In this document: one piece after another, positions 1 through 62,259 of the stretch
Position numbering within the stretch: position 1 is the stretch's first letter
Layout: each line of letters begins with the position of its first letter
Position numbers and translations under genes: made by a program
The notes under the pieces: generated by a model
Database searches by the model: none
The model's input: only the letters and a program-made list of their open reading frames with translations
Told to the model about the DNA's origin: nothing
IMG/VR virus record: IMGVR_UViG_3300013132_000055
Coordinates: 1-62,259 of that record
Source of the DNA: a virus
Direction: 5' to 3' (one strand)
Length of the DNA stretch: 62,259 nt

Positions 1-1
1 C

Positions 2-100
2 TACACCAACAGCCGTGGATGGACCGAGCCGTACAAGGTCATGCGAACGGACAACACCTTCACCACAGATGTCTTCACCTTTGAGTTCCTGTCTTCGTGA
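2..100 (+). CDS. C-terminal end of an unidentified protein (5' truncated)
   Basis: An open frame runs in from the window edge and stops with TGA at 98-100. Only the last 32 residues are visible; they include EPYKVMRTDNTFTTDV and end FEFLSS. I do not recognise the family. It lies 7 bp upstream of another small structural-type gene on the same strand, so it is probably part of the same tail-fibre or decoration operon. Confidence 0.6.
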   Translation, partial: YTNSRGWTEPYKVMRTDNTFTTDVFTFEFLSS

Positions 101-107
101 GTGAATC

Positions 108-518
108 ATGCCCGTAGAGATACCGTCCAACATGGTGCAGATTGGAAGATCGGTTCGTGTCGAGCAAGGCTCGCCGTCGAACTTCTACCACCTATCCCAT
201 GTGACGGATACCGACATCTCCGTCAAGGGGATACTCGGGACGGGCTATATCACATCAAGTCCCGTGAATCCTTCGACGGGGGACAAGTACATCATCGTCG
301 CAGGTTCCCCCATCAGCATCTCGGGATCGGCGAACAACGACATCCTTGAGTGGAACGGAAGCGCATGGACGCTCTTCCTTGATGTGAGCAACACCATCAC
401 CAACTTCGGAATGGTCTATGACAGGACCACGAAGAGGATCTACCAATACGACAGCACCGAGGGGTGGAGAGCCCTGATCGTGTCGAAAGCCACCATCGAC
501 GGCGGCACCTTCCCCTAA
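108..518 (+). CDS. Small structural-type protein, possibly fibre-associated
   Basis: This encodes a 136-aa protein beginning MPVEIPSNMVQIGRSV. The middle (about residues 55-110) reads like the short beta-rich modules found in phage fibre proteins: a GDKYIIVAGSP strand, ILEWNGSAWTLF, then a second repeat RIYQYDSTEGWRAL. Such 'W-N-G-S-A-W' modules, similar in style to DUF2793-type domains, are common next to tail fibres. No catalytic motif is visible. Its stop codon TAA is embedded in a CTAAATA late-promoter motif that serves the next gene. Assignment as a virion or fibre-accessory protein is inference from composition and context. Confidence 0.65.
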   Translation: MPVEIPSNMVQIGRSVRVEQGSPSNFYHLSHVTDTDISVKGILGTGYITSSPVNPSTGDKYIIVAGSPISISGSANNDILEWNGSAWTLFLDVSNTITNFGMVYDRTTKRIYQYDSTEGWRALIVSKATIDGGTFP

Positions 519-521
519 ATA
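515..521 (+). promoter_or_regulatory. T4-type late promoter motif CTAAATA
   Basis: CTAAATA matches the T4 late -10 element (TATAAATA) as it appears in T4-like phages of aquatic bacteria. The TAA stop of the upstream gene lies inside it (516-518). It is 18 bp upstream of the collagen-like fibre gene, which has its own AAGG ribosome-binding sequence in between. Recognition by the gp55 and gp33-like proteins encoded in this window is inferred. Confidence 0.7.
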
Positions 522-539
522 GCAAGCAAGGAACCATAG

Positions 540-1904
540 ATGTCATCAGTCTTCACTCCACCACCGAATCCCTCTGACGGCGAGGCATACACCTTCGGAA
601 ACCTCGTATGGAACTATGAGGCGGACAACGGCGTTTGGAACATCGCTAGCGGCACCATCATTGGAGGACAGGGTGCCACGGGTCCTGCTGGATCGAATGG
701 AACCAATGGAACCAATGGAACCGATGGCGTAACGGGTGCAACGGGTGCAACGGGTGCAACGGGTGGATTCATCGGGTTCCTCTACACCTTCCGCCATCCA
801 AGTACGGCGACATTCACGACAAGTAATCTTCCCCCAAACGGAGTAATCGGTTTTGCCTCTAACACGGTAGGCAGCAACACGCTGTTCATCAACGACATCG
901 ATCAAGGTGGTGCCACGAACGGCACCGCCATCGGTCGGTTCGATGATTCCACCGACAACTCTTCCGATGGAACGATCTTCATCAGGTGTACCTTCTCGCT
1001 GACGGGTGAGTCGGTTTTCACGCAGGGCACTACACTTACCAACACAGTCAGCAGCGGAATCGCAACGAAGAGTTTCGGTGGAACGCTCGACACCGCACTT
1101 GTCGATCTTCCACCCGATGGATCGTTGGTCTCCTTGGTTCATTTCCGCACAGGAAACCGTGGAGCCGTAGGATCTCAAGGTGTTGCGGGTCTCACGGGTG
1201 CGGGTGTCACGGGCTTCTCCGTTGGTTCTGACGGAATCCTCCGTGGCGTGTTCATCAACAGGGGTGCATCCGAACCTCAGATTGCGGGTCAGACGGGAGA
1301 CATCACTCTCGGCTACATCAAGGGAACCACGGGCCCCGTTGGCGGAACGACGCAACAAGTCCTCTTCGTGGACGCTGCTGTCCCCTACGGCGCATCGGGC
1401 AACAACAACCTCAGGTTTGATGGAACCGCCCTTACCTTCGGTGCGGCGAGTTCAAGCGCACGAATGGCGATCACGGGAGACAACCTTCGCCTCGGCTACA
1501 CGATGGAGGTGCATGACGGCATCTTCACCACCCCCGCAGAGCGTTCCCCGTATCGGGACATGGGATCGATCTCGACCCTGACGATCAACGCCACGGGCGG
1601 CAGCATCCAACGCTACAAGGTGACACCGCAGTCTAACTTCAGGGTCACTACGGGCAGCGGATGGCACCCCGACAGCACGGTCACCGAGACCATCGCCGTC
1701 ATCATCCAAACCACGAACGGAACCACGGGTGAGTTCGCCGCAAGCGTACTCACCGAGAGGGGCAGCAGGAAGCCGATTCTCCTCGGTGTCACGGGCGGCA
1801 TAGACATCCTCAGCATCATGCGTGTCAAGACCTCTAGCGGCGGACTCACGATGGGCTTCCAAGTCGCCAACGGAATGACCGCTGCGAACTTCAGCATCGA
1901 CTGA
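540..1904 (+). CDS. Collagen-like repeat tail-fibre protein
   Basis: This 454-aa protein starts with a short module, PPPNPSDGEAYTFGNLVWNY, seen at the head of fibres in T4-like phages of aquatic bacteria. Residues about 42-76 are Gly-X-Y collagen-type repeats (GATGPAGSNGTNGTNGTDG, then GATGATGATGG), expected to form a trimeric triple helix. The rest is glycine-, threonine- and serine-rich beta structure with a second short Gly-X-Y patch near residue 205. The C-terminal part carries TQQVLFVDAAVPYGASGNN, a spacer motif often found in phage fibre trunks, and ends in a compact beta domain. It is likely a trimeric side or long tail fibre, or a head fibre; the receptor is unknown. A late promoter at 515-521 precedes it. 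Confidence 0.8.
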   Translation: MSSVFTPPPNPSDGEAYTFGNLVWNYEADNGVWNIASGTIIGGQGATGPAGSNGTNGTNGTDGVTGATGATGATGGFIGFLYTFRHPSTATFTTSNLPPNGVIGFASNTVGSNTLFINDIDQGGATNGTAIGRFDDSTDNSSDGTIFIRCTFSLTGESVFTQGTTLTNTVSSGIATKSFGGTLDTALVDLPPDGSLVSLVHFRTGNRGAVGSQGVAGLTGAGVTGFSVGSDGILRGVFINRGASEPQIAGQTGDITLGYIKGTTGPVGGTTQQVLFVDAAVPYGASGNNNLRFDGTALTFGAASSSARMAITGDNLRLGYTMEVHDGIFTTPAERSPYRDMGSISTLTINATGGSIQRYKVTPQSNFRVTTGSGWHPDSTVTETIAVIIQTTNGTTGEFAASVLTERGSRKPILLGVTGGIDILSIMRVKTSSGGLTMGFQVANGMTAANFSID

Positions 1905-1922
1905 CGAAAGGCACTCTGCACC

Positions 1923-3662
1923 ATGGGCTTTGCTTGGCACAAACTGATTCCTCGTCCCATCGAAGAGACGCTCGGATGTCTCGACTATTGCTGCTGCGAT
2001 CTTGCTTGCATGCTGACAGTATGTCCTGATCTCTATCCACCAAATCCCGTATACGACAATGATGGAAACATCATCTGTTACGGAAATCAACCGAGTATTG
2101 CACCGAACGGATGCTGCGAGAGGACGATCACGGTCATAGTCTGCACTTGGTCTTGGGACCCAAGTGGGAATGGGGGATTGGGGGAATGGATATCGTTTTG
2201 TGAACCCGAGTCAATGAAGGTTCGCTGTGCATGCTCGGGTGTATACACGCCCGTCGATGACCCCTACGATCCCGACCGAACTTTCCCAGGCGGACCCATG
2301 ACTATGAGGATCACCCTCGGGGATATATCCGACTCGCCCTTCCCATGTACAAGGGTAAATGCCGAAAACTACGCATCCAAGATCGGATGTGATCCAAACA
2401 ACATTTCTGACGAGTTCCCGAGAAGGTATTACAACACCCCCGAACAGGCGGCAGGACTGACTGCGTTCGGATATACGAGGATTTGCAATAGGATCATCAC
2501 ATATTCAGTTCCCGATAGGACGATGATTCTCTCGGGCAGAAACAAATACCGCTACACGGGTTTCCTCTCACCTGAAGCATCCACATTCAACTGCTTGGTG
2601 CCCACTATCATCGACAATCCAGGCGCAAGCGGACTGAGTCAGATGGAGGGTTCTCTCTCCCGACAGTTTCCTGCATCGGACGATGTCCTCGGAAGCCCCT
2701 TGTGGGGAGCGAGGATCGCAACAGGTGCGGGTCCTGATCAGGGCGACGATCCGACCTGCTATCCAAACGCATGTTTCGGCAGCGGTTGCTATGCAGTCGT
2801 GGACAACGATGCAACGGGTCACTACCTGCCGTCCACCACGGTCGGTCAGGGTTACTTCTCGTTCTCATGCTTCAACCCATACGCAGAGTGGAAGGGACGC
2901 AACGAAACGGTAGGTCTCCCGACATGCTCTCTCTATTCCATGGTTTGGGCTGCATACGACTCGGCATGGCGTGAGTATGTCGCTGCGGATGGTTTTTACA
3001 CCACAGAGTCGGCAATACTTGGTGCGGGTGGGACAATCGCAAGCACATTCACGACCCTCAGAAGCAGGTTGTCAACCCTGCTCTCGACCGATCCCTCGGG
3101 AACGGTCGGAGGCGTATCGAATGTTCAGTTGCAACTTGAGTCGTTTGAAGATGGACTCCAATCCTTCATCGATGCGTACTACCTCAATGAGTACAGTTCT
3201 CTCCTCGGCTACAGGGTATTCACCGCTCCTCAGGTGTTCCTGTGGGACCGTGCCTCGTACATCGCAGCGAATGCGGCGAATAAGTGGAAGCACCTCTACA
3301 TCGCAGGAAGCGCAAACATCCTCTTGGACACGGGATGCACCGCCACAGGTGGATGGAAGGGATTCAAGACGGTGCTTGACGAGGTGACGCACGACATGAC
3401 TTGGGGATCGACTCATGCCGCTCAACTGATCGGATTCATGGGATGCAACAACCAAGCGGGCTCCCTCCAAAAGGTGGTTTTGGCGGACATCGGCTGCGGA
3501 GTCGGTGGCTCCGATCCATATTTCGATGTGTCCTGCTCCATCTGTGCGACAGACGCCGAACCTTACTACATGGATCCCGCATACGACTGCGTCCCGCACC
3601 CACAGAATCCAGATCAGTCCTATCTCTCGCTGCTCGACCCGTTCTGCACCTGCTGCACCTGA
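1923..3662 (+). CDS. Cysteine-rich protein of unknown function
   Basis: A 579-aa protein starting MGFAWHKLIPRPIEETLG. I do not recognise a family. It has about 31 cysteines: a cluster near the N-terminus (CLDYCCCDLACMLTVC), then scattered singles and pairs (VRCACSG, NACFGSGC), and a terminal CTCC. The cysteines are mostly in short C-C or C-x-C groups, without a regular zinc-ribbon spacing. There is no signal peptide and no obvious transmembrane segment. The central region (about residues 380-480) is polar and partly helical. It follows the collagen-like fibre gene by 18 bp on the same strand, so a virion surface or fibre-adjacent role is plausible but unproven. Confidence 0.7.
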   Translation: MGFAWHKLIPRPIEETLGCLDYCCCDLACMLTVCPDLYPPNPVYDNDGNIICYGNQPSIAPNGCCERTITVIVCTWSWDPSGNGGLGEWISFCEPESMKVRCACSGVYTPVDDPYDPDRTFPGGPMTMRITLGDISDSPFPCTRVNAENYASKIGCDPNNISDEFPRRYYNTPEQAAGLTAFGYTRICNRIITYSVPDRTMILSGRNKYRYTGFLSPEASTFNCLVPTIIDNPGASGLSQMEGSLSRQFPASDDVLGSPLWGARIATGAGPDQGDDPTCYPNACFGSGCYAVVDNDATGHYLPSTTVGQGYFSFSCFNPYAEWKGRNETVGLPTCSLYSMVWAAYDSAWREYVAADGFYTTESAILGAGGTIASTFTTLRSRLSTLLSTDPSGTVGGVSNVQLQLESFEDGLQSFIDAYYLNEYSSLLGYRVFTAPQVFLWDRASYIAANAANKWKHLYIAGSANILLDTGCTATGGWKGFKTVLDEVTHDMTWGSTHAAQLIGFMGCNNQAGSLQKVVLADIGCGVGGSDPYFDVSCSICATDAEPYYMDPAYDCVPHPQNPDQSYLSLLDPFCTCCT

Positions 3663-3755
3663 TCGAACGATTTGATTTTGCGAGTCCGTGCCTTACCGAA
3701 CAGTCGGTCGAGGTCGATATCCCTACATACACCGCATCTCAGGAGAGCATTTACC

Positions 3756-5699
3756 ATGAGCGACCTCGTCGGTCTTCCCACACTCTATCAGCAGTTCATC
3801 CACCTCAGCCGCTACAGCAGGTGGTTGCCCGAGAAGGGTCGGAGGGAGACTTGGGTCGAGACAGTTGACCGCTACTTCGACTTCTTCGACGAAAACCTCA
3901 TGGAGTATCACAAGTACTCGTTGCCACAGGAGATCCGTGAGGAACTCCGACAGGCTGTCATCAACCTTGAGGTCATGCCTTCGATGCGCTGCCTGATGAC
4001 GGCGGGCGAGGCACTCAGGCGTGACAACATCGCAGGGTACAACTGCTCCTATGCACACATCAACCGTGTCCGTGCGTTCGATGAGATCCTTTATGTCCTC
4101 ATGTGCGGCACGGGTGTCGGCTTCTCCGTCGAGCGTCAGTTCGTAGAGAAGTTGCCCACCATCGCAGAGGAGTTCTCGGACACCGACACGACCATCGTGG
4201 TCGCCGACAGCAAGCAGGGGTGGGCTAAGGCGTTCCGTGAGTTGATCAGCCTTCTCCTCGTCGGTCAAGTCCCCAAGTGGGACCTCTCCAAGATTCGTCC
4301 TGTGGGTGCGAGGCTCAAAACCTTCGGCGGTCGGGCAAGCGGTCCCCGTCCCCTGAACGACCTGTTTCAGTTCACGGTCGAGACCTTCCGCAAGGCTGCG
4401 GGTCGCAAGTTGACCTCGGTCGAGTGCCACGACATCGTCTGCAAGACGGCAGAGATTGTGGTGGTCGGTGGTGTGCGCCGTTCGGCACTCATCTCGCTCT
4501 CCAACCTCACGGACGAGCGCATGAGGGATGCGAAGAGCGGTGCATGGTGGGAAGCGAACCCGCAGAGAGCCCTCGCCAACAACAGCGTTGCTTACAAGGA
4601 GAAGCCCGACATCGGCATCTTCATGGAGGAATGGGTCTCCCTCTACAAGTCCAAGAGCGGTGAGCGTGGCATCTTCAACCGTGCCGCAGCGCAGAAGACG
4701 GTCGCCAAGTTGGGAGACCGTCGAAGCCCGAACCATGAGTTCGGCACGAATCCATGCTCGGAGATCATCCTCCGTGACCGTGAGTTCTGCAACCTCAGCG
4801 AGATCATCGTGCGGGAATCCGACACGATGGAGGACCTTCGCAGGAAAACCCGCCTCGCCACGATCCTCGGGACCATGCAGTCCACGCTCGTCAACTTCCA
4901 ATATATCTCCTCGGAGTGGCGCAAAAACTGCGAGGAGGAGCGTCTCCTCGGCGTGAGCCTCACGGGCATCCTCGACAATCCGATGCTCTACGACTACGAC
5001 AGGGACACCCTGATGCAGCGTCAGGAGGAACTGAAAAAGATCGCCAACGAGACAAACCTTGAGTGGTCACGGACCATCGGGATCAATCCTTCGGCTGCGA
5101 TCACCTGCGTCAAGCCCTCGGGAACCGTGTCGCAGTTGACCGATGCCGCCTCGGGGATCCACCCACGCCACGCTCCCTACTACATCCGCACCGTCCGTGC
5201 CGACAACAAAGATCCCCTGTGCGTGATGATGAAGGACCTCGGCTTCCCCCACGAAGCCGATGTGATGAAGCCCGAGCATACCACGGTCTTCTCGTTCCCG
5301 ATGAAGTCACCCGATGATGCCGTGTACCGCAAGGACATGACGGCACTTGAGCATCTCGACCTGTGGCTGACCTATCAGCGGTACTGGTGCGAACACAAGC
5401 CTTCGATCACCGTGACCGTCAAGGAGCATGAGTGGATGGAGGTCGGCGCATTCGTGTACAAGCACTTTGATGAGATCAGCGGGATCTCGTTCCTGCCGTT
5501 CTCCGACCACTCCTACCGACAGGCACCCTATCAGGACTGCACGGTCGATGAGTACCACGGACTCCTCAACAGGATGCCAAAGGATGTCGATTGGCTCCTC
5601 CTCTCCAAGTACGAGAAGGAAGACAATACGGTCGGCAATCAGACTTTTGCATGCTCGGGAGACAAGTGCGAGATCGTTGACCTCACGGCGACAGGCTAA
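3756..5699 (+). CDS. nrdJ: Class II (adenosylcobalamin-dependent) ribonucleoside-triphosphate reductase
   Basis: A 647-aa monomeric reductase that should reduce NTPs to dNTPs using B12 as radical source, feeding phage DNA synthesis. Diagnostic residues are visible: the NPCSE motif with N332, thiyl Cys334 and Glu336; the redox partner Cys345 eleven residues later; NCSY with Cys97 as the probable other half of the disulfide; and a C-terminal pair Cys633 and Cys638 five apart for re-reduction. The 11- and 5-residue spacings match Lactobacillus RTPR (C408/C419, C731/C736). It is about 90 residues shorter than that enzyme, mostly lost between Cys97 and Cys334, and has no ATP-cone. I chose ATG 3756 because AGGAGA lies just upstream; an in-frame earlier ATG at 3672 adds a non-conserved basic stretch. 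No separate small subunit is present, as expected for this class. Confidence 0.93.
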   Translation: MSDLVGLPTLYQQFIHLSRYSRWLPEKGRRETWVETVDRYFDFFDENLMEYHKYSLPQEIREELRQAVINLEVMPSMRCLMTAGEALRRDNIAGYNCSYAHINRVRAFDEILYVLMCGTGVGFSVERQFVEKLPTIAEEFSDTDTTIVVADSKQGWAKAFRELISLLLVGQVPKWDLSKIRPVGARLKTFGGRASGPRPLNDLFQFTVETFRKAAGRKLTSVECHDIVCKTAEIVVVGGVRRSALISLSNLTDERMRDAKSGAWWEANPQRALANNSVAYKEKPDIGIFMEEWVSLYKSKSGERGIFNRAAAQKTVAKLGDRRSPNHEFGTNPCSEIILRDREFCNLSEIIVRESDTMEDLRRKTRLATILGTMQSTLVNFQYISSEWRKNCEEERLLGVSLTGILDNPMLYDYDRDTLMQRQEELKKIANETNLEWSRTIGINPSAAITCVKPSGTVSQLTDAASGIHPRHAPYYIRTVRADNKDPLCVMMKDLGFPHEADVMKPEHTTVFSFPMKSPDDAVYRKDMTALEHLDLWLTYQRYWCEHKPSITVTVKEHEWMEVGAFVYKHFDEISGISFLPFSDHSYRQAPYQDCTVDEYHGLLNRMPKDVDWLLLSKYEKEDNTVGNQTFACSGDKCEIVDLTATG

Positions 5700-5702
5700 A
5701 TA
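5696..5702 (+). promoter_or_regulatory. T4-type late promoter motif CTAAATA
   Basis: The motif overlaps the nrdJ stop codon (TAA at 5697-5699) and is followed by a GGGGAG ribosome-binding site and the ATG of the membrane protein at 5723. This arrangement would give late transcription to the small genes downstream independently of nrdJ. Confidence 0.7.
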
Positions 5703-5722
5703 GCGGGGAGTCTTTCTTCACT

Positions 5723-6112
5723 ATGGATGTCATCGTGGATGTCGCCGTCTGCATTCTATGGATCGCCATGATCCTCTACATCGGCTTCGATACGAACGCC
5801 GTGTTCTCGTACCTCAAGCGTCTGCCCACGCTGAACTTCATCACCCATGTGGTGGACTACGAGAAGGAGCAGCAGAGTAGAAACTGGCAGATGTCCTACT
5901 CGCTGTACATGCAGGTGAACCACGGCGGCTTCCTCGTCAGCCTACTCACCTGTAGGTACTGCCTCGGTGCATGGCTGGCGATCATCGCCTCGGCTGTGGT
6001 GAAGGACTACGAGTGGATGCCCCTCATCTTCTTCGGATCGCAACTCGCATACACGGGATTCCGTGCGTTGGACAGACACCTCATGGAGGCAGGAGATCAG
6101 GATGTCGGCTGA
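5723..6112 (+). CDS. Small membrane protein with TCRYCLGAW motif (DUF1360-like)
   Basis: A 129-aa protein with a hydrophobic N-terminal segment (VAVCILWIAMILYIGF, about residues 7-22), a polar loop rich in charged residues, a second hydrophobic stretch around FLVSLLTCRYCLGAWLAII (residues about 72-90) and a third near the C-terminus (LIFFGSQLAYTGF). The C-x-x-C inside the second segment, in the context 'T-C-x-Y-C-L-x-x-W', resembles DUF1360-type membrane proteins found in bacteria and phages; their function is not established. It overlaps the next gene by 11 bp, so the two are translationally coupled. Confidence 0.75.
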   Translation: MDVIVDVAVCILWIAMILYIGFDTNAVFSYLKRLPTLNFITHVVDYEKEQQSRNWQMSYSLYMQVNHGGFLVSLLTCRYCLGAWLAIIASAVVKDYEWMPLIFFGSQLAYTGFRALDRHLMEAGDQDVG

Positions 6113-6404
6113 GAACGAGATCATGTTCAACAGCATCGAAGAGATGTTCAACCACATCATGTCCCGTGGAGGTGCCGAGCAATCGACGCACGGGACAACG
6201 GGGCTGTTCACCGCCCTGATGAAGAACTTCACCAATCCCAACACCTGCTCCTGCAAGAAGACCAAGGCGGCGAGGGCGAACATTGTCTCGGTCGCTAGGA
6301 ACCTGAACACCCTGTCGGGAGATCAACTCGTAGCCACCCGAGCCCTCTTCGACGGCAAGGTCGTGATCCTGCGTGAGGCGAACCAAGAGATCGCCCGCTT
6401 CTGA
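6102..6404 (+). CDS. Conserved T4-like phage hypothetical protein
   Basis: A 100-aa soluble protein starting MSAENEIMFNSIEEMFNHIM. The start at ATG 6102 is supported by AGGAGA at 6091-6096 and lies inside the end of the upstream gene. A CSCKKTKAAR motif (residues about 49-58) is followed by a helical segment. The pattern 'C-x-C-K-K-x-K-A-A-R' with a preceding GLFTALM helix recurs in unnamed small proteins of T4-like phages of aquatic hosts. No function can be assigned. Confidence 0.7.
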   Translation: MSAENEIMFNSIEEMFNHIMSRGGAEQSTHGTTGLFTALMKNFTNPNTCSCKKTKAARANIVSVARNLNTLSGDQLVATRALFDGKVVILREANQEIARF

Positions 6405-6431
6405 CGAAAATGGTCAGGGGATAGATACCGC

Positions 6432-6908
6432 ATGGGGGCATCTATGTGGAACCACAGGGTAGTGCGCAAGACCATGAAGGTCGGCGACAGGCTCCACACC
6501 TTCTATGGTGTGCATGAGGTCTACTACGACGATAAGGGACAGCCCATCGGGGTCACGGAGAACTCCGTGGATCTCTACGGGGACAACCCGACCGAGATGC
6601 TCCGTTCCCTCGGGGACATCGCACAGGCTTTCACCAAGCAGATACTCGACTACGAGGACTTGAGGAGTAAGGAAGTCTCCCCATCGTCGTTGGATGACCT
6701 GATGAGCCTCAAGGACATCACCTTCCTGCACGACGAGAACGAACACAGGGTCAGCAAGAAGGCATACGAGAGGGCGATACGGGAGACCGAGAAGGAGCGT
6801 GTCCTCTCGGAAATCATCTATTCCAATGAATGCGAGGGCAAGTCGGTCGATGAAGTCATGCGCTTCTCGGCGATCCTCAAGCAACAGTTGGGAAGGTCGA
6901 ACGCCTAA
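6432..6908 (+). CDS. Conserved phage protein of unknown function (WNHRVVRK-type)
   Basis: A 158-aa protein. The N-terminal region from residue 5, MWNHRVVRKTM, followed by YGVHEVYYDDKGQPIGVT and LDYED, is a module widely seen in unnamed phage and bacterial proteins. The C-terminal half is helical and charged and ends IYSNECEGKSVDEVMRFSA. A second in-frame ATG at 6444 matches the usual start of the family better than 6432, so the first four residues may not be translated. No enzymatic motif is visible. The stop codon sits inside a CTAAATA motif. Confidence 0.7.
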   Translation: MGASMWNHRVVRKTMKVGDRLHTFYGVHEVYYDDKGQPIGVTENSVDLYGDNPTEMLRSLGDIAQAFTKQILDYEDLRSKEVSPSSLDDLMSLKDITFLHDENEHRVSKKAYERAIRETEKERVLSEIIYSNECEGKSVDEVMRFSAILKQQLGRSNA

Positions 6909-6911
6909 ATA
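6905..6911 (+). promoter_or_regulatory. T4-type late promoter motif CTAAATA
   Basis: CTAAATA shares its TAA with the stop of the upstream gene (6906-6908). It precedes a strong AAGGAG (6921-6926) and the 40-codon micro-gene at 6934. Confidence 0.65.
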
Positions 6912-6933
6912 GAGAGAAGAAAGGAGTACTCAC

Positions 6934-7056
6934 ATGGAAGCAATCGGTTGGGCCATCGTCGCCTTCGTGGCGGGTGCGTTCCTCGGCGCACCGCTCTGGT
7001 CTTGGATCAAGACCACCTGGTCTTGGATCAAGACCAAGTTGCCTTGGAACAAGTGA
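6934..7056 (+). CDS. 40-aa membrane micro-protein with repeated WSWIKT motif
   Basis: This short gene has its own late promoter (6905-6911) and a textbook AAGGAG ribosome-binding site 7 bp before ATG. The product begins MEAIGWAIVAFVAGAFLGAP, a single glycine/alanine-rich transmembrane helix, and continues with two copies of WSWIKT and a basic tryptophan-rich end LPWNK. The DNA repeat (TGGTCTTGGATCAAGACC, twice, about 6999-7034) shows a recent tandem duplication. The architecture, one helix then an amphipathic Trp/Lys tail, resembles small holin-like or membrane-active peptides, but that role is inference only. It is too short for most gene finders. Confidence 0.7.
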   Translation: MEAIGWAIVAFVAGAFLGAPLWSWIKTTWSWIKTKLPWNK

Positions 7057-7065
7057 CCACAAACT

Positions 7066-7077
7066 TTTCGTAATGGA
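7066..7077 (+). promoter_or_regulatory. Conserved upstream 12-mer TTTCGTAATGGA
   Basis: This 12-mer lies just before gp46 and occurs again at 47440-47451 just before the glycosyltransferase gene. Two exact copies, both in short intergenic leaders at a similar distance from the start codon, suggest a shared promoter (-10 region) or operator. Function is inferred. Confidence 0.35.
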
Positions 7078-7083
7078 TGCCCC

Positions 7084-8778
7084 GTGATCAAGTTCAAGAA
7101 GATTCGCTGGAAGAACTTCCTCTCCACGGGGAACATCTACAGCGAAATGCAGTTGGACAAAACCGAGACCACCTTGGTACTCGGCGAGAACGGAGCAGGG
7201 AAGTCCACAATGTTGGATGCTCTCTGCTTCGTTCTTTTCAACAAACCCTACCGCTCCGTAAACCTCCCGCAACTCGTCTCTTCGATCAACGAGAAGGACT
7301 GCGTCGTGGAGGTTCACTTCACGGACGGAAGCACCGACTACAAGGTGGTCCGTGGGCAGTCGCCCAAGGTCTTTGAGGTGTGGTCGAACGGCAAGTTGAT
7401 CGACCAAGACTCCAAGGCGAGGGACTATCAGCGCATGCTTGAGGAGACAATCCTCGACATGAACTACAAGTCGTTCTGTCAGGTCGTGATCCTCGGGTCC
7501 GCAAACTACATCCCGTTCATGCGCCTACCCGCAGCCGAGCGCAGATCCGTGGTCGAGTCCATCCTCGACATCGGCGTGTTCTCCACGATGAATGCGCAAC
7601 TGAAGGAGAGGATCAGCGTGAACAAGGAGGAGTTGCAACATGCCGAGGCGGCGGTGTCGGTCGCCCGTGAGCGTGTGTCCCTCCTCAAGCGGATGGTCGA
7701 GGAGGACAGGAAGCGTCAGGAGCATGACGATGCGTGGGAGGCGGAGGAGATCGCCAAGGCGAGGGAGGAGATCCGCATCATCAGGGAGCAGTCCGCCGAG
7801 CATTCCAAGGAGATGTCCGACCTCATGGACTCCATCAAGGACGAGGACTCGGCGAGGAACACCAAGGTCAAGTTCGGGGAGATACGGTCGCAGATGTCGA
7901 AGAGGGTCTCCGCACTCGGGAAGGAGATTGCTTTCTACGAGACGAACGACACCTGCCCTACCTGCACACAGAGAATCGACCAAGGCTTCAGGGACTCAGC
8001 CCTGTCGAAGGCTCGGTCGAGGACGGACGAGATCAACAAAGCACTCGGCGAGGTCGATGGACACATCGCCTTGACGGACAGCCGACTCACCGAGATCTCA
8101 AAGGTCGTGTCCCGTGTGCGTGAACTGAACACGGCGATCATGCGGAAGGCGAACGAGGTCGATGCCGCCGAGAAGCGGATCGCAGGGATCGGCAGGAAAC
8201 CAACGGTCGCAAGCACGGCGGAGAAGGACCTCGCCGATGCCGTGACGGCGGAGGAGGAGTCACTCGACACCAAGCGTGACTTGGTCGAGGAGCAGCACTA
8301 CCTCTCTCTAGCCGCCACCCTGCTCAAGGACAGCGGCATCAAGAGCCGCATCATCAAGAACTACATCCCCGTCATCAACGACACGATCAACAAGTACCTG
8401 ACGAAGATGAACTTCTTCGTTGCGTTCCAACTTGACGAGGAGTTCAACGAGACCATCAGGTCTAGGCACAGGGACGAGTTCACCTACGCATCGTTCAGCG
8501 AGGGAGAGAAGCGCAAGATCGACCTCGCCCTCCTCTTCGCATGGAGAAGGATTGCGGCGATGAAGAACAGCATCACCACGAACATACTGATCCTTGACGA
8601 GATCCTCGACGGAAGCCTTGACGATCAAGGCACCGATGCCTTCCTCGACATCGTCGGGGGACTCGACAAGGAAACGAACACATTCGTCATCAGCCACAAG
8701 CCGAAGGAGATCCTTCAGGACAAGTTCGACAGGACGGTGCAGTTCGTGAAGCGTGGGAACTTCAGCAGGATGGCGTGA
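7084..8778 (+). CDS. gp46: Recombination endonuclease subunit gp46 (SbcC/Rad50-like ATPase)
   Basis: A 564-aa SMC-type ATPase that pairs with gp47 to resect DNA ends for recombination-dependent replication. Visible landmarks: Walker A GENGAGKST (residues 34-42), Q-loop glutamine near 133, a long coiled-coil region (about 170-390) broken by a zinc-hook C-P-T-C (C291, C294), the signature FSEGEKRK (about 471-478), Walker B ILILDE (501-506) and switch histidine H538. Length is close to T4 gp46 (560 aa). Translation starts at GTG 7084 (MIKFKKIRWKNFLSTG fits the family); nearby ATGs at 7073 and 7077 are out of frame. gp47 is encoded 570 bp away on the opposite strand. Confidence 0.95.
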   Translation: MIKFKKIRWKNFLSTGNIYSEMQLDKTETTLVLGENGAGKSTMLDALCFVLFNKPYRSVNLPQLVSSINEKDCVVEVHFTDGSTDYKVVRGQSPKVFEVWSNGKLIDQDSKARDYQRMLEETILDMNYKSFCQVVILGSANYIPFMRLPAAERRSVVESILDIGVFSTMNAQLKERISVNKEELQHAEAAVSVARERVSLLKRMVEEDRKRQEHDDAWEAEEIAKAREEIRIIREQSAEHSKEMSDLMDSIKDEDSARNTKVKFGEIRSQMSKRVSALGKEIAFYETNDTCPTCTQRIDQGFRDSALSKARSRTDEINKALGEVDGHIALTDSRLTEISKVVSRVRELNTAIMRKANEVDAAEKRIAGIGRKPTVASTAEKDLADAVTAEEESLDTKRDLVEEQHYLSLAATLLKDSGIKSRIIKNYIPVINDTINKYLTKMNFFVAFQLDEEFNETIRSRHRDEFTYASFSEGEKRKIDLALLFAWRRIAAMKNSITTNILILDEILDGSLDDQGTDAFLDIVGGLDKETNTFVISHKPKEILQDKFDRTVQFVKRGNFSRMA

Positions 8779-9111
8779 TCACTCGGTGATCAGGCGTAGG
8801 TTCTGCGGGACCGATGCCTCGGGGATGACGATGCCCGTCACGGCGGAGGTGTATTGGTCTCGGAGGTTCTTCCTCGGCACCGCCCTGAAGAGGACCGAGG
8901 TCTCGGGGATCATCAACTTGCCCGTCTCGCAGTACGGGATCCAAGGTGCGAGACCGATCTCGCCCTGCCCCATCGGGAGCATGATGATCGGGTTCTTCAG
9001 TTCGTAGCACCTGATGTTCCTCTCGTCCGAGGAGATGTCGCCGATGTTGCACTCTGCGAGGATCTCCTCACCCGAGGTGAGACGGAAGAGTCGGATGTTC
9101 ACGGGATTCAT
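8779..9111 (-). CDS. Sm-like (LSm-fold) phage protein
   Basis: A 110-aa protein beginning MNPVNIRLFRLTSGEEILAE. The opening beta strands 'V-R-L-x-S-G-E-E-I-x-A-E' and the following PIIMLPM segment match a family of small T4-like phage proteins related to Sm/Hfq folds. The family's RNA-binding role is suspected rather than shown. The gene is last in the leftward gp55-gp47-small-Sm cluster; its stop codon abuts the gp46 stop codon, tail to tail. A second protein with the same N-terminal pattern lies at 11332-11793. Confidence 0.7.
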   Translation of the reverse strand: MNPVNIRLFRLTSGEEILAECNIGDISSDERNIRCYELKNPIIMLPMGQGEIGLAPWIPYCETGKLMIPETSVLFRAVPRKNLRDQYTSAVTGIVIPEASVPQNLRLITE

Positions 9112-9123
9112 GTCGTAGTTCGG

Positions 9124-9339
9124 TCAGGTGATTCCACCTGCGCTCCAATAGGGTGTCTTCTCTCGTTCCTTGGCTATCTGCTTCCTAGAGGGCGAGAGGT
9201 TCCTCGCATCCCTGTAGGAGGGCTTCTTGGCTCGTTCGGGCTTCCCCGTGCGGAGGTCTAGGGTCGTGGTCACATGACCCCCGCCCCCACGGGCGACAGC
9301 CGTTGACCATTCACGGATGAACTCGCCGAAGGTCTGCAT
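9124..9339 (-). CDS. Small basic protein of unknown function
   Basis: A 71-aa basic protein beginning MQTFGEFIREWSTAVARGGG, rich in Lys and Arg (KPERAKKPSYRDARN). I do not recognise a family. The ATG follows a CTAAATA late-promoter motif by only six C residues, with no ribosome-binding sequence between, so the late mRNA may be leaderless. It lies between gp47 and the Sm-like gene in a leftward cluster. Confidence 0.6.
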   Translation of the reverse strand: MQTFGEFIREWSTAVARGGGGHVTTTLDLRTGKPERAKKPSYRDARNLSPSRKQIAKEREKTPYWSAGGIT

Positions 9340-9345
9340 GGGGGG

Positions 9346-9352
9346 TATTTAG
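9346..9352 (-). promoter_or_regulatory. T4-type late promoter motif CTAAATA (minus strand)
   Basis: The motif overlaps the gp47 stop codon (TAA at 9351-9349) and is separated by CCCCCC from the ATG at 9339. Transcription from a T4-type late promoter starts a few bases beyond the motif, which would place +1 at or next to the start codon. Confidence 0.6.
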
Positions 9353-10395
9353 CCCTGCATCGACTCGGCGTAGATCTCCCTCACCAATGTCTTGAGGCGG
9401 ACGGGGTCACCCACCCCCTGCATCCCGTCGATCTCGTCGCAGATAAGGGTGAGGGTGTCCTTGCTCATGTCCACCGCCGACTTCTCGACCTCCTCCTGCG
9501 TCTTGTCGGTCTGGTCCACCACGGTGACCGAGTGGACAGGGGACTCGTTGAGCCTGTCGAGGAGGTTGTCGAACATGATCGGTCTCGTCTTGGAGTGGAC
9601 CATCATGCGAACAAAGGTGTTGGCGTAGGGCTTGCAGTTCGTGATCGTGTAGTCGTTCTTGGAATCGTCGTAGTCGATCTGATGGAACATCGACCTCGGG
9701 TTCTCCACGAACTCCATGACCTGCGTGTCGGGGTCGAATACATGGAAGCCCTTGCGCTCTCCGAGATCCCCGAAGGTCATCTGATACTGCGTCCCTAGGT
9801 AGTGGATGTTGCCCTTGCTGTGACGGCAATGGAAGTGTCCGCTGTAGACCGCTTGGAAGCGGGAGAGTGCCCTCGGATCCATGCCTTCGTGGTACTCGAC
9901 CCCACGGAGAACCTCGTAGCCGTTGATCTCAAAGTGTCCCATGAGGATGCCCACGGGTGCGTTCTGTATGAACTTCAGGCACTCCTCGGCGTTGTCCTTG
10001 GTGATCCACGGGATGATCCCCACGGGGAGGGTGTCGAGGTAGACCATCGTGGGGCTCTCATGGATCACGATGTTCGGGTAGAGGCTGAAGAGTTCGACCA
10101 CCGAGTTGAGGCGGTTGGTGTTCTTGAAGAACACATCGTGGTTGCCGAGGGTGATGTCCATTTGGACACCCATGTCCCGCAGCCTGTCGAGGAACCTCTT
10201 CCGCACCTCGCCGAGAGTGTGGAAGTTGACGAACTTGCGCCTGTCGAGGAAGTCACCGAGGTGTAGGATCTGATTGATCCCATGCCGTTCGATGTATGGA
10301 AAGAACACCTCCTCAAAGAAACCGAGGAAGTGGTCGAGGAAGATGGGACTGTCGTTCCGAGCCCCGAAGTGGGTGTCGTTGATGACGGCGATCAC
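9349..10395 (-). CDS. gp47: Recombination nuclease subunit gp47 (SbcD/Mre11-like)
   Basis: A 348-aa calcineurin-type metallophosphoesterase, the nuclease partner of gp46. Metal ligands are visible in order: D7-x-H9 (NDTHFG), G47-D48 (LHLGDFLD), N85-H86 (GNHD), H154 (MGHFE), and H187-x-H189 (SGHFHC). Length is close to T4 gp47 (339 aa). The start ATG at 10395 overlaps the stop codon of gp55 (ATGA), so the two are translationally coupled. Nothing unusual in the active site. Confidence 0.95.
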   Translation of the reverse strand: MIAVINDTHFGARNDSPIFLDHFLGFFEEVFFPYIERHGINQILHLGDFLDRRKFVNFHTLGEVRKRFLDRLRDMGVQMDITLGNHDVFFKNTNRLNSVVELFSLYPNIVIHESPTMVYLDTLPVGIIPWITKDNAEECLKFIQNAPVGILMGHFEINGYEVLRGVEYHEGMDPRALSRFQAVYSGHFHCRHSKGNIHYLGTQYQMTFGDLGERKGFHVFDPDTQVMEFVENPRSMFHQIDYDDSKNDYTITNCKPYANTFVRMMVHSKTRPIMFDNLLDRLNESPVHSVTVVDQTDKTQEEVEKSAVDMSKDTLTLICDEIDGMQGVGDPVRLKTLVREIYAESMQG

Positions 10396-10961
10396 TTGCC
10401 CTCCATGACATCGTCCAAGGGGGGCTTGTTCTCGCCCCTCCTGCCCCTGCGGCTCTTCTTCGGCTTGAGAGCCTCGACATTAGCCTCGGGTACGAGGAAA
10501 TCCGAGAATGGGTTTGTCCCCTCGGTGTAGTCCTTCGCCTTGTCCTCCATCCAGTTACGGAACTTCCCCGTGGGGTCGTTCTGCTCAAACACCCGCATCT
10601 TCACATACATCTGCTTCTTCTCACGCTGTATGCGCCTGAGGAAGGCGTAGTAGATGATCTGCGTGAAGAATGCGAAGGGGTTCCTCGACTTCTTCGGATC
10701 GAAGTTCGCCGCATACATGACGCAGTTCTCGACCGAGTCGCAGATCATCTCCTCCCTGTAGGTGTAGTTGGCGAAGTTGGGCTTCTTCGCCAAGTTGTTG
10801 GCGATGTCGAGGAAGCATTGACCAATGTAGTCGTTGACTCCAGGAGGCTTCTGTCCGCTCTTCTTCGCCTTGATGGCGACCTTTCGGTAGGCGGAGAGTT
10901 CCTTGAGGAAACGCTCGTTGTTGATGTAGTGGTTCTGAGCCTTCCGTGGCTTGTCGCTCAT
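10392..10961 (-). CDS. gp55: Late-transcription sigma factor gp55
   Basis: A 189-aa protein starting MSDKPRKAQNHYINNERFL. The segment YREEMICDSVENCVMYAANF followed by NPFAFFTQIIYYAFLRRI is the region-2-like core of T4-family gp55, which directs host RNA polymerase to late promoters. T4 gp55 is 185 aa. I chose ATG 10961, which has GGTGGAG nine bases upstream, over an in-frame GTG at 10976. A minus-strand CTAAATA lies 335 bp upstream (11296-11302), so the gene may be autoregulated as a late gene as well as being needed earlier. Confidence 0.9.
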   Translation of the reverse strand: MSDKPRKAQNHYINNERFLKELSAYRKVAIKAKKSGQKPPGVNDYIGQCFLDIANNLAKKPNFANYTYREEMICDSVENCVMYAANFDPKKSRNPFAFFTQIIYYAFLRRIQREKKQMYVKMRVFEQNDPTGKFRNWMEDKAKDYTEGTNPFSDFLVPEANVEALKPKKSRRGRRGENKPPLDDVMEGK

Positions 10962-11080
10962 CCGCAATAACTCCACCTAGCAGGTGAAGTAGTTATCGAC
11001 TCAGGACGAGCAATCTATAAGGTGACAAACGGGAAAAAGAAGGATACGAAACCGTGTCCTCGTTTGCTGCCTTTTCCCCT

Positions 11081-11109
11081 ACTAGTTTTACTAGGTTCCT
11101 AGTACTAGG
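11081..11109. repeat. Overlapping palindromes built from ACTAGG/CCTAGT
   Basis: ACTAGT at 11081, then ACTAGGTTCCTAGT (11090-11103) and the perfect 12-bp palindrome CCTAGTACTAGG (11098-11109) overlap. Further single copies of the half-site are at 11152-11157 and 11236-11241. Such an arrangement fits a multi-site protein-binding region or alternative cruciforms. Confidence 0.7.
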
Positions 11110-11174
11110 TAACAGGTTTACCATCTTCGTAAGTGTTTCTTGGTACTCATTCCTAGTGGTAACTCTTTTACCCT

Positions 11175-11220
11175 AGACTCAACACCCAAGACTCAACACT
11201 CAGATCTCAAGACTCATTAC
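11175..11220. repeat. Iteron-like 11-mer repeats (AGACTCAACAC)
   Basis: AGACTCAACAC occurs exactly at 11175-11185 and 11189-11199, with a variant AGACTCATTAC at 11210-11220 and a looser GGACTCAATTG near 11285. Spacings of start points are 14 and 21 bp. Repeats of this size and spacing resemble iterons or operator arrays; no binding protein can be named. Confidence 0.6.
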
Positions 11221-11295
11221 CCATTACCCAATCTCACTAGGTTATTCCTCTTTCTTTCAAGAGGGAACTTACTGGTATCAACTTGGACTCAATTG

Positions 11296-11302
11296 TATTT
11301 AG
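11296..11302 (-). promoter_or_regulatory. T4-type late promoter motif CTAAATA (minus strand)
   Basis: GGCTAAATAC on the minus strand, 30 bp after the stop of the Sm-like gene 11332-11793 and 335 bp before gp55. It has the same G-CTAAATA context as the other late motifs in this window. Confidence 0.55.
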
Positions 11303-11331
11303 CCGATTCCAAAAATTTTGTAAGGGAAAAT

Positions 11332-11793
11332 TCACATCCTTGGGTCACCACCCCACCCTGGGAACTCGTCATATCCCCTCTTCCCCTCACGACCCTCACG
11401 ACCTTCCTCATTGGGATCGATCATGTCATCATCGGGTCCTTCGTCCATGTCATCGTTCACAGCATCGACGGAACCCATGTTCTCAATGATGTCGGAGTTG
11501 ATCCTCGCCTGTGTGTAGTCGGACACGATTCCTTGGATGGGTCTGACGATGCACATGACAATGTCCTTCTTCACGATGATGTAGTCCTCGGCGGCGAAGT
11601 CGATCCAGTTCTTGAGCATGACATTGACCTCTTGCACGGGAGCCGAGTCCTTGTCCTGCGACTGCACGGTGACGAGAGCCATCTGCATGGGCTTCTCAAG
11701 GATGTAGGAGTTCTTGCCTCCGTTGCCTACACCTGCGATCAAGGTCTCCCCTGTCATCAGCCTCACCATCCTGATTGGGTAGATCTGAGTCAT
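11332..11793 (-). CDS. Second Sm-like phage protein with acidic tail
   Basis: A 153-aa protein beginning MTQIYPIRMVRLMTGETLIA. The 'V-R-L-x-T-G-E-T-L-I-A' opening, then PMQMALV and a strand YIIVKKDIVMCIV, parallels the Sm-like protein at 8779-9111, so the two may be distant paralogues. The C-terminus is different: an acidic stretch (DDMDEGPDDDM) and a short GREGREGKRG repeat, likely disordered. It overlaps the uvsW stop by 4 bp and is therefore co-expressed with uvsY and uvsW. An RNA-binding or helicase-partner role is inference. Confidence 0.7.
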   Translation of the reverse strand: MTQIYPIRMVRLMTGETLIAGVGNGGKNSYILEKPMQMALVTVQSQDKDSAPVQEVNVMLKNWIDFAAEDYIIVKKDIVMCIVRPIQGIVSDYTQARINSDIIENMGSVDAVNDDMDEGPDDDMIDPNEEGREGREGKRGYDEFPGWGGDPRM

Positions 11794-13316
11794 AGGGTTC
11801 CCTCGGGTCTCTTGATCCTCATGTCCAAGGGCATCTTGACCAACTTGTACATGAACTGCTCGGACTCGTAGATCTTGAGACGCTTGAGGAAGTGCCTGAG
11901 GGTGTAGTTCAAGGTTTCGCCCTTATGAAGATCGTCGGCGATGTCGTACAACTTGGCGATGTGCTTGCCTTGACTCTTCCTCAACTGCCGACCAATGCTC
12001 TGTAGGACACGGATCCTCGACTTGCTCGGAGAGGCAAAGATCACATTCCTCAGACTGCGGATGTTGATGCCCGTCGAGAATGTCCCGTAGGAGGCGACGA
12101 TGATGGCGTTCTCTTCCTTCTCCACGATGGCTCTGATCCCTTCACGCTCCTCAAGTTCGGTCTCTCCTGCCACGAAGTAGACATTCCGCCCCTCGGCGCA
12201 ACGCTTGATGCTCTCGTACAGGGGCTTTCCGTGCTTCTCCACGAATTGAAAGAGGACAAGGGTGTTCCCTCGGGTGGCTGCGGCGAGATAGGAGATGAAG
12301 TCGTTCCGCTTCTCACACCCGACGAGCCATTCGATCTCATGTTGGTAGTCGAGACCACAGACCGACTCACGAACCTCGGCGGGGTACCGAAGCATGAGGC
12401 ATTCGATCCTCAGGCTAGTGAGGAGGTTGCGATCCATGAGTTCCTTGGTGGTCACGACCCTGTGTACGGGACCGAACAAACCCTCAATAGCCAACTTGTG
12501 GGTCTTGGAGCCGTCTAGGGTTCCCGTGAGGGCGATCCGATAGGGACACTCCGTCAACTTGGTCATAATGCTGTTGAGGCTCTGCGCCTTGAACAGGTGA
12601 GCCTCGTCGCCGATCACGACCTCAAAGTTATCAAACCACTCACGGGGCAACTTGTATATGCTCTGCCATGTCGAGATCACGATCTGCTTGGAGGTCAGTT
12701 TCTCCTCGCCGCCGACGATGCGGTGGCAGTTCGCATCCGCATTCCACTTGACCGTCTCGGAGTAGTCCTTGAAGTCCGAGAACATCTGTGCGACGAGCGA
12801 GATGGTCGGCACCACGATGAGGATCTTCTTGGAGGGGGCGATAGCCTGTTGGTAATACCTACACAGGCTGTAGATGATGAGGCTCTTTCCCGAGGCGGTG
12901 GGCGACAGGAGTACGCATCGGGATTGGTTGAGCGCATGGCAGACAGCCTCGACCTGATGGTCGTGTGGCGACAGGGGTTGCCCTCCTGCGGTAGGCTTCA
13001 GGGCTTCGATCAGCCCCTTGACCTTGTCGCAGTCGTACTTGATCTCGGGCTGCGCCACAGCCGAGTCCACCTGCATCTCGTATCCACGGTCACGGCAGAA
13101 TGTTGCGAGGTAGTTCAACAGACCCGCAGGTAGAAGTCCTGAGTAGGCGTTGAACAGCCTGATCTTGCCGTCCCACACCCTGCGCCGATAAGCGGGGGTG
13201 AACTTGGCACCTGGAACCTCTAGGGTAAAGAAGTCCTGTAACTCATAGGCGACAGAGTTCTCCGTGATTACACGAAGGTGCGCCGAGTTCATGCTGCGGA
13301 CTTCAATCGACGGCAT
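11790..13316 (-). CDS. uvsW: UvsW DNA/RNA helicase
   Basis: A 508-aa superfamily 2 helicase, close to T4 UvsW in length (503). It unwinds R-loops and branched recombination intermediates and switches replication from origins to recombination. N-terminal DNA-binding region ends near residue 110 (PLSPHDHQVEAV, Q-motif-like), Walker A SPTASGKS at 138-145, DEAH at 237-240, motif III ALTGTLDGS about 265-273, and a C-terminal RecA domain with GINIRSLRNVIFASPSKSR and motif VI QSIGRQLRKS. It lies 15 bp downstream of uvsY in the same leftward operon. Confidence 0.95.
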   Translation of the reverse strand: MPSIEVRSMNSAHLRVITENSVAYELQDFFTLEVPGAKFTPAYRRRVWDGKIRLFNAYSGLLPAGLLNYLATFCRDRGYEMQVDSAVAQPEIKYDCDKVKGLIEALKPTAGGQPLSPHDHQVEAVCHALNQSRCVLLSPTASGKSLIIYSLCRYYQQAIAPSKKILIVVPTISLVAQMFSDFKDYSETVKWNADANCHRIVGGEEKLTSKQIVISTWQSIYKLPREWFDNFEVVIGDEAHLFKAQSLNSIMTKLTECPYRIALTGTLDGSKTHKLAIEGLFGPVHRVVTTKELMDRNLLTSLRIECLMLRYPAEVRESVCGLDYQHEIEWLVGCEKRNDFISYLAAATRGNTLVLFQFVEKHGKPLYESIKRCAEGRNVYFVAGETELEEREGIRAIVEKEENAIIVASYGTFSTGINIRSLRNVIFASPSKSRIRVLQSIGRQLRKSQGKHIAKLYDIADDLHKGETLNYTLRHFLKRLKIYESEQFMYKLVKMPLDMRIKRPEGTL

Positions 13317-13331
13317 AGGAGACTTAGGTAC

Positions 13332-13769
13332 TTATGAGACCCCGCTCATAAACTTTCGCCACTCAATGGCGTTGCGGATGACCCAATTTCGGTTGTTGAT
13401 CCCCTTGATGACCGAGTCGAGGTACTCGACCTTCGCCCTCTGTAGGTCGATCTTGGAGCCGAGCCTGATGAGGTCGGGATCGGCATCCATGTAGAGGTCC
13501 ATGTCCTGACGCAGGATGCGGGTGGCAAAGGGCTCCCACCCGAGTGCCTTGAGTTGATCCTCGTCCATCTTGCCGCTGAACCATTCCCACTTCTGCTTCC
13601 GCAGGATGCGGTAGTCGGAGTCCAACTTGCGGAGGACGAGACTCTCGTCGTGGAAGATGTTGAGGAACTTGCCGTGCAGCATGGGGATTCGGATCGACTC
13701 GTCGCCGAGTTCGGTCCCGTCGATCTTGAGATCGTTCTCCACCATCTGCTTGATGGTCTCCATGTTCAT
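13332..13769 (-). CDS. uvsY: UvsY recombination mediator
   Basis: A 145-aa protein starting MNMETIKQMVENDLKIDGTE, with the family pattern of a short N-terminal helix, the 'H-x-K-F-L-N-I' segment, a KWEWFSGKMDEDQ stretch matching the T4 'DYYSGRGDGDE' region, and a C-terminal helix (INNRNWVIRNAIEWRKF) equivalent to the UvsY oligomerisation part. T4 UvsY is 137 aa. It loads the UvsX recombinase onto gp32-coated DNA. UvsX itself is not in this window. A sigma-70-like promoter sits directly upstream with its predicted start at the ATG; M3 (13763) is an alternative start. Confidence 0.88.
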   Translation of the reverse strand: MNMETIKQMVENDLKIDGTELGDESIRIPMLHGKFLNIFHDESLVLRKLDSDYRILRKQKWEWFSGKMDEDQLKALGWEPFATRILRQDMDLYMDADPDLIRLGSKIDLQRAKVEYLDSVIKGINNRNWVIRNAIEWRKFMSGVS

Positions 13770-13775
13770 TCGGGT

Positions 13776-13804
13776 AGATTACCTTTTCTTTGGGTTTCCG
13801 TCAA
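13776..13804 (-). promoter_or_regulatory. Sigma-70-type promoter for uvsY-uvsW
   Basis: On the minus strand TTGACG (13804-13799) and TAATCT (13781-13776) are separated by exactly 17 bp. This is close to the bacterial -35/-10 consensus. Position +1 would fall about 7 bases after the -10, at the uvsY start codon 13769, predicting a leaderless transcript. Confidence 0.65.
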
Positions 13805-13814
13805 TAGATACGGG

Positions 13815-14369
13815 GTGAAGATCGTCGGCATCGACTACAGCATGACCTGCCCCGCCCTCACCATCAGGGTCGATGGGGAGTTTTTCGTTCCTGTGTCCTA
13901 CTTCCTCAGTCCGACCAAGAAAAACGAGGGAACGGGAAGGATTGGTGACTTGGTTTGGCGTGGAGATCCGTACCCCGAGTACTCCTCGCAGGAAGCACGA
14001 TTCAACGCCATCTCGTCCTGGGCTCTGTCTCTGTGCATGGGTGCGGATCTCGTCGTGATTGAGGATTACGCCATGGGTGCCAAGGGTCGGGTGTTTCACC
14101 TCGGCGAGAACTGCGGACTGCTAAAGCACAAGTTGTGGCACAACGGTCTGCGTTTCACGGTCATCGCCCCGACATCCCTGAAGAAATTTGCCACGGGCAA
14201 GGGAAATGCAGATAAGTGCGCAATGGTTGAGGCGTTCGGGAAGAAGACGGGAATCGATCTACGGCCTGAACTGGGTGGAGGAAGGGACTGCGGCAGTCCC
14301 GTATCCGATGTCGTAGATTCATGGTTTCTCGCAGACTACGGAATGTCCGTCACGAGGACAGGACAGTAG
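13815..14369 (+). CDS. RuvC-like Holliday junction resolvase
   Basis: A 184-aa RNase H-fold nuclease that should cut branched DNA before packaging. The fold's acidic residues are visible: D7 in VGIDYS, E83 in VVIEDY, D165 and D168 in SDVVDSW. The loop FATGKGNADKCAMV (about 125-138) matches the RuvC 'G-x-G-x-A-x-K' motif. The start is GTG 13815, giving V(M)KIVGIDYS as the first strand; upstream in-frame codons run into uvsY on the other strand and are not conserved. No ribosome-binding sequence is clear. T4 uses unrelated gp49 for this job, so this is a functional substitute. Its last 20 bp overlap the DUF6433 gene tail to tail. Confidence 0.85.
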   Translation: MKIVGIDYSMTCPALTIRVDGEFFVPVSYFLSPTKKNEGTGRIGDLVWRGDPYPEYSSQEARFNAISSWALSLCMGADLVVIEDYAMGAKGRVFHLGENCGLLKHKLWHNGLRFTVIAPTSLKKFATGKGNADKCAMVEAFGKKTGIDLRPELGGGRDCGSPVSDVVDSWFLADYGMSVTRTGQ

Positions 14370-14787
14370 TGCCGAGATCAGGGAACGCCTCAAGGACGAT
14401 CTTCTTGTCGAGGCTGTAGGCACGACCGAAGGTTCCGTCGAAGATTTCCTTGATGACCGATGCTTCGGACGGATGGACGGATTCCAAGATCTGAATCAAG
14501 AGTTGATCCTTCCGCTCGGGGGACAACTTGTAGATCTCCTTGAAGATGTACAGCCGCTTCGATTCTTGGAAGAGGTTGGTCATCGTCAACCCATCGGGTG
14601 CCGTGTCGGGGGTGTATTGGGGGAGATCTTTCCTGTACCACTTGCTCTTGTCGAGGAAGGCGTAGTAGAGGATCTGCCTGAGGCTGTGGCTGGAGTTCTC
14701 TCGGAGCATCCTGACGATGTCCTCCTTGCTCCTCGCCTCCTGCATGATGCGCTTCAGCACTTCGGGAATAGTCATTGTCATGGGCAT
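14350..14787 (-). CDS. DUF6433-family phage protein
   Basis: A 145-aa helical protein with the family hallmarks: an N-terminal 'VLKRIMQEARSKEDIVRMLREN' type helix pair, LRQILYYAFLD, an LPQYTPDTAPDGLT loop, then ESKRLYIF and DQLLIQILESVHPSEA. DUF6433 proteins occur widely in T4-like phages of aquatic hosts; their role is unknown. GGAG lies upstream of ATG 14787. It is divergent from the small gene at 14847, and the shared 60-bp gap carries a CATACATACAGGG element. Confidence 0.8.
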   Translation of the reverse strand: MPMTMTIPEVLKRIMQEARSKEDIVRMLRENSSHSLRQILYYAFLDKSKWYRKDLPQYTPDTAPDGLTMTNLFQESKRLYIFKEIYKLSPERKDQLLIQILESVHPSEASVIKEIFDGTFGRAYSLDKKIVLEAFPDLGTTVLSS

Positions 14788-14814
14788 GATGTGGTTCTCC
14801 GTCCTTTATGTAGG

Positions 14815-14827
14815 CATACATACAGGG
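14815..14827 (+). promoter_or_regulatory. CATACATACAGGG upstream element
   Basis: This element resembles CATACGGGCAC at 16748-16758 (before gp32) and CATACATACGGGCAC at 47419-47433 (before the glycosyltransferase). All three lie in short leaders of genes that lack a CTAAATA motif, so they may be early or middle promoter elements. Confidence 0.35.
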
Positions 14828-14846
14828 CTCGGAGACAGGCATCGTG

Positions 14847-15071
14847 ATGGACAGCGATAAGGACACCAACACGCAGCGTCAGAAGGTTTGGCTTAGGGAA
14901 GAGGGCAAGACCGCAGTTGTCCGCAGGGTGGAGACCCATCCGAACTACGGCAAGCAGTACCTCGTCACGGTCTACAGTTCCACTTGGGGTCCCGAGACTT
15001 ATTGGGTGAAGGAATCGAATGTCGAGCAGATCGGACACGGTCGATGGCAGTCGGGAAATGGGAGAGGATGA
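14847..15071 (+). CDS. Small hypothetical protein
   Basis: A 74-aa soluble protein starting MDSDKDTNTQRQKVWLREEG. ATG 14847 is preceded by GGAGACAGG; a GTG at 14844 is in frame but less likely. The body (TAVVRRVETHPNYGKQYLV then WGPETYWVKES) looks like a small beta-barrel. No family recognised. Its stop TGA overlaps the start of the next gene (ATGATGA). Confidence 0.6.
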   Translation: MDSDKDTNTQRQKVWLREEGKTAVVRRVETHPNYGKQYLVTVYSSTWGPETYWVKESNVEQIGHGRWQSGNGRG

Positions 15072-15328
15072 TGAGCAAGAAGGCACGATCCAAGGTGAAG
15101 AAGACGACCAAGTCCACGAAGGCTCCTGAGCCTGTGGTGTCCCCTGCGCCCGAGCCCACGCCCGTGTGCGCACCTGCGCCCGAGCCCACGCCCGTGTGCG
15201 CACCTGCGCCCGAGCCCACGCCCGTGTGCGGACAGGAAGAAGCCTCTGATCCCGTTCCCACCAAGGAATCGATCATCGATTGGGTGAAGAGGAAGTGGTG
15301 GGCTATTAGGTTCTACGGGCAACTTTGA
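15071..15328 (+). CDS. Lys-rich protein with PAPEPTPVC tandem repeats
   Basis: An 85-aa protein starting MSKKARSKVKKTTKSTK, a strongly basic N-terminus, followed by three tandem PAPEPTPVCA units (residues 25-54) and a C-terminal amphipathic segment ending WVKRKWWAIRFYGQL. The three repeats each place one cysteine at the same position, an arrangement that could form disulfides between chains. The Trp/Lys-rich end could bind membrane or nucleic acid. ATG 15071 was chosen over the overlapping ATG 15068 because of GGGAGAGG spacing. No family recognised. Confidence 0.6.
   Translation: MSKKARSKVKKTTKSTKAPEPVVSPAPEPTPVCAPAPEPTPVCAPAPEPTPVCGQEEASDPVPTKESIIDWVKRKWWAIRFYGQL
15143..15232 (+). repeat. 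Three tandem 30-bp repeats in coding sequence
   Basis: Units at 15143-15172, 15173-15202 and 15203-15232 are essentially identical; the last codon of the third changes (GCA to GGA). Each encodes PAPEPTPVC plus one residue. Near-perfect DNA identity points to recent expansion. Confidence 0.85.
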
Positions 15329-15352
15329 AGTCCCAACAGCAAGGTCTACACA

Positions 15353-15607
15353 ATGCCGAACTACGACTACCGCTGCGAGAAGTGCGAACACACCTTTGAG
15401 GAGTTTCACCTGATCAAGGATCGGGGAAAGCCTTGTAAGAAGCCCTGCCCAAAGTGCGGCGAGGGCAAGGTGTCGCAGTTCATCTCATCAGCACCCGTAC
15501 TAATTGATCCTGTCCGTCTAGGTGTCCGCCGCCCCGACAGCGGTTTCAAGGAAGTGATCAGCAAGATCAAGTCCGCCCACCCCCGCAGTCGAATGAAAGA
15601 CTACTGA
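15353..15607 (+). CDS. FmdB-type zinc-ribbon protein
   Basis: An 84-aa protein starting MPNYDYRCEKCEHTFEEF, the standard opening of FmdB-family zinc ribbons. Zinc ligands are C8 and C11 with C32 and C35 (CPKC). The family is called regulatory in databases on weak evidence; in phages it may act as a small transcription or packaging accessory. The stop overlaps the next start by one base (TGATG). Confidence 0.85.
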   Translation: MPNYDYRCEKCEHTFEEFHLIKDRGKPCKKPCPKCGEGKVSQFISSAPVLIDPVRLGVRRPDSGFKEVISKIKSAHPRSRMKDY

Positions 15608-16302
15608 TGCAAAACGAAACAAAGAGACTCGTATCCATTGAGATCGGCGGCGGGGGCAGGTACTACCGATCCCCAACCAACGGTCGGTGGTATCCGTCCG
15701 TCACCACGGTGGTCAACCACAAGGATGCCGAGAAGTGGAAGAAGTGGCGGGAGAACCCCGAAAACGCAGCCACCTCGCAAGCCGCCATCGAACGGGGGAA
15801 CAGGCTGCACACGGTTGTCGAGAACTATCTCGTCAACAAGGAACTGCCGACCACCGACGAGCAGCGTCTTCACTTCGACCCCCTCCTCCCGTACTTGGGC
15901 AGGATCGGGTCGATCTACGCAATCGAAGCCCCGCTGTGGTCTGACGATCTCCTTCTTGCGGGAAGGACCGACTGCATTGGCGATTACGACGGTGTTCCGT
16001 CGATCATCGATTTCAAAACCTCGGGCAAGACCAAGCGCAGGGAGTGGATTACGAACTACTTCCACCAAGCGGCAGCGTACTCCTATATGTGGCAGGAGCG
16101 GACGAGCCAGAAGATCGACCAACTCGTTGTCCTCATCGCATGCGACGATGGATCGGTTCAGGAGTTCATCGAGAAGCGACCGAACCACCGAAGCGGTCTC
16201 GGAGCCACGATCACGGAATATTGGAACAACAACGAGTTCGACCAACTCCAAGGGGTCGTGGACAAGGCATGGGAGGACGCTCAACATGCAATGGCTCAGT
16301 AG
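15607..16302 (+). CDS. PD-(D/E)XK exonuclease (MGME1/Cas4-like)
   Basis: A 231-aa nuclease. The conserved core is visible: H68 in GNRLHTVVE, E107 in IEAPLW, G119-R-T-D122 (LAGRTDCIGDY), D135-F-K137 (IIDFKTSGK) and a downstream helix YFHQAAAYSYMW carrying the QxxxY motif. This is the RecB/Cas4-like fold; T4-like phages of aquatic bacteria carry versions annotated as related to mitochondrial genome maintenance exonuclease 1. It probably processes single-stranded DNA ends during recombination. It is co-transcribed with the gp33 and gp32 genes. Confidence 0.87.
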   Translation: MQNETKRLVSIEIGGGGRYYRSPTNGRWYPSVTTVVNHKDAEKWKKWRENPENAATSQAAIERGNRLHTVVENYLVNKELPTTDEQRLHFDPLLPYLGRIGSIYAIEAPLWSDDLLLAGRTDCIGDYDGVPSIIDFKTSGKTKRREWITNYFHQAAAYSYMWQERTSQKIDQLVVLIACDDGSVQEFIEKRPNHRSGLGATITEYWNNNEFDQLQGVVDKAWEDAQHAMAQ

Positions 16303-16510
16303 GCTCTTTGGTCGGTCGGAACCCGAGGAGACCGAGGACGAGGCACCGCAGAAACTCCATTGCATACGGTTTATGACCGACAGGGGGGAGCAGGTCGCCG
16401 TCCTGCTGACCACCGAGGAGTTTGAGAGGGGCATGCTCCGTTGGGTCGAGACCATCGACACGATGCCGATTGAGGCTACCGACAAAGATTCCGATGAAGG
16501 GATCGGCTGA
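16286..16510 (+). CDS. Small acidic protein upstream of gp33
   Basis: A 74-aa protein starting MQWLSRLFGRSEPEETEDEA. The ATG at 16286 has GGGAGGA upstream and lies inside the end of the nuclease gene; the stop TGA shares a base with the next ATG (TGATG). A short amphipathic N-terminus is followed by an acidic linker and a beta-alpha segment (HCIRFMTDRGEQVAVLL then TTEEFERGMLRW). No family recognised. Confidence 0.6.
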   Translation: MQWLSRLFGRSEPEETEDEAPQKLHCIRFMTDRGEQVAVLLTTEEFERGMLRWVETIDTMPIEATDKDSDEGIG

Positions 16511-16746
16511 TGGGGTCGATACTAAAAGTCGAAGAGACCTTCTCCAAGGAGGTCGAGGAGATCTGCCGAAAGCGCAAGGACGCATCCCTCATAGATGCGA
16601 TCCTTGAGATATGCGAGAAATATGAGATCGAACCCGAGTCGGTGAGCAAGTTGGTCACCAAGCCACTTCGGGAGCGGCTCAAGGCAGAGTTTGAGGACAG
16701 GAATATGATCAAGGGCGGGCGCAAACCACGGCTACCCCTTGACTAG
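16510..16746 (+). CDS. gp33: Late-promoter co-activator gp33-like
   Basis: A 78-aa helical protein with FSKEVEEICRKRKDASLIDAILEICEK followed by ESVSKLVTKPLRERLKAEFE and a terminal GGRKPRLPLD. The layout (helix, 'Y/L-I-D-A-I' helix, 'S-K-L-x-x-K-P-L-K-E-K-L' helix, then a Pro-Leu tail) is that of gp33-type proteins in T4-like phages of aquatic hosts, which bridge gp55-bearing RNA polymerase and the sliding clamp. T4 gp33 is 112 aa. Similarity is by pattern only; a related small phage protein is the alternative. Confidence 0.7.
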   Translation: MGSILKVEETFSKEVEEICRKRKDASLIDAILEICEKYEIEPESVSKLVTKPLRERLKAEFEDRNMIKGGRKPRLPLD

Positions 16747-16766
16747 GCATACGGGCACGGTACATT
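16739..16766 (+). promoter_or_regulatory. Sigma-70-type promoter for gp32
   Basis: TTGACT (16739-16744, overlapping the gp33 stop) and TACATT (16761-16766) are 16 bp apart. The spacer contains CATACGGGCAC, also found before the glycosyltransferase. The predicted leader is about 30 nt and includes AGGAGA before the gp32 ATG. Confidence 0.55.
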
Positions 16767-16802
16767 CCGCACACTTCACACACGCAATACAGGAGATACG
16801 AC

Positions 16803-17738
16803 ATGTCAGGATTCGCAAACCTCAAGAAGAACAGCCAAGGCTCCATCGACCGTCTCTCGGTCGAGATTCAGAAACTCAGCAGCAAGCAGTCCTACGACGA
16901 TGACCGCATTTGGTCGCTGACGAGAGACAAGAGCGACAACGGCTACGCACTCATCCGCTTCCTCCCACCTGTTGAGGGCGAGGATATCCCGTGGGTTCGC
17001 ATCTTCAGCCATGGATTCCAAGGCAAGGGCGGTTGGCTGATCGAAAACTGCCCGACCACCCTCAGCGGCAGGAAGTGCCCGATCTGCGAGGCGAACAACG
17101 AACTGTGGGGCAGCGGCATCGAAGCCAACAAGCAGATCGCCCGTGACAGGAAGCGCAAGATGTCCTACATCTGCAACATCCTCGTCATCAGCGACCCCGC
17201 CAATCCGTCCAACGACGGCAAGGTGTTTCTCTACAAGTTCGGGAAGAAGATCTTCGACAAGGTTCAGGAGGCGATGAACCCCACCGCCCCCGACGAGCCG
17301 AAGTTCAATCCATTCGACTTGTGGAAGGGGGCGAACTTCAAGTTGAAGTCCCACCGTGAGAGCGGCTATGTTTCCTACGAGAAGTCCTCTTTCCAACCGC
17401 AGTCCGCACTCCTCGACGGCGACGAGAAGCGTCTTGAGGCTCTGTGGAAGACGCAGTACCCGCTGCTTCCTTTCGTCGCTCCCGATCAGTTCAAGTCCTA
17501 CGAAGAACTGTCGAGCCGACTGACCACCGTCCTCAAGGGCGGGGTCTCGGAGGGTGCCGCAACCCGAGCCGAGTCGGCGGATCCCGATGACTTCCGCAGC
17601 AAGATGAAGGCTGCGGACTTGGGCGGCAAGCCCTCGGCTCCGTCGAAGTCTCCCGCCAAGGCGGCGAAGTCCGATGACGATGACGATGAATCCGCCACCT
17701 TCTCGTACTTCAAAAAGTTGACGGAAGACGAAGACTAA
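16803..17738 (+). CDS. gp32: Single-stranded DNA-binding protein gp32
   Basis: A 311-aa protein; T4 gp32 is 301. A basic N-terminal region (MSGFANLKKNSQG) for cooperative self-binding, the OB-fold core with zinc ligands H70, C83, C92 and C95 (SGRKCPICEAN), the DNA-binding segment VISDPANPSNDGKVFLYKFG and FNPFDLWKGANFKLK, and an acidic C-terminal tail (SDDDDDESATFSYFKKLTEDED) that recruits partner proteins. AGGAGA precedes ATG. It coats ssDNA for replication and recombination and works with UvsY here. A strong terminator follows. Confidence 0.95.
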   Translation: MSGFANLKKNSQGSIDRLSVEIQKLSSKQSYDDDRIWSLTRDKSDNGYALIRFLPPVEGEDIPWVRIFSHGFQGKGGWLIENCPTTLSGRKCPICEANNELWGSGIEANKQIARDRKRKMSYICNILVISDPANPSNDGKVFLYKFGKKIFDKVQEAMNPTAPDEPKFNPFDLWKGANFKLKSHRESGYVSYEKSSFQPQSALLDGDEKRLEALWKTQYPLLPFVAPDQFKSYEELSSRLTTVLKGGVSEGAATRAESADPDDFRSKMKAADLGGKPSAPSKSPAKAAKSDDDDDESATFSYFKKLTEDED

Positions 17739-17760
17739 AGCGACCGTGTGGTCGCCTGAC
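17738..17760 (+). repeat. First copy of 23-bp hairpin repeat after gp32
   Basis: A direct repeat whose core GCGACCGTGTGGTCGC forms a 6-bp stem with a GTGT loop. It overlaps the last base of the gp32 stop codon. An identical copy lies 96 bp downstream at 17834-17856. Confidence 0.8.
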
Positions 17761-17833
17761 GGTCGGAGCGGGATCCCTTCCGAAAGGAAACTCCTCCGAG
17801 CAACTCCCCAACTCTGACCGTCTCCCTACAAGC

Positions 17834-17856
17834 AAGCGACCGTGTGGTCGCCTGAC
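17834..17856 (+). repeat. Second copy of 23-bp hairpin repeat
   Basis: Identical to 17738-17760. Its last bases run directly into the terminator stem. Between the copies, GACGGTC (17758-17764) can pair with GACCGTC (17816-17822), enclosing a TTCC-GAAA-GGAA hairpin. Confidence 0.8.
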
Positions 17857-17916
17857 CGACTCGGCTGTCCTTACCCACGGATGGGAACGGGCGACACAGC
17901 CGAGTCGGTCGTTTTT
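17854..17916 (+). terminator. Rho-independent terminator after gp32
   Basis: A perfect 15-bp stem, GACCGACTCGGCTGT (17854-17868) with its complement at 17896-17910, closes a 27-nt loop and is followed by GTTTTT (17911-17916). The T-run is on the plus strand, so it ends rightward transcription before the convergent tape-measure gene, whose stop codon begins in the same T-run. Confidence 0.85.
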
Positions 17917-20752
17917 AGAGTGCGGGTGCTTCTTGGAACAGGAGGGCACGGAACGAGGGGTCGTTGTTCCTGCTTGTCCTCGACATGAGGACCGAGGATC
18001 CCCCGCCACCACCTCCGCCCCCGATGACATTCGTCGTGGGTGCGCTGATCATGGATGCGTCCTGCCTTGTTGCCTGATACTGCGCCATGGAGGTCTGTGC
18101 CGCCGCCGTGTTGATCGTCCCCGCAGGGAAAGCCTGAGGCATGGACATGGCTGCGAACTGCACACCGCCACCACCGCTACCGATGGGCACCGCTGCGAAG
18201 TTTCCTGTTGTCATGGGAGCCGCCGAGGGAAGGCTCTGCGGCAGTATGGCTACCGAGCCTCGCTGCTTGTCCTCAAAGATGTCGTTTGCCTTCTTCACCT
18301 CGGGAGGAGCCTCGGGTGTTCCTCCGCCTAGTGCAGCCTTGATTGCACCGCCGATGAGCGGCAACTCGCCGAGGGTGTCTGCAACGGCGTTGAGCATGCT
18401 CGTAAAGAGATCGGTCAACTTGTCATTGAGCCACTCGCCGAAACTGAGGAGGTCTTCAAGCCACACACCGCTTGTGATCCATTCCCATAGCCATGTCGCT
18501 CCTGCTACCAGATACTCCGACAGGGTCTTCGGGAGGTCGTAGTAGAAGAACTTGGAGACATAGAACAACGCCTTGATGATGAGGACGGGGAGCATCACGA
18601 ACTTCTGTATCAACTGACCGACAAGGAACTTGACGGTGGCGAAGAACACCTCGTAGACCGCCTTGAGAACCTTTGAGAACATGCTTCCGCTGCCGTTGAA
18701 GATGTCCACAATGTTCTTGAAGGCATCGATGAACGGCTTGACCATCATGTTGTACGAGGTCTTGGCAAAGTTCGCCAAGGTCTCAAACACGGGACCGAGG
18801 GTGCTATTGAGGAAGTCGAAGATCTTTTGGAAGTCGAGGATGCCGAAGGTGAGACCGCTGATGATCTGAGACACCGCACCCATGATGGCACCCTTGAGTC
18901 CCATCTGCTTGAAGCCCTTGAACGCACCGATGATTCCATCGATGGTCGAGATGAGGATCTGTAGTGGGAAGAACAACTTCGATGCGAGACCGAATCCAAC
19001 CCTCATCGCCTGTAGGATCCGAGGGAAGAACCCAAGAAACTTGCCCACGAACGGGATCGCCTTGGATATACCCAACAGACCCTTCTCAAGGGAGAGGAAT
19101 GTCGAGCCGATCTTTCCCATGAACCCGCCCACGCCCGAGCCGATACCTGAGAAGAGCCTACCGATGCCTGGAATCCCCTTCGTGATGGCGGTCAGGACAC
19201 CGAAGACCTTTTGGATGTAGGTGTAGATGTATCCGACCGTGCCGCCGATGACCACGGCGAGGATGAGGATGATCGTCTTGAACCATCCGTCCTCCTTCTT
19301 GAAGAGATCGCCGAACATGTCCCGCAGAGCCTCGCTCTGCTCGACATAGGCATCGATCATCTTCTGCGCCCACGCAGGGGTGTCGCTCGCAGCCTCGGCT
19401 TCACGCTCCGCAGCCTTGACGCTCTCCTGCTTCATGTTGCTGATGGCGACGAGTTCCGCCTTCTCAAGGCGCATCAGGGTTGCGATGGTCTCCTTGTGCC
19501 GCTTCTGTGCGTCCTTGATCTCCTGAGTGTCGCCCTTCGCCTTCGCAATTGAGGTCGCTGCGGAGAGGGACACACCCTTCTCCTTCATAATCGTTTCAAT
19601 CTGCTTCTTGCGGATCTCGTTGAGTTCTTTCTCGTTTTTCGCCATCATCTCGACATACATCACGGTCTTCTGACCCTCAAGGAACTTCTCCTTGTGGGCT
19701 CGGATAGCCTCGGGCGTGGCATCGGGATTCTCAATCGAATACCGCTTCATCTCCGCTTCGGTGATGGCATCGATCTGATCCTTGATCGCAGATAGACCAA
19801 CAACGCCCCCTTGCGAGAGGAACTTGTCAGCCAAGATGTCTCCCTCAGCCTCGTCACCCTTCTTTGCGAGGTCCTCTGCGGCATATTCCGCAGCCTTCTT
19901 GCGGTTTTCCTCTGTTTCCTCGGCTTCCCTCCGATCCTGTTTCATCTTCTCTTCAAAGGCTTCTTTCTCATCTTCCAGAGCCTTTGCGAGGTTTGCATTC
20001 TTGAGTGCCTCCGCCACAGCGTTGGCTTCCTCATTCATCTTAGAGATGCCTTGTTCGGTGAGTTTTGAGGTCTCCTCGCTGATCCTCTTTTCCATCTCGG
20101 AGACGGTGACACCGATATGCTCCAAGGCGAACATCGATTTGTCGAGGGCGGTTTCAAGATCTATTCCAACGCCAAGGTTGTACTCGCTGACCTTCTCGGA
20201 CATCTCCTTCATTTCGGCGATGGTTTGTTCCCGCTGCTTTGCCTCGGATTCAAGGATCCTTTTACTCTCTTCAAGGGTGGAGGCGTGTTGGAGTATCTCT
20301 TTCTGTGCAGTCTCTAGTTCCGAATTGACAGGCTCCAAGGCTTCAGCGAGTTTCTTGTCGTACTCCTCTTTGATCCTCTTGGTGTTCTGATACCAAGTGC
20401 CGTCTTCCTTTCGGTACTTCTTGTAATCGTCCTCTATCTTCTTCCGTTCATTATCCCGCTTGACGAGCAACCTCTGCTCACGGATCCACGCCTCCGCCAT
20501 CTTGGTGCGGATTTCCTTTTCCTTCTCCATGGCTTGGTCAAGAGACTTGTTGAGTTGCTCGACGGTCTTCATCAACTCGTTGTTCTTGTCAACGAACTGA
20601 TCGAAAGCCTGAGTGATGTCACTCGGATCGGGAAGGGCACTAGCAGGAGGCGGCGGGGCGGGATTGGGCTGACCCATCCCCTGATCGTTCAGAGGGGGTC
20701 TGCCTGGATTTCCACCCGAGCCCATCGGATTGTTGGTTGATTCTCCCGCCAT
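17915..20752 (-). CDS. Tail tape-measure protein (gp29-position)
   Basis: A 945-aa protein. The N-terminus is Pro/Gly-rich, residues about 45-470 are a nearly continuous charged coiled coil (KEKEIRTKMAEAWIREQR, EKMKQDRREAEETEENRKK), a transmembrane-like helix follows at about 490-515 (TIILILAVVIGGTVGYIY), then a long Gly/Phe/Ile-rich hydrophobic part typical of tape measures, and a flexible Gly/Ala/Ser-rich tail with GGGGGGGG. This is the architecture of tape measures that set tail length and may enter the host membrane. It is longer than T4 gp29 (590 aa). AAGGAA precedes the ATG. It lies right after the gp26 frameshift pair. Confidence 0.88.
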   Translation of the reverse strand: MAGESTNNPMGSGGNPGRPPLNDQGMGQPNPAPPPPASALPDPSDITQAFDQFVDKNNELMKTVEQLNKSLDQAMEKEKEIRTKMAEAWIREQRLLVKRDNERKKIEDDYKKYRKEDGTWYQNTKRIKEEYDKKLAEALEPVNSELETAQKEILQHASTLEESKRILESEAKQREQTIAEMKEMSEKVSEYNLGVGIDLETALDKSMFALEHIGVTVSEMEKRISEETSKLTEQGISKMNEEANAVAEALKNANLAKALEDEKEAFEEKMKQDRREAEETEENRKKAAEYAAEDLAKKGDEAEGDILADKFLSQGGVVGLSAIKDQIDAITEAEMKRYSIENPDATPEAIRAHKEKFLEGQKTVMYVEMMAKNEKELNEIRKKQIETIMKEKGVSLSAATSIAKAKGDTQEIKDAQKRHKETIATLMRLEKAELVAISNMKQESVKAAEREAEAASDTPAWAQKMIDAYVEQSEALRDMFGDLFKKEDGWFKTIILILAVVIGGTVGYIYTYIQKVFGVLTAITKGIPGIGRLFSGIGSGVGGFMGKIGSTFLSLEKGLLGISKAIPFVGKFLGFFPRILQAMRVGFGLASKLFFPLQILISTIDGIIGAFKGFKQMGLKGAIMGAVSQIISGLTFGILDFQKIFDFLNSTLGPVFETLANFAKTSYNMMVKPFIDAFKNIVDIFNGSGSMFSKVLKAVYEVFFATVKFLVGQLIQKFVMLPVLIIKALFYVSKFFYYDLPKTLSEYLVAGATWLWEWITSGVWLEDLLSFGEWLNDKLTDLFTSMLNAVADTLGELPLIGGAIKAALGGGTPEAPPEVKKANDIFEDKQRGSVAILPQSLPSAAPMTTGNFAAVPIGSGGGGVQFAAMSMPQAFPAGTINTAAAQTSMAQYQATRQDASMISAPTTNVIGGGGGGGGSSVLMSRTSRNNDPSFRALLFQEAPAL

Positions 20753-20764
20753 GATCGTTCCTTG

Positions 20765-20929
20765 CTAGTGGTGTTGCTGATGCTTCAGCGACTCCATCTT
20801 TTCCTTCTCATCCTTTAGGTGCTGCATGAGGAGGTCGATGTAGACCCTCCGTTCCCACGGCATCATGCCCTCAAGATCGGTCAGCGTGTAGTTGAAGTGC
20901 TGCATCATGGCGAAGTTGACCGATAGCAT
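20765..20929 (-). CDS. Small tail-assembly ORF between gp26 and tape measure (probable frameshift extension)
   Basis: If started at ATG 20929 it gives 54 aa, MLSVNFAMMQHFNYTLTDLE then MMPWERRVYIDLLMQHL, a conserved motif set ('F-N-Y-T-L-T-D-L-E-x-M-M-P-W-E-R') found next to gp26 in related phages. No ribosome-binding sequence precedes this ATG. The frame stays open upstream through the end of gp26, and a slippery T TTT TTC lies at 20968-20962, so the natural product may be a gp26 fusion of about 299 aa made by -1 frameshifting. By analogy with lambda GT it would chaperone the tape measure. Confidence 0.65.
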   Translation of the reverse strand: MLSVNFAMMQHFNYTLTDLEGMMPWERRVYIDLLMQHLKDEKEKMESLKHQQHH

Positions 20930-20955
20930 GTTCAGAAGGCTGTCGTGGGAGGAGG

Positions 20956-21663
20956 CTATGAGAAAAAACTTGCGATCCCCTTGAGCAGATGCTCGTTCGG
21001 GGTCTTGCAATGGGTGCAGATGAACTGCACGGACTTCTCAATCTTCGGCATGGTGTCGAGGAAGTCGAACAGTTTCCTGAACTGATCCTGCGTCATCTGT
21101 TCGATGAACTCACGAATTTCCGACTCCTCCATCTCGGAGCAGTCGTACACGGTCTCCCCTTGGTTGATCTTGTCGATGCACTTGGTCAGCAGGGAGAATG
21201 TCCTGTCCACATCCGAGCCGTTTTCGATGGAGTCGATGTCCTCAAGGGTCGGGTATCGCATCACGATGCTGATGTCTGAGACGAGGGGGATGACCTTCTT
21301 GTGGTTTGGGGAAAATTGCGGTACGAGTTCCTTGATGTTGACCTCGCACTCGGTGCCGCCGCCGCACTTCTCGCACTTGACCATCGGCTTCGTGGTTTCC
21401 CCGACCGATTGGCTGCGGAGTTGCAGGAACAGGTACTCCATGTCGAGCAGGGGGATCTTGGTCACATCGACCTTGCCTCCCGTGCAGGAAAGCACGACCT
21501 CCCTGATTGCGCTGTAGATGCTCTTCTCGTTCTTGGTCTCCGCCGCCATGAGGAGGATCTTCTCCTCCTTGACGATGAACGGACGGTATTCCACCTTCTT
21601 CCCGCTGAGGGGGAGGGTGGTCTGATGCTTGGGTACTGATGCGAGGATTCCGCTGAGGGACAT
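20956..21663 (-). CDS. gp26: Baseplate hub / tail-assembly protein gp26
   Basis: A 235-aa protein with the family opening TLPLSGKKVEYRPFIVKEEKILLMAAETK. Two Cys pairs, C-E-K-C (VKCEKCGGGTEC) and C-T-H-C near the C-terminus, form a probable zinc site. This is the T4 gp26-type baseplate protein family. ATG 21663 is preceded by AGGAG; an in-frame TTG two codons upstream was rejected. The gene ends in the slippery heptamer described separately. It is flanked by gp54 and the tape measure, consistent with a role in assembling the hub or chaperoning the tape measure. Confidence 0.85.
   Translation of the reverse strand: MSLSGILASVPKHQTTLPLSGKKVEYRPFIVKEEKILLMAAETKNEKSIYSAIREVVLSCTGGKVDVTKIPLLDMEYLFLQLRSQSVGETTKPMVKCEKCGGGTECEVNIKELVPQFSPNHKKVIPLVSDISIVMRYPTLEDIDSIENGSDVDRTFSLLTKCIDKINQGETVYDCSEMEESEIREFIEQMTQDQFRKLFDFLDTMPKIEKSVQFICTHCKTPNEHLLKGIASFFS
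20962..20968 (-). promoter_or_regulatory. Putative -1 ribosomal frameshift site T TTT TTC
   Basis: The gp26 reading frame ends AGT TTT TTC TCA TAG, so the heptamer T TTT TTC is in the correct phase for tandem -1 slippage two codons before the stop. After slipping, translation continues CTC ATA GCC into the 20765-20929 frame without interruption. Confidence 0.6.
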
Positions 21664-21688
21664 TGTCAATCTCCTATATTGTAGATGT

Positions 21689-22723
21689 TCATCCGAAGAA
21701 ACCCGCCCCGAAGAACCCTTGGGTCTGCGAGAGGAGGGTCAGCCCGAGGTCGAGTCCGCCTTGGCGTGGGGTTTGGTACACGACCCTACCATCGACACTC
21801 CTCGGGAAGTCTTCATTCTTGTACTCAGCCAACTGCTTGGAGTACGCCTCAAGTATCGAACGCTGCTTCCTTTGGACTTGGTCGAAGTTCGCCCGTTCAC
21901 GCATGCCTCCGACGATGAAGCCGCTCACAGCCTTGTTGAGGTTGTATTGGCTCTGCCGCAGGATCTTCTCGTTGGAACTGTTGTCGATCACGGGGAAGCC
22001 TGTGTCGGTGATCGTGGGAAGCGTGTTGGTGTAGGTCAGGTTGATCCCTTGCAGGGAAACCATATCGTGATACATGATGCCGACATCGATTGTCATCGGT
22101 TCGGTGGATGACCCGTAGTTCAGGGATCCTCCGTTGATGTTCACCCTGTATGGGTACACCTCCGTGAGGCGCACACCCGTGATCTTTCCCTGATACATCG
22201 CCTCCATAGCCATGTCGAAGTTCCTGACATGCCTCGGGAGGAGCATGATGTAGACCTCGCTGTCTCCAGCGTAGTCATCGTAGAACTTCCATTGCTTGGT
22301 GACGGGGTTCTGTAGGTAGGAGTACCACCCGTCGAAGAACTCCTTCTCAAACAGGTCGGAGCCGCAGTTGAACTGAAACAGCATGCCCGAGCCGTTGTTG
22401 GTGTTCTTCTTGTACGGGAAGACTCGGTTCGCACCTGCCGTGATGTAGTTCTCTTCGGTGGTGTACCAACTCTTGTCGTTGATCGTCATCGACTTGCAGG
22501 TGGTGGCGAGTCGAGCGACATCGGGTACGAACTCCATGCCAATAGCCTTACGGACCCGCTCGTTGGGGAACATCATCACCAACCATCGGTTGGCGGACAT
22601 GAACCCCGTCTCCCGCAGCCGCCCGTAGGCGTAGTCCATGAAGGACGGTGCGGGGCTGTCTTGCGATCCCTGTTGGAACCGTGCCCGTGCGGAAAGTAGG
22701 TCTGATCGGAAGTCTAGTCCCAT
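21689..22723 (-). CDS. gp54: Baseplate tail-tube initiator gp54-like
   Basis: A 344-aa protein. Residues about 28-330 follow a tail-tube-like pattern: FMSANRWLVMMFPNERV, then CKSMTINDKSWYTTE, then an insertion, GSDLFEKEFFDGWYSYLQ and VYIMLLPRHVRNFDMAMEAMY, and the strand ITGVRLTEVYPYRVN, all comparable with the gp19 tube protein in this window. T4 gp54 is 320 aa. A separate gp48 candidate is at 23841, which is why I prefer gp54 here; a swap of the two names is possible. It caps the hub and starts tube polymerisation. The C-terminus is Gly/Phe-rich (FFGAGFFG). Confidence 0.75.
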   Translation of the reverse strand: MGLDFRSDLLSARARFQQGSQDSPAPSFMDYAYGRLRETGFMSANRWLVMMFPNERVRKAIGMEFVPDVARLATTCKSMTINDKSWYTTEENYITAGANRVFPYKKNTNNGSGMLFQFNCGSDLFEKEFFDGWYSYLQNPVTKQWKFYDDYAGDSEVYIMLLPRHVRNFDMAMEAMYQGKITGVRLTEVYPYRVNINGGSLNYGSSTEPMTIDVGIMYHDMVSLQGINLTYTNTLPTITDTGFPVIDNSSNEKILRQSQYNLNKAVSGFIVGGMRERANFDQVQRKQRSILEAYSKQLAEYKNEDFPRSVDGRVVYQTPRQGGLDLGLTLLSQTQGFFGAGFFG

Positions 22724-22731
22724 GGCAGTAT

Positions 22732-23328
22732 CTATTTCGCCAACTTCCAGACATCCTCCCGAGAGGCTCCTTGGAAATCATCCATGGGGAAGAACGGGAC
22801 GGTCTTCCACTCTGCGGAGGAGATGAAGGCGATGTTGCTGACGATGTGGGGATAGAGGTACCGCTTGATGCAGGGACGGTACGGCTTCAACTTCTTGGTC
22901 GCCTTCAGGATCGGGTAGGTCACTTTGATGAGTGCCTTGTAGTTGTTGTAGACCGCCCAGTTGGGGTCATCCACCAACTTGATGAGGTTGTTTAGAAACC
23001 CCGCACGGACGGTCGGCGGGAGGTAGTGGAGGTTCAGCCCGAGGAATCCGTTCGGCTTGGGGTGGAGGATGATGACCACGGGGAATGCGTCCCAAAAAGG
23101 AAGTTCATCCTGCGTCTTCGGGTCGTAAGCGTAGAACACCATCCTGCCAGGACTCAGTTCTCGCTTCTTTGTGATCGTCTTGGAGGAATCGATGAACGAG
23201 GATTGCCGCATCCCCGTCTTGATCTTGGAAAGATTCTTTGCAAGCCATTGGGTCGCCTTCGGATCGCTCAGTCTGATCCCCGAGCGACCGAATGCGGTCA
23301 AGACTTTTGATGCTTCTTTCTTGCTCAT
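22732..23328 (-). CDS. gp2: DNA end-protector protein gp2-like
   Basis: A 198-aa basic protein. The block PGRMVFYAYDPKTQDELPFW, then DAFPVVIILHP, FLGLNLHYLPP, LKPYRPCIKRYLYPHIVS and EWKTVPFFPMDDF is the pattern of the family annotated in T4-like phages as DNA end protector (gp2). It caps packaged DNA ends and resists host RecBCD. T4 gp2 is 274 aa, so this version is short. It overlaps the gp4 stop by 4 bp; genes 2 and 4 are also neighbours in T4, which supports the call. Confidence 0.7.
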   Translation of the reverse strand: MSKKEASKVLTAFGRSGIRLSDPKATQWLAKNLSKIKTGMRQSSFIDSSKTITKKRELSPGRMVFYAYDPKTQDELPFWDAFPVVIILHPKPNGFLGLNLHYLPPTVRAGFLNNLIKLVDDPNWAVYNNYKALIKVTYPILKATKKLKPYRPCIKRYLYPHIVSNIAFISSAEWKTVPFFPMDDFQGASREDVWKLAK

Positions 23329-23789
23329 CCCTTGACCTTTCCGAAGATGTTTTCTTCAGTCAGGATGCGGAAACTCCAACCCCTGTTCTCGCAGTAGTCC
23401 CTAGCAGCCGACCACTTCGCCGAGTTGATCATCCAATTCCTGATCTCGGTCACCTTGCTCTTGGTGACCTTCTTCGTGGTGGGCTGTTCGGGCTTCACCG
23501 TCTGCTTCTTCGGCTTGACCTCTATGAGCGACTCCTCGACGGTGCCATCGGGCTTCTTCATGCGAACCCAAAAGTCAACGAAGTACCTGTGCCTCCGTCC
23601 GTCGAGGGGGGAGATGTACGGGACGATGACTTCCTCGGATGACCACTCGACCACCGAGTCGTTCTCGTCGCAGAAGGTCATAAACCTCCGCTCCCACAGC
23701 GAACGGTAGAAGCACATGTTGGGGTCGCCCCTGTACTTCTGCGTCTGCTTCGGTCTGAACTTTCCCTTGTATGACTTACCCGTGGCTAT
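23325..23789 (-). CDS. gp4: Head completion protein gp4 with apparent ATA start
   Basis: From ATA 23789 this gives 154 aa; T4 gp4 is 150. The N-terminus reads (M)ATGKSYKGKFRPKQTQKYRGDP, then FYRSLWERRF, the acidic WSSEEVIVPY, DFWVRMK and IEVKPKKQT, which are the conserved blocks of gp4, an endonuclease-fold head-closure protein. The first ATG (23717) would remove KYRGDP and 24 codons of clear homology. No ATG, GTG or TTG lies between the in-frame TAG upstream and 23717. GGAGG (23802-23798) is 8 nt before ATA 23789. Either AUA is the initiator or a G-to-A change or read error altered the start. Confidence 0.8.
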   Translation of the reverse strand: MATGKSYKGKFRPKQTQKYRGDPNMCFYRSLWERRFMTFCDENDSVVEWSSEEVIVPYISPLDGRRHRYFVDFWVRMKKPDGTVEESLIEVKPKKQTVKPEQPTTKKVTKSKVTEIRNWMINSAKWSAARDYCENRGWSFRILTEENIFGKVKG

Positions 23790-23803
23790 GACGGAGTCCT
23801 CCG
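23790..23803 (-). promoter_or_regulatory. Ribosome-binding site inside inverted repeat before gp4
   Basis: ACGGAGGACTCCGT is a near-perfect palindrome; ACGGA and TCCGT can pair around a GGAC loop, so the GGAGG core could be partly hidden in a hairpin. It ends one base-step before the ATA that begins the conserved gp4 frame, and may tune use of that unusual start. Confidence 0.45.
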
Positions 23804-23809
23804 TTTCCT

Positions 23810-23816
23810 TATTTAG
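23810..23816 (-). promoter_or_regulatory. T4-type late promoter motif CTAAATA (minus strand)
   Basis: CTAAATA on the minus strand, 20 bp upstream of the gp4 ATA start. It is back to back with the plus-strand copy at 23826-23832, making a divergent late promoter pair within 23 bp that drives the two halves of the tail gene set. Confidence 0.7.
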
Positions 23817-23825
23817 CCGCTTCCG

Positions 23826-23832
23826 CTAAATA
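23826..23832 (+). promoter_or_regulatory. T4-type late promoter motif CTAAATA
   Basis: CTAAATA is followed by only eight bases (CGGTCACC) before the gp48 ATG, without a ribosome-binding sequence. Late transcription starting a few bases downstream would give a leader of 0-3 nt. Confidence 0.7.
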
Positions 23833-23840
23833 CGGTCACC

Positions 23841-25010
23841 ATGGCAAGAGAATACAGCAGCGTCAGGACATACGAGGATATCCGTGCGATTGAGGGCATG
23901 CTTCTCGGCAAGTCGAGGTCTGCCTTTGAGCGTCGGCTCTACGACCGTGGTAGCGATATGCGGGACAGGAAGCATTACAAGTATCCGCTTGAGATCCTGA
24001 GCAGCCCCGACCATCAAAACGCCATGTGCATTGAGATTTGGGACAACAATCCCGCATACCTCGCCACCAAGCGTGAGGTCTTCAAGCGACTAGGTGAGAG
24101 TTCAGCCCGAGCAATCGGTGCCGCACAGGAAACGGCAGAGTCGGGCGAGGGAGGAGCAGACATCGGCGACATCGTCGGTGCGGGCCTCCAAGGTGCGGCT
24201 AGTGCTGCGGGGCTCTTCGTTAGTACCATTGCCGATGCCTTAGTTGGGGGCAACCTTCAGGGGCAGGGATTGGGACGGGACTCGTACACGGAGGAGCAGA
24301 CGGGGCTTGCGGGGGCTACCGCTCCCGTCATGCACAGGATCTACCTCTACATGCCCACGAACATGAGTTTCGGATATGGGTTTGAGTACGAAGATGCCAA
24401 CATGAGCGGGATGGACATCCTCAAGTTGCCGAAGGCTCTCGCTGAGGGCAATGCGGAGGTGGCTCGGGACATCGGCAAGAAGATCGCCATGTCGAACCTC
24501 AAGGTGCTTGACGATCTTGCGAGTAAGGTCGGTATCGAAGCGGGAACCCTCGGGAAGTTCACATCGGCGCAGCAGAGGCAGGTCATCAATCCCATGAACC
24601 TCCACATCTTCAAGGAGGTCAAGCGGCGTGAGTTCTCTTTCGGGTACACATTCCTACCGAAGAGCCGTAAGGAGATGCTCAACTGCCATGAGATCGTGAA
24701 CATCCTCAAGTTCTTCTCCCACCCGAAGCGTTCCGAGGGCAATGGAAGGTTCCTCGACTATCCCGCCGAGTTTCAGATCTACTTCCTACAGGGGGACGGG
24801 AAGAACAACACATACATGCCGTACATCTTCAAGTGCGCCCTCAAGGACATCAAGGTCACTTATGGAGAGGAGACGGTCTTCTCGACCTTTGAGTCGGATG
24901 AGATCGGTGCCTCGCCCACGAAGATGAAGTTGGATCTGACCTTCAGCGAACTTGAGATCCTGACCCGTGAGAGGTTTGGCATCGATGTCATCGGCATTCC
25001 GACCGCATGA
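23841..25010 (+). CDS. gp48: Baseplate tail-tube cap gp48
   Basis: A 389-aa protein; T4 gp48 is 364. The N-terminal tube-like part (YKYPLEILSSPDHQNAMCIE) is interrupted by a Gly/Ala-rich hydrophobic insertion (about residues 97-150, IVGAGLQGAASAAGLF). The C-terminal part is typical: PMNLHIFKEVKRREFSFGYT, FLPKSRKEM, RFLDYPAEFQIYFLQG, MPYIFKCALKDIKVTYG and LTFSELEILTRERF. It sits between hub and tube. Start ATG 23841 is likely read from a near-leaderless late mRNA. It leads a long rightward operon. Confidence 0.88.
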   Translation: MAREYSSVRTYEDIRAIEGMLLGKSRSAFERRLYDRGSDMRDRKHYKYPLEILSSPDHQNAMCIEIWDNNPAYLATKREVFKRLGESSARAIGAAQETAESGEGGADIGDIVGAGLQGAASAAGLFVSTIADALVGGNLQGQGLGRDSYTEEQTGLAGATAPVMHRIYLYMPTNMSFGYGFEYEDANMSGMDILKLPKALAEGNAEVARDIGKKIAMSNLKVLDDLASKVGIEAGTLGKFTSAQQRQVINPMNLHIFKEVKRREFSFGYTFLPKSRKEMLNCHEIVNILKFFSHPKRSEGNGRFLDYPAEFQIYFLQGDGKNNTYMPYIFKCALKDIKVTYGEETVFSTFESDEIGASPTKMKLDLTFSELEILTRERFGIDVIGIPTA

Positions 25011-25018
25011 GGTGAACC

Positions 25019-25927
25019 ATGGGATACTTCGACTTCCTTCCTAGCGTGGCTTACCCGAACGATGAGGGCGGTAGGACCATCGTCAAGGACATCCTCGTCC
25101 GTGGCAAGATCCTCGACTCCCTCCGTGACGCTGCCTCCGCAGCCCTTGAGTACACGGTGGAGGACGAAGAGAGACCCGAGACCATCGCATACAGGGTCTA
25201 TGGTCGAGCCGACTACCATTGGCTGATCCTCCTGTTCAACGAGGTCCATGACCCGTTCTTCTCATGGCCGATGAGCATCAACGAGATGGAGAAGCACATG
25301 GAGGCTTCCTACTCGGGCAAGGCACTCTTCATCGATCCCGTGGGTCTATGGGATCTTGACAAGGAACGCCCCCTCGACAGGAGGGTGCCTCACTTCGCCG
25401 AGGGGGACTTGATCCAGCAGAAGGACACATCGGGCTCCGTGGTTGCCACGGCAAAGGTGGTCTCTTGGGATCCCAATCTCTACAAGGTGGTGGTCAACTC
25501 GGTGAGCGGTTCATTCAGGCTCGTCGGTGAGGCGGCTAGGCACACCGCCGTCATCTCCGACAGGACAGCCCTGACGAGGGACATCACAACGGTCAACTCC
25601 CGAGGCAAGACGATCACCGTGCCGCTCGTAAGGATCACGGATGACAACAGGTATGCCTTGCACCGATTTGAAAACTCGGCGCAGGAGGAGATCTCGCCTT
25701 GGTTCTCCGCCAAGGACAATCCCGTGCCGCTCATCGACAAGTACGCACTCGGGAGGTCCGAGGTCCTGCCGATGGGCGAGGACGATGTGGGGGATGACCT
25801 CGGAAACGCCACGGTCGTGACCAACATAGTCCATGAGGAGAGGGTGAACGACGGTAAGCGCAACATCAGGGTGATGCGCCCCGAGTACATCGACCTTGTT
25901 CTGAGGGACTTCCGAAGCCTGTTCTGA
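25019..25927 (+). CDS. gp53: Baseplate wedge protein gp53
   Basis: A 302-aa protein starting MGYFDFLPSVAYPNDEGG. The block RPETIAYRVYGRADYHWLIL followed by FNEVHDPFFSWPMS is the signature of gp53, where the ribosome-fresh chain folds into a LysM-like region joining wedge to wedge. It is longer than T4 gp53 (196 aa) because of a beta-rich central insertion (about residues 120-220). AGGTG lies before ATG. C-terminal RVMRPEYIDLVLRDFRSLF fits the family. Confidence 0.87.
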   Translation: MGYFDFLPSVAYPNDEGGRTIVKDILVRGKILDSLRDAASAALEYTVEDEERPETIAYRVYGRADYHWLILLFNEVHDPFFSWPMSINEMEKHMEASYSGKALFIDPVGLWDLDKERPLDRRVPHFAEGDLIQQKDTSGSVVATAKVVSWDPNLYKVVVNSVSGSFRLVGEAARHTAVISDRTALTRDITTVNSRGKTITVPLVRITDDNRYALHRFENSAQEEISPWFSAKDNPVPLIDKYALGRSEVLPMGEDDVGDDLGNATVVTNIVHEERVNDGKRNIRVMRPEYIDLVLRDFRSLF

Positions 25928-25934
25928 GGACACC

Positions 25935-27404
25935 ATGCCCGAGATCGATGACGAAACGATGATGCGACCTGGCGATGTGGTGATCGATGAGATCACCCTC
26001 CGCTCCTACACGGGCTTCAACCTGAGCCTCAGGGGCATCTTTCAGAACTTCGTTATCTACGAGGACATCTTCTCAAACTGCATGTCGGGGAGCGTGACGC
26101 TCATCGACAGTATGAACCTGATCAAGCACTTCCCGATCATCGGAGCCGAGACGCTGACGGTCAAGTACAAGACTCCCTACAAGGGATCACCTCTCGTAAA
26201 GTTGGTCTTCCGAACCTACAAGATCTCGGTCAAGGTTCAGACGGCGCAGCCCTTCACGCAGATGGTCAGGATTGAATTCATGTCCGACCATGCGATCAAG
26301 AGCATGCAGAAGAAGGTGTCGAAGTCGTTCTCGCAGATGCCCGTTTCCAAGATGGTGGAGAACATCTTCCTTGAGTACCTCGCACGGACGGACGAGGAGA
26401 ACAGCGGCATACTGTCGGCTGCGGTTCAGGGTGCGATTGCAGGTGGCATGATCGGGGGCGTGGGTGGACCCCTCCTTGCCGTCCCTGCGGCTGCGTTCGG
26501 TGCTGCCATGGGTGCGGTCAAGGAGGCGAACGACGATGACAGGATCCCCCTGAAGACCGTCGAGGAGACATATGACAACCGATCCTATGTCATACCGTAT
26601 TGGTCGCCGCTGTACACGATCAACTGGTTGGCGCACAGGGCTCGGTCCAAGTACGACACCTCGCTCTGCGACTATGTCTTCTACGAGAACTCGGACGGTC
26701 ACCACTTCGTCCCGATCTCAAGGCTCAAGCGTCAGCCCGTCAAGTTCACCTACACGGACTATGTGCAGGGGTTCCGAAGCGTGTCGGGCGACAGGATGAT
26801 GGAGTCCGAACTGCGGAACATCATGGCTATGACTGTGGAGGACATCTCGGACAGGGTCAAGCAGCAGAGCCTCGGCATGCTCTCGTCAGCCATACTTGCT
26901 CACGACATGGTGACCAAGTCTTGGAAGACGGTCCACTTCAACTACGACGAGTCCTTCTATAGGCAGGGTCTCCATGTCGAGCAGTACCCGCTCCTACCCG
27001 CCGAGAAGACCGATTACTCCAAGGCTGTGGAGTCGAGCCTCAAGTACTACCCAAACACGACATACACGGTCAACGGGATCGTGTCGAACAGCGACCCCGA
27101 GGAGACTGTCCTTTTGAGGCAGTCCCTACTCAATCAGATTCATTCCGTGAATCTCATAGTCGAGTGCCACGGGGACACGAATGTGAAGGTGGGTCAGATC
27201 ATCGAACTGAAGATCCCTGCTCCCGAATCAACCAAGAAGGCTGACAAGTACGAGGATGACTACATGCTCGGTCGGTATCTCGTCACCACGGTCAAGCACA
27301 CGGTCACAGATAGGGAACACACCATGACCATGACCCTATCCCGTGACTCGCTTCCCGAGCCGATCACCGACTTCAAGAAGCCCGAACTTGCGGTGGAGAA
27401 CTGA
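25935..27404 (+). CDS. gp27: Baseplate hub protein gp27
   Basis: A 489-aa protein. SLRGIFQNFVIYEDIFSN and GSVTLIDSMNLIKHFPIIG with ETLTVKYKTP are the first tube-like domain of gp27; ISKSFSQMPVSKMVENIF-type helices and a second domain with LIVECHGDTNVKVGQIIEL and LGRYLVTTVKHTVT follow. T4 gp27 is 391 aa. The surplus is largely a Gly/Ala-rich hydrophobic segment (about 165-195, AIAGGMIGGVGGPLLAVPAA). gp27 forms the trimeric socket for the gp5 spike, encoded immediately downstream. Confidence 0.87.
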   Translation: MPEIDDETMMRPGDVVIDEITLRSYTGFNLSLRGIFQNFVIYEDIFSNCMSGSVTLIDSMNLIKHFPIIGAETLTVKYKTPYKGSPLVKLVFRTYKISVKVQTAQPFTQMVRIEFMSDHAIKSMQKKVSKSFSQMPVSKMVENIFLEYLARTDEENSGILSAAVQGAIAGGMIGGVGGPLLAVPAAAFGAAMGAVKEANDDDRIPLKTVEETYDNRSYVIPYWSPLYTINWLAHRARSKYDTSLCDYVFYENSDGHHFVPISRLKRQPVKFTYTDYVQGFRSVSGDRMMESELRNIMAMTVEDISDRVKQQSLGMLSSAILAHDMVTKSWKTVHFNYDESFYRQGLHVEQYPLLPAEKTDYSKAVESSLKYYPNTTYTVNGIVSNSDPEETVLLRQSLLNQIHSVNLIVECHGDTNVKVGQIIELKIPAPESTKKADKYEDDYMLGRYLVTTVKHTVTDREHTMTMTLSRDSLPEPITDFKKPELAVEN

Positions 27405-27405
27405 A

Positions 27406-28905
27406 ATGCACAACCATGAGCCCATCCGTCCCGACTTCCTCGGCAAGAACGGCTTCATTTGGTGGCAGGGTGTGGTCGAGGACATCTATGACCCCCTGAA
27501 GGTCGGTCGTGTCCGTGTTCGTATCCTGGGTTGGCATACCGATGACAAGTCGGAGATCCCGACCAAGGATCTCCCGTGGGCGCATGTCGTGATGCCGACG
27601 AACAGCGCATCCATGTCAGGCAAAGGTTGGTCGCCAACGGGCATCCTTCAGGGTACATGGGTGGTGGGCTTCTATCGTGACGGTTTGAACGCACAGGAGC
27701 CTGTGGTCTTCGGCACCCTCGGTGGCATCAATACGGTGTCAATAACGGTTCCGAACATACCGCAGACGGGCTTTCCATTCGTGGATGCCGAGACGAGCCG
27801 AAGGTTGACCGCTCAGATCATTCAGTCGAAGAAGGAAGAGGTCTTGTCTCAGTTGGAGGAGGCGAAGGACGATGTCGGACTGAAGCCGTATCAACTGCCG
27901 AAGAATCCAGTCATAGACCCGAGCAAGGGCTTCACGGACCCCGATGGTCTCTATCCCCTGATCTCAAGGATGGATGAGGCGGACACGAATCGACTCGCCC
28001 GAAACGAACAGGTGGACAACACCATCGTCAGGAAGAAGCGTGAGAGCCTTGAGCGATGCTCGACGGCACTCTATGGGTTTTGGTCCGAGCCCGAGACCCC
28101 ATATGCAGCCGTCTATCCGTTCAACAATGTGTACGAGTCTCAGGCGGGTCACATCATCGAATACGACGATACCCCGAGGGCGGAGAGGCTTCACTTCTAC
28201 CATTGCTCGGGCTCGTTCACGGAGATCCATCCCAAGGGCAGCGAGGTCCATAAGGTCGTGGGCAACGCATGGGACATCACGCTCAACGACAAGATGGTCT
28301 TGGTAAAGGGCAACGCATCGTTCAACGCCGACAAGACGCTCAAGGTGAAGATGGGGAAGGACCTTGAGATTGAGGTCCTTGGCGATGTCAAGATGCTCGT
28401 CAACGGCAACATGACCACCGAGGTGAAGGGGAACGCCCTACACAAGGTCGGGGGGACATACACCCTGTCGAGTGAAGGGAACATGGTCATCATGGCACCC
28501 CGCATCGATCTCAATCCCGAGGGTGAGAAGGCATCCGAGGTCAGCACATTCATGGACAAGTTGCGGGGCTTCGTCAACTCGCTCATCAACGCATTCACCC
28601 CACCCGATCCCAAGGTCACGAATACGGAACCTACGCCGACACCGCCCGAACTTCCACCCGCACCGACAAGACCACAAGCAGAGGAGAAGGCGGAGGATCT
28701 GTTTGAAGAGGACAGGAACAGGATCAGGAACAAATATCCAGGTCTGCGTTCCAAACCCATCGAACTTCTTCTTGGTTACAGCGACGATGAGGTCGCTCTA
28801 TTGGTGGAGAGGCCGAAGCGGTTGACCGATTTCGGCAGTTCCGCCGACCAAGAGAGGCTACTCGTACAGAGGATCGGTCAATACGAGTCGAGGAGACAGG
28901 ACTAG
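27406..28905 (+). CDS. gp5: Baseplate central spike gp5-like, without lysozyme domain
   Basis: A 499-aa protein beginning MHNHEPIRPDFLGKNGFIWW. The N-terminal OB-fold (GVVEDIYDPLKVGRVRVRIL, LPWAHVVMP, GTWVVGFYRDG) plugs into gp27. The C-terminal third has the short repeats of the gp5 spike beta-helix (MVLVKGNASFN, KVKMGKDLEIEVLGDVKMLV, MTTEVKGNALHKVGG). Between them there is no recognisable T4-type lysozyme; instead a 150-aa linker. After the helix comes a Pro-rich linker (PTPTPPELPPAP) and a small charged domain. The start ATG 27406 is one base after the gp27 stop. The PAAR tip is four genes downstream. Confidence 0.85.
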   Translation: MHNHEPIRPDFLGKNGFIWWQGVVEDIYDPLKVGRVRVRILGWHTDDKSEIPTKDLPWAHVVMPTNSASMSGKGWSPTGILQGTWVVGFYRDGLNAQEPVVFGTLGGINTVSITVPNIPQTGFPFVDAETSRRLTAQIIQSKKEEVLSQLEEAKDDVGLKPYQLPKNPVIDPSKGFTDPDGLYPLISRMDEADTNRLARNEQVDNTIVRKKRESLERCSTALYGFWSEPETPYAAVYPFNNVYESQAGHIIEYDDTPRAERLHFYHCSGSFTEIHPKGSEVHKVVGNAWDITLNDKMVLVKGNASFNADKTLKVKMGKDLEIEVLGDVKMLVNGNMTTEVKGNALHKVGGTYTLSSEGNMVIMAPRIDLNPEGEKASEVSTFMDKLRGFVNSLINAFTPPDPKVTNTEPTPTPPELPPAPTRPQAEEKAEDLFEEDRNRIRNKYPGLRSKPIELLLGYSDDEVALLVERPKRLTDFGSSADQERLLVQRIGQYESRRQD

Positions 28906-28923
28906 CAGGACGGAGGAAAAGAC

Positions 28924-29634
28924 ATGTGTTTTCATGCTCCCGCCAACAGAATACCCGTATCCAACACCCCGCAGTCCGCTGCGACTCAGGGTGCTGTCAC
29001 CATTCCTAGTGGAACGGAGGGAAACACCGAGAACTACATGAAACTCGGTGCGGAGGCGAAGGTGTCTGCCGTGACGAGCGAGGATGTTTCGATCAAGGGC
29101 ATGGTCAATCCTCCCGTGGCTACCGACTTCACGGAGTCGAAGCAGTCGTTGAACGAGTTGACGGCGCAGCGTGGGGACCTTGCCAAGGTGCCCGACATCG
29201 ACATCTGCGGATTTATGAGCAAACTCCCTGAGATAGACATCGATCTTGGCGGTGCGGGAGAAGGCATCCCGAGCCTGAACGACATCATGCTTGCGATCAA
29301 CGGCGTGACCCTCCCCGCCCTACAGGCTGTCTCGGAGGGGATCACCGACATCGTCGGCAGGATTGGGGATGCCATCGGCGACCTTGGTGCTGCGATCCAA
29401 GGGAGCGTCCCCACGATCACCTGCGGCAAGCGTCCCGTGGTCGATCCGTTGCAGGTCGCCGCCTCGGCTGCGGGCGCACCTGCGCTCGGGGCTGCGCTTG
29501 CGGCTGCGCCCGCACCCACGCCCGCACCCACGCCCGAGCCCGTTCCCTATGGAACCGACCCGAACATCGTCATCGAATCCCCCGATGTCACGGTGAGGAG
29601 CCTTGATGACACCATCGACTCGGGAGAGTTCTGA
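28924..29634 (+). CDS. Baseplate-region structural protein of unknown function
   Basis: A 236-aa protein starting MCFHAPANRIPVSNTPQSAA, preceded by GGAGGAAAAG. It has a polar N-terminus, an amphipathic middle (PSLNDIMLAINGVTLPALQA, VSEGITDIVGRIGDAIGDL) and an Ala/Pro-rich linker (APAPTPAPTPEPVP) before a short acidic C-terminus. I do not recognise the family. Its position between gp5 and PAAR suggests an accessory of the central spike. It overlaps the next gene by one base (TGATG). Confidence 0.65.
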   Translation: MCFHAPANRIPVSNTPQSAATQGAVTIPSGTEGNTENYMKLGAEAKVSAVTSEDVSIKGMVNPPVATDFTESKQSLNELTAQRGDLAKVPDIDICGFMSKLPEIDIDLGGAGEGIPSLNDIMLAINGVTLPALQAVSEGITDIVGRIGDAIGDLGAAIQGSVPTITCGKRPVVDPLQVAASAAGAPALGAALAAAPAPTPAPTPEPVPYGTDPNIVIESPDVTVRSLDDTIDSGEF

Positions 29635-30428
29635 TGGCATTCGGAATGACGGGACAGAACCCCATAGAGTTCTACTACCCCGAGAGGGAGTTCGGAGCCC
29701 TCAACATCAAGGATCAGGACAACTCGACATCGTCAATCTACGACGAGATCGAATGGCTGTCCCCCGCCATCCTCAACAAGGATTACAACGAGACATTTCC
29801 GAATCGACCCGTCTACGAGCAGCAGCGGTTCCTGCGTGACGGAGACAAGGTCGAGTCCTGTTCCGTTTCGGCGAGGCTCAGGGCTACCTATGTCTCTCAG
29901 CGAGGATCGCTGCCGACTACGGGAGGATCGCTGAAGTTCGCCATCGTTAGCGGCACATTCCCGCCAAGCATGACATTGAACATCGATACGGGCAACCTGT
30001 TTGGCAGGATCGATGACCTTGATGACATCTTCCCCGAGGAGTTCGGGGTTCCTCCCGAGGGTCTGCCCGAGGATCCACTTGCCGAGGAGGCGAAGGCGGT
30101 GTTTGGCTTCGACTACGGGGATCAGGGACCAAAGAAGTTCACCGAGAACAACTATGCGGAGAAGGGATCCGCATCTCTTCACAAGGGCGGGTTCGGGATC
30201 GACAAGGACATCGTCTTCACGGCGAGGGCGTTCGACTCCGCCGCACCAACTACAAGATACATCGACGGTGTGTTCACGATCAAGACGATGAACAACTGGT
30301 CATCGGACAGGGATGAGTTGATCCTAAATATCAGGAATCAGTTCTTCATCGATGGTAAGCCTGTGACGAACGAGGAGTACCTCACCACCATGAAGGAGAG
30401 GGGATACTTCTCCGACAACTGTCCATAA
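29634..30428 (+). CDS. Baseplate-region protein with Ig-like fold segment
   Basis: A 264-aa protein starting MAFGMTGQNPIEFYYPEREF. Residues about 95-125 (FAIVSGTFPPSMTLNIDTGN then LFGRI) follow the 'F-x-I-x-S-G-x-L-P-x-G-L-x-L-x-x-x-T-G-x-I-x-G' pattern of putative Ig (cadherin-like) domains, interrupted by an acidic insert (FPEEFGVPPEGLPEDPLAEE), and completed by FTARAFDSAAPTTRYIDGVF. The C-terminal helix is charged. Function is probably virion-structural, based on neighbours. Confidence 0.65.
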   Translation: MAFGMTGQNPIEFYYPEREFGALNIKDQDNSTSSIYDEIEWLSPAILNKDYNETFPNRPVYEQQRFLRDGDKVESCSVSARLRATYVSQRGSLPTTGGSLKFAIVSGTFPPSMTLNIDTGNLFGRIDDLDDIFPEEFGVPPEGLPEDPLAEEAKAVFGFDYGDQGPKKFTENNYAEKGSASLHKGGFGIDKDIVFTARAFDSAAPTTRYIDGVFTIKTMNNWSSDRDELILNIRNQFFIDGKPVTNEEYLTTMKERGYFSDNCP

Positions 30429-30437
30429 GGGAGAAGT

Positions 30438-30725
30438 ATGCCAGCCGCACACAGACATACCGACATCTGCTCGGGTCACTCATGCTTCCCCCCGAGGAAC
30501 AACATAGAGGGATCGGGGAATGTCTTCGTCAACAGCCTCGGGTGGCACAGGAAGGGCGATGGTTGGGCTACGCATTGCTGCGGTCCATCCTGCCATAGCA
30601 GCAAGACGGCGGAGGGATCGTCCTCCGTCTTCGTCAATAGCCGTCCTGCGGCTAGGGTCGGGGATCCCGTGCATTGCGGCTCCGCATGCGCTAGGGGAAG
30701 CAACAATGTATTCTGCGGGGGCTAA
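30438..30725 (+). CDS. PAAR-repeat spike tip protein (gp5.4-like)
   Basis: A 95-aa protein with the PAAR architecture: alternating short strands with paired His and Cys (HRHTDICSGHSCFPPR, DGWATHCCGPSCH, GDPVHCGSACARG) and Gly/Ser/Asn-rich turns (GSGNVFVNSLGWHRKGD, SSSVFVNSRPAARVGD). Such proteins fold into a zinc- or iron-tipped cone that sharpens the gp5 spike. The cysteine content is higher than in T4 gp5.4, so metal ligands may include several Cys. GGGAGAAG precedes the ATG. Confidence 0.88.
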   Translation: MPAAHRHTDICSGHSCFPPRNNIEGSGNVFVNSLGWHRKGDGWATHCCGPSCHSSKTAEGSSSVFVNSRPAARVGDPVHCGSACARGSNNVFCGG

Positions 30726-30730
30726 CGGGA

Positions 30731-31360
30731 ATGTGGGCAAACCTGTCATTTTGGTTCGATTTCGGGATTGCGGTTTCTGGAGTCTTCGGCGGCATCGCCG
30801 CAGGGATCTTCTACACCAAGGTCAAGATCAAGGTGCAGGAGAGGAAGGCGGTCGAGGAGGCATCGATCAATCCGAAAAACTCCTCCTTCCAAAGCAAGCA
30901 TACAAGCGTCCATGAGATGCTTACTAGTCTTCGGATCAAGACGGGTGCGGACAGGGCGAGGATCGGTCACTTTCACAACGGGGGCAAGTTCCTAGACGGG
31001 ACACCCATGAAGAAGTTCAGCGTGACCCATGAGTCCTGCGAGAGGGGCATCCCTTATGACGGTGCCAACCTACAGAACATTCTCGTAACCATGTTTTGGG
31101 ATCTGATCGAAACCATGAGGTCGGACCTACCGAGTCTCCATTGGTCGATGGACATGAAGGAGGGGTACTTTCGCTCCTACAACAACGCCAACGGCATCAT
31201 GGCATACTCGGTGCTTCCGATTATGAAAGAAGACCTGTGCATCGGGTTCATCGTTTTGGAGTGGTTCAATGCGGAGAAGACACCATCCAAGCAGGACACC
31301 TTTGAGATTATCTTCGCACAGGCAAGGGAGTACATCGAACTTGAACTCGCATTGAGGTGA
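30731..31360 (+). CDS. Membrane-anchored GAF-like protein
   Basis: A 209-aa protein. An N-terminal hydrophobic segment (FGIAVSGVFGGIAAGIFY, about residues 10-27) is followed by a basic turn and a GAF-like domain: VHEMLTSLRIKTGADRARIG, HFHNGGKFLDG, KFSVTHESCERGI, a helix, then GIMAYSVLPIMKEDLCIGFI and a final amphipathic helix. The order of helices and strands and the 'tgadra.i..fHNGg' signature resemble GAF domains. No histidine kinase or cyclase module follows. It sits inside the baseplate operon between PAAR and gp25. Ligand and role are unknown. Confidence 0.65.
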   Translation: MWANLSFWFDFGIAVSGVFGGIAAGIFYTKVKIKVQERKAVEEASINPKNSSFQSKHTSVHEMLTSLRIKTGADRARIGHFHNGGKFLDGTPMKKFSVTHESCERGIPYDGANLQNILVTMFWDLIETMRSDLPSLHWSMDMKEGYFRSYNNANGIMAYSVLPIMKEDLCIGFIVLEWFNAEKTPSKQDTFEIIFAQAREYIELELALR

Positions 31361-31362
31361 CC

Positions 31363-31755
31363 ATGGCTAAGGTAGAGAACACATCCTCGGACCTCGACAT
31401 CAACTTTGACCGCAATCCCCTGTCGGGAGATGTTGCGATGCGGCGGGACGAGGAGGCGATCAAGAGGGCACTCAAGAACCTCATCCTCCTCAAGAGGAAC
31501 GAGAAGCCCTTCCATCCCGAGATCTACTCGGGGATACAGGACATGCTCTTTGAGTTGGTCGATCCCCTCACCGTCATTGAGGTGAAGAAGAGGATCTCGG
31601 ACACCATCCGCAACTACGAGCCCCGTGTGAACACCGCCGTTGTTGATGTGGCGGATGTCATAGATAGGAACGAGATCAGGATCACGATTCGCTTCACGAT
31701 CAAGAATGTGCAGCGGGTCTTCTCGACCACCGTCGCCGTTACGAGGCTGAGATGA
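31363..31755 (+). CDS. gp25: Baseplate wedge protein gp25
   Basis: A 130-aa protein (T4 gp25 132). LDINFDRNPLSGDVAMRRDE, AIKRALKNLILLKRNEKPFHP, MLFELVDPLTVIEVKKRI and VNTAVVDVADV with EIRITIRFTIKN are the family blocks (gp25/T6SS TssE-like fold), including the EPR-like region at YEPRV. It nucleates sheath polymerisation on the wedge. ATG 31363 was preferred to an in-frame ACC-adjacent earlier ATG because GAGGTGA precedes it. The stop overlaps gp6 by 4 bp. Confidence 0.92.
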   Translation: MAKVENTSSDLDINFDRNPLSGDVAMRRDEEAIKRALKNLILLKRNEKPFHPEIYSGIQDMLFELVDPLTVIEVKKRISDTIRNYEPRVNTAVVDVADVIDRNEIRITIRFTIKNVQRVFSTTVAVTRLR

Positions 31756-33677
31756 GAAACACCTCCAACACACCCATCAACGCACTCGGATTTGACGAGA
31801 TCAAGGCGAACCTGAAGGAGTTCCTTCGGGGTCAGGAGCAGTTCAAGGACTACGACTTTGAGGGAGCGTCCCTCAACATCATCCTCGACCTCCTCTCGTA
31901 CAACACCCACTATCAGGCGTTCTACGCCAACATGGCTGCGAACGAGTCGTTCATCGACTCCGCCGCCATCAGGGAGTCGGTGGTCTCTCTCGCCAAGCAC
32001 CTCGGCTACACCCCCCGATCCAAGAAGGCGGCTCGTCTTGTGGTGGATGCGATCCTCACTCCAGGCGGTGTGGACACGGTCTTCACGCAGACGGTCATCC
32101 AAGGGAAGCAGTTCATCGATAGGGGTACGATCTTCCGAGGCAAGGACACGAACGGCAAGAGCGTCAACTTCGTCAACCTCGACAACTACAAGGCTGTTCG
32201 CAGGGGCGGGGACAACATCGTCAGGGACATCGTTATCCACCAAGGCTATCTCAAGCAGATCTCGTTCGTTGCGAACACGCAGGGCGGGACCAATGCCATG
32301 TTCACGATCCCCGACAGGAGCGTGGACATTGACACCATAGTCCTGTTCGTTCAGCGTTCGCAGACCGACAGCACGGGGTCTCAGGAACTATGGACTCGGG
32401 CGACCGACATCAACAAACTAAACTCGACCTCTAACGCATTCTTCGTGCAGGAGAGCCGTGAAGGTCTGTGGGAGATCTACTTCGGGGACGGGATCGTCGG
32501 CAAGGCGGTCGAGAACGGCAACATCGTCACCGTGCGCTATCTCGTCACGAACGGGAGCGAGGGGAATGGGATCGGCTTCGATGAGACCACGGTCAAGCGG
32601 TCCATCACCTGCAACGATTCCCGTGTGACGGAGGTCAAAATTCAGACCGACGATGCGGGGGATGTGCAGATCTCCTTCGGCGGCGAGGACTCGGAGGACA
32701 CCGAGTCGATCAGGTTCTACGCTCCCCGCAACTATCAGGCGCAGGACAGGGCTGTCACCACGGATGACTACAAGGCGATCCTCGGGCGTGAGTATGCGCA
32801 GAGGGCTGATTCGTTCTTCATTTGGGGCGGCGAGGAGAACGATCCGCCGCAGTACGGCAAGGTCTTCATCTCCATCAAGCCGAGGGTTGGGTCGAGGCTC
32901 TCGACAGCCGAGAAGCGAGCGATTGAGAACACCATCCTCGGCGAGAAGAACCTAGTGACCATCACCCCCGAGGTGGTGGATCCCGATCTTCTCTACATCA
33001 ATCCATCGGTGACCGTCTACTACGATGAATCGAAGACCACTCTCAACAGCACGGGTGTCGAGTCGAGGGTGATCGAACTGATCAAGACCTTCGCAGATTC
33101 CTACCTCGGTCTGTTTCAGCGGAACTTCCGAATGTCGAAGTTCTCATCCACCATCGACGGCTCTTCGGGGGCGATCAATGCCAACAGCACGGACATCACC
33201 CTCACGAAGAGGTTTGAGCCAAGCCTCGGCAGGGCTGCGCCCTACGCCATCAACTTCGACAATCCCCTGCTGCATCCCGTGGACGGATACACCCCGATCC
33301 TGTCGAGCGAGATCTTCAGGCACATAGACACGACATCGTCTGCGACGGTCAAGCCCGTGGTCGATGCCTTCGTGGACGATGACGGATACGGGAACATCAG
33401 GATCTACAAGCAGGTGGGAAGCACCAAGGTGTTCCTGAACAGGAACACGGGAAGCATCGATTACGAGACGGGCAAGATCTTCCTGCGCAACCTCAAGATC
33501 GAAAGCCTTGACGATGGGAAGACCGAACTCTCCCTTACGGTGATCCCGAGGAACAAGGACATCTTTGCCCGTAGGAATCAGATCGTCCTCATCGATCCGA
33601 ACAGCATTTCGGTCACCACGGTGCCCGAGAAGACGGTCATAGATAGGGGTGCTAGCGACTCCGCCTTCACTCGTTGA
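31752..33677 (+). CDS. gp6: Baseplate wedge protein gp6
   Basis: A 641-aa protein (T4 gp6 660), the core dimer of the wedge ring and homologous to P2 gpJ/TssF. FDEIKANLKEFLRGQEQFKD, LNIILDLLSYNTHYQAFYAN, MAANESFIDSA, ESVVSLAKHLGYTPRS are diagnostic of the N-terminal domain. The centre carries SITCNDSRVTEV and RAVTTDDYKAILGREYA, and the C-terminus ends with the dimerisation region. Reading frame is intact. Confidence 0.93.
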   Translation: MRNTSNTPINALGFDEIKANLKEFLRGQEQFKDYDFEGASLNIILDLLSYNTHYQAFYANMAANESFIDSAAIRESVVSLAKHLGYTPRSKKAARLVVDAILTPGGVDTVFTQTVIQGKQFIDRGTIFRGKDTNGKSVNFVNLDNYKAVRRGGDNIVRDIVIHQGYLKQISFVANTQGGTNAMFTIPDRSVDIDTIVLFVQRSQTDSTGSQELWTRATDINKLNSTSNAFFVQESREGLWEIYFGDGIVGKAVENGNIVTVRYLVTNGSEGNGIGFDETTVKRSITCNDSRVTEVKIQTDDAGDVQISFGGEDSEDTESIRFYAPRNYQAQDRAVTTDDYKAILGREYAQRADSFFIWGGEENDPPQYGKVFISIKPRVGSRLSTAEKRAIENTILGEKNLVTITPEVVDPDLLYINPSVTVYYDESKTTLNSTGVESRVIELIKTFADSYLGLFQRNFRMSKFSSTIDGSSGAINANSTDITLTKRFEPSLGRAAPYAINFDNPLLHPVDGYTPILSSEIFRHIDTTSSATVKPVVDAFVDDDGYGNIRIYKQVGSTKVFLNRNTGSIDYETGKIFLRNLKIESLDDGKTELSLTVIPRNKDIFARRNQIVLIDPNSISVTTVPEKTVIDRGASDSAFTR

Positions 33678-33697
33678 GGCGGTGAAGGGCGAGGAAA

Positions 33698-35881
33698 ATG
33701 AGCATCGACGGAGACCGTCAACTATCACAGTTCGTGTCAGACAGGCTCCCCGAGTTCGTGCGGGTGGATCATCCCACGCTCGTCGCCTTCATGGCTGCGT
33801 ACTACGAATGGCTCGGTCTGCGGAGGAATCAGGGGAAGATCGTGTCGCCGCTCGACATGAAAGAGATCCCCGACATCGATACAACCCTCGACCAATTCGT
33901 TGAAAAGTTCAAGGCTGAGTACCTCCTCAACTTCCCCGAGTCTCTTGCGGTCAATCCCGACACGGGAAATCTCGTTGACCCGAGGAGACTCGTAAAGAAC
34001 ATCAAGCAGTTCTACCTCGCCAAGGGCACGGAGAAGTCATACGAGTTCTTGTTTCGTATCCTCTATGACACGGCGGTCGAGTTCTACTATCCCAAGAAGG
34101 ACATCCTGCGGCTCTCCACGGGGCGTTGGACACAGAACAACTACCTGAGGCTGTCGAATGCCTTGGGCGACAGCATCTACAGGGCTGCGGGAAACACCGT
34201 GGTTCAGCGTAACGCAGGGGGACAGATCCTCGCCACGGCGAGGTGCGTCGAGGTCAGCGTCTATCAGGTCGGCAACTTCGATGTGGCGGAGATGCTCATC
34301 TCGGGCAGGAACGGCACATTTCAGGCGGGTAACCTCGGGATTGAGTTCACGGACGGCGACGAAACCTTCCGTGAGGTCAAGGTGTACAGCGTCATCTCGT
34401 CGGTCTCGGTCACTAACGGCGGAGCCGACTATCAGGTGGGCGAGAAGGTGACCTTCGTGCCTGTCGGCAGCGACAGCGGTCAGAGGGGATCGGGAACGAT
34501 CACCGAGGTGGACAGCCTCGGAGGCATCCGAAAGATCAACATCGATGACTTCGGCATCAACTATCAGGTGGTGCCGACAATCTCAATCGCAACGAGCAGG
34601 GGAACGGGCTTCTCGGGGGCGGTCACGGTCGGGGCTCTGGCTCAATCTGCGGGGTTCTATGCCAACAACGACGGTCGCCTCAGCACCAACAAGGTTCTTC
34701 AAGACAACAAGTACTATCAAAATTGGTCGTATGTCTTGAAGAGCGAGGTCGTGATCGACAGGTACAGGGAGATCGTTCGCCGACTCGTCCATCCCGTGGG
34801 AACAGCCATGTTCGGCACGGTACTCATCAAGCGTTGCGCTCATACCGATCTTGAAAATGCGTCGAGCCTCGTTTCCTACGAGGTTCCGATCATCGGGCAC
34901 TACATCCCATACACATTCCGTACCTTCGATGACCTGTCGGCATGGTTTATGACAGGGATCACGGGAGGCATGACCGCTGCGGGTTACAACCCCTCGTTCC
35001 ACGACATCTACATCAAGGGAGAGGGTGACGGGCTCGTAGTGGGCGGAAATCCGATCAGCAACAACATCCCGTTTGCTGCGACAGGTGGGGCGTTTGGACT
35101 GACGGGATTCCGAAATGCAGACCCATTCTGGATCGTCTACAAGCACCCGAACCTAAAGGTCAGCGGGGAGAAGCACATCGCCAAGATATGGACTACACAG
35201 ATCAGCGATTTTTTGACATGGGATGAATGGGATCTCTCCTCCGATCCCGACAATCAACAGAGGATCAATGAGTGGGTCAAGGAACTCAACGATAAGACCG
35301 CACCTGACGGTACTGAGAATGCCTGTTGCAAGGGATCTTGCTGCCGAGGTGAACTTTACAGGGAACCCCACGACTTCAACTACGCATTGCTGAACTACAA
35401 CGAGGACAGCGAGTTTCGCAAGATCACCGCTCGGGCTTTCTTCAACATGCCCATCGGACAACCCTTCGATTGCCGCACGGAGAGTTTCCCTACGCTTGCC
35501 GTGCCGAAGTTCAGCATGATTCAACCACTATCGGGTGGGACGGTGAGGAACACATCGGCACCCGTTGGGACATCTCCTGCCGACTATGACTTCTTTAGGA
35601 CCCTTACGGTTCGGTTCAACATCGACAACGGCGACAATCTCTCGCTCTCTCAGATCGGTGCCGAGAAGATCAGGGTCGTGTTGGACGGCAAGAAGACCGT
35701 TGATGTCGGTCTCAACTCACGCAGCATTAGGTTCGGCAAAGTGAGGGATGGGAGGCATTCTTTGAGGCTTGAGATCCTCGACTCAAGGAATAGGCTCATC
35801 GCAGGTACGAGGGAGATCGTCATCTTCGCCTACGAGTTCGTTCCCCCGCAGCAGGTTCCGACCCCATCTACAGAGGCATAA
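33698..35881 (+). CDS. Baseplate wedge-region protein at the gp7 position
   Basis: A 727-aa protein starting MSIDGDRQLSQFVSDRLPEF. The N-terminal half is a conserved module of T4-like phages from aquatic hosts: DHPTLVAFMAAYYEWLG, DIDTTLDQFVEKFKAEYLLNF, LVKNIKQFYLAKGTEKSYEF, LFRILYDTAVEFYYPKKDIL, then a beta region (ISGRNGTFQAGN). The C-terminal half is variable, with a cysteine cluster CCKGSCCRGE (about residues 547-556) and an Ig-like final domain. It lies where gp7 lies between gp6 and gp8, so a wedge role is likely, but direct similarity to T4 gp7 is not visible. Confidence 0.75.
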   Translation: MSIDGDRQLSQFVSDRLPEFVRVDHPTLVAFMAAYYEWLGLRRNQGKIVSPLDMKEIPDIDTTLDQFVEKFKAEYLLNFPESLAVNPDTGNLVDPRRLVKNIKQFYLAKGTEKSYEFLFRILYDTAVEFYYPKKDILRLSTGRWTQNNYLRLSNALGDSIYRAAGNTVVQRNAGGQILATARCVEVSVYQVGNFDVAEMLISGRNGTFQAGNLGIEFTDGDETFREVKVYSVISSVSVTNGGADYQVGEKVTFVPVGSDSGQRGSGTITEVDSLGGIRKINIDDFGINYQVVPTISIATSRGTGFSGAVTVGALAQSAGFYANNDGRLSTNKVLQDNKYYQNWSYVLKSEVVIDRYREIVRRLVHPVGTAMFGTVLIKRCAHTDLENASSLVSYEVPIIGHYIPYTFRTFDDLSAWFMTGITGGMTAAGYNPSFHDIYIKGEGDGLVVGGNPISNNIPFAATGGAFGLTGFRNADPFWIVYKHPNLKVSGEKHIAKIWTTQISDFLTWDEWDLSSDPDNQQRINEWVKELNDKTAPDGTENACCKGSCCRGELYREPHDFNYALLNYNEDSEFRKITARAFFNMPIGQPFDCRTESFPTLAVPKFSMIQPLSGGTVRNTSAPVGTSPADYDFFRTLTVRFNIDNGDNLSLSQIGAEKIRVVLDGKKTVDVGLNSRSIRFGKVRDGRHSLRLEILDSRNRLIAGTREIVIFAYEFVPPQQVPTPSTEA

Positions 35882-35891
35882 GTAATCTGCC

Positions 35892-38237
35892 ATGCCATCG
35901 TCTTGCGACCCATTCCGACAAAATCACAAGCGAATCACCGCAGATGCGCTGTTCGCCATCTACAGCGACACCGATGACAAGAACCTGTTCCTGTCCATCG
36001 GCAAGATCACGGGTTGGTCGGGTCTCGGAACGGATGAGAACCCTCCGACGAGCATTGACAGCGTCAAGGATGACACGGAACTTTGGAGGGGCATCTTCGC
36101 ACACAAGAGGATCGACAGGTCGGATGTCTCCCTCGTCGTGCGGAGGTACGATTGGAAGCCCTTCGTTGTCTACACCCCATATCGGGACGATCTCGACCTT
36201 TTCGATGACTTCGATCCCGCCCCATTCTACGCCCTCGTTGACGATGAGAGGGTGTACAAGTGCATCGACAACAACAACGGTGGACAGTCCCTCGTTGCAC
36301 CCACCCACACCGATAGTCAGATCCGCAGGTTGAGTGATGGGTATCGGTGGAAGTTCCTCTATCAGATCGCCGAGTCGAAGAGGAAGTTTCTGACGAAGAC
36401 TCAAGGCGATGCCATCGGGTACATGCCCGTTGAGTATGTCGATTATTTGCGCCTCAACGACGAGCGCATCCTGCAATGGAACACACAGCAAGCGGCTGTG
36501 GACGGTGAGATCGCCTTCGTCAAGGTGAATCCCGATGTCAAGCCTTTCGTGGTGTCCGACACATGCCTGTTCGCTAGTGCCAACAACACGGTGGTCGCTG
36601 ATGTCGCCTTGGGAGCCACGGGTATCACCCTGACCTCTCCGAGCCTCATCCTCAAGCCGAACTACTACAACGACATGGTTCTGTCCATCGACAGCGGTCA
36701 GGGGCAGGGTCAGCGCAGGAGGATCTCCACCTTCACTCCATCAGGAGGAGGTGGTGCAGCATTCATCACTACTGTAGATCCCTTCTCGACTAGCGTTTCG
36801 GGTGGAGGTAATGCAAGCACTTTCTCCATCGTCCCGAATATCCGAGTTGTCGGGGACGGAAACTCGTATAGCAACTCATACAATCCCTACACCAAGGCTG
36901 CGGAGGTTTCGGTGCGCTTCGGTGCGACGGCGGATTTCAGCGTGGTCGGTGCGACCTCATGCGCCGATTTCTTTGAACTCCGCCGCCTCGTTGACTCCAT
37001 CGAACTCGTTGACGGCGGCAGGGATTACACCTTCGCCGACCTTGAGTTCATCAAGGGGCTTGTGGTTCCTACCGACAAGGTTTTCCTTGACGATCTCGCC
37101 GAGGCGATCATGTCTCCTCCAGGAGGTCACGGATCGAATCCCGTCAAGGAACTCGGATGCTCCTCTATCATGGTCTCCAAGGAGTACTCTCAGGACGAGG
37201 AGGGCAAGGTCAGCACACAGAACGAGTACCGTCAGTTTGCAGTCCTCCTCAATCCCCTCCTCGCCGAGAAGCAGGTGCGGCTGAAGTTCTTCGCCACGGG
37301 AGTGAGCGGATCATTCACGGTTGGTGGAACCGCAGGACAGGCAGCGACAGGTGGATTTAGCGGTGCTTACGGAGATGTGGTCTCTTGGAGGGCGGGTGCT
37401 TCGGGTCACAGCGGCACGAACGAACTCGTACTCACCGAGATCAGGAACGGCGACTTTGAGTACGGTGGGAATGTCGGGGGACTGACCACGATGTCGGTCG
37501 ATGTCCGAACGATTGCGGGAACCGAGTCGAGAAGGCTTCTCAGGCTCACCCTCGCACCAACCGATCCCGCCTTCTCGGGTTCCGCTACCGACTTCACCAA
37601 GGGATACCTCGTCCACGGAATCGGGGATTGGTCAACCTCGACCTTCGCTTCCCGAGCGGTTGGCGAGGTCTACGCATGGGAGCCTCAGGTGGGGTCGAAC
37701 ATCCTCGGATTCCTATACCTTGAGAATCCGCAGGGTGCTTTCAAGATCAACGAGCGTGTCTCTCAGACGGACTTGTTCTACTCGGACTACAGCAGGGGAT
37801 TGAGCGGCATCGGTCAAGTCAGGGCAATCGACACGGTCATCAGGCAAGGCGTGGACACCTACGACCAAACCACGACCCTCGTCATGTCCTATGACGGAAG
37901 CAACTTGTTCAAGACCACCTCGTTCCTAGAGGATGCGTTCAAGGATTTCATACTTGGTGCCACGGCTTCGGCGAACGGGTATGTGATGGATTGGACACTC
38001 GGGGGCACAGGCACCACGGGAACCCTCAGGGTCTCGGGCACTCAGGGGATCTTCAGCACGGGCATGACGGCATCATACGGACTCACCACGGATACCAATC
38101 TCGCCACGATCACGCAGGTCATCCATACCGCTGAACTCAAGTACCGTTCGGGAGAGGTTCTATACATACAGAACATGAAGCCGATCCAAAGAGATCTTGA
38201 GCAACGGGAAGAGATCAAGATCGTCATCGACTTCTAA
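35892..38237 (+). CDS. gp8: Baseplate wedge protein gp8, enlarged
   Basis: A 781-aa protein; T4 gp8 is 334. The N-terminus has LFLSIGKITGWSG, the wedge-type DDTELWRGIFAHKRI, VVRRYDWKP, YKCIDNNNGG and the loop SDGYRWKFLYQI. The last strand YRSGEVLYIQNMKPIQRDLEQ with REEIKIVIDF matches the T4 gp8 end (SGE-x-I-Y-x-E-N-R-P-x-I). The extra 400 or so residues are beta-rich and Gly/Ser-rich (about 215-640) and look like inserted fibre-type domains. Confidence 0.8.
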   Translation: MPSSCDPFRQNHKRITADALFAIYSDTDDKNLFLSIGKITGWSGLGTDENPPTSIDSVKDDTELWRGIFAHKRIDRSDVSLVVRRYDWKPFVVYTPYRDDLDLFDDFDPAPFYALVDDERVYKCIDNNNGGQSLVAPTHTDSQIRRLSDGYRWKFLYQIAESKRKFLTKTQGDAIGYMPVEYVDYLRLNDERILQWNTQQAAVDGEIAFVKVNPDVKPFVVSDTCLFASANNTVVADVALGATGITLTSPSLILKPNYYNDMVLSIDSGQGQGQRRRISTFTPSGGGGAAFITTVDPFSTSVSGGGNASTFSIVPNIRVVGDGNSYSNSYNPYTKAAEVSVRFGATADFSVVGATSCADFFELRRLVDSIELVDGGRDYTFADLEFIKGLVVPTDKVFLDDLAEAIMSPPGGHGSNPVKELGCSSIMVSKEYSQDEEGKVSTQNEYRQFAVLLNPLLAEKQVRLKFFATGVSGSFTVGGTAGQAATGGFSGAYGDVVSWRAGASGHSGTNELVLTEIRNGDFEYGGNVGGLTTMSVDVRTIAGTESRRLLRLTLAPTDPAFSGSATDFTKGYLVHGIGDWSTSTFASRAVGEVYAWEPQVGSNILGFLYLENPQGAFKINERVSQTDLFYSDYSRGLSGIGQVRAIDTVIRQGVDTYDQTTTLVMSYDGSNLFKTTSFLEDAFKDFILGATASANGYVMDWTLGGTGTTGTLRVSGTQGIFSTGMTASYGLTTDTNLATITQVIHTAELKYRSGEVLYIQNMKPIQRDLEQREEIKIVIDF

Positions 38238-38246
38238 GGTGAACAG

Positions 38247-41200
38247 ATGCCTTCATACGACTCAAGCATTTTCAATGTCGATCCGTACTACGACGATTTC
38301 TCGGAGGACAAGAAGTTCCTTCGGCTCATGTTTCGTCCAGGCTACGGAGTTCAGGCGAGGGAACTGACGCAGGTTCAGACCATCCTTCAGAATCAGATTG
38401 AGCGTTTCGGATCGCACATCTTCGATGAGGGCAGCATCGTCCTCGACGGCAGGATCAGCGAGAACAGGGTCAAGTACGCAAAGGTTGCCCTCGGCACCAC
38501 GGTCGATCCCGCAGACTTCGTCGGTACGGTCGCTCATGTCTCGGGCAAGGCGAACGCAAGGATCGTCCATGCAGAGGACATCCTTGAGAATTCAGGCGAC
38601 GAGTACAGCGTCCTGTTCTTCGACTACATGGATGGTGGCACCACCTTCGGGACCAACGACACGATCACCGCCACGGCTGCGAACGGCACGGGGATCACGG
38701 CGGGGATCACGGGTCCCACAATCGGTGGCATCGTCGGCGATGCGGTCGTGGTCTCGGTCGAGCGTGGAGTCCGCTTCGTGGAGGGCTACTTCGTCCTCAA
38801 CACGGCACAGTCGCTCGGCGCATACACGCTGACGGGAAACACGGGTTCCCATGTCCGACTCTACAACTCGCCAACGACGAGTGTCGGTTTCACGGTGAGC
38901 AAGTCCTTCGTCACCGCCGAGGATGACACCACGCTCAACGACCCTGCGTTCGGCTTCTACAACTACGCCGCACCTGGCTCCGACCGCTTCAAGATCGACC
39001 TCACCCTCTCACAGAAGGCTTTCCTTCCTAGCGACACGGCATCCATCGACAACTTCAGCCGAGTCGGGTTCATTGAGTTCATGCGCCTCAACGGCGGCGA
39101 CATCGTCAAGGTCGAGAAGTACCCCGACTACGCCATGCTTGAGGATACCCTCGCACGGCGCACCTATGACGAGTCGGGGAACTACACGGTCACCCCGTTT
39201 GAACTGAACCTCAAGGGTCCCACCTCCGTGGGAGCCACCAAGGTCCTGAAGGCGGAACTCTCCACGGGCAAGGCTTATGTCTTCGGCTATGAGTTTGAGA
39301 CTCAGAGCAAGACGAAGTTGAACCTCCCGTGCGCCCGTGGGGGTGCGCACCTGCGCACGGTCGAGCGTGACTTCAACCGCTCGGTCGGTCCCTACACCCG
39401 TGTCATCGTCTCGGGCATCGCCGACTCCATCGGTGCGACTACCGACTTCGCCAAGCACCCAAGCGTGTTCCTTTCCACGGGCGAGAGCGGTGCTGCGTTC
39501 GCATCAATCGGCACGGCTAGGGTTCGTTGGCTTGAGCCGTATTCGTCTCCCGTCTACAACCTCTCACTTTACGACATCAACATCACGGGTCCGACCGCCG
39601 TGTTCACCGATGTGAAGCGCATCTTCTTCCCAAGCCTCACCGCTGCGGGCAAGCATGCCTTCGCCATCACGGGCAGCGCAGGTCTACAGAGCGAGAGTCA
39701 GAGCCTCCTCCTCTATCAGGTTCCCGAGGGCTCGGGCGTGACCGCATTCACGGATGCGAACTACGCCATCACGACCTACAAGACGCAGACCGCCTCGACG
39801 CTCCCCCACTCGTTCTCGGTCAACGCCGTGTCGGGTCTTGAGTTCGCCGTGGGCACTTCCGAGGTGAGTCTCCCGAATCAGGATGTTCTCATCTTCGATC
39901 AGGACGGCAAGGTCGTTGGCGGCACGGCTGCGAGGGATGGTGGGAACCCCGCAGTCCTCTCCATCACCGTCTCGTCCAACACAAGCAGCGGCAAGAAACT
40001 GCACATCATCACCTCCGAGGATGTCACTCAGTCCCCGATGACGAGTCGTACCAAGACCTCGCAGACCGTGAGTCTCACGCTCACGGGTCAATGGGGATCC
40101 TCTCTGACGGGCGACGGTCGTGGCAGCACCGCCGACACCCTGTATCTGAATGGATACACGGATGTCCTTCAGGTTCTCTCCCTCACGGGAACGAAGGGTC
40201 CGAGCAGCGGGATCAGCATCCTGCCGTACATGAACTTCGATGACGGTCAGCGTGACTCGCACTACGATTGGTCGAGGATGTGGATGACGGCAGGTGTCAC
40301 GGGCATCACGGGTCCGTTCTACGCAACCTTCCGATACCACAGCCACAGCGCAACGGATGGACCGTTCACGGTCAAGTCGTATCCCGACTACGAGGACATC
40401 CCCTCCTATACGAGCCGCACCACGGGAACGGTGTTCAGCCTTCGTGACTGCATCGACTTCCGTCCCGTGAGGAACACGGACGGCACGATCAAGACCAACA
40501 CTTGGGTGCCCACGAACACCTCTGCGAACGACAACAACTTTGAATACACGCACCACCTCCCGAGGACGGACAAGATCGTCCTGACGAGGGACCGTAGGTT
40601 CGCAGTACTCTCGGGTGTCCCATCTCTCAATGCGGACATCCCCGCCGACGATCCGAACGCCATGTCCCTCTACATCGTGCGGATGAACCCGTACACCTTC
40701 TCGGCTGACGATGCGTCGATCCGCTATGTCGAGAACAAGCGGTACACGATGCGTGACATCGGTGACCTTGAGAAGAGGATCGAAGCGGTCGAGTACTACA
40801 CCACGCTCACCCTCCTTGAGCAGGAGGCGAAGGCGAAGAAGATTCTCGACAGCGCAGGAGACGAGATGCCGAAGAAGGGCATCCTTGTCGATCAGTTCAA
40901 GGGTCACACGGTAGCGGACAACACCGATCCGATGTTCGCAGCGAGCATCGACTACGAGAAAAACGAACTGCGTCCTCCGTTCACGATCCGATCCTACGGT
41001 CTCACGGCGGGATCCCTCTCAAATGTGGTGGGCAACCTCACGGACGGTGTCTACACCCTCGACTTCACGCAGTCCCCCGAGATCTCGCACATCCTGTCGA
41101 GCGAATCGGTCACGGTCAATCCGTCCACGATCATCTCCTTCCTCGGAAGCCTCAAGGTTTCCCCCTCGACCGACACTTGGTACGACACCGAGAAGCAGCC

Positions 41201-43190
41201 GAAGGTCAGGGTCAATGTCGAGGGTGAGAACGACAACTGGGAGCAGAACGCCAACTACGGATTCGGCACCCGCTACAACGATTGGGAGGCGATTTGGTTC
41301 GGGCGTGAGAACGCCAACGAGAAGAACACCAAGCCGAACCTCGTCCGTAACAAACTCCTCACGGCGAAGGCCGAGGGCGTGTCCCTGTCGAGCATCAACT
41401 CGTCGGTCACGCCCGAGAGCATGAAGAAGATCATCCGCAACAGGACCGTGGGCAGGGATGTCCTCCCTGTCGCCCGTGCGAAGACCCTGACTCTCACGGC
41501 AAAGGGACTCAAGCCAACCACGGCGTACCGTGTGTACTGCGACGATGTCGATGTCACGGCGTACTGCACCTCGGGAAGCGCATCGACCGACAACAAGGGC
41601 GAAGCGACGATCTTGTTCTCGTTCAACGCACCACAGACCGCACCCTATGCCGAGCAGAACTTCCTCATCGGACGGCACACGATAAGGGTCACGGACGGCA
41701 CGAATGCCGACGATCCGTCGAACTGGACTATGCTTGCCGAGGCGACCTACACCGTCGAGGGCGCATATGACTCGGTCGGTGAAGAGGGGATCCTCTCGAC
41801 CCGTTTGCCCGACACCCGCCGCAAGTCGGTGAAGTCGGACAAGATTGTGTCCAATCTGTCGGACATCCTCACAAGTTCTGGAGAGATCAGAGGATACAGC
41901 GATCCCCTGAGTCAGACGGTCTATATCGATCCCGTCAAGTACCCGAGGGGTGTGTTCGTCAAGTCGGTGGACATGTACTTCTCGGATAAAGAATCGCTCA
42001 CGACGATTCCCGTCACGGTTCAGATCCGCCCGACCATCTCGGGCTATCCCCACCCGTCCAAGGTACTTCCGTTCGCCACCTCGACTCTGTACTCGGATGG
42101 TGTCTCCACCGCCGACCTGATCACGGCGGGAGACCAAGACGAGACCAACTTCGCCTTCAGTAGCCCCGTATACCTGCTTCCCGCCCGTGAGTACGCCATC
42201 TGCGTCTCCACCAACAGCCCGAACTACTCGGTCTTCACGGGCACCATCGGCAGCACGATCCTCAGGGAATCCGAAGAAGATCCGAAGATCTCGGTCACCA
42301 AGCAGCCGATGATGCGGTCGCTCTTCAAGGGAACCAACAGCGGGACCCTCATAAAGAACGACAATCAGACACTAGCCCTCAGGCTCAACCTGTGCAAGTT
42401 CACGGCATCGGGAAATATGACCGTCGAGAACGAGGCTGACTCAGGATCGGCGACCCTGACGGTCAACGAGTTCAGGTTCAACGCCACGGACTTTGTGCCC
42501 GAGGGATCGGACATCTCGTACTCGGCATCCATAGCGACGAGTTCTCCGACCACCTACACCGAGATCCCTGTTGGCAAGAACATTGTGCCGAGCAACGGGA
42601 ACCTCAGTCTCCTCTCTGCGAACGCCGAGGCGGGATTCGGAACCTTTACCGTTTCCATGTCGGCAAGCAGCGACGGATATGTCTCCCCTGTGTTTGACAT
42701 GGAAAGGTCGAGCGTGGTCTCGGCGGCGAACCTCGTCAACAACAGCATTATCACCACCATCGGGGATGCGGCGTACAACGGCGAGATCGAACCGACGAAC
42801 TCGGGTGCGACTGAGGCATACAGGACCAAGGCTCGGTACATCACCAAGAAGGTCACCCTTGAGGAGGGTGCCGAGGCGAACAACATCACCGTGACTCTCT
42901 CCCTGTGCAACCCGAGGAAGGGAAACTCCACCGCCGCAAGCGTACAGGTGTTTGTCCGCCCGATTCCCGTTGGCGAGATCGACTTTGACAACATCAACTA
43001 TGTGAAGTTGACCACCACGGACACGGGGGTCTCGACCTCCGATGATGACTTCCGTGAGGTCACTTTCACGAACATCGGCAGCACCACTCTCAACAAGTTC
43101 AGGACATTCTCGGTCAAGATCGTCATGTACGGTGAGACGAACGGCTCCGCCATCCCGAGGATCAGGAACCTGAGGGTCATTGCAACATGA
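38247..43190 (+). CDS. Giant baseplate/fibre protein with DUF4815-like N-terminus
   Basis: A 1647-aa protein starting MPSYDSSIFNVDPYYDDFSE. LRLMFRPGYGVQARELTQVQ with ILQNQIERFGSHIF is the DUF4815-type opening that attaches large fibre proteins to the baseplate in T4-like phages of aquatic hosts. The middle is repetitive beta structure, with a helical hinge RDIGDLEKRIEAVEYYTTL (about 833-851). A domain near residues 1085-1115 (TLTAKGLKPTTAYRVYCDDV) looks Ig-like, and the C-terminal third is beta-sandwich (VTVQIRPTISGYPHPSK). It may correspond functionally to gp10 or gp7. Its stop overlaps the next gene by 4 bp. Confidence 0.8.
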   Translation: MPSYDSSIFNVDPYYDDFSEDKKFLRLMFRPGYGVQARELTQVQTILQNQIERFGSHIFDEGSIVLDGRISENRVKYAKVALGTTVDPADFVGTVAHVSGKANARIVHAEDILENSGDEYSVLFFDYMDGGTTFGTNDTITATAANGTGITAGITGPTIGGIVGDAVVVSVERGVRFVEGYFVLNTAQSLGAYTLTGNTGSHVRLYNSPTTSVGFTVSKSFVTAEDDTTLNDPAFGFYNYAAPGSDRFKIDLTLSQKAFLPSDTASIDNFSRVGFIEFMRLNGGDIVKVEKYPDYAMLEDTLARRTYDESGNYTVTPFELNLKGPTSVGATKVLKAELSTGKAYVFGYEFETQSKTKLNLPCARGGAHLRTVERDFNRSVGPYTRVIVSGIADSIGATTDFAKHPSVFLSTGESGAAFASIGTARVRWLEPYSSPVYNLSLYDINITGPTAVFTDVKRIFFPSLTAAGKHAFAITGSAGLQSESQSLLLYQVPEGSGVTAFTDANYAITTYKTQTASTLPHSFSVNAVSGLEFAVGTSEVSLPNQDVLIFDQDGKVVGGTAARDGGNPAVLSITVSSNTSSGKKLHIITSEDVTQSPMTSRTKTSQTVSLTLTGQWGSSLTGDGRGSTADTLYLNGYTDVLQVLSLTGTKGPSSGISILPYMNFDDGQRDSHYDWSRMWMTAGVTGITGPFYATFRYHSHSATDGPFTVKSYPDYEDIPSYTSRTTGTVFSLRDCIDFRPVRNTDGTIKTNTWVPTNTSANDNNFEYTHHLPRTDKIVLTRDRRFAVLSGVPSLNADIPADDPNAMSLYIVRMNPYTFSADDASIRYVENKRYTMRDIGDLEKRIEAVEYYTTLTLLEQEAKAKKILDSAGDEMPKKGILVDQFKGHTVADNTDPMFAASIDYEKNELRPPFTIRSYGLTAGSLSNVVGNLTDGVYTLDFTQSPEISHILSSESVTVNPSTIISFLGSLKVSPSTDTWYDTEKQPKVRVNVEGENDNWEQNANYGFGTRYNDWEAIWFGRENANEKNTKPNLVRNKLLTAKAEGVSLSSINSSVTPESMKKIIRNRTVGRDVLPVARAKTLTLTAKGLKPTTAYRVYCDDVDVTAYCTSGSASTDNKGEATILFSFNAPQTAPYAEQNFLIGRHTIRVTDGTNADDPSNWTMLAEATYTVEGAYDSVGEEGILSTRLPDTRRKSVKSDKIVSNLSDILTSSGEIRGYSDPLSQTVYIDPVKYPRGVFVKSVDMYFSDKESLTTIPVTVQIRPTISGYPHPSKVLPFATSTLYSDGVSTADLITAGDQDETNFAFSSPVYLLPAREYAICVSTNSPNYSVFTGTIGSTILRESEEDPKISVTKQPMMRSLFKGTNSGTLIKNDNQTLALRLNLCKFTASGNMTVENEADSGSATLTVNEFRFNATDFVPEGSDISYSASIATSSPTTYTEIPVGKNIVPSNGNLSLLSANAEAGFGTFTVSMSASSDGYVSPVFDMERSSVVSAANLVNNSIITTIGDAAYNGEIEPTNSGATEAYRTKARYITKKVTLEEGAEANNITVTLSLCNPRKGNSTAASVQVFVRPIPVGEIDFDNINYVKLTTTDTGVSTSDDDFREVTFTNIGSTTLNKFRTFSVKIVMYGETNGSAIPRIRNLRVIAT

Positions 43191-43393
43191 ACAGGGACAA
43201 GGTCCCCGTTCGCAACGAACCCCTTGTCCGTGACATGAGGACAGGTGCCTTGCTCTCGACAGACAGGGATGCCTTCCGTGCATACGAGGACAGGAAGCGG
43301 GAGCGTCAGGCGCAGCAAGACAGGCTAAATAGCCTTGAGGGGAAGGTCGCTGAGTTGCAGCGCATCCTCTCCGAACTCATAGAGAAACGGTAA
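43187..43393 (+). CDS. Small coiled-coil protein
   Basis: A 68-aa protein, MNRDKVPVRNEPLVRDMRTG then DRDAFRAYEDRKRERQAQQD, and a C-terminal coiled coil (LNSLEGKVAELQRILSELIE). 'L-V-R-D-M-x-T-G-A-L-L-x-x-D' followed by a coiled coil is common in small T4-like structural accessory proteins. A CTAAATA late motif lies inside its coding sequence (43325-43331) for the next fibre gene. Confidence 0.7.
   Translation: MNRDKVPVRNEPLVRDMRTGALLSTDRDAFRAYEDRKRERQAQQDRLNSLEGKVAELQRILSELIEKR
43325..43331 (+). promoter_or_regulatory. T4-type late promoter motif CTAAATA inside a coding sequence
   Basis: GGCTAAATAG occurs in the coiled-coil gene, encoding Leu-Asn-Ser, 68 bp upstream of the 1213-aa fibre gene. 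The context matches the other late motifs, so it may give the fibre gene its own promoter. Confidence 0.55.
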
Positions 43394-43399
43394 CCGTAG

Positions 43400-46300
43400 A
43401 TGTCCTGCACAGCATCAGACTTCGTCAACATCCAACCCCTGACCCTGTCGGACACCTTCAACACTTGGTTCGACAGGACCAATGAGGTCATCGCCGCAGC
43501 GAATGGGATCAACATCCTTGATGTGGTGGCGGGACCCACGGCGGGTGGTCTGATCCGTGAGACGGGATGCTCGGCGGGATACTACAACGGCGTGGTCACC
43601 CTTTCGGTGAATCCAGGCGCAGGTATCGGCATCGGCACCGAGGCGTTCGATGGCAACTTCAACGAGGTCGTGATCGATGCTGTCAGGCTTGAGAACCTCG
43701 GCACGGGATCGACGGCGAATCCCGCTGTCGGCGACTACATCATCGTCAGCGACATCAGCGACACCCGTCAGGGCTCTGCGGGAACCCCGAAGCGCACCGT
43801 TGCTAGCAGGATGCTCCCTTCTGCCGTTTACTTCGGTGATGCGGGAGAAGGCACCTTTGAGATATACGGCGATGTCACCATTCACGGCGACATCAACATC
43901 GAAGGCGACCAATCGTACATCGATGCCAACGATCTCCGCATCGAAGACAAGATCATCGAACTCGCCTACAACAGGTACTCGCAGTTCACCATCCAAAAGA
44001 CGGGTATGACTGCGGGATCGTTCGATGTCGGTGCGACCGCCTACTACATCGATCCAGGTTCCGCCACCCTCACGGCGAACTCGACCACCATCGGCTACAT
44101 CCGAGCGTTCACTTACTCGGGAAGCACCACGGGCTCGGTGCAGATGCACTCGTTCAACGAGGGCGGCGTGTCCGACATCGTCAACGGCGGCAGTCTCTAT
44201 GTGGACGGTGCTTCGCTGACCTTCGATGTCACCTCGGTACCGTTTACGGACACGGCGTTCTACAACGACACGCTCCTGACCCCCGCAGGAATCGACATCA
44301 AGGGCGCATCGGGCGACAAGACCTTCCTTTGGAACCTCAAGACCCCCGACACTCTCTCGACTTGGAACGCCTTCGTTGCGAACACCAACCTTGGCGTGAC
44401 GGGTGCGGCGAACTACATCATCTCGTCCAAGTTCGCATCGTTCGGATACGGCGCAGGTACGGATGACACCTACACCTTCTACGGTGCAGGAGACTCGTTC
44501 ACCAAGGCTGCGGTCGGCACGGAACTCGTCCTTCAGCACAGCGCAACGGGCGAAGCGGGGATCACCTTCGCACAGGTCTTCTCGGGCAGCACGGGTCCCG
44601 CAGTCTACCCTGGGGTCACGGCGACCAATTGGTCGAAGTACCTCAACGCCGACCAACTCGACGGTGCCCACGCACTCACCACCTCGACTGCATGGTCGAT
44701 CCCCGTGGCACTCGCCAACGGCAAGATCCATGAGGATTGGGTCAACTCCGATGCGATCCGCAAGACCTTCTCGCAGACGGGTCACTCGTTCGTCATGGGC
44801 GACATCCTGCGGTTCGACACGAATGGATCGCTGACTTTCGCCCGTGCAGACACAATTCCGACCGCCGAGGCACTCGGCATGGTCGAGGTCGCCTCGGGCA
44901 GCACCCTCACTCTCGTCACCAAGGGCTTCATCTCGGGGCTCACGGGTACGAGGATCAACGCACTCAAGCCCCTCGTCACGGGCAACGCCTATTACCTCAG
45001 TCAGTCCGTTGGTGGCGGTATGATCACCAACCCCGACTCGGGCGCATACGAGATCACGGCGGGTCAAGTCCGAAAGGCGATGTTCATCGCCTCGGGCATC
45101 GACAAGGGATATGTGGTCAACTACACGGGCGTGGTGGTTGGCAACGACCCCACCGACCTGATCTACCTCAGCCGTGTCGCTCCCGTGGGAAGCGTCCATC
45201 CGTTTGCGGGACTGACCTCGGCGATCCCCGATGGTTGGCTCCTCTGCAACGGTGCTGCTGTCGGAAAGAACGATCAGTCGGATCTCTTTGCAGCCGTCGA
45301 GAACACATACTTCGCTGATGCGGAGGTGTACGACTCGTCCACTCTCACGATGGACGGGGACACCCGTACCCTCGCAGCGGGAGACGCTGTTTATGTGACA
45401 TGGTCAACGGGCAGCGCAAACCTGATCATCTCATCGGTGAACACAGGAAACCGAAGGATTGGTTTCCCCGACACGCCGTTTGCTGACCTTCCACAAGGAG
45501 CAAATCTCAATGTCTACGGCAGGACTGTTGCATCGACGGTCGGACGCTCGGTGTTCTTCCTTCCCGATCTTCGCCGCAGGACGGTGTTCGGAACCTCGTT
45601 CGGATCGGGACTTGCGGGTAGTGGCAACCTTACTCCTTCCCTTGCCCTCGGCAATGTCGGTGGAGAGCATGAGGTCACCCTCTCGTCCAACAACATCCCC
45701 CCGCACACACATTCCCTAGACACCACGGTCAGGAGCGATACGAGCGGGATCTACGGATCCTCCTCGACGCAGACGGGGGCTCTCCTCGGATCGGGAGAGG
45801 ATCCCGCAGCATTCGGCATCCTCCCTCCGCATGTGGTGATGCACTACATCATCCGTGCCAAGAAGGGCGTGTCGGCAACGATCCTCACGGGTCACAATCA
45901 CGACAATCAGTACATCAGGTACAACATTCCGCACACCACGGGTGCGGGTGCGGGTAGGACTCTCACCGATTCCGACAGGGTTCAGTTCCGCAGCAACGCA
46001 CAAGTTCTGCGCAACGACGGAGACGATGTCTTCCGTGGAACCCTTGAGATCACGGGTAGTCTCCGTGTCGAGGACAATGTCTCGGTCACGGGAAGCGTCT
46101 CGGTCGTGGAGGACCTCTCGGTGGGCGATGCACTCACCGTTGGAGGGGTGTCTCGGTTCGACGCAGCCATGAAGGTCACGGGTGGTTCGATCACCATCGT
46201 GAACGCCACGGGTGCCAAGGAATGGAGCAATTACTCACCGCTCAACAACGGATCTTCCCAATGGAACGATGCTGGAATGAGGATTGTTGGTGGTAGTCTC

Positions 46301-47041
46301 AACAAGACTGCCATCAACCTGTTCAACAACAACTCCATCAATTCCGATGTCGATGGGGGATACAAGGATCAGGGCAGGGTCAACTTCTACGGTGTGGGGG
46401 TTACGGGCGCAAACGAGCCCCCGCAGTACACCGCTAGCCTCGGATACGCACTCTACGGTCCAAATGCAGTAGCCTCCGATGGAAATACCCTCGGTGCGGG
46501 TCAGTACGAGTACCGTGTCGGGTTCAACATCGCAGGAAAGAGCGCACCGTCCACCTATGTGGATGAGACCGCTCTCCTCATCACCCGCAAGTCGGGGGAT
46601 GGTGTCGGCAACGGAAGCATTCACTACCAACTGAAAAAGTTATCCACATACAACACTACGGTTGCAAACAACACCGTGGTTATGAACTCAAACGGAGAAC
46701 TGCTATTGGGGCCCGCCGTGGGTGCCGTGGATACGGTAGGTACTGTGGCGATTCAGGTGTGGAATGGAACATTCGACGGACCTCTTGATAGAGGTGTGGT
46801 CGTGATGCCAGCGAATGTGCCTGATGCAAATGCAATTTTTGCAATCATCAATAATAAAACGATAAGGGTACTAGGTGAGGGCACATGGAATGGCTATGTC
46901 TCGGTGAGAAATACTCCACAGAATGACACCTACACAACTTTCACCCCTTTCGAGAACAAGACCACAAACGATCAAATACAAATCCTCCAAGGGGAGTTCA
47001 CCAGTTGCAGCGTCGTGATTCACGCATACAGGATTGACTAA
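43400..47041 (+). CDS. Long tail-fibre protein with tail-collar domain
   Basis: A 1213-aa protein. The start MSCTASDFVNIQPLTLSDTF with DTFNTWFDRTNEVI is the usual attachment end of long tail fibres in T4-like phages. Around residue 165 there is a HGDINIEGDQSYIDANDLRI repeat typical of fibre shafts. A phage tail-collar module lies near 597-640 (SVHPFAGLTSAIPDGWLLCN), followed by RRRTVFGTSF, IPPHTHS (about 768) and GHNHDNQY (about 831), His-x-His motifs like the metal-binding needle of gp37. The last about 135 residues come from DNA of much lower GC and probably form the receptor-binding tip. Confidence 0.83.
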   Translation: MSCTASDFVNIQPLTLSDTFNTWFDRTNEVIAAANGINILDVVAGPTAGGLIRETGCSAGYYNGVVTLSVNPGAGIGIGTEAFDGNFNEVVIDAVRLENLGTGSTANPAVGDYIIVSDISDTRQGSAGTPKRTVASRMLPSAVYFGDAGEGTFEIYGDVTIHGDINIEGDQSYIDANDLRIEDKIIELAYNRYSQFTIQKTGMTAGSFDVGATAYYIDPGSATLTANSTTIGYIRAFTYSGSTTGSVQMHSFNEGGVSDIVNGGSLYVDGASLTFDVTSVPFTDTAFYNDTLLTPAGIDIKGASGDKTFLWNLKTPDTLSTWNAFVANTNLGVTGAANYIISSKFASFGYGAGTDDTYTFYGAGDSFTKAAVGTELVLQHSATGEAGITFAQVFSGSTGPAVYPGVTATNWSKYLNADQLDGAHALTTSTAWSIPVALANGKIHEDWVNSDAIRKTFSQTGHSFVMGDILRFDTNGSLTFARADTIPTAEALGMVEVASGSTLTLVTKGFISGLTGTRINALKPLVTGNAYYLSQSVGGGMITNPDSGAYEITAGQVRKAMFIASGIDKGYVVNYTGVVVGNDPTDLIYLSRVAPVGSVHPFAGLTSAIPDGWLLCNGAAVGKNDQSDLFAAVENTYFADAEVYDSSTLTMDGDTRTLAAGDAVYVTWSTGSANLIISSVNTGNRRIGFPDTPFADLPQGANLNVYGRTVASTVGRSVFFLPDLRRRTVFGTSFGSGLAGSGNLTPSLALGNVGGEHEVTLSSNNIPPHTHSLDTTVRSDTSGIYGSSSTQTGALLGSGEDPAAFGILPPHVVMHYIIRAKKGVSATILTGHNHDNQYIRYNIPHTTGAGAGRTLTDSDRVQFRSNAQVLRNDGDDVFRGTLEITGSLRVEDNVSVTGSVSVVEDLSVGDALTVGGVSRFDAAMKVTGGSITIVNATGAKEWSNYSPLNNGSSQWNDAGMRIVGGSLNKTAINLFNNNSINSDVDGGYKDQGRVNFYGVGVTGANEPPQYTASLGYALYGPNAVASDGNTLGAGQYEYRVGFNIAGKSAPSTYVDETALLITRKSGDGVGNGSIHYQLKKLSTYNTTVANNTVVMNSNGELLLGPAVGAVDTVGTVAIQVWNGTFDGPLDRGVVVMPANVPDANAIFAIINNKTIRVLGEGTWNGYVSVRNTPQNDTYTTFTPFENKTTNDQIQILQGEFTSCSVVIHAYRID

Positions 47042-47382
47042 TGGCCGAAACCATCAACAGGGACATGGATCAGGGGGCGAACTTCTTGTTCGACTATGTG
47101 GTCAAGGGGACCAACGGTCAGCCCACGGACATCTCCACGGGTCACACCGCTTATGCGCAGATGAGGAAGTTCTACTCCTCCTCCTCCGCTGTGAACCTCA
47201 CGGCTTCGATCACGGGAAGCACGGGGAACATCCGTGTCTCCCTTGGTGTCACGGGCACGGCTGCTGTCAAGGCGGGCATCTGGTACTACGATGTTGAACT
47301 GCACTCCAACGGCAGCGCAACTGTCACTCGGCTCGTTCAGGGCATGGTGACGGTCTACCCCGAGATCACGAAAATCCCGTAA
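47041..47382 (+). CDS. Fibre-accessory beta protein
   Basis: A 113-aa protein starting MAETINRDMDQGANFLFDYV, then TGHTAYAQMRKFYSSSSAVN, LTASITGSTGNIRVSL and AGIWYYDVELHSNG. It is an all-beta protein of a type common beside phage tail-fibre and baseplate upper-protein genes, where it acts as an adaptor or fibre-attached domain. ATG shares its A with the TAA of the fibre gene. No enzymatic motif. Confidence 0.7.
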   Translation: MAETINRDMDQGANFLFDYVVKGTNGQPTDISTGHTAYAQMRKFYSSSSAVNLTASITGSTGNIRVSLGVTGTAAVKAGIWYYDVELHSNGSATVTRLVQGMVTVYPEITKIP

Positions 47383-47418
47383 CCCATAGTCTTTTCCCAT
47401 GCTTCGCATCGGAGCCTC

Positions 47419-47451
47419 CATACATACGGGCACAACCCGTTTCGTAATGGA
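47419..47451 (+). promoter_or_regulatory. Candidate non-late promoter before the glycosyltransferase
   Basis: This leader contains CATACATACGGGCAC (47419-47433), shared with the leaders of gp32 and the 14847 gene, and TTTCGTAATGGA (47440-47451), shared with the gp46 leader. No CTAAATA is present. It may let the glycosyltransferase be expressed earlier than the fibre genes around it. Confidence 0.4.
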
Positions 47452-47459
47452 GATCTGAA

Positions 47460-48662
47460 ATGAGCGAAGCATTGATGATTGAAGCACCCGCTGCCCCCGT
47501 CGCCGCAGCCCCCTCGGTTCCCGCACCGAGCAAGCACAAGACCCTCACCCTCTGCATGATCGTGAAGAACGAGGCGCATGTCATCGAACGATGCCTTGCC
47601 TCCGTCCTGCCCGTGATCGACTACTGGGTGGTCGTGGACACGGGATCCACGGACGGCACTCAACAGAAGATCAAGGATTTCTTCGACCGCAACGGGATCA
47701 AGGGCGAACTCCATGAGCGTCCGTGGCTCGACTTCGGTCACAACCGCAGCGAGGCTCTTGAACTCGCACAGAAGACCGACACCGACTATGCCCTGATGAT
47801 CGATGCGGACGAGATCCTTGTCTTCGATCCAGGCTTCGATCCCATGGCGTTCAAGGACAGCCTTACCGCCGACCTCTACAACATCTTTGCACAGTTCGGG
47901 CAGACCCGATACCACCGCCCCCAACTGACGAGCAACAAGAAGCGGTTCTACTACCGTGGCGTTCTCCATGAGTATGTGGATTGCCACGATCCAATCGGTA
48001 CCCGTGACTTCGTCCGTGGGTTTATGAACACCCCGATCCAAGACGGTGCCCGCTCGTCCGATCCTCAGAAGTACGCCAAGGATGCCCTCAAGTTTGAGGA
48101 AGCCCTCGCCTCGGGCAAGGTCGAGGAGAAAGACATCAACCGCTACCACTTTTACATGGCGCAGTCGTACCGTGACTCGCAGCAATGGGAAAAGGCACTT
48201 GGGTGCTACCTCAAGAGGGCTGACCTCGGCGGATGGAACGAGGAGGTCTTCTACTCGCTGTATCAGGCGGGTCGCATCATGGAGATCCTCGAAAAGTCCG
48301 TGGATAACATCATTCAGGTCTACTTCAAGGCGTATCAGACCGCACCGTGGAGGGCTGAGAGCCTTTGGGCTGCGGCTCGTCTCTGCCGTGCGTTCAGCCG
48401 CTTCGACCAAGGCTACCGCTTCGCCAAGCAGGGTCTCAAGATCCGTTACCCCGAGGGTGCGCTCTTCGTCGGTCAGGGGATCTACGAGTGGGCACTCCTT
48501 GACGAGTTCGCCATCGCCTCTTACTGGACGGGTCACTACCGTGAGTCGAGGATCGCCTCCATCCAACTCCTCAAGGATGGGAAGTTCCCTCCCGATCAGA
48601 AGGAGCGGATCGAAGCGAACATGAAGTTCGCCACGGATTCCCTCCTCAACGAAGGGGAGTGA
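47460..48662 (+). CDS. GT2-family glycosyltransferase with C-terminal TPR-like helices
   Basis: A 400-aa protein. After an Ala/Pro-rich leader the GT-A fold begins: LCMIVKNEAHVIERCLAS, nucleotide-binding VVVDTGSTDGT (D60, D65) and the metal-binding D-A-D at D115-D117 (LMIDADEIL). The acceptor region YRGVLHEYVD follows. Residues about 210-390 are helical repeats (HFYMAQSYRDSQQWEKALGC, LYQAGRIMEI) like TPRs fused to glycan transferases. The sugar donor and target are unknown; it may modify fibres, capsid or host surface. It lies between two fibre genes with its own upstream elements. Confidence 0.87.
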   Translation: MSEALMIEAPAAPVAAAPSVPAPSKHKTLTLCMIVKNEAHVIERCLASVLPVIDYWVVVDTGSTDGTQQKIKDFFDRNGIKGELHERPWLDFGHNRSEALELAQKTDTDYALMIDADEILVFDPGFDPMAFKDSLTADLYNIFAQFGQTRYHRPQLTSNKKRFYYRGVLHEYVDCHDPIGTRDFVRGFMNTPIQDGARSSDPQKYAKDALKFEEALASGKVEEKDINRYHFYMAQSYRDSQQWEKALGCYLKRADLGGWNEEVFYSLYQAGRIMEILEKSVDNIIQVYFKAYQTAPWRAESLWAAARLCRAFSRFDQGYRFAKQGLKIRYPEGALFVGQGIYEWALLDEFAIASYWTGHYRESRIASIQLLKDGKFPPDQKERIEANMKFATDSLLNEGE

Positions 48663-48668
48663 CATCCG

Positions 48669-48675
48669 CTAAATA
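48669..48675 (+). promoter_or_regulatory. T4-type late promoter motif CTAAATA
   Basis: GCTAAATAGG starts 7 bp after the glycosyltransferase stop and 37 bp before the next fibre ATG, giving an mRNA leader that includes AGGAATC. It gives the second large fibre independent late control. Confidence 0.7.
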
Positions 48676-48711
48676 GGTGGCGGTTCACCAAACAGTCAGG
48701 AATCACCACCG

Positions 48712-51700
48712 ATGGCATACAGCGCAATCCCAATTTTCCCTAGCGGCGGCGGCGGGGACGGACGCAGGATCCTCAACACTTGGGCGGTCCCTGGGGGGCA
48801 TCCGTTCGATGTGGGTCATGTGGTCCTCTACACCGCAGGGGTGACGGGATTCCAACTCGGGATCGCAGACGATCTCGACATGGCTCAGACTGTAGGCATC
48901 GTTGAGGCGACCACCACCGAATCCATAACTGTCGTCTATCAGGGCGAGATCGACTTCGCAGGATCTTCGCTCCTGATAGACGATGGCTCTATTAGCCTCA
49001 CGGCGGGACTCGTCTACTACCTCTCGCCGACCAACGAGGGCTACCTCACATCCGTTCGTCCGCTTGACGGCGCATCGTTCGTGCAGGGTGTCCTCGTCGC
49101 CACCGACACGCATGAAGGCATCGTTATCAACTCGCTGCCTCAGGCACCGACCACGGCATCCCTCTACACGCCCGTGGGATCCATCGTCCCGTTTGCGGGT
49201 CCGTACAGCGAGATCCCCGAGACTTGGCGCATCTGCGACGGTGCGGCGGTCAGGAAGTCGGGTGCGACCCCGTTGGATGGCGAGACATACGACAGTCTCT
49301 ACGGTGTCATCGGCGACAAGTACAAGGTCACGGGACTCGTCTCCGACCTGACGGGTCCTGTCAGCAACATCTATCGGGATGTCATCATTTCCTTCTCGCA
49401 GGAAGGACATGAGGACTACTCGGGAACGACTGCACATGGTCTGCTCGACGCATACGATGCCGATACGCATAAGCAATACAAAATCGGTTGGGGTGGGACA
49501 AACGACTTCGCAGTCGCCGCCCTGACCGCAGCCTCGACCTCCACGGTGAGGTTTCACTTCCTCGCACCCTACACGGGTACGAGCGTGGTCAACTTCAGCG
49601 GGGCATCGGTCAACGCTCCGATCACGATCCAATCCCTCGTTGACGGGGAGGTGGCGGGATATACCTCGCAGAGGTTCTTTATTCCCGACCTCCGAGCGAG
49701 GACTGTGTTCGGTGCGGGATATTCCGTGGGACTCACGGGAACGAACCGTGGCGAGATCAAGGGCGAGGATCTCTACCTCCTCACCACGGATGACATTCCT
49801 GACCACATCAACAAGGTCTACACCTATCCGACGAATCCTGCTCCTGATGCGGCTGGCGGCGGAACGAATGTCGTTGCGCTCATCGCCGACAGGGACAACT
49901 GCGACATCGTTCAGGCAATCGTCCACGATTCTTCGTTCACCGCCGACAATGATCCGATCAACCTCTTGCCTCCCCATGTGGTGACCAATTGGATCATCCG
50001 ACACCGTCCGTTTGAAGGGCCTGGAGTCGAGGTTGGTCCCCGTGGTCCGCAAGGTCCTGCGGGTCCGCAAGGTCCTGCGGGTGATACGGGTGCCACGGGC
50101 GCAGACGGTCCTGCGGGTCCTGCGGGTCCCACGGGTCCCACGGGTCAAGATGGTGCCACGGGTGCCACGGGCGGAGATGGCCCTGCGGGTCCTGCGGGTC
50201 CTACGGGTCCTGCGGGGGAATGTGATTGCAGCGGTTGCCTCCAAGGGGGAGGACCGCTTCCCGACAAGAGCATCTATCTCGCCGCCACATCGCAGTACAA
50301 GGACGGGAACATCGGAGACGCATCGGGGACCATCCTTGAGGAGCAGATCTCGACCGATCCCCTCTACCCCACCGATTTCGCATATGCGATGTCCTCGTTG
50401 ACCGTGACGGGCACGAACATCGAAAGTCCTGCGACTTTCTACTACCGTGACCCTGCCAACAATCCCAACGAACAGACCTACGCCTACGCTCCGACTCGTC
50501 AGTATTCTCCACATCCGACCACGGGTCTCGTTCGGGGTACGACGATCAATGCGGCGATCATTGCGGGGGAGGCACCAACGGGTCCTACCACCTGTGGTGG
50601 TGGACTCGCAAGTCCATTTGAGATCATCCTACAGAATGGTGTGTACACGCTCGACAAGAGCATCTACACCAACCTGCCCCGTGACCTCTATATCGGTGGT
50701 CAGACGGGAAGCGTCATCAATCAGACGGTCTCGGGTGTCACCGTACTCCCTGTACTCAATGCGGGTGCGACGAGCATGACCGCATTCTCGTTGCAGTTCA
50801 ACATCGGCACGGGGCAGTCGATGATTGCCGCAACAGGAACCGCCATCGTCATTCCTCCGCCGAACAGCATCGTCTACGGTTCCATCCCATCGGCAACGGG
50901 GATGTACGGACTCACCGCCACCATCGAAGGTGCGACGAGCGGCACGGCGGGATTCTTCAACTCGCTTGCGGGTGGGTATGTGGTCAAGGGAATCAGCGGA
51001 CAGACCCTCACGGTCGATGTCCTCACCGAGGGAGGAGTGACCTCCAACTTCGGCAACTTCTTCAACCAAACTTATCAGCGGTACATCAACAGCATCGATG
51101 TCTACCGTGTCACGGTTCACACCACCTCGCAGGACGGCATCTTCTTCTCGGAGAAGGGCACCCGAACCTACTTCGGGGATTCGACGGTGGCAGTCAACGG
51201 AGTGCAGTTGGGAGGCATCGCCTTCGTCAACGATGCCACGGGCACGGCACTCAACGATGCGAGCCTGTCGGGCTTCGCACCGAGCGGCTACTACAGCAAT
51301 GTCAGGGGTCTTGAGACGGACGGCGGACTGATCAAGGCAAGCGGTTGTGTGTTCATCAACTACCCGATTGCGGCACACGCATTCAACGGTGGTTCGGTGA
51401 CCCTCAACCACTCGTATGTCAGCAACTCCTACTACGGTGTTGCCGTGGACAGCGGGGCGAACGCCAAGATCGAAGGCAGCGTCATCTCCCATTCCGCCAT
51501 TCCCGTGATTGCGGAGGGTGCGGCGAATGTCAAGATCAGCCACGATCTTGGTCATGTCGGCAAGAGTCACATGATCGCCAACAAGGGCGGCATCTGCGTT
51601 GTCAACACCCCATTGGAGATGGGAAGCACCCGTGTCTTCGGACCTGGTGTCTATGCCGAGAACTCAAGCGTGAAGATCAAGCCGTTCACCGAGATCTACT

Positions 51701-52017
51701 CACAGACCGACACCACCAAGGGTGGCGGCGGAGTCTCCATCTCGGATGCGGTGATCAACAACAAGTTCGTCGTGCTTGCGGTGAACTCAAGCGTTTCTAC
51801 TCCCGACATGTACGGTGCCCTCGGAATCTCGGGTACGGATCCCGTTACCAAGACAACGAAGCCGAAGTTCAAGGCGCAGGGAACCTTCCAAGGGATCAAC
51901 TCCAAGATCATCCTCTCCTACGACAACAATCCGCTCGTCACCCCCGTGGTCGATACGAGTACCCTTGAGGACACGATCAAGGGCAACGCATCGGTTCTCC
52001 CACTCCCAACGGTGTAA
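48712..52017 (+). CDS. Tail fibre with collar, collagen and beta-helix domains
   Basis: A 1101-aa protein with four parts. An N-terminal beta domain; a tail-collar module near residues 157-190 ([20 protein letters not shown]) continuing to [10 protein letters not shown]; a collagen-like Gly-X-Y rod at about 443-503 ([16 protein letters not shown], ending GECDCSGC, a probable inter-chain disulfide knot); and a C-terminal parallel beta-helix at about 640-1000 ([36 protein letters not shown]), a fold used by fibres and depolymerases that bind polysaccharide. Whether it cuts glycan cannot be judged. It is a likely receptor-binding or side fibre. Confidence 0.83.
50035..50220 (+). repeat. Collagen-like 9-bp-phased repeat
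   Basis: Repeating GGTCCTGCG, GGTGCCACG and GGTCCCACG units encode Gly-Pro-Ala, Gly-Ala-Thr and Gly-Pro-Thr triplets. The DNA units are close to identical in runs, so slippage could change rod length. A related shorter run is at 668-766 in the first fibre. Confidence 0.8.
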
Positions 52018-52020
52018 CCC

Positions 52021-52428
52021 ATGTTCAAGCAGCACAATGACAAGATCTTCCTTGACGGCATGGAGGTGCCCCTCCCGCTGTTCAGGATGCTTGAGCCGAA
52101 CTACACCCACCCCTCCGATCTCATCGTCATGTTCTACGACGGTGAACGAAGGCACTACAGGACGAAGCACCGTTCGTGGTCGATCATGGGTAGGTGGGAG
52201 GACGGCGAGAGATACCTTGCCCGCAAGGAGGATTTCGCCCGACTCATGCGAGGGGAGAACAACGAGAGCATCGCAGCCGAGATGCAGGTGGCTGAGGTCA
52301 AGTCCGACCTAAAGGCTAAATACGCCGAGGAGGAGAAGACCGATGTCGAACTGCACAAGCGGACTGATCTCGACAAGGGCGGAACTAAAAGAGTACGCTC
52401 TCCGAGCAAACGGGCACCCCGTAGTTGA
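52021..52428 (+). CDS. Small fibre-following protein overlapping gp13
   Basis: A 135-aa protein starting MFKQHNDKIFLDGMEVPLPL. The first half (FRMLEPNYTHPSDLIVMFYD, HYRTKHRSWSIMGRWEDGER) is a compact domain seen in unnamed proteins beside fibre genes. The C-terminal half is highly charged (VKSDLKAKYAEEEKTDVEL, KRVRSPSKRAPRS). Its last 86 bp are also read in another frame as the start of gp13, and a late promoter lies inside it. The C-terminal tail is under double constraint or may be dispensable. Confidence 0.65.
   Translation: MFKQHNDKIFLDGMEVPLPLFRMLEPNYTHPSDLIVMFYDGERRHYRTKHRSWSIMGRWEDGERYLARKEDFARLMRGENNESIAAEMQVAEVKSDLKAKYAEEEKTDVELHKRTDLDKGGTKRVRSPSKRAPRS
52316..52322 (+). promoter_or_regulatory. 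T4-type late promoter motif CTAAATA inside upstream gene
   Basis: GGCTAAATAC lies 20 bp before the gp13 ATG, followed by GAGGAGG as ribosome-binding site. It is embedded in the coding sequence of the preceding gene (Ala-Lys-Tyr). Confidence 0.7.
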
Positions 52429-53197
52429 GATCAACATCGCCGACGAACAACTTGAGGACCGCATCAACGATGCCCTTCAGTTCTTCAGCGAGTATCACTT
52501 CGACGGCGTGGAGAAGGTCTACCTGAAGTACAAGTTGTCGCAGACCGACATCGACAACGGGTACATCTCCTTCGTCGCCGACAACAGGCAGTCGCAGACC
52601 GCCGATGGTTCGGGTTTCATCGACGGGGATGCCGTGCAGACGAGCATCGATCCCGACTGCCCCGAGAATGTTCTCCTACAGAGCCTCATCGTCAGCGTGA
52701 CGAGGATCTTCCCGTTCACGCAACAGTCTGTGGGCATGTTCGATGTCCGCTATCAGTATGCCTTGAACGACCTCTACACCTTCGGCACCATCGACTTGGT
52801 GCAGTACGACATGACGCAGCAGTACCTCCAACTGTTGCGGCAGTTCCTCTCTCCCGACAAGAGCGTCCGATTCAATAGGGTCGCCAACAAACTGTACATC
52901 GACAGCGACAAGCGGCAGTTCACGGCGGGAATGTACCTCATCATCGAAGCCTACCGAATCCTCGACCCGAGGGTGTACCCCGAGGTATACAACGACCGCT
53001 TACTCAAGAAGTACTGTGTGGCACTCATCAGGTGGCAATGGGGTGTCAACTTGTCGAAGTACAGCGGGATCAAGTTACCAGGAGACATCACCCTCGACGG
53101 ACAGAGCATGATGAAGGACTCTTGGCAGCAGAAGGAAGACATTGAGAAGGAGATCATTCTGAAGGGCGAGTTGCCCGTTGACTTCATCATGGGCTGA
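52343..53197 (+). CDS. gp13: Neck protein gp13
   Basis: A 284-aa protein (T4 gp13 309). ELKEYALRANGHPVVEINIA, DDRINDALQFFSEYHFDGV-type opening and LQSLIVSVTRIFPFT, YQYALNDLYTF with QYLQLLRQFL, and RVYPEVYNDRLLKKY fit gp13, which completes the neck under the portal. The frame begins inside the upstream gene with GAGGAGG before ATG 52343; the conserved region starts by residue 13, so this start is secure. Confidence 0.9.
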   Translation: MSNCTSGLISTRAELKEYALRANGHPVVEINIADEQLEDRINDALQFFSEYHFDGVEKVYLKYKLSQTDIDNGYISFVADNRQSQTADGSGFIDGDAVQTSIDPDCPENVLLQSLIVSVTRIFPFTQQSVGMFDVRYQYALNDLYTFGTIDLVQYDMTQQYLQLLRQFLSPDKSVRFNRVANKLYIDSDKRQFTAGMYLIIEAYRILDPRVYPEVYNDRLLKKYCVALIRWQWGVNLSKYSGIKLPGDITLDGQSMMKDSWQQKEDIEKEIILKGELPVDFIMG

Positions 53198-53205
53198 AAG
53201 GAAAT

Positions 53206-54099
53206 ATGGCACTCAATCCGTACATCAGGGTCAACAGCAAGACCTATGTCCCCGAGCAGAGCCTCATCGATGAACTCACCGTCGAGGCGATCAAGATCTA
53301 CGGACATGAGATGTATTACATCCCTCGGGACTTGGTAACAAGGGACGATCTGTTCGGGGAGTCGAAGTACTCACGCTTCACCTCGTTCAAGATGATTGAG
53401 ATGTACATGGACACCACCACCGCCTTTGAGGGCGGGGACACATTCACGAAGTTCGGCTTTGAGATCAGGGACAGCGTCAAGTTCACCGTGTCCCGCAGGA
53501 GGTTCAAGAGAGAGACGGGCAAGGACAGGCCCCTTGAAGGAGATCTGCTGTTCCTTCCGATCAGCAAGGGTCTCTTTGAGATAAAGTTCGTGGAGCATGA
53601 GAACCCCTTCTACCAGTTGGGCAAACTCTACTCCTTCCAGTTGACATGCGAACTGTTCCAATACTCGGAGGAGGAGTTCGATACGGGTGTTCCCGAGATC
53701 GATGCCATCAACGAGGAGACGGGGTTCAAGGTCAATCTCGACTTGGGGGCGTTGTATGGAGGAGGAACTTTTGCAGAAGGCGACAGCGTATATCAATACG
53801 AGGATGGTTCGCCTACAGGACCAACTGCGGGAGCATCTGCGAGGGCGGTGGTCTTCTCGTATGACGCATACGCAGATCCGCTCCGAGTATCTCTTTCCGA
53901 TGTTGTTGGTACTTGGATCTCGGAGACCTCCTCGGGAGCGACCGCATACATAGCCAAGTCGAACAACTCCGTCTACGCATCCATTTCGGGCAAGGATGAC
54001 ACCATGGGCATCCTTGACGAGGCGAAGAACGATGCCATCCAAGAGGAAGCCGAGGGAGTCTTCAACTTCGATGAGGAGAACCCGTTCGGGGATCCGTGA
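53206..54099 (+). CDS. gp14: Neck protein gp14
   Basis: A 297-aa protein (T4 gp14 256) starting MALNPYIRVNSKTYVPEQSL. LIDELTVEAIKIYGHEMYYI, PRDLVTRDDLFGESKYSRF and GDTFTKFGFEIRDSVKFTVS are family blocks. It forms the neck ring with gp13 and contacts gp15. The extra length is in a C-terminal beta region (about 185-260, GGGTFAEGDSVYQYEDG). GGAAAT precedes ATG. Confidence 0.92.
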   Translation: MALNPYIRVNSKTYVPEQSLIDELTVEAIKIYGHEMYYIPRDLVTRDDLFGESKYSRFTSFKMIEMYMDTTTAFEGGDTFTKFGFEIRDSVKFTVSRRRFKRETGKDRPLEGDLLFLPISKGLFEIKFVEHENPFYQLGKLYSFQLTCELFQYSEEEFDTGVPEIDAINEETGFKVNLDLGALYGGGTFAEGDSVYQYEDGSPTGPTAGASARAVVFSYDAYADPLRVSLSDVVGTWISETSSGATAYIAKSNNSVYASISGKDDTMGILDEAKNDAIQEEAEGVFNFDEENPFGDP

Positions 54100-54102
54100 T
54101 TT

Positions 54103-54954
54103 ATGCTTGAGTACTACTACCACAGCACCGTCAGGAAGGTCGTGGTGGGGTTCGCCTCGCTGTTCAACGACATCTATGTCTCAAGGAAGGGACAGTCGGG
54201 TGCGGAGACCGAGAGGATCCGTGTCCCCCTTGCCTATGGACCGCAGCAGAAGTTCCTCCGCCGCCTAGACAGGATCGGCACCGACTTCGATCAACAGGCT
54301 GTGAGGCTTGAGACCTACCTGCCGAGGATGTCGTTTGAGATCAACTCTCTACAGTACGACTCCTCTCGCAAGTTGAACAGCATTCAACAGACGGTGGGGT
54401 ACAACGCTTCGGCTGACAACAAGTTGAAGCGGCGGTACGAGCGTGTTCCGTACAACATGCAGTTGACTGTCGGGGTGATGACCAAGACGATGGATGACTG
54501 CCTACAGATCGTTGAGCAGGTCCTCCCGTACTTCACCCCCGAGTATGTCTTCACTATCAAGGCAATCGATGGTCTCGACATGGATGTCGATGTGCCCATC
54601 GTGATCTCCTCGGTCAGCCTCACCGAAGGCGACGATGGGTCATATGGCGACTACTCGACCCGAAAGATCAACTTCGCCAACATGGCTTTCCAAGCCAAGA
54701 TGTACCTCTACGGACCTGTCAAGACGGTGCCCGTGATCACACAGGCGCAGGTCAACTTCTTCGACTTCGGCGACTACGGCAAGGAAAGGGACACCCTCAA
54801 GAAGTACGCCGACATCAGCGTCACGGCGGCTGACGGGATCACGGCGGGCAGTTACGCACCGTCCCTCACGGCGGGTTGGACGGGTGCGGGTGCGACCCAT
54901 GCGAATGTGTTCATCCGTGAGTACCCGCCGACACCGTGGGGAACCACGGGATGA
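54103..54954 (+). CDS. gp15: Tail sheath stabiliser gp15
   Basis: A 283-aa protein (T4 gp15 272). YYYHSTVRKVVVGFASLFND, IRVPLAYGPQQKFLRRL, YLPRMSFEINSLQYDSSRKL and YERVPYNMQLTVGVMTKTMD are diagnostic. gp15 caps the sheath and tube at the head end. The C-terminus ends in a short Ala/Gly-rich extension. Its stop overlaps the gp16 region (ATGA). Confidence 0.93.
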   Translation: MLEYYYHSTVRKVVVGFASLFNDIYVSRKGQSGAETERIRVPLAYGPQQKFLRRLDRIGTDFDQQAVRLETYLPRMSFEINSLQYDSSRKLNSIQQTVGYNASADNKLKRRYERVPYNMQLTVGVMTKTMDDCLQIVEQVLPYFTPEYVFTIKAIDGLDMDVDVPIVISSVSLTEGDDGSYGDYSTRKINFANMAFQAKMYLYGPVKTVPVITQAQVNFFDFGDYGKERDTLKKYADISVTAADGITAGSYAPSLTAGWTGAGATHANVFIREYPPTPWGTTG

Positions 54955-54965
54955 CAGGAGACAGC

Positions 54966-55439
54966 GTGAACGACATCGACATGAACATAGCGAGTGCGCT
55001 AGGAATAGACCCCTCCCGTGCGCCCGTGCCCATACACACGCCCGAGCCCCCACCCGAGCAGGAGATTCTCCCCGCAAGGCAGGGGGGCTACACGGCTCAG
55101 GATGCCGACAGGGACTATGCCGAGGTCCGCCGCAACCTCAAGGTGGTCATTGAGAAGTCTCAAGAAGCCATCGAAGGCATCATCGAACTCGCACAGGACA
55201 GCCAGCAGCCCCGAGCCTACGAGGTGGTGGCGCAACTCATACAGTCGAACCTTGAGGCGAACACCCGACTCATGGACCTTCACCGCCGCATGAAGGACAT
55301 CAAGCGGCAGGATGTGGTCAACAAGACCACGAATGTCACGAACAATTCCATCTATGTCGGCAGCACCGCTGACCTACAGAAGATGATCCGTGACCAAAGG
55401 AAGGCTATGGATTCGGGCGAGGAGTCCGCCCATGAGTAG
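54966..55439 (+). CDS. gp16: Small terminase subunit gp16
   Basis: A 157-aa protein (T4 gp16 164). From GTG 54966, preceded by AGGAGA, the sequence reads (M)NDIDMNIASALGIDPS, matching the family start; an in-frame ATG at 54951 overlapping the gp15 stop is an alternative adding five residues. A Pro-rich segment (PIHTPEPPPEQE) precedes the central coiled coil (DYAEVRRNLKVVIEKSQEAI, VAQLIQSNLEANTRLMDLHR) and a C-terminal part with NKTTNVTNNSIYVGST. It recognises DNA and regulates gp17. Confidence 0.85.
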   Translation: MNDIDMNIASALGIDPSRAPVPIHTPEPPPEQEILPARQGGYTAQDADRDYAEVRRNLKVVIEKSQEAIEGIIELAQDSQQPRAYEVVAQLIQSNLEANTRLMDLHRRMKDIKRQDVVNKTTNVTNNSIYVGSTADLQKMIRDQRKAMDSGEESAHE

Positions 55440-57114
55440 CGACGGAACCTACATGGGAAACCCCCTTCTCAAGGGGGAGTATGTCCAACAGGAGTTCACG
55501 AAGGACCAACTCGCCGAGTACATCAAATGCTCCGAGGACCCCGTCTATTTCATCGAAAACTATGTCAAGGTCGTGACCATCGATTCGGGACTCGTTCCGT
55601 TCAAGATGTACGATTGGCAGAGGAACATCGTCAGGTCGGTCTTCGACAACCGTTTCGTTATCTGCAAGATCCCCCGACAGAGCGGCAAGACCACCACCCT
55701 CGTCTCCTGCATTCTCCATCTCGTCCTCTTCAATCCCGACTACAAGGCGGCGATCCTCGCAAACAAGTTGAAGACGGCGACCGAGATCATGGACAGGGTG
55801 AAGATCGCATACGAGAACCTTCCGAAGTGGTTGCAGCAGGGCGTGAGGGAGTGGAACAAGACTTCCGTCACCCTTGAGAACGGGTCCAAGATCGTCTGCT
55901 CGTCCACCTCGTCATCCGCCGTGCGTGGCTCGGCGTACAACTTCCTGCTCCTAGACGAGTTCGCCTTCGTCCCCGACCAGATTGCCGAACAGTTCTTCGC
56001 CTCCGTCTATCCGACGATCACTTCGGGAAAGACCTCCAAGACGGTCATCGTGTCCACCCCGAACGGGCTGAACCTGTTCTACAAGATGTGGCAGAACGCT
56101 AAGAACGGGAAGAGTGAGTTCAAGCCCGTCGAGGCGAATTGGTGGCAGGTTCCAGGTCGTGACGCTCGGTTCAAGGAGACCACGATCAGGAACACATCCG
56201 AGCGGCAATGGCTGTCGGAGTACGAGTGCGAGTTCCTCGGATCACAGGAGACCTTGATCAAGGCATCCAAGATCGCATCCCTTGCATTCACCACCCCGAT
56301 CCTTGAGACCGAGGAGGGCATGGCGGTCTACGAGAATCCCATGAAGGGGCACATCTACGCCGCCACGGTGGACTCCTCACGGTCCATCGGGCAGGACTAC
56401 AACACGATCACGGTCATTGATGTGACCTCCGTGCCGTACAAGGTGGTCTGCAAGTTCAGGTCGAACACCATTCCCGTGCCGATCTTCCCCGAGGTGATCA
56501 AGCGGGTGGGGGACAAGTACAACGAAGCCTATGTCCTAGTCGAGATCAACGACACGGGGCAGCAGGTAGCCGACATCCTCAAGGATGACTTGGAGTACGA
56601 GAATGTCATCTCCATCTCCATCAAGGGCAAGAAGGGGCAGCGGGTCGGCGAAGGCTTCGGCGGGGCGAGGATCTACAGCGGTGTCAAGATGTCCGCTCAG
56701 GTCAAGAAGGCAGGATGCCTGATCCTGAAGGAGATGATCGAATCGGACAAGTTGATCCTCAACGACTTCGACATCATCTCCGAACTGTCCACCTACATCC
56801 TCAAGGCGGGGTCATACGAGGCTACCGAGGGGTACAACGACGATCTCATAGCCACCCTTGTCATGTTCGCATGGCTCACCACGCAGGAGTACTTCAAGGA
56901 CCTTGTCAACCTAGATGTCCGTAAGCGGGTCTTTGAGGAGAAGATCAGGAAATTGGAGGAGGACATGGTCCCCTTCGGCTTCATGGACATGGGAATGGAC
57001 GAGATGGACGAGGCTGTCAAAGCCCTGTCGAGCGAACCGAGCATGACTCCGAAACCGTCCAAGAGGAACAGGTCTTGGATGGACGATGCCGACGAGATCC
57101 TCGGTCAGCCTTGA
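55432..57114 (+). CDS. gp17: Large terminase gp17 (packaging ATPase-nuclease)
   Basis: A 560-aa protein (T4 gp17 610). ATPase: Walker A PRQSGKTTTL (R82-T88 region), Walker B FLLLDE (D175-E176), and coupling motif VIVSTPNG (206-212). Nuclease: D314 (ATVDSSRS), EINDTGQQ with D374, and D470/D471 (GYNDDLIATL). ATG 55432 is preceded by GGCGAGGAG and overlaps the gp16 stop; an in-frame ATG at 55390 is not conserved. The protein cuts and translocates the concatemer into proheads via portal gp20. Confidence 0.95.
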   Translation: MSSDGTYMGNPLLKGEYVQQEFTKDQLAEYIKCSEDPVYFIENYVKVVTIDSGLVPFKMYDWQRNIVRSVFDNRFVICKIPRQSGKTTTLVSCILHLVLFNPDYKAAILANKLKTATEIMDRVKIAYENLPKWLQQGVREWNKTSVTLENGSKIVCSSTSSSAVRGSAYNFLLLDEFAFVPDQIAEQFFASVYPTITSGKTSKTVIVSTPNGLNLFYKMWQNAKNGKSEFKPVEANWWQVPGRDARFKETTIRNTSERQWLSEYECEFLGSQETLIKASKIASLAFTTPILETEEGMAVYENPMKGHIYAATVDSSRSIGQDYNTITVIDVTSVPYKVVCKFRSNTIPVPIFPEVIKRVGDKYNEAYVLVEINDTGQQVADILKDDLEYENVISISIKGKKGQRVGEGFGGARIYSGVKMSAQVKKAGCLILKEMIESDKLILNDFDIISELSTYILKAGSYEATEGYNDDLIATLVMFAWLTTQEYFKDLVNLDVRKRVFEEKIRKLEEDMVPFGFMDMGMDEMDEAVKALSSEPSMTPKPSKRNRSWMDDADEILGQP

Positions 57115-57127
57115 AAACGGACAGAGG

Positions 57128-57134
57128 CTAAATA
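57128..57134 (+). promoter_or_regulatory. T4-type late promoter motif CTAAATA
   Basis: GGCTAAATACCCCC lies 13 bp after the gp17 stop and 34 bp before the gp18 ATG, with AAGGAGAG between. It would drive the abundant sheath and tube genes. Confidence 0.75.
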
Positions 57135-57167
57135 CCCCCGTTCAACCTATCCAAGGAGAGAGCAGAC

Positions 57168-59048
57168 ATGGCATTCCAACTCAGCCCAGGCGTGAATGTG
57201 ACCGAGCGGGACCTCACGACGATTGTTCCCGCCGTCGCCACCACCAATGCGGGTATCGTGGGTCTCTTCAACTGGGGTCCCTGCAACAAGCGGATCCTCG
57301 TTGACAGCGAGAACAACCTCGTTCAACTTTTTGGCGCACCCGATGACAATGTCGCCGAGTGGTGGTTCCCCGCCGCAAACTTTCTTGGCTACGGCAACAA
57401 CCTTCAGGTGGTCCGTGCCACGATCAACGGCATGATCAATGCTAATGGCAGGGGCTTCACGGGAGGCACGGCGGATAACTCCGACGATGCCTTGGTCGAG
57501 AACGATGACAAGGTCGAATTCGTGACCGTGGACAACATGGGATCGTTCATCGCCCGTTATCCAGGTGCCCTCGGCAATAGCCTTGAGGTGCAGATCTGCG
57601 GTTCGTTGTCCCTTACCGCCGTGTCCAACATCACGGGTGGCTTCACCGCTTACGGTGCCGACTTTGAGGATTGGACCTATGCAACCCAGTTCGATTCCCG
57701 CCCGACCTCCACCTCGTTCATCGAAGGCATCGGTGGTTCGGGTGACGAGTTCCACGCCGTGGTCATCGACCGCAAGGGTCTGATCTCGGGCACCCGTGGC
57801 GAGATTCTTGAGAAGTTCCAAGGCATGTCGTTCCTGCCGAATGTCACCGATTCCCTCGGCAACAGCATGTACTATGTGGACAAGATCAATCGTGAGTCCA
57901 AGTACATCTTCGCCATTGAGAAGTCTGGAGCGAACGACTACGACGATCTCTTCCTCGGTGGCACGGGCCCATGGGGCAACACCGCAGTCAAGACTTGGTA
58001 CTTGGCGGGTTCTCTCAGCACCACCTCGGGTATCACGGCATCGAATGTCTCGTTCGGTGTCGGCGTGTGGCAACTCGGTGCGGGTTCGGACGGTCTGACC
58101 GCCGAGCAGACGGAGTACCTCAAGATCGCCTTCGGTCAGGATTCCGATGCGGATCCCGAGGGATATCGCCTCTTTGAGGATGCGGAGACCGTGGATGTCA
58201 ACCTCCTCATCGGTGGCCCTGACAGGAGTTTTACCCCTTCGACCGACCTCACCACGGGTCTCACGGGCTTCGTTGCCCCCCTCATCAAGGACATCGTGGA
58301 TGCCCGCAAGGACTGCGTTGCCTTCTTCTCGGTTCCGAACAAGGACCCGAATGAGACGGATCAGCGCAAGTTGGACCGTGCGATCCAATACCGCAACAAC
58401 ATCGGCTCGTCCTCGTACTGCGTGATCGACTCGGGTTACAAGTACCAGTACGACATTTACAACGACAAGTACCGTTGGGTGCCGCTGAACGCCGACATCG
58501 CAGGTCTCTGCGCTCGTTCGGATGTGAACTTCGACCCGTGGTATAGCCCCGCAGGTTTCAACCGTGGTCAGATCCGTGGCGTGGTCAAGTTGTCCTTCCA
58601 ACCCCGTCAGGCAGCAAGGGATAGCCTCTATAAGAGCGGCATCAATCCCGTTGCCACCTTCTCGGGAGAGGGCACCGTCCTCTACGGCGACAAGACCGCC
58701 CTCGCCAAGCCCTCGGCATTCGACCGCATCAATGTGCGCCGTCTGTTCATCGTGCTTGAGAAGGCAATCTCGACGGCATCGAAGTACAGCCTGTTTGAGT
58801 TCAACGATGCCTTCACCCGTGCGCAGTTCCGCTCGCTTGTCGAGCCGTTCCTCCGTGATGTTCAGGCTCGCCGTGGCATCTTCGACTTCAAGGTCGTGTG
58901 CGACGAGAAGAACAACACCCCCGAGGTGATCGACAGCAACAGGTTCGTCGCCGACATCTACATCAAGCCGAACCGCAGCATCAACTTCATTCAGTTGAAC
59001 TTCATCGCCACCAAGACGGGCGTGAACTTCAGCGAGGTCGGTGCCTGA
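57168..59048 (+). CDS. gp18: Tail sheath protein gp18
   Basis: A 626-aa protein (T4 gp18 659). LSPGVNVTERDLTTIVPAVA, then VGLFNWGPCNKRILVDSENN, LVQLFGAPD and YGNNLQVVRATI are the conserved start; PRQAARDSLYKSGINPVATF, VLYGDKTAL and FDRINVRRLFIVLEKAIST the conserved C-terminal domain. The hypervariable outer domain lies about 110-420. It is the contractile sheath subunit. AAGGAGAG precedes ATG. An antisense open frame covers the whole gene but follows codon bias only. Confidence 0.95.
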   Translation: MAFQLSPGVNVTERDLTTIVPAVATTNAGIVGLFNWGPCNKRILVDSENNLVQLFGAPDDNVAEWWFPAANFLGYGNNLQVVRATINGMINANGRGFTGGTADNSDDALVENDDKVEFVTVDNMGSFIARYPGALGNSLEVQICGSLSLTAVSNITGGFTAYGADFEDWTYATQFDSRPTSTSFIEGIGGSGDEFHAVVIDRKGLISGTRGEILEKFQGMSFLPNVTDSLGNSMYYVDKINRESKYIFAIEKSGANDYDDLFLGGTGPWGNTAVKTWYLAGSLSTTSGITASNVSFGVGVWQLGAGSDGLTAEQTEYLKIAFGQDSDADPEGYRLFEDAETVDVNLLIGGPDRSFTPSTDLTTGLTGFVAPLIKDIVDARKDCVAFFSVPNKDPNETDQRKLDRAIQYRNNIGSSSYCVIDSGYKYQYDIYNDKYRWVPLNADIAGLCARSDVNFDPWYSPAGFNRGQIRGVVKLSFQPRQAARDSLYKSGINPVATFSGEGTVLYGDKTALAKPSAFDRINVRRLFIVLEKAISTASKYSLFEFNDAFTRAQFRSLVEPFLRDVQARRGIFDFKVVCDEKNNTPEVIDSNRFVADIYIKPNRSINFIQLNFIATKTGVNFSEVGA

Positions 59049-59092
59049 TCGTGATGATGGAAACCCCGATACATAAGGAGAAGGAGTCCTAA

Positions 59093-59719
59093 ATGTCACA
59101 GTTCAGCATCGATGCGTTCCGTGCGAACCTCATCAACGGTCTTGCGAGGAACAACCTGTTCCTCGTCCAAGGCAACTTCCCAGGCGGCGGAACCAACGCC
59201 ATTCAAGGTGCGGCTGCGGTTGCAGGTGCCCTCTTCGGAGGATCCGTGGCGGGTGCAATCACGAATGTCGCTGCCGCCGTGGGCGGCGGAAACCCGAGTT
59301 CGCAGATTTCGTTCCTTTGCAAGTCCTCAAGGATCCCGTCCTCGACCATTGCAACGAACCAAGCGTTCTACATGGGTCGCCCGTTCAAGTATCCAGGTGA
59401 CAAGATGTTCAACGATTGGGGCATGAGCGTCTACAACGACGGCACCTACGGTCTCCGCAAGTCCTTTGAGGCTTGGATGAACCTGATGAACACCAACAGG
59501 ACCAATGTCGGTCCCAACGGTGTCAGCGGGTACATGACCGATTGGACCGTCACGCCCCTCACCCGTGAAGGCAATCCCATCGCCCGATACAAGTTGATCG
59601 GTTGTTGGCCCACCACAATTGCCGAGACCACTCTCGACATGGGTGCGCAGTCCGAACCATCGACTTTCGATGTGACGATTGCGTATCAGTACTTTGAAGT
59701 CGAAGGCGTGACCACCTGA
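59093..59719 (+). CDS. gp19: Tail tube protein gp19
   Basis: A 208-aa protein (T4 gp19 163). FRANLINGLARNNLFLVQGN, LCKSSRIPSSTIATNQAFYM, GRPFKYPGDK and FNDWGMSVYND match the tube fold. A Gly/Ala-rich segment (about 40-65, AAAVAGALFGGSVAGAI) is an extra loop relative to T4. AAGGAGTCCTAA precedes ATG 59093. It polymerises on gp54 around the tape measure. Confidence 0.93.
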   Translation: MSQFSIDAFRANLINGLARNNLFLVQGNFPGGGTNAIQGAAAVAGALFGGSVAGAITNVAAAVGGGNPSSQISFLCKSSRIPSSTIATNQAFYMGRPFKYPGDKMFNDWGMSVYNDGTYGLRKSFEAWMNLMNTNRTNVGPNGVSGYMTDWTVTPLTREGNPIARYKLIGCWPTTIAETTLDMGAQSEPSTFDVTIAYQYFEVEGVTT

Positions 59720-59747
59720 CATCAGGTAGACGAGGGAACTATACATC

Positions 59748-61250
59748 ATGGCACTCTTTGGCTTTGACTTAGGTCGCAGCAAGAAACAGAAAAAGCAGGA
59801 CAAGGCTCTGAAGTCGTTTGTCGTTCCGACATTCGATGACGGAGCCATTCCTGTTGAAGCGGGCGGCTTCTACGGTCAGTACATCGACCTCGACGGCACC
59901 GTCCGCAACGACTTTGAACTCACGATGAAGTACCGTGAGATGGCACAGGATCCGATTGTCGAGGTGGCGGTCGATGACATCGTCAACGAATCGATCATCA
60001 TGGGCGAGAAGAAGTCCCCCGTGAAGATCCTTCTCGACAGGCTTGAGGAGAGCGATGGTGTCAAGCAGAAGATCCATGAGGAGTTCAGGAACCTCCTGAG
60101 GGTCATGCAGTTTGAGACCAAGGGAGCGGAGATCTTCCGTCGATGGTATGTCGATGGAAAGATCTTCTTCCACCTCATCATCGATGAGGAGAACCCGCAG
60201 AAGGGCATCCTTGAACTCCGCTATGTGGATCCGATGAACATCCAGAAGATCCGTGAGTACACCAAGGAGACCCTGAAGAACGGCACCAAGATCATCACGG
60301 GATACAAGGACTTCTACCTGTACAACAAGGACAATCCCCGTGCGGGTGGTAATGCTGCGGGTATCAAGATCAGCGAGGATGCGATTGCATTCTGCTCATC
60401 GGGTCTGATGGACAGCCGCTACAAGCGAACGGTCGGCTTCCTGCACAAGGCGATCAAGCCGCTCAATCAACTCCGCATGTTGGAAGATGCCATCGTCATC
60501 TACCGCATCAGCCGTGCGCCTGAACGCCGCATCTTCTACATCGATGTCGGAAACCTCCCCAAGACCAAGGCGGAGCAGTATGTCAAGGACCTGATGAACC
60601 GCTACCGCAACCGCCTCGTCTACGATGCGAACACGGGCGAGGTCAGGGATGACAAGAAGTTCATGTCCATGCTTGAGGACTACTGGCTCCCACGCCGTGA
60701 AGGTAGCCGTGGTACCGAGATCACCACCCTACAGGGCGGTCAGAACCTCGGCGAACTCACCGATGTCATCTACTTTCAGAAGAAGGTCTACAGGGCACTT
60801 TCGGTGCCCTCAAGCCGTCTTGAGCAGGACAAGCAGTTCATGCTCGGTCGAAGCACCGAGATCACCCGTGACGAGGTCAGGTTCACGAAGTTCGTCCACA
60901 GGCTCCGCACCAAGTTCAGCGAACTGTTCTTCGACATCCTGCGGAAGCAACTGATCCTCAAGAAGGTCATCACCGCCGACGAATGGCCTGAGATGAAGGA
61001 ATCGATCTACTTCGACTTCCTCAAGGACAACCTGTTCACCGAACTCAAGAACGCCGAACTGCGGAGGCAGCAGGTCGAGGAGTTGGGGAACATAAAACCA
61101 TACATAGGTAAGTACTACAGCCATGAGTGGGTGCGCAGGAATGTCCTCGGCTTCTCTGAAGCGGACATGAAGACGATGGATCGTGAGATTGAGAAGGAAC
61201 GGAACGCAGGAAAGATCGAACCCGACAACTCGCAGTTCGGTCTTGCCTAA
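59748..61250 (+). CDS. gp20: Portal vertex protein gp20
   Basis: A 500-aa protein (T4 gp20 524). GFYGQYIDLDGTVRNDFELT, YREMAQDPIVEVAVDDIVNE, SPVKILLDRLE, FETKGAEIFRRWYVDGKIF, YVDPMNIQKIRE, APERRIFYIDVGNLPK and RREGSRGTEITTLQGGQNLG are family blocks. It is the dodecameric portal that nucleates head assembly and binds gp17. The C-terminus ends IEPDNSQFGLA. Confidence 0.95.
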   Translation: MALFGFDLGRSKKQKKQDKALKSFVVPTFDDGAIPVEAGGFYGQYIDLDGTVRNDFELTMKYREMAQDPIVEVAVDDIVNESIIMGEKKSPVKILLDRLEESDGVKQKIHEEFRNLLRVMQFETKGAEIFRRWYVDGKIFFHLIIDEENPQKGILELRYVDPMNIQKIREYTKETLKNGTKIITGYKDFYLYNKDNPRAGGNAAGIKISEDAIAFCSSGLMDSRYKRTVGFLHKAIKPLNQLRMLEDAIVIYRISRAPERRIFYIDVGNLPKTKAEQYVKDLMNRYRNRLVYDANTGEVRDDKKFMSMLEDYWLPRREGSRGTEITTLQGGQNLGELTDVIYFQKKVYRALSVPSSRLEQDKQFMLGRSTEITRDEVRFTKFVHRLRTKFSELFFDILRKQLILKKVITADEWPEMKESIYFDFLKDNLFTELKNAELRRQQVEELGNIKPYIGKYYSHEWVRRNVLGFSEADMKTMDREIEKERNAGKIEPDNSQFGLA

Positions 61251-61258
61251 GGGAGAAG

Positions 61259-61987
61259 ATGGAAAAGAGCCGCATCAGGAACGCCATCGACAGCCTCGTT
61301 GGGAAGGATGCCTCGGGATTCAGGGGCTCCGTCCGCACCGAGTTGCTTTCCCGTGTCCACGGCATCTTCGACTCGCTCAAGGGGCAACTCTCTCGGGACA
61401 TCATCTCGGAGAACCTACCTGGCGCACCTTCCGCACCCCCCGTCACGAAGCCCATCAAGGCGGGAGACCTCAAGATCGTCCCCACCGCCGCAGGTGCCGC
61501 CAAGGATGACATGTCGCTCGACCCGAACTTTGAGAAGGAGTTCTACCAATCCTCCTCGGACTACAAGGGTCAGAAGATCACCGTCAAGCAACTAGGCACG
61601 GGTTTCGGCAAGCCCGTCAGGATCTACATCAACGACCGCAGGTGGGAGTTCTTCCCAGGTCCGAAGGTCGGCATCAAGGCTGCGAAGGACTACATCGACG
61701 GCATGGTGAAGGATGTCAAGAAGGATCCGCAACTCGCCGCAGCGATGACTGCGCAGATCGCCAAGGACAAGGCTGCGGGTGTCTCGACCGTCGCAGCCCC
61801 CGTCGATGCGGGCAAGCCGAACGAGGTCGCCGATGCGAACCTCAAGCAGAAGGAACTTGAGACGGGTCAACCCGCAGGTGGCAAGAAGCCTCCGCAGAAG
61901 GCACCCGTCCCACCGAAGCCGAAGGCGGCTTCCAAGCCACCTGCTCCACCCAAGCCAAAGCCAAGCAAAGAGGTCAAGCCAAAATGA
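61259..61987 (+). CDS. Protein of unknown function between portal and window end, possible prohead core component
   Basis: A 242-aa protein starting MEKSRIRNAIDSLVGKDASG. The N-terminal half is helical (VRTELLSRVHGIFDSLKGQL), the middle contains GQKITVKQLGTGFGKPVRIY with WEFFPGPKVGIKAAKDYIDG, and the C-terminus is a long Lys/Pro/Ala-rich tail (KPPQKAPVPPKPKAASKPPA). In T4 the genes after gp20 encode prohead core components (gp67, gp68) and protease gp21; this could be a core/scaffold equivalent, but I see no direct similarity. The stop overlaps the next start by 4 bp (ATGA). Confidence 0.65.
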   Translation: MEKSRIRNAIDSLVGKDASGFRGSVRTELLSRVHGIFDSLKGQLSRDIISENLPGAPSAPPVTKPIKAGDLKIVPTAAGAAKDDMSLDPNFEKEFYQSSSDYKGQKITVKQLGTGFGKPVRIYINDRRWEFFPGPKVGIKAAKDYIDGMVKDVKKDPQLAAAMTAQIAKDKAAGVSTVAAPVDAGKPNEVADANLKQKELETGQPAGGKKPPQKAPVPPKPKAASKPPAPPKPKPSKEVKPK

Positions 61988-62259
61988 GTAGCAAGAATCA
62001 AATCAACGACATCCAAGAAAGTAGTTTTCGTATCCTTATCAAGTCCAGAGAGGGTAACGAAGTGGAGCACATCTTTCGACTCTCGTCTAAAAAAGAGGCT
62101 CAAGACTATGTAAATATGGAAAAGAAGGCTTGGTCAAAGGAGATTGCTTCTGAAGGAAAGAAACGACAAGATGTCGTTTCGTGGAAAATTGTAGATTCTC
62201 TAGAGAGCCCAACCCACTCCTTTAGTAAGGGAAAGTTGATTCCTAACGCTTATTACAAA
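61984..62259 (+). CDS. Hypothetical protein, 3' end outside the window
   Basis: An open frame of 92 codons starts at ATG 61984, overlapping the previous stop, and runs off the window. The visible part reads MSSKNQINDIQESSFRILIK, then KSREGNEVEHIFRLSSKKEA, and QDVVSWKIVDS. I do not recognise it. GC is about 42% and codons such as TCT, CTA, AAA and GAA dominate, in clear contrast to the genes upstream. This suggests a recently acquired gene or the edge of a differently composed region. Confidence 0.6.
   Translation, partial: MSSKNQINDIQESSFRILIKSREGNEVEHIFRLSSKKEAQDYVNMEKKAWSKEIASEGKKRQDVVSWKIVDSLESPTHSFSKGKLIPNAYYK

Follow-up and report, generated by a model that had tools for sequence, protein, structure and literature searches.

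The locus described here raises the question of whether gp26 of a T4-like phage and the small open reading frame (ORF) that follows it are two genes, or one gene that is read in two ways. In the window, by which we mean the whole stretch of DNA that was analysed (62,259 nucleotides), gp26 sits between a gene matching the PHROG 45 tail tube family and an ORF of 945 amino acids, which we call the presumed tape measure gene since its family matches are weak (Table 1). An earlier note on this DNA had proposed a -1 frameshift at the end of gp26 that fuses it to the ORF before the tape measure, in a layout like that of lambda G/GT, and comparative evidence supports this proposal, with frameshifting being predicted. 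Specifically, we consider it highly probable, on comparison of related sequences, that gp26 together with the ORF ahead of the tape measure forms a single gene, which encodes a two-form tail assembly chaperone (TAC) by way of -1 frameshifting. This T4-like phage very probably makes the short and long forms by a one-base backward slip near the end of the gene.

Table 1. Coordinates of the features of the gp26 locus in the window, with the assignments and the basis for each
Feature	Position	Strand	Basis or remark
Tail tube / tube initiator gene, gp54 position, upstream of gp26	21689..22723	-	PHROG 45 tail tube E 2e-5
gp26, predicted short form of the tail assembly chaperone (TAC-N), 235 aa	20959..21663	-	PF12322, PHROG 150
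AAGGGG, SD-like element, candidate dnaX-like stimulator	20977..20982	-	8 nt 5' of heptamer; anti-SD pairing
Slippery heptamer T TTT TTC, gp26 phase	20962..20968	-	Sole TTTTTTC in window; 90/94 related loci
gp26 stop TAG	20956-20958	-	Gene including stop, 21663-20956
Predicted -1 frame extension (TAC-C, T4 gp51-like domain), LIASSHDSLLNMLSVNFAMMQHFNYTLTDLEGMMPWERRVYIDLLMQHLKDEKEKMESLKHQQHH	20768..20961	-	PHROG 634, PHROG 150 C-terminus
First ATG of -1 frame, without ribosome-binding site	20927..20929	-	SD pairing 0 kcal/mol
Extension stop TAG	20765-20767	-	
Presumed tape measure protein, 945 aa	17915..20752	-	Position just downstream and length; weak family matches

The 3' end of gp26 reads GGG ATC GCA AGT TTT TTC TCA TAG, and contains in the phase of gp26 a heptamer of the X XXY YYZ type, T TTT TTC, that is separated from the stop by a single sense codon (TCA). 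The earlier note had placed this heptamer at the end of gp26 with a -1 slip leading into the next ORF, and all of its coordinates agree with ours. It had also described the frame of that ORF as open back through the end of gp26, and we find the -1 frame to be open from 79 nt 5' of the gp26 stop through to its own TAG. The first extension codon has the heptamer's last base (20962) as its first position, and the frame continues for 65 codons, translated as ...KFF LIASSHDSLLN M20929... QQHH, before ending shortly before the presumed tape measure gene. Counting both strands, the window (57% G+C) holds a single TTTTTTC, and this copy is the gp26 slip site. Phenylalanine is encoded in the window by TTT 120 times and by TTC 694 times (814 in total), and AGT or TCT account for 161 of 1358 serine codons. 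Given the residues Ser-Phe, codon usage would lead to a slippery T TTT in about 2% of cases, whereas it was found in 90 of 94 related loci.

These 94 loci are those with a readable gp26 end, and the identity of gp26 across related loci is about 20-100%, being about 20-40% for many. An in-phase heptamer is present in 90 of them, as T TTT TTC in 77 and T TTT TTT in 13, and the 90 loci reduce to 61 distinct 120-nt windows, which are not independent events because the sequences are related. The codon 5' of the heptamer is AGT, GAT, AAT or TCT, with the final T present in all. In every one of the 90 loci the heptamer is followed by a conserved -1 extension (FF[RL]IALSHDSL...), in which FF, L, F, E and Y are invariant in an alignment of 27 rows, conservation setting in right at the heptamer's FF. 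An alignment of gp26 loci from related T4-like phages had been suggested in the earlier note, and it shows both the heptamer and the overlapping -1 frame to be conserved. The phages that carry the heptamer include cyanophages and phages of Pelagibacter, Methylophilales, Sinorhizobium, Caulobacter, Stenotrophomonas, Acidovorax, Pseudomonas, Aeromonas and Vibrio, and the layout is also seen in phages of Variovorax; within the Straboviridae the heptamer is found in V05 and AS-szw, while T4 has two genes instead. In Vi01 (locus L086, 3750-3850), Vibrio D507 (L091), Ds3CZ (L098) and TSW001 (L101) the -1 extension is kept without a standard heptamer, the place of which is taken by ATT TTC or CTT TTC. 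In the Pelagibacter phage Mosig (L083, 2480-2540) the gp26 stop lies 10 codons past the heptamer, compared with 2-4 elsewhere, and the 0-frame and -1-frame products therefore have a longer overlap.

Directly 5' of the heptamer there is a conserved purine-rich, SD-like element, which the earlier note had missed. It lies at about -15 to -9 and reads AAGGGG here and GAGGG, AGGAGG or AAGAGG in relatives. Over the 61 distinct windows the anti-SD pairing of this AAGGGG-type run has a mean of -7.2, compared with a mean of -5.1 on synonymous resampling (the lowest of 40 replicates being -5.4) and -2.4 for gene-wide windows; the run is conserved beyond synonymous expectation. It is too distant from any downstream start to serve a second ORF as a ribosome site. 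Downstream of the heptamer, this phage shows no excess stability of structure over synonymous shuffles (z +0.8 and +0.5), and a 93-nt downstream window in 62 relatives shows a slight tendency to be structured (mean z about -1.0). RNAalifold gave no convincing helix for the 17 nearest relatives and an Rfam search gave no match at the locus. The ATAGC/GCTAT pairing put forward in the earlier note is present in the window but is lost in relatives, for example in L006, and so is not a conserved stimulator. The upstream SD-like element, which we regard as putative, is the likelier of the two to stimulate a slip.

If the downstream ORF were instead a small gene in its own right (gp51), with ribosomes either initiating at its own start or re-initiating once translation of gp26 had terminated, this would agree with most public annotations, such as those of P-SSM2, Mosig, Melnitz, phiM19 and P-RSM6, and with the five lineages (5 of the 61 windows) in which an ATG overlaps or adjoins the gp26 stop and where coupled re-initiation may occur. 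The first ATG of the -1 frame (20929), however, lies 11 codons past the slip and, as the earlier note had remarked, has no ribosome-binding site, the computed SD pairing being 0 kcal/mol. Across the 61 windows the first ATG lies 2 to 33 codons past the slip with a mean SD pairing of -0.95 (3% at -5 or better), against a mean of -6.0 (82% at -5 or better) at the gp26 starts used for comparison. Moreover, conservation sets in with the FF of the heptamer. When 18 distinct close relatives are compared over the stretch from the slip to the first ATG, codons of the -1 frame differ synonymously 363 times and non-synonymously 317 times, as against 147:481 and 52:620 when the remaining frames are read, these counts being pairwise and so not independent. 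The stretch evolves as coding DNA of the -1 frame and therefore looks translated in that frame, and such selection before the ATG is nothing that a separate downstream gene would require. Homologues with a strong start of their own and no heptamer had been named in the earlier note as evidence that would count against a slip; these were examined, and the outcome favours frameshifting. Taken from these signals, the extension appears to be without independent translation, and since T4 gp51 also corresponds to the full-length fusion and not to a small protein, we consider a separate gene improbable.

A slip of RNA polymerase on the run of six T, joining the frames in the mRNA and not at the ribosome, could yield the same protein from what is a homopolymer run. 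Runs of 6-7 T are, however, short for efficient polymerase slippage, in phase and codon placement the site keeps strictly to the ribosomal X XXY YYZ pattern, and a conserved SD-like element is what would be expected to act on ribosomes, so that we hold this explanation to be somewhat less probable still. That the heptamer stands by chance beside an unrelated frame, or that a sequencing error has broken an in-frame fusion gene, is refuted by the conservation of the site, which is shared by 61 distinct windows taken from contigs and isolates that are independent, and we give this reading practically no weight.

The gp26 protein matches PF12322 T4_baseplate (E 2e-57) and the PHROG 150 baseplate hub family (E 1e-58). 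The extension matches PHROG 634, baseplate hub assembly catalyst (E 2e-20), as well as the C-terminus of PHROG 150; T4 gp51 also matches PHROG 634, and by this profile match the extension is a member of the T4 gp51 family. A Pfam search with the extension gave at most sub-threshold chance matches, and a PDB search by sequence gave nothing meaningful. When T4 gp26 and gp51, which both fall in PF12322 and PHROG 150, were aligned to a profile built from 54 distinct predicted fusions, gp26 covered positions 10-236 (E 2e-22) and ended at the FF of the slip site, whereas gp51 covered positions 20-280 (E 5e-15) and ran through the extension. The two T4 genes are divergently oriented neighbours. Since the short form has its counterpart in gp26 and the whole frameshift product in gp51, T4 encodes both forms as separate genes. 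In a tree of gp26 domains the two T4 proteins could not be placed, their branches being very long, and thus a single duplication is not demonstrated.

The predicted structure of gp26 (pLDDT 87) matches the predicted structures of baseplate hub proteins from many phages and has no significant match to any solved structure; among the matches listed, the highest probability (0.13-0.16) belongs to the HK97 tail assembly chaperone 2ob9, with E 2.4. The extension is modelled with modest confidence (pLDDT 72, pTM 0.48) as helices, the last one being long. We also observed two CxxC pairs in gp26, CEKC and CTHC (residues 97-100 and 217-220; window 21003-21375, minus strand), which suggest a zinc-ribbon-like site and which are replaced or lost in many cyanophage relatives.

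We propose that most ribosomes would stop at the gp26 TAG to give the short form of 235 amino acids, and we infer that a minority would slip back by one base on T TTT TTC, with tRNA-Phe re-pairing from TTT TTC to TTT TTT. The slip would probably be aided by pairing of 16S rRNA with the AAGGGG just upstream, and the slipped ribosomes would make a long form of 299 amino acids that carries a gp51-like helical domain. On the lambda model, the part common to both forms may coat the tape measure protein and the extension may recruit the tail tube subunit, with both chaperone forms departing before the virion is complete. Going further, we suggest tentatively, as a possibility that we would not yet favour, that gp26 frameshifting is ancestral to the whole T4-like supergroup (Kyanoviridae, Emmerichvirinae and Schizotequatrovirus within Straboviridae, Rhizobium-type phages and others), that it is stimulated by the SD-like element without downstream structure, that it was lost once on the T4 line by duplication into 26 and 51, and that Ackermannviridae-like relatives use a non-standard [AC]TT TTC site with the same -1 frame.

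In public records the extension is left unannotated in L081 (2517-2700), L082 (2517-2700) and L092 (3760-3926), and is called a separate 'gp51' or 'baseplate hub assembly' gene in L083, L084, L087, L099 and L100; no gp26-locus public record examined has a joined feature of gp26 and extension. In one of these records, that of Synechococcus phage ACG-2014j (L081, 2701-5198), the gene at the tape measure position bears the annotation 2OG-Fe(II) oxygenase family like protein. In many T4-like genomes the small ORF that bears the name gp51, or has no annotation, very probably forms the C-terminal part of a frameshifted chaperone. T4 gp26 and gp51 have been listed as hub assembly chaperones, gp51 being needed for assembly yet absent from the particle (PMC3004832), and gp51, in 2010 described as essential and of unknown function, would gain a concrete role as the long form. 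To the published principle the present analysis adds the broad test of conservation, the tests of coding selection and of start sites, and a candidate upstream stimulator that is open to direct mutation.

With regard to known systems, the abstract of the 2022 study of T4-like chaperones is said to describe frameshifting as conserved in several T4-like groups. That study (Vladimirov, Gautam & Davidson 2022, Virology 566:9-15, doi 10.1016/j.virol.2021.11.003) is cited by later papers for the T4-like chaperones TAC-N / TAC-NC; as relayed there, some T4-like phages have a short gene alongside a long fused one (PMC10885494), and chaperone genes of T4-like phages are known to use poly-T sequences as -1 signals (PMC12846349). 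As these two papers relay it, this runs against the earlier note, which knew of no established report for the gp26 locus of T4-like phages, and our finding therefore adds a member, with predicted frameshifting, to a known kind. By that account, the published chaperones share with this locus a common gene family, a two-form product and a poly-T slippery site, the present case being a new member from an uncultured phage. A review of 2016 described G-T frameshifting as widespread, with T4 excepted (PMC5009743). Lambda gpG / gpGT likewise has a short chaperone, a -1 slip near the 3' end, an extension and then the tape measure, but belongs to another sequence family and uses another slippery heptamer, the PF12322 protein being larger than gpG; no significant match in sequence or fold was found. 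In E. coli dnaX an SD-like element stands about 10 nt 5' of the slippery heptamer, as at this locus, although dnaX also has a downstream stem-loop, of which none was detected in this phage. In T4, where the counterparts of the short form (gp26) and of the whole frameshift product (gp51) are separate and divergently oriented genes, no frameshift is needed.
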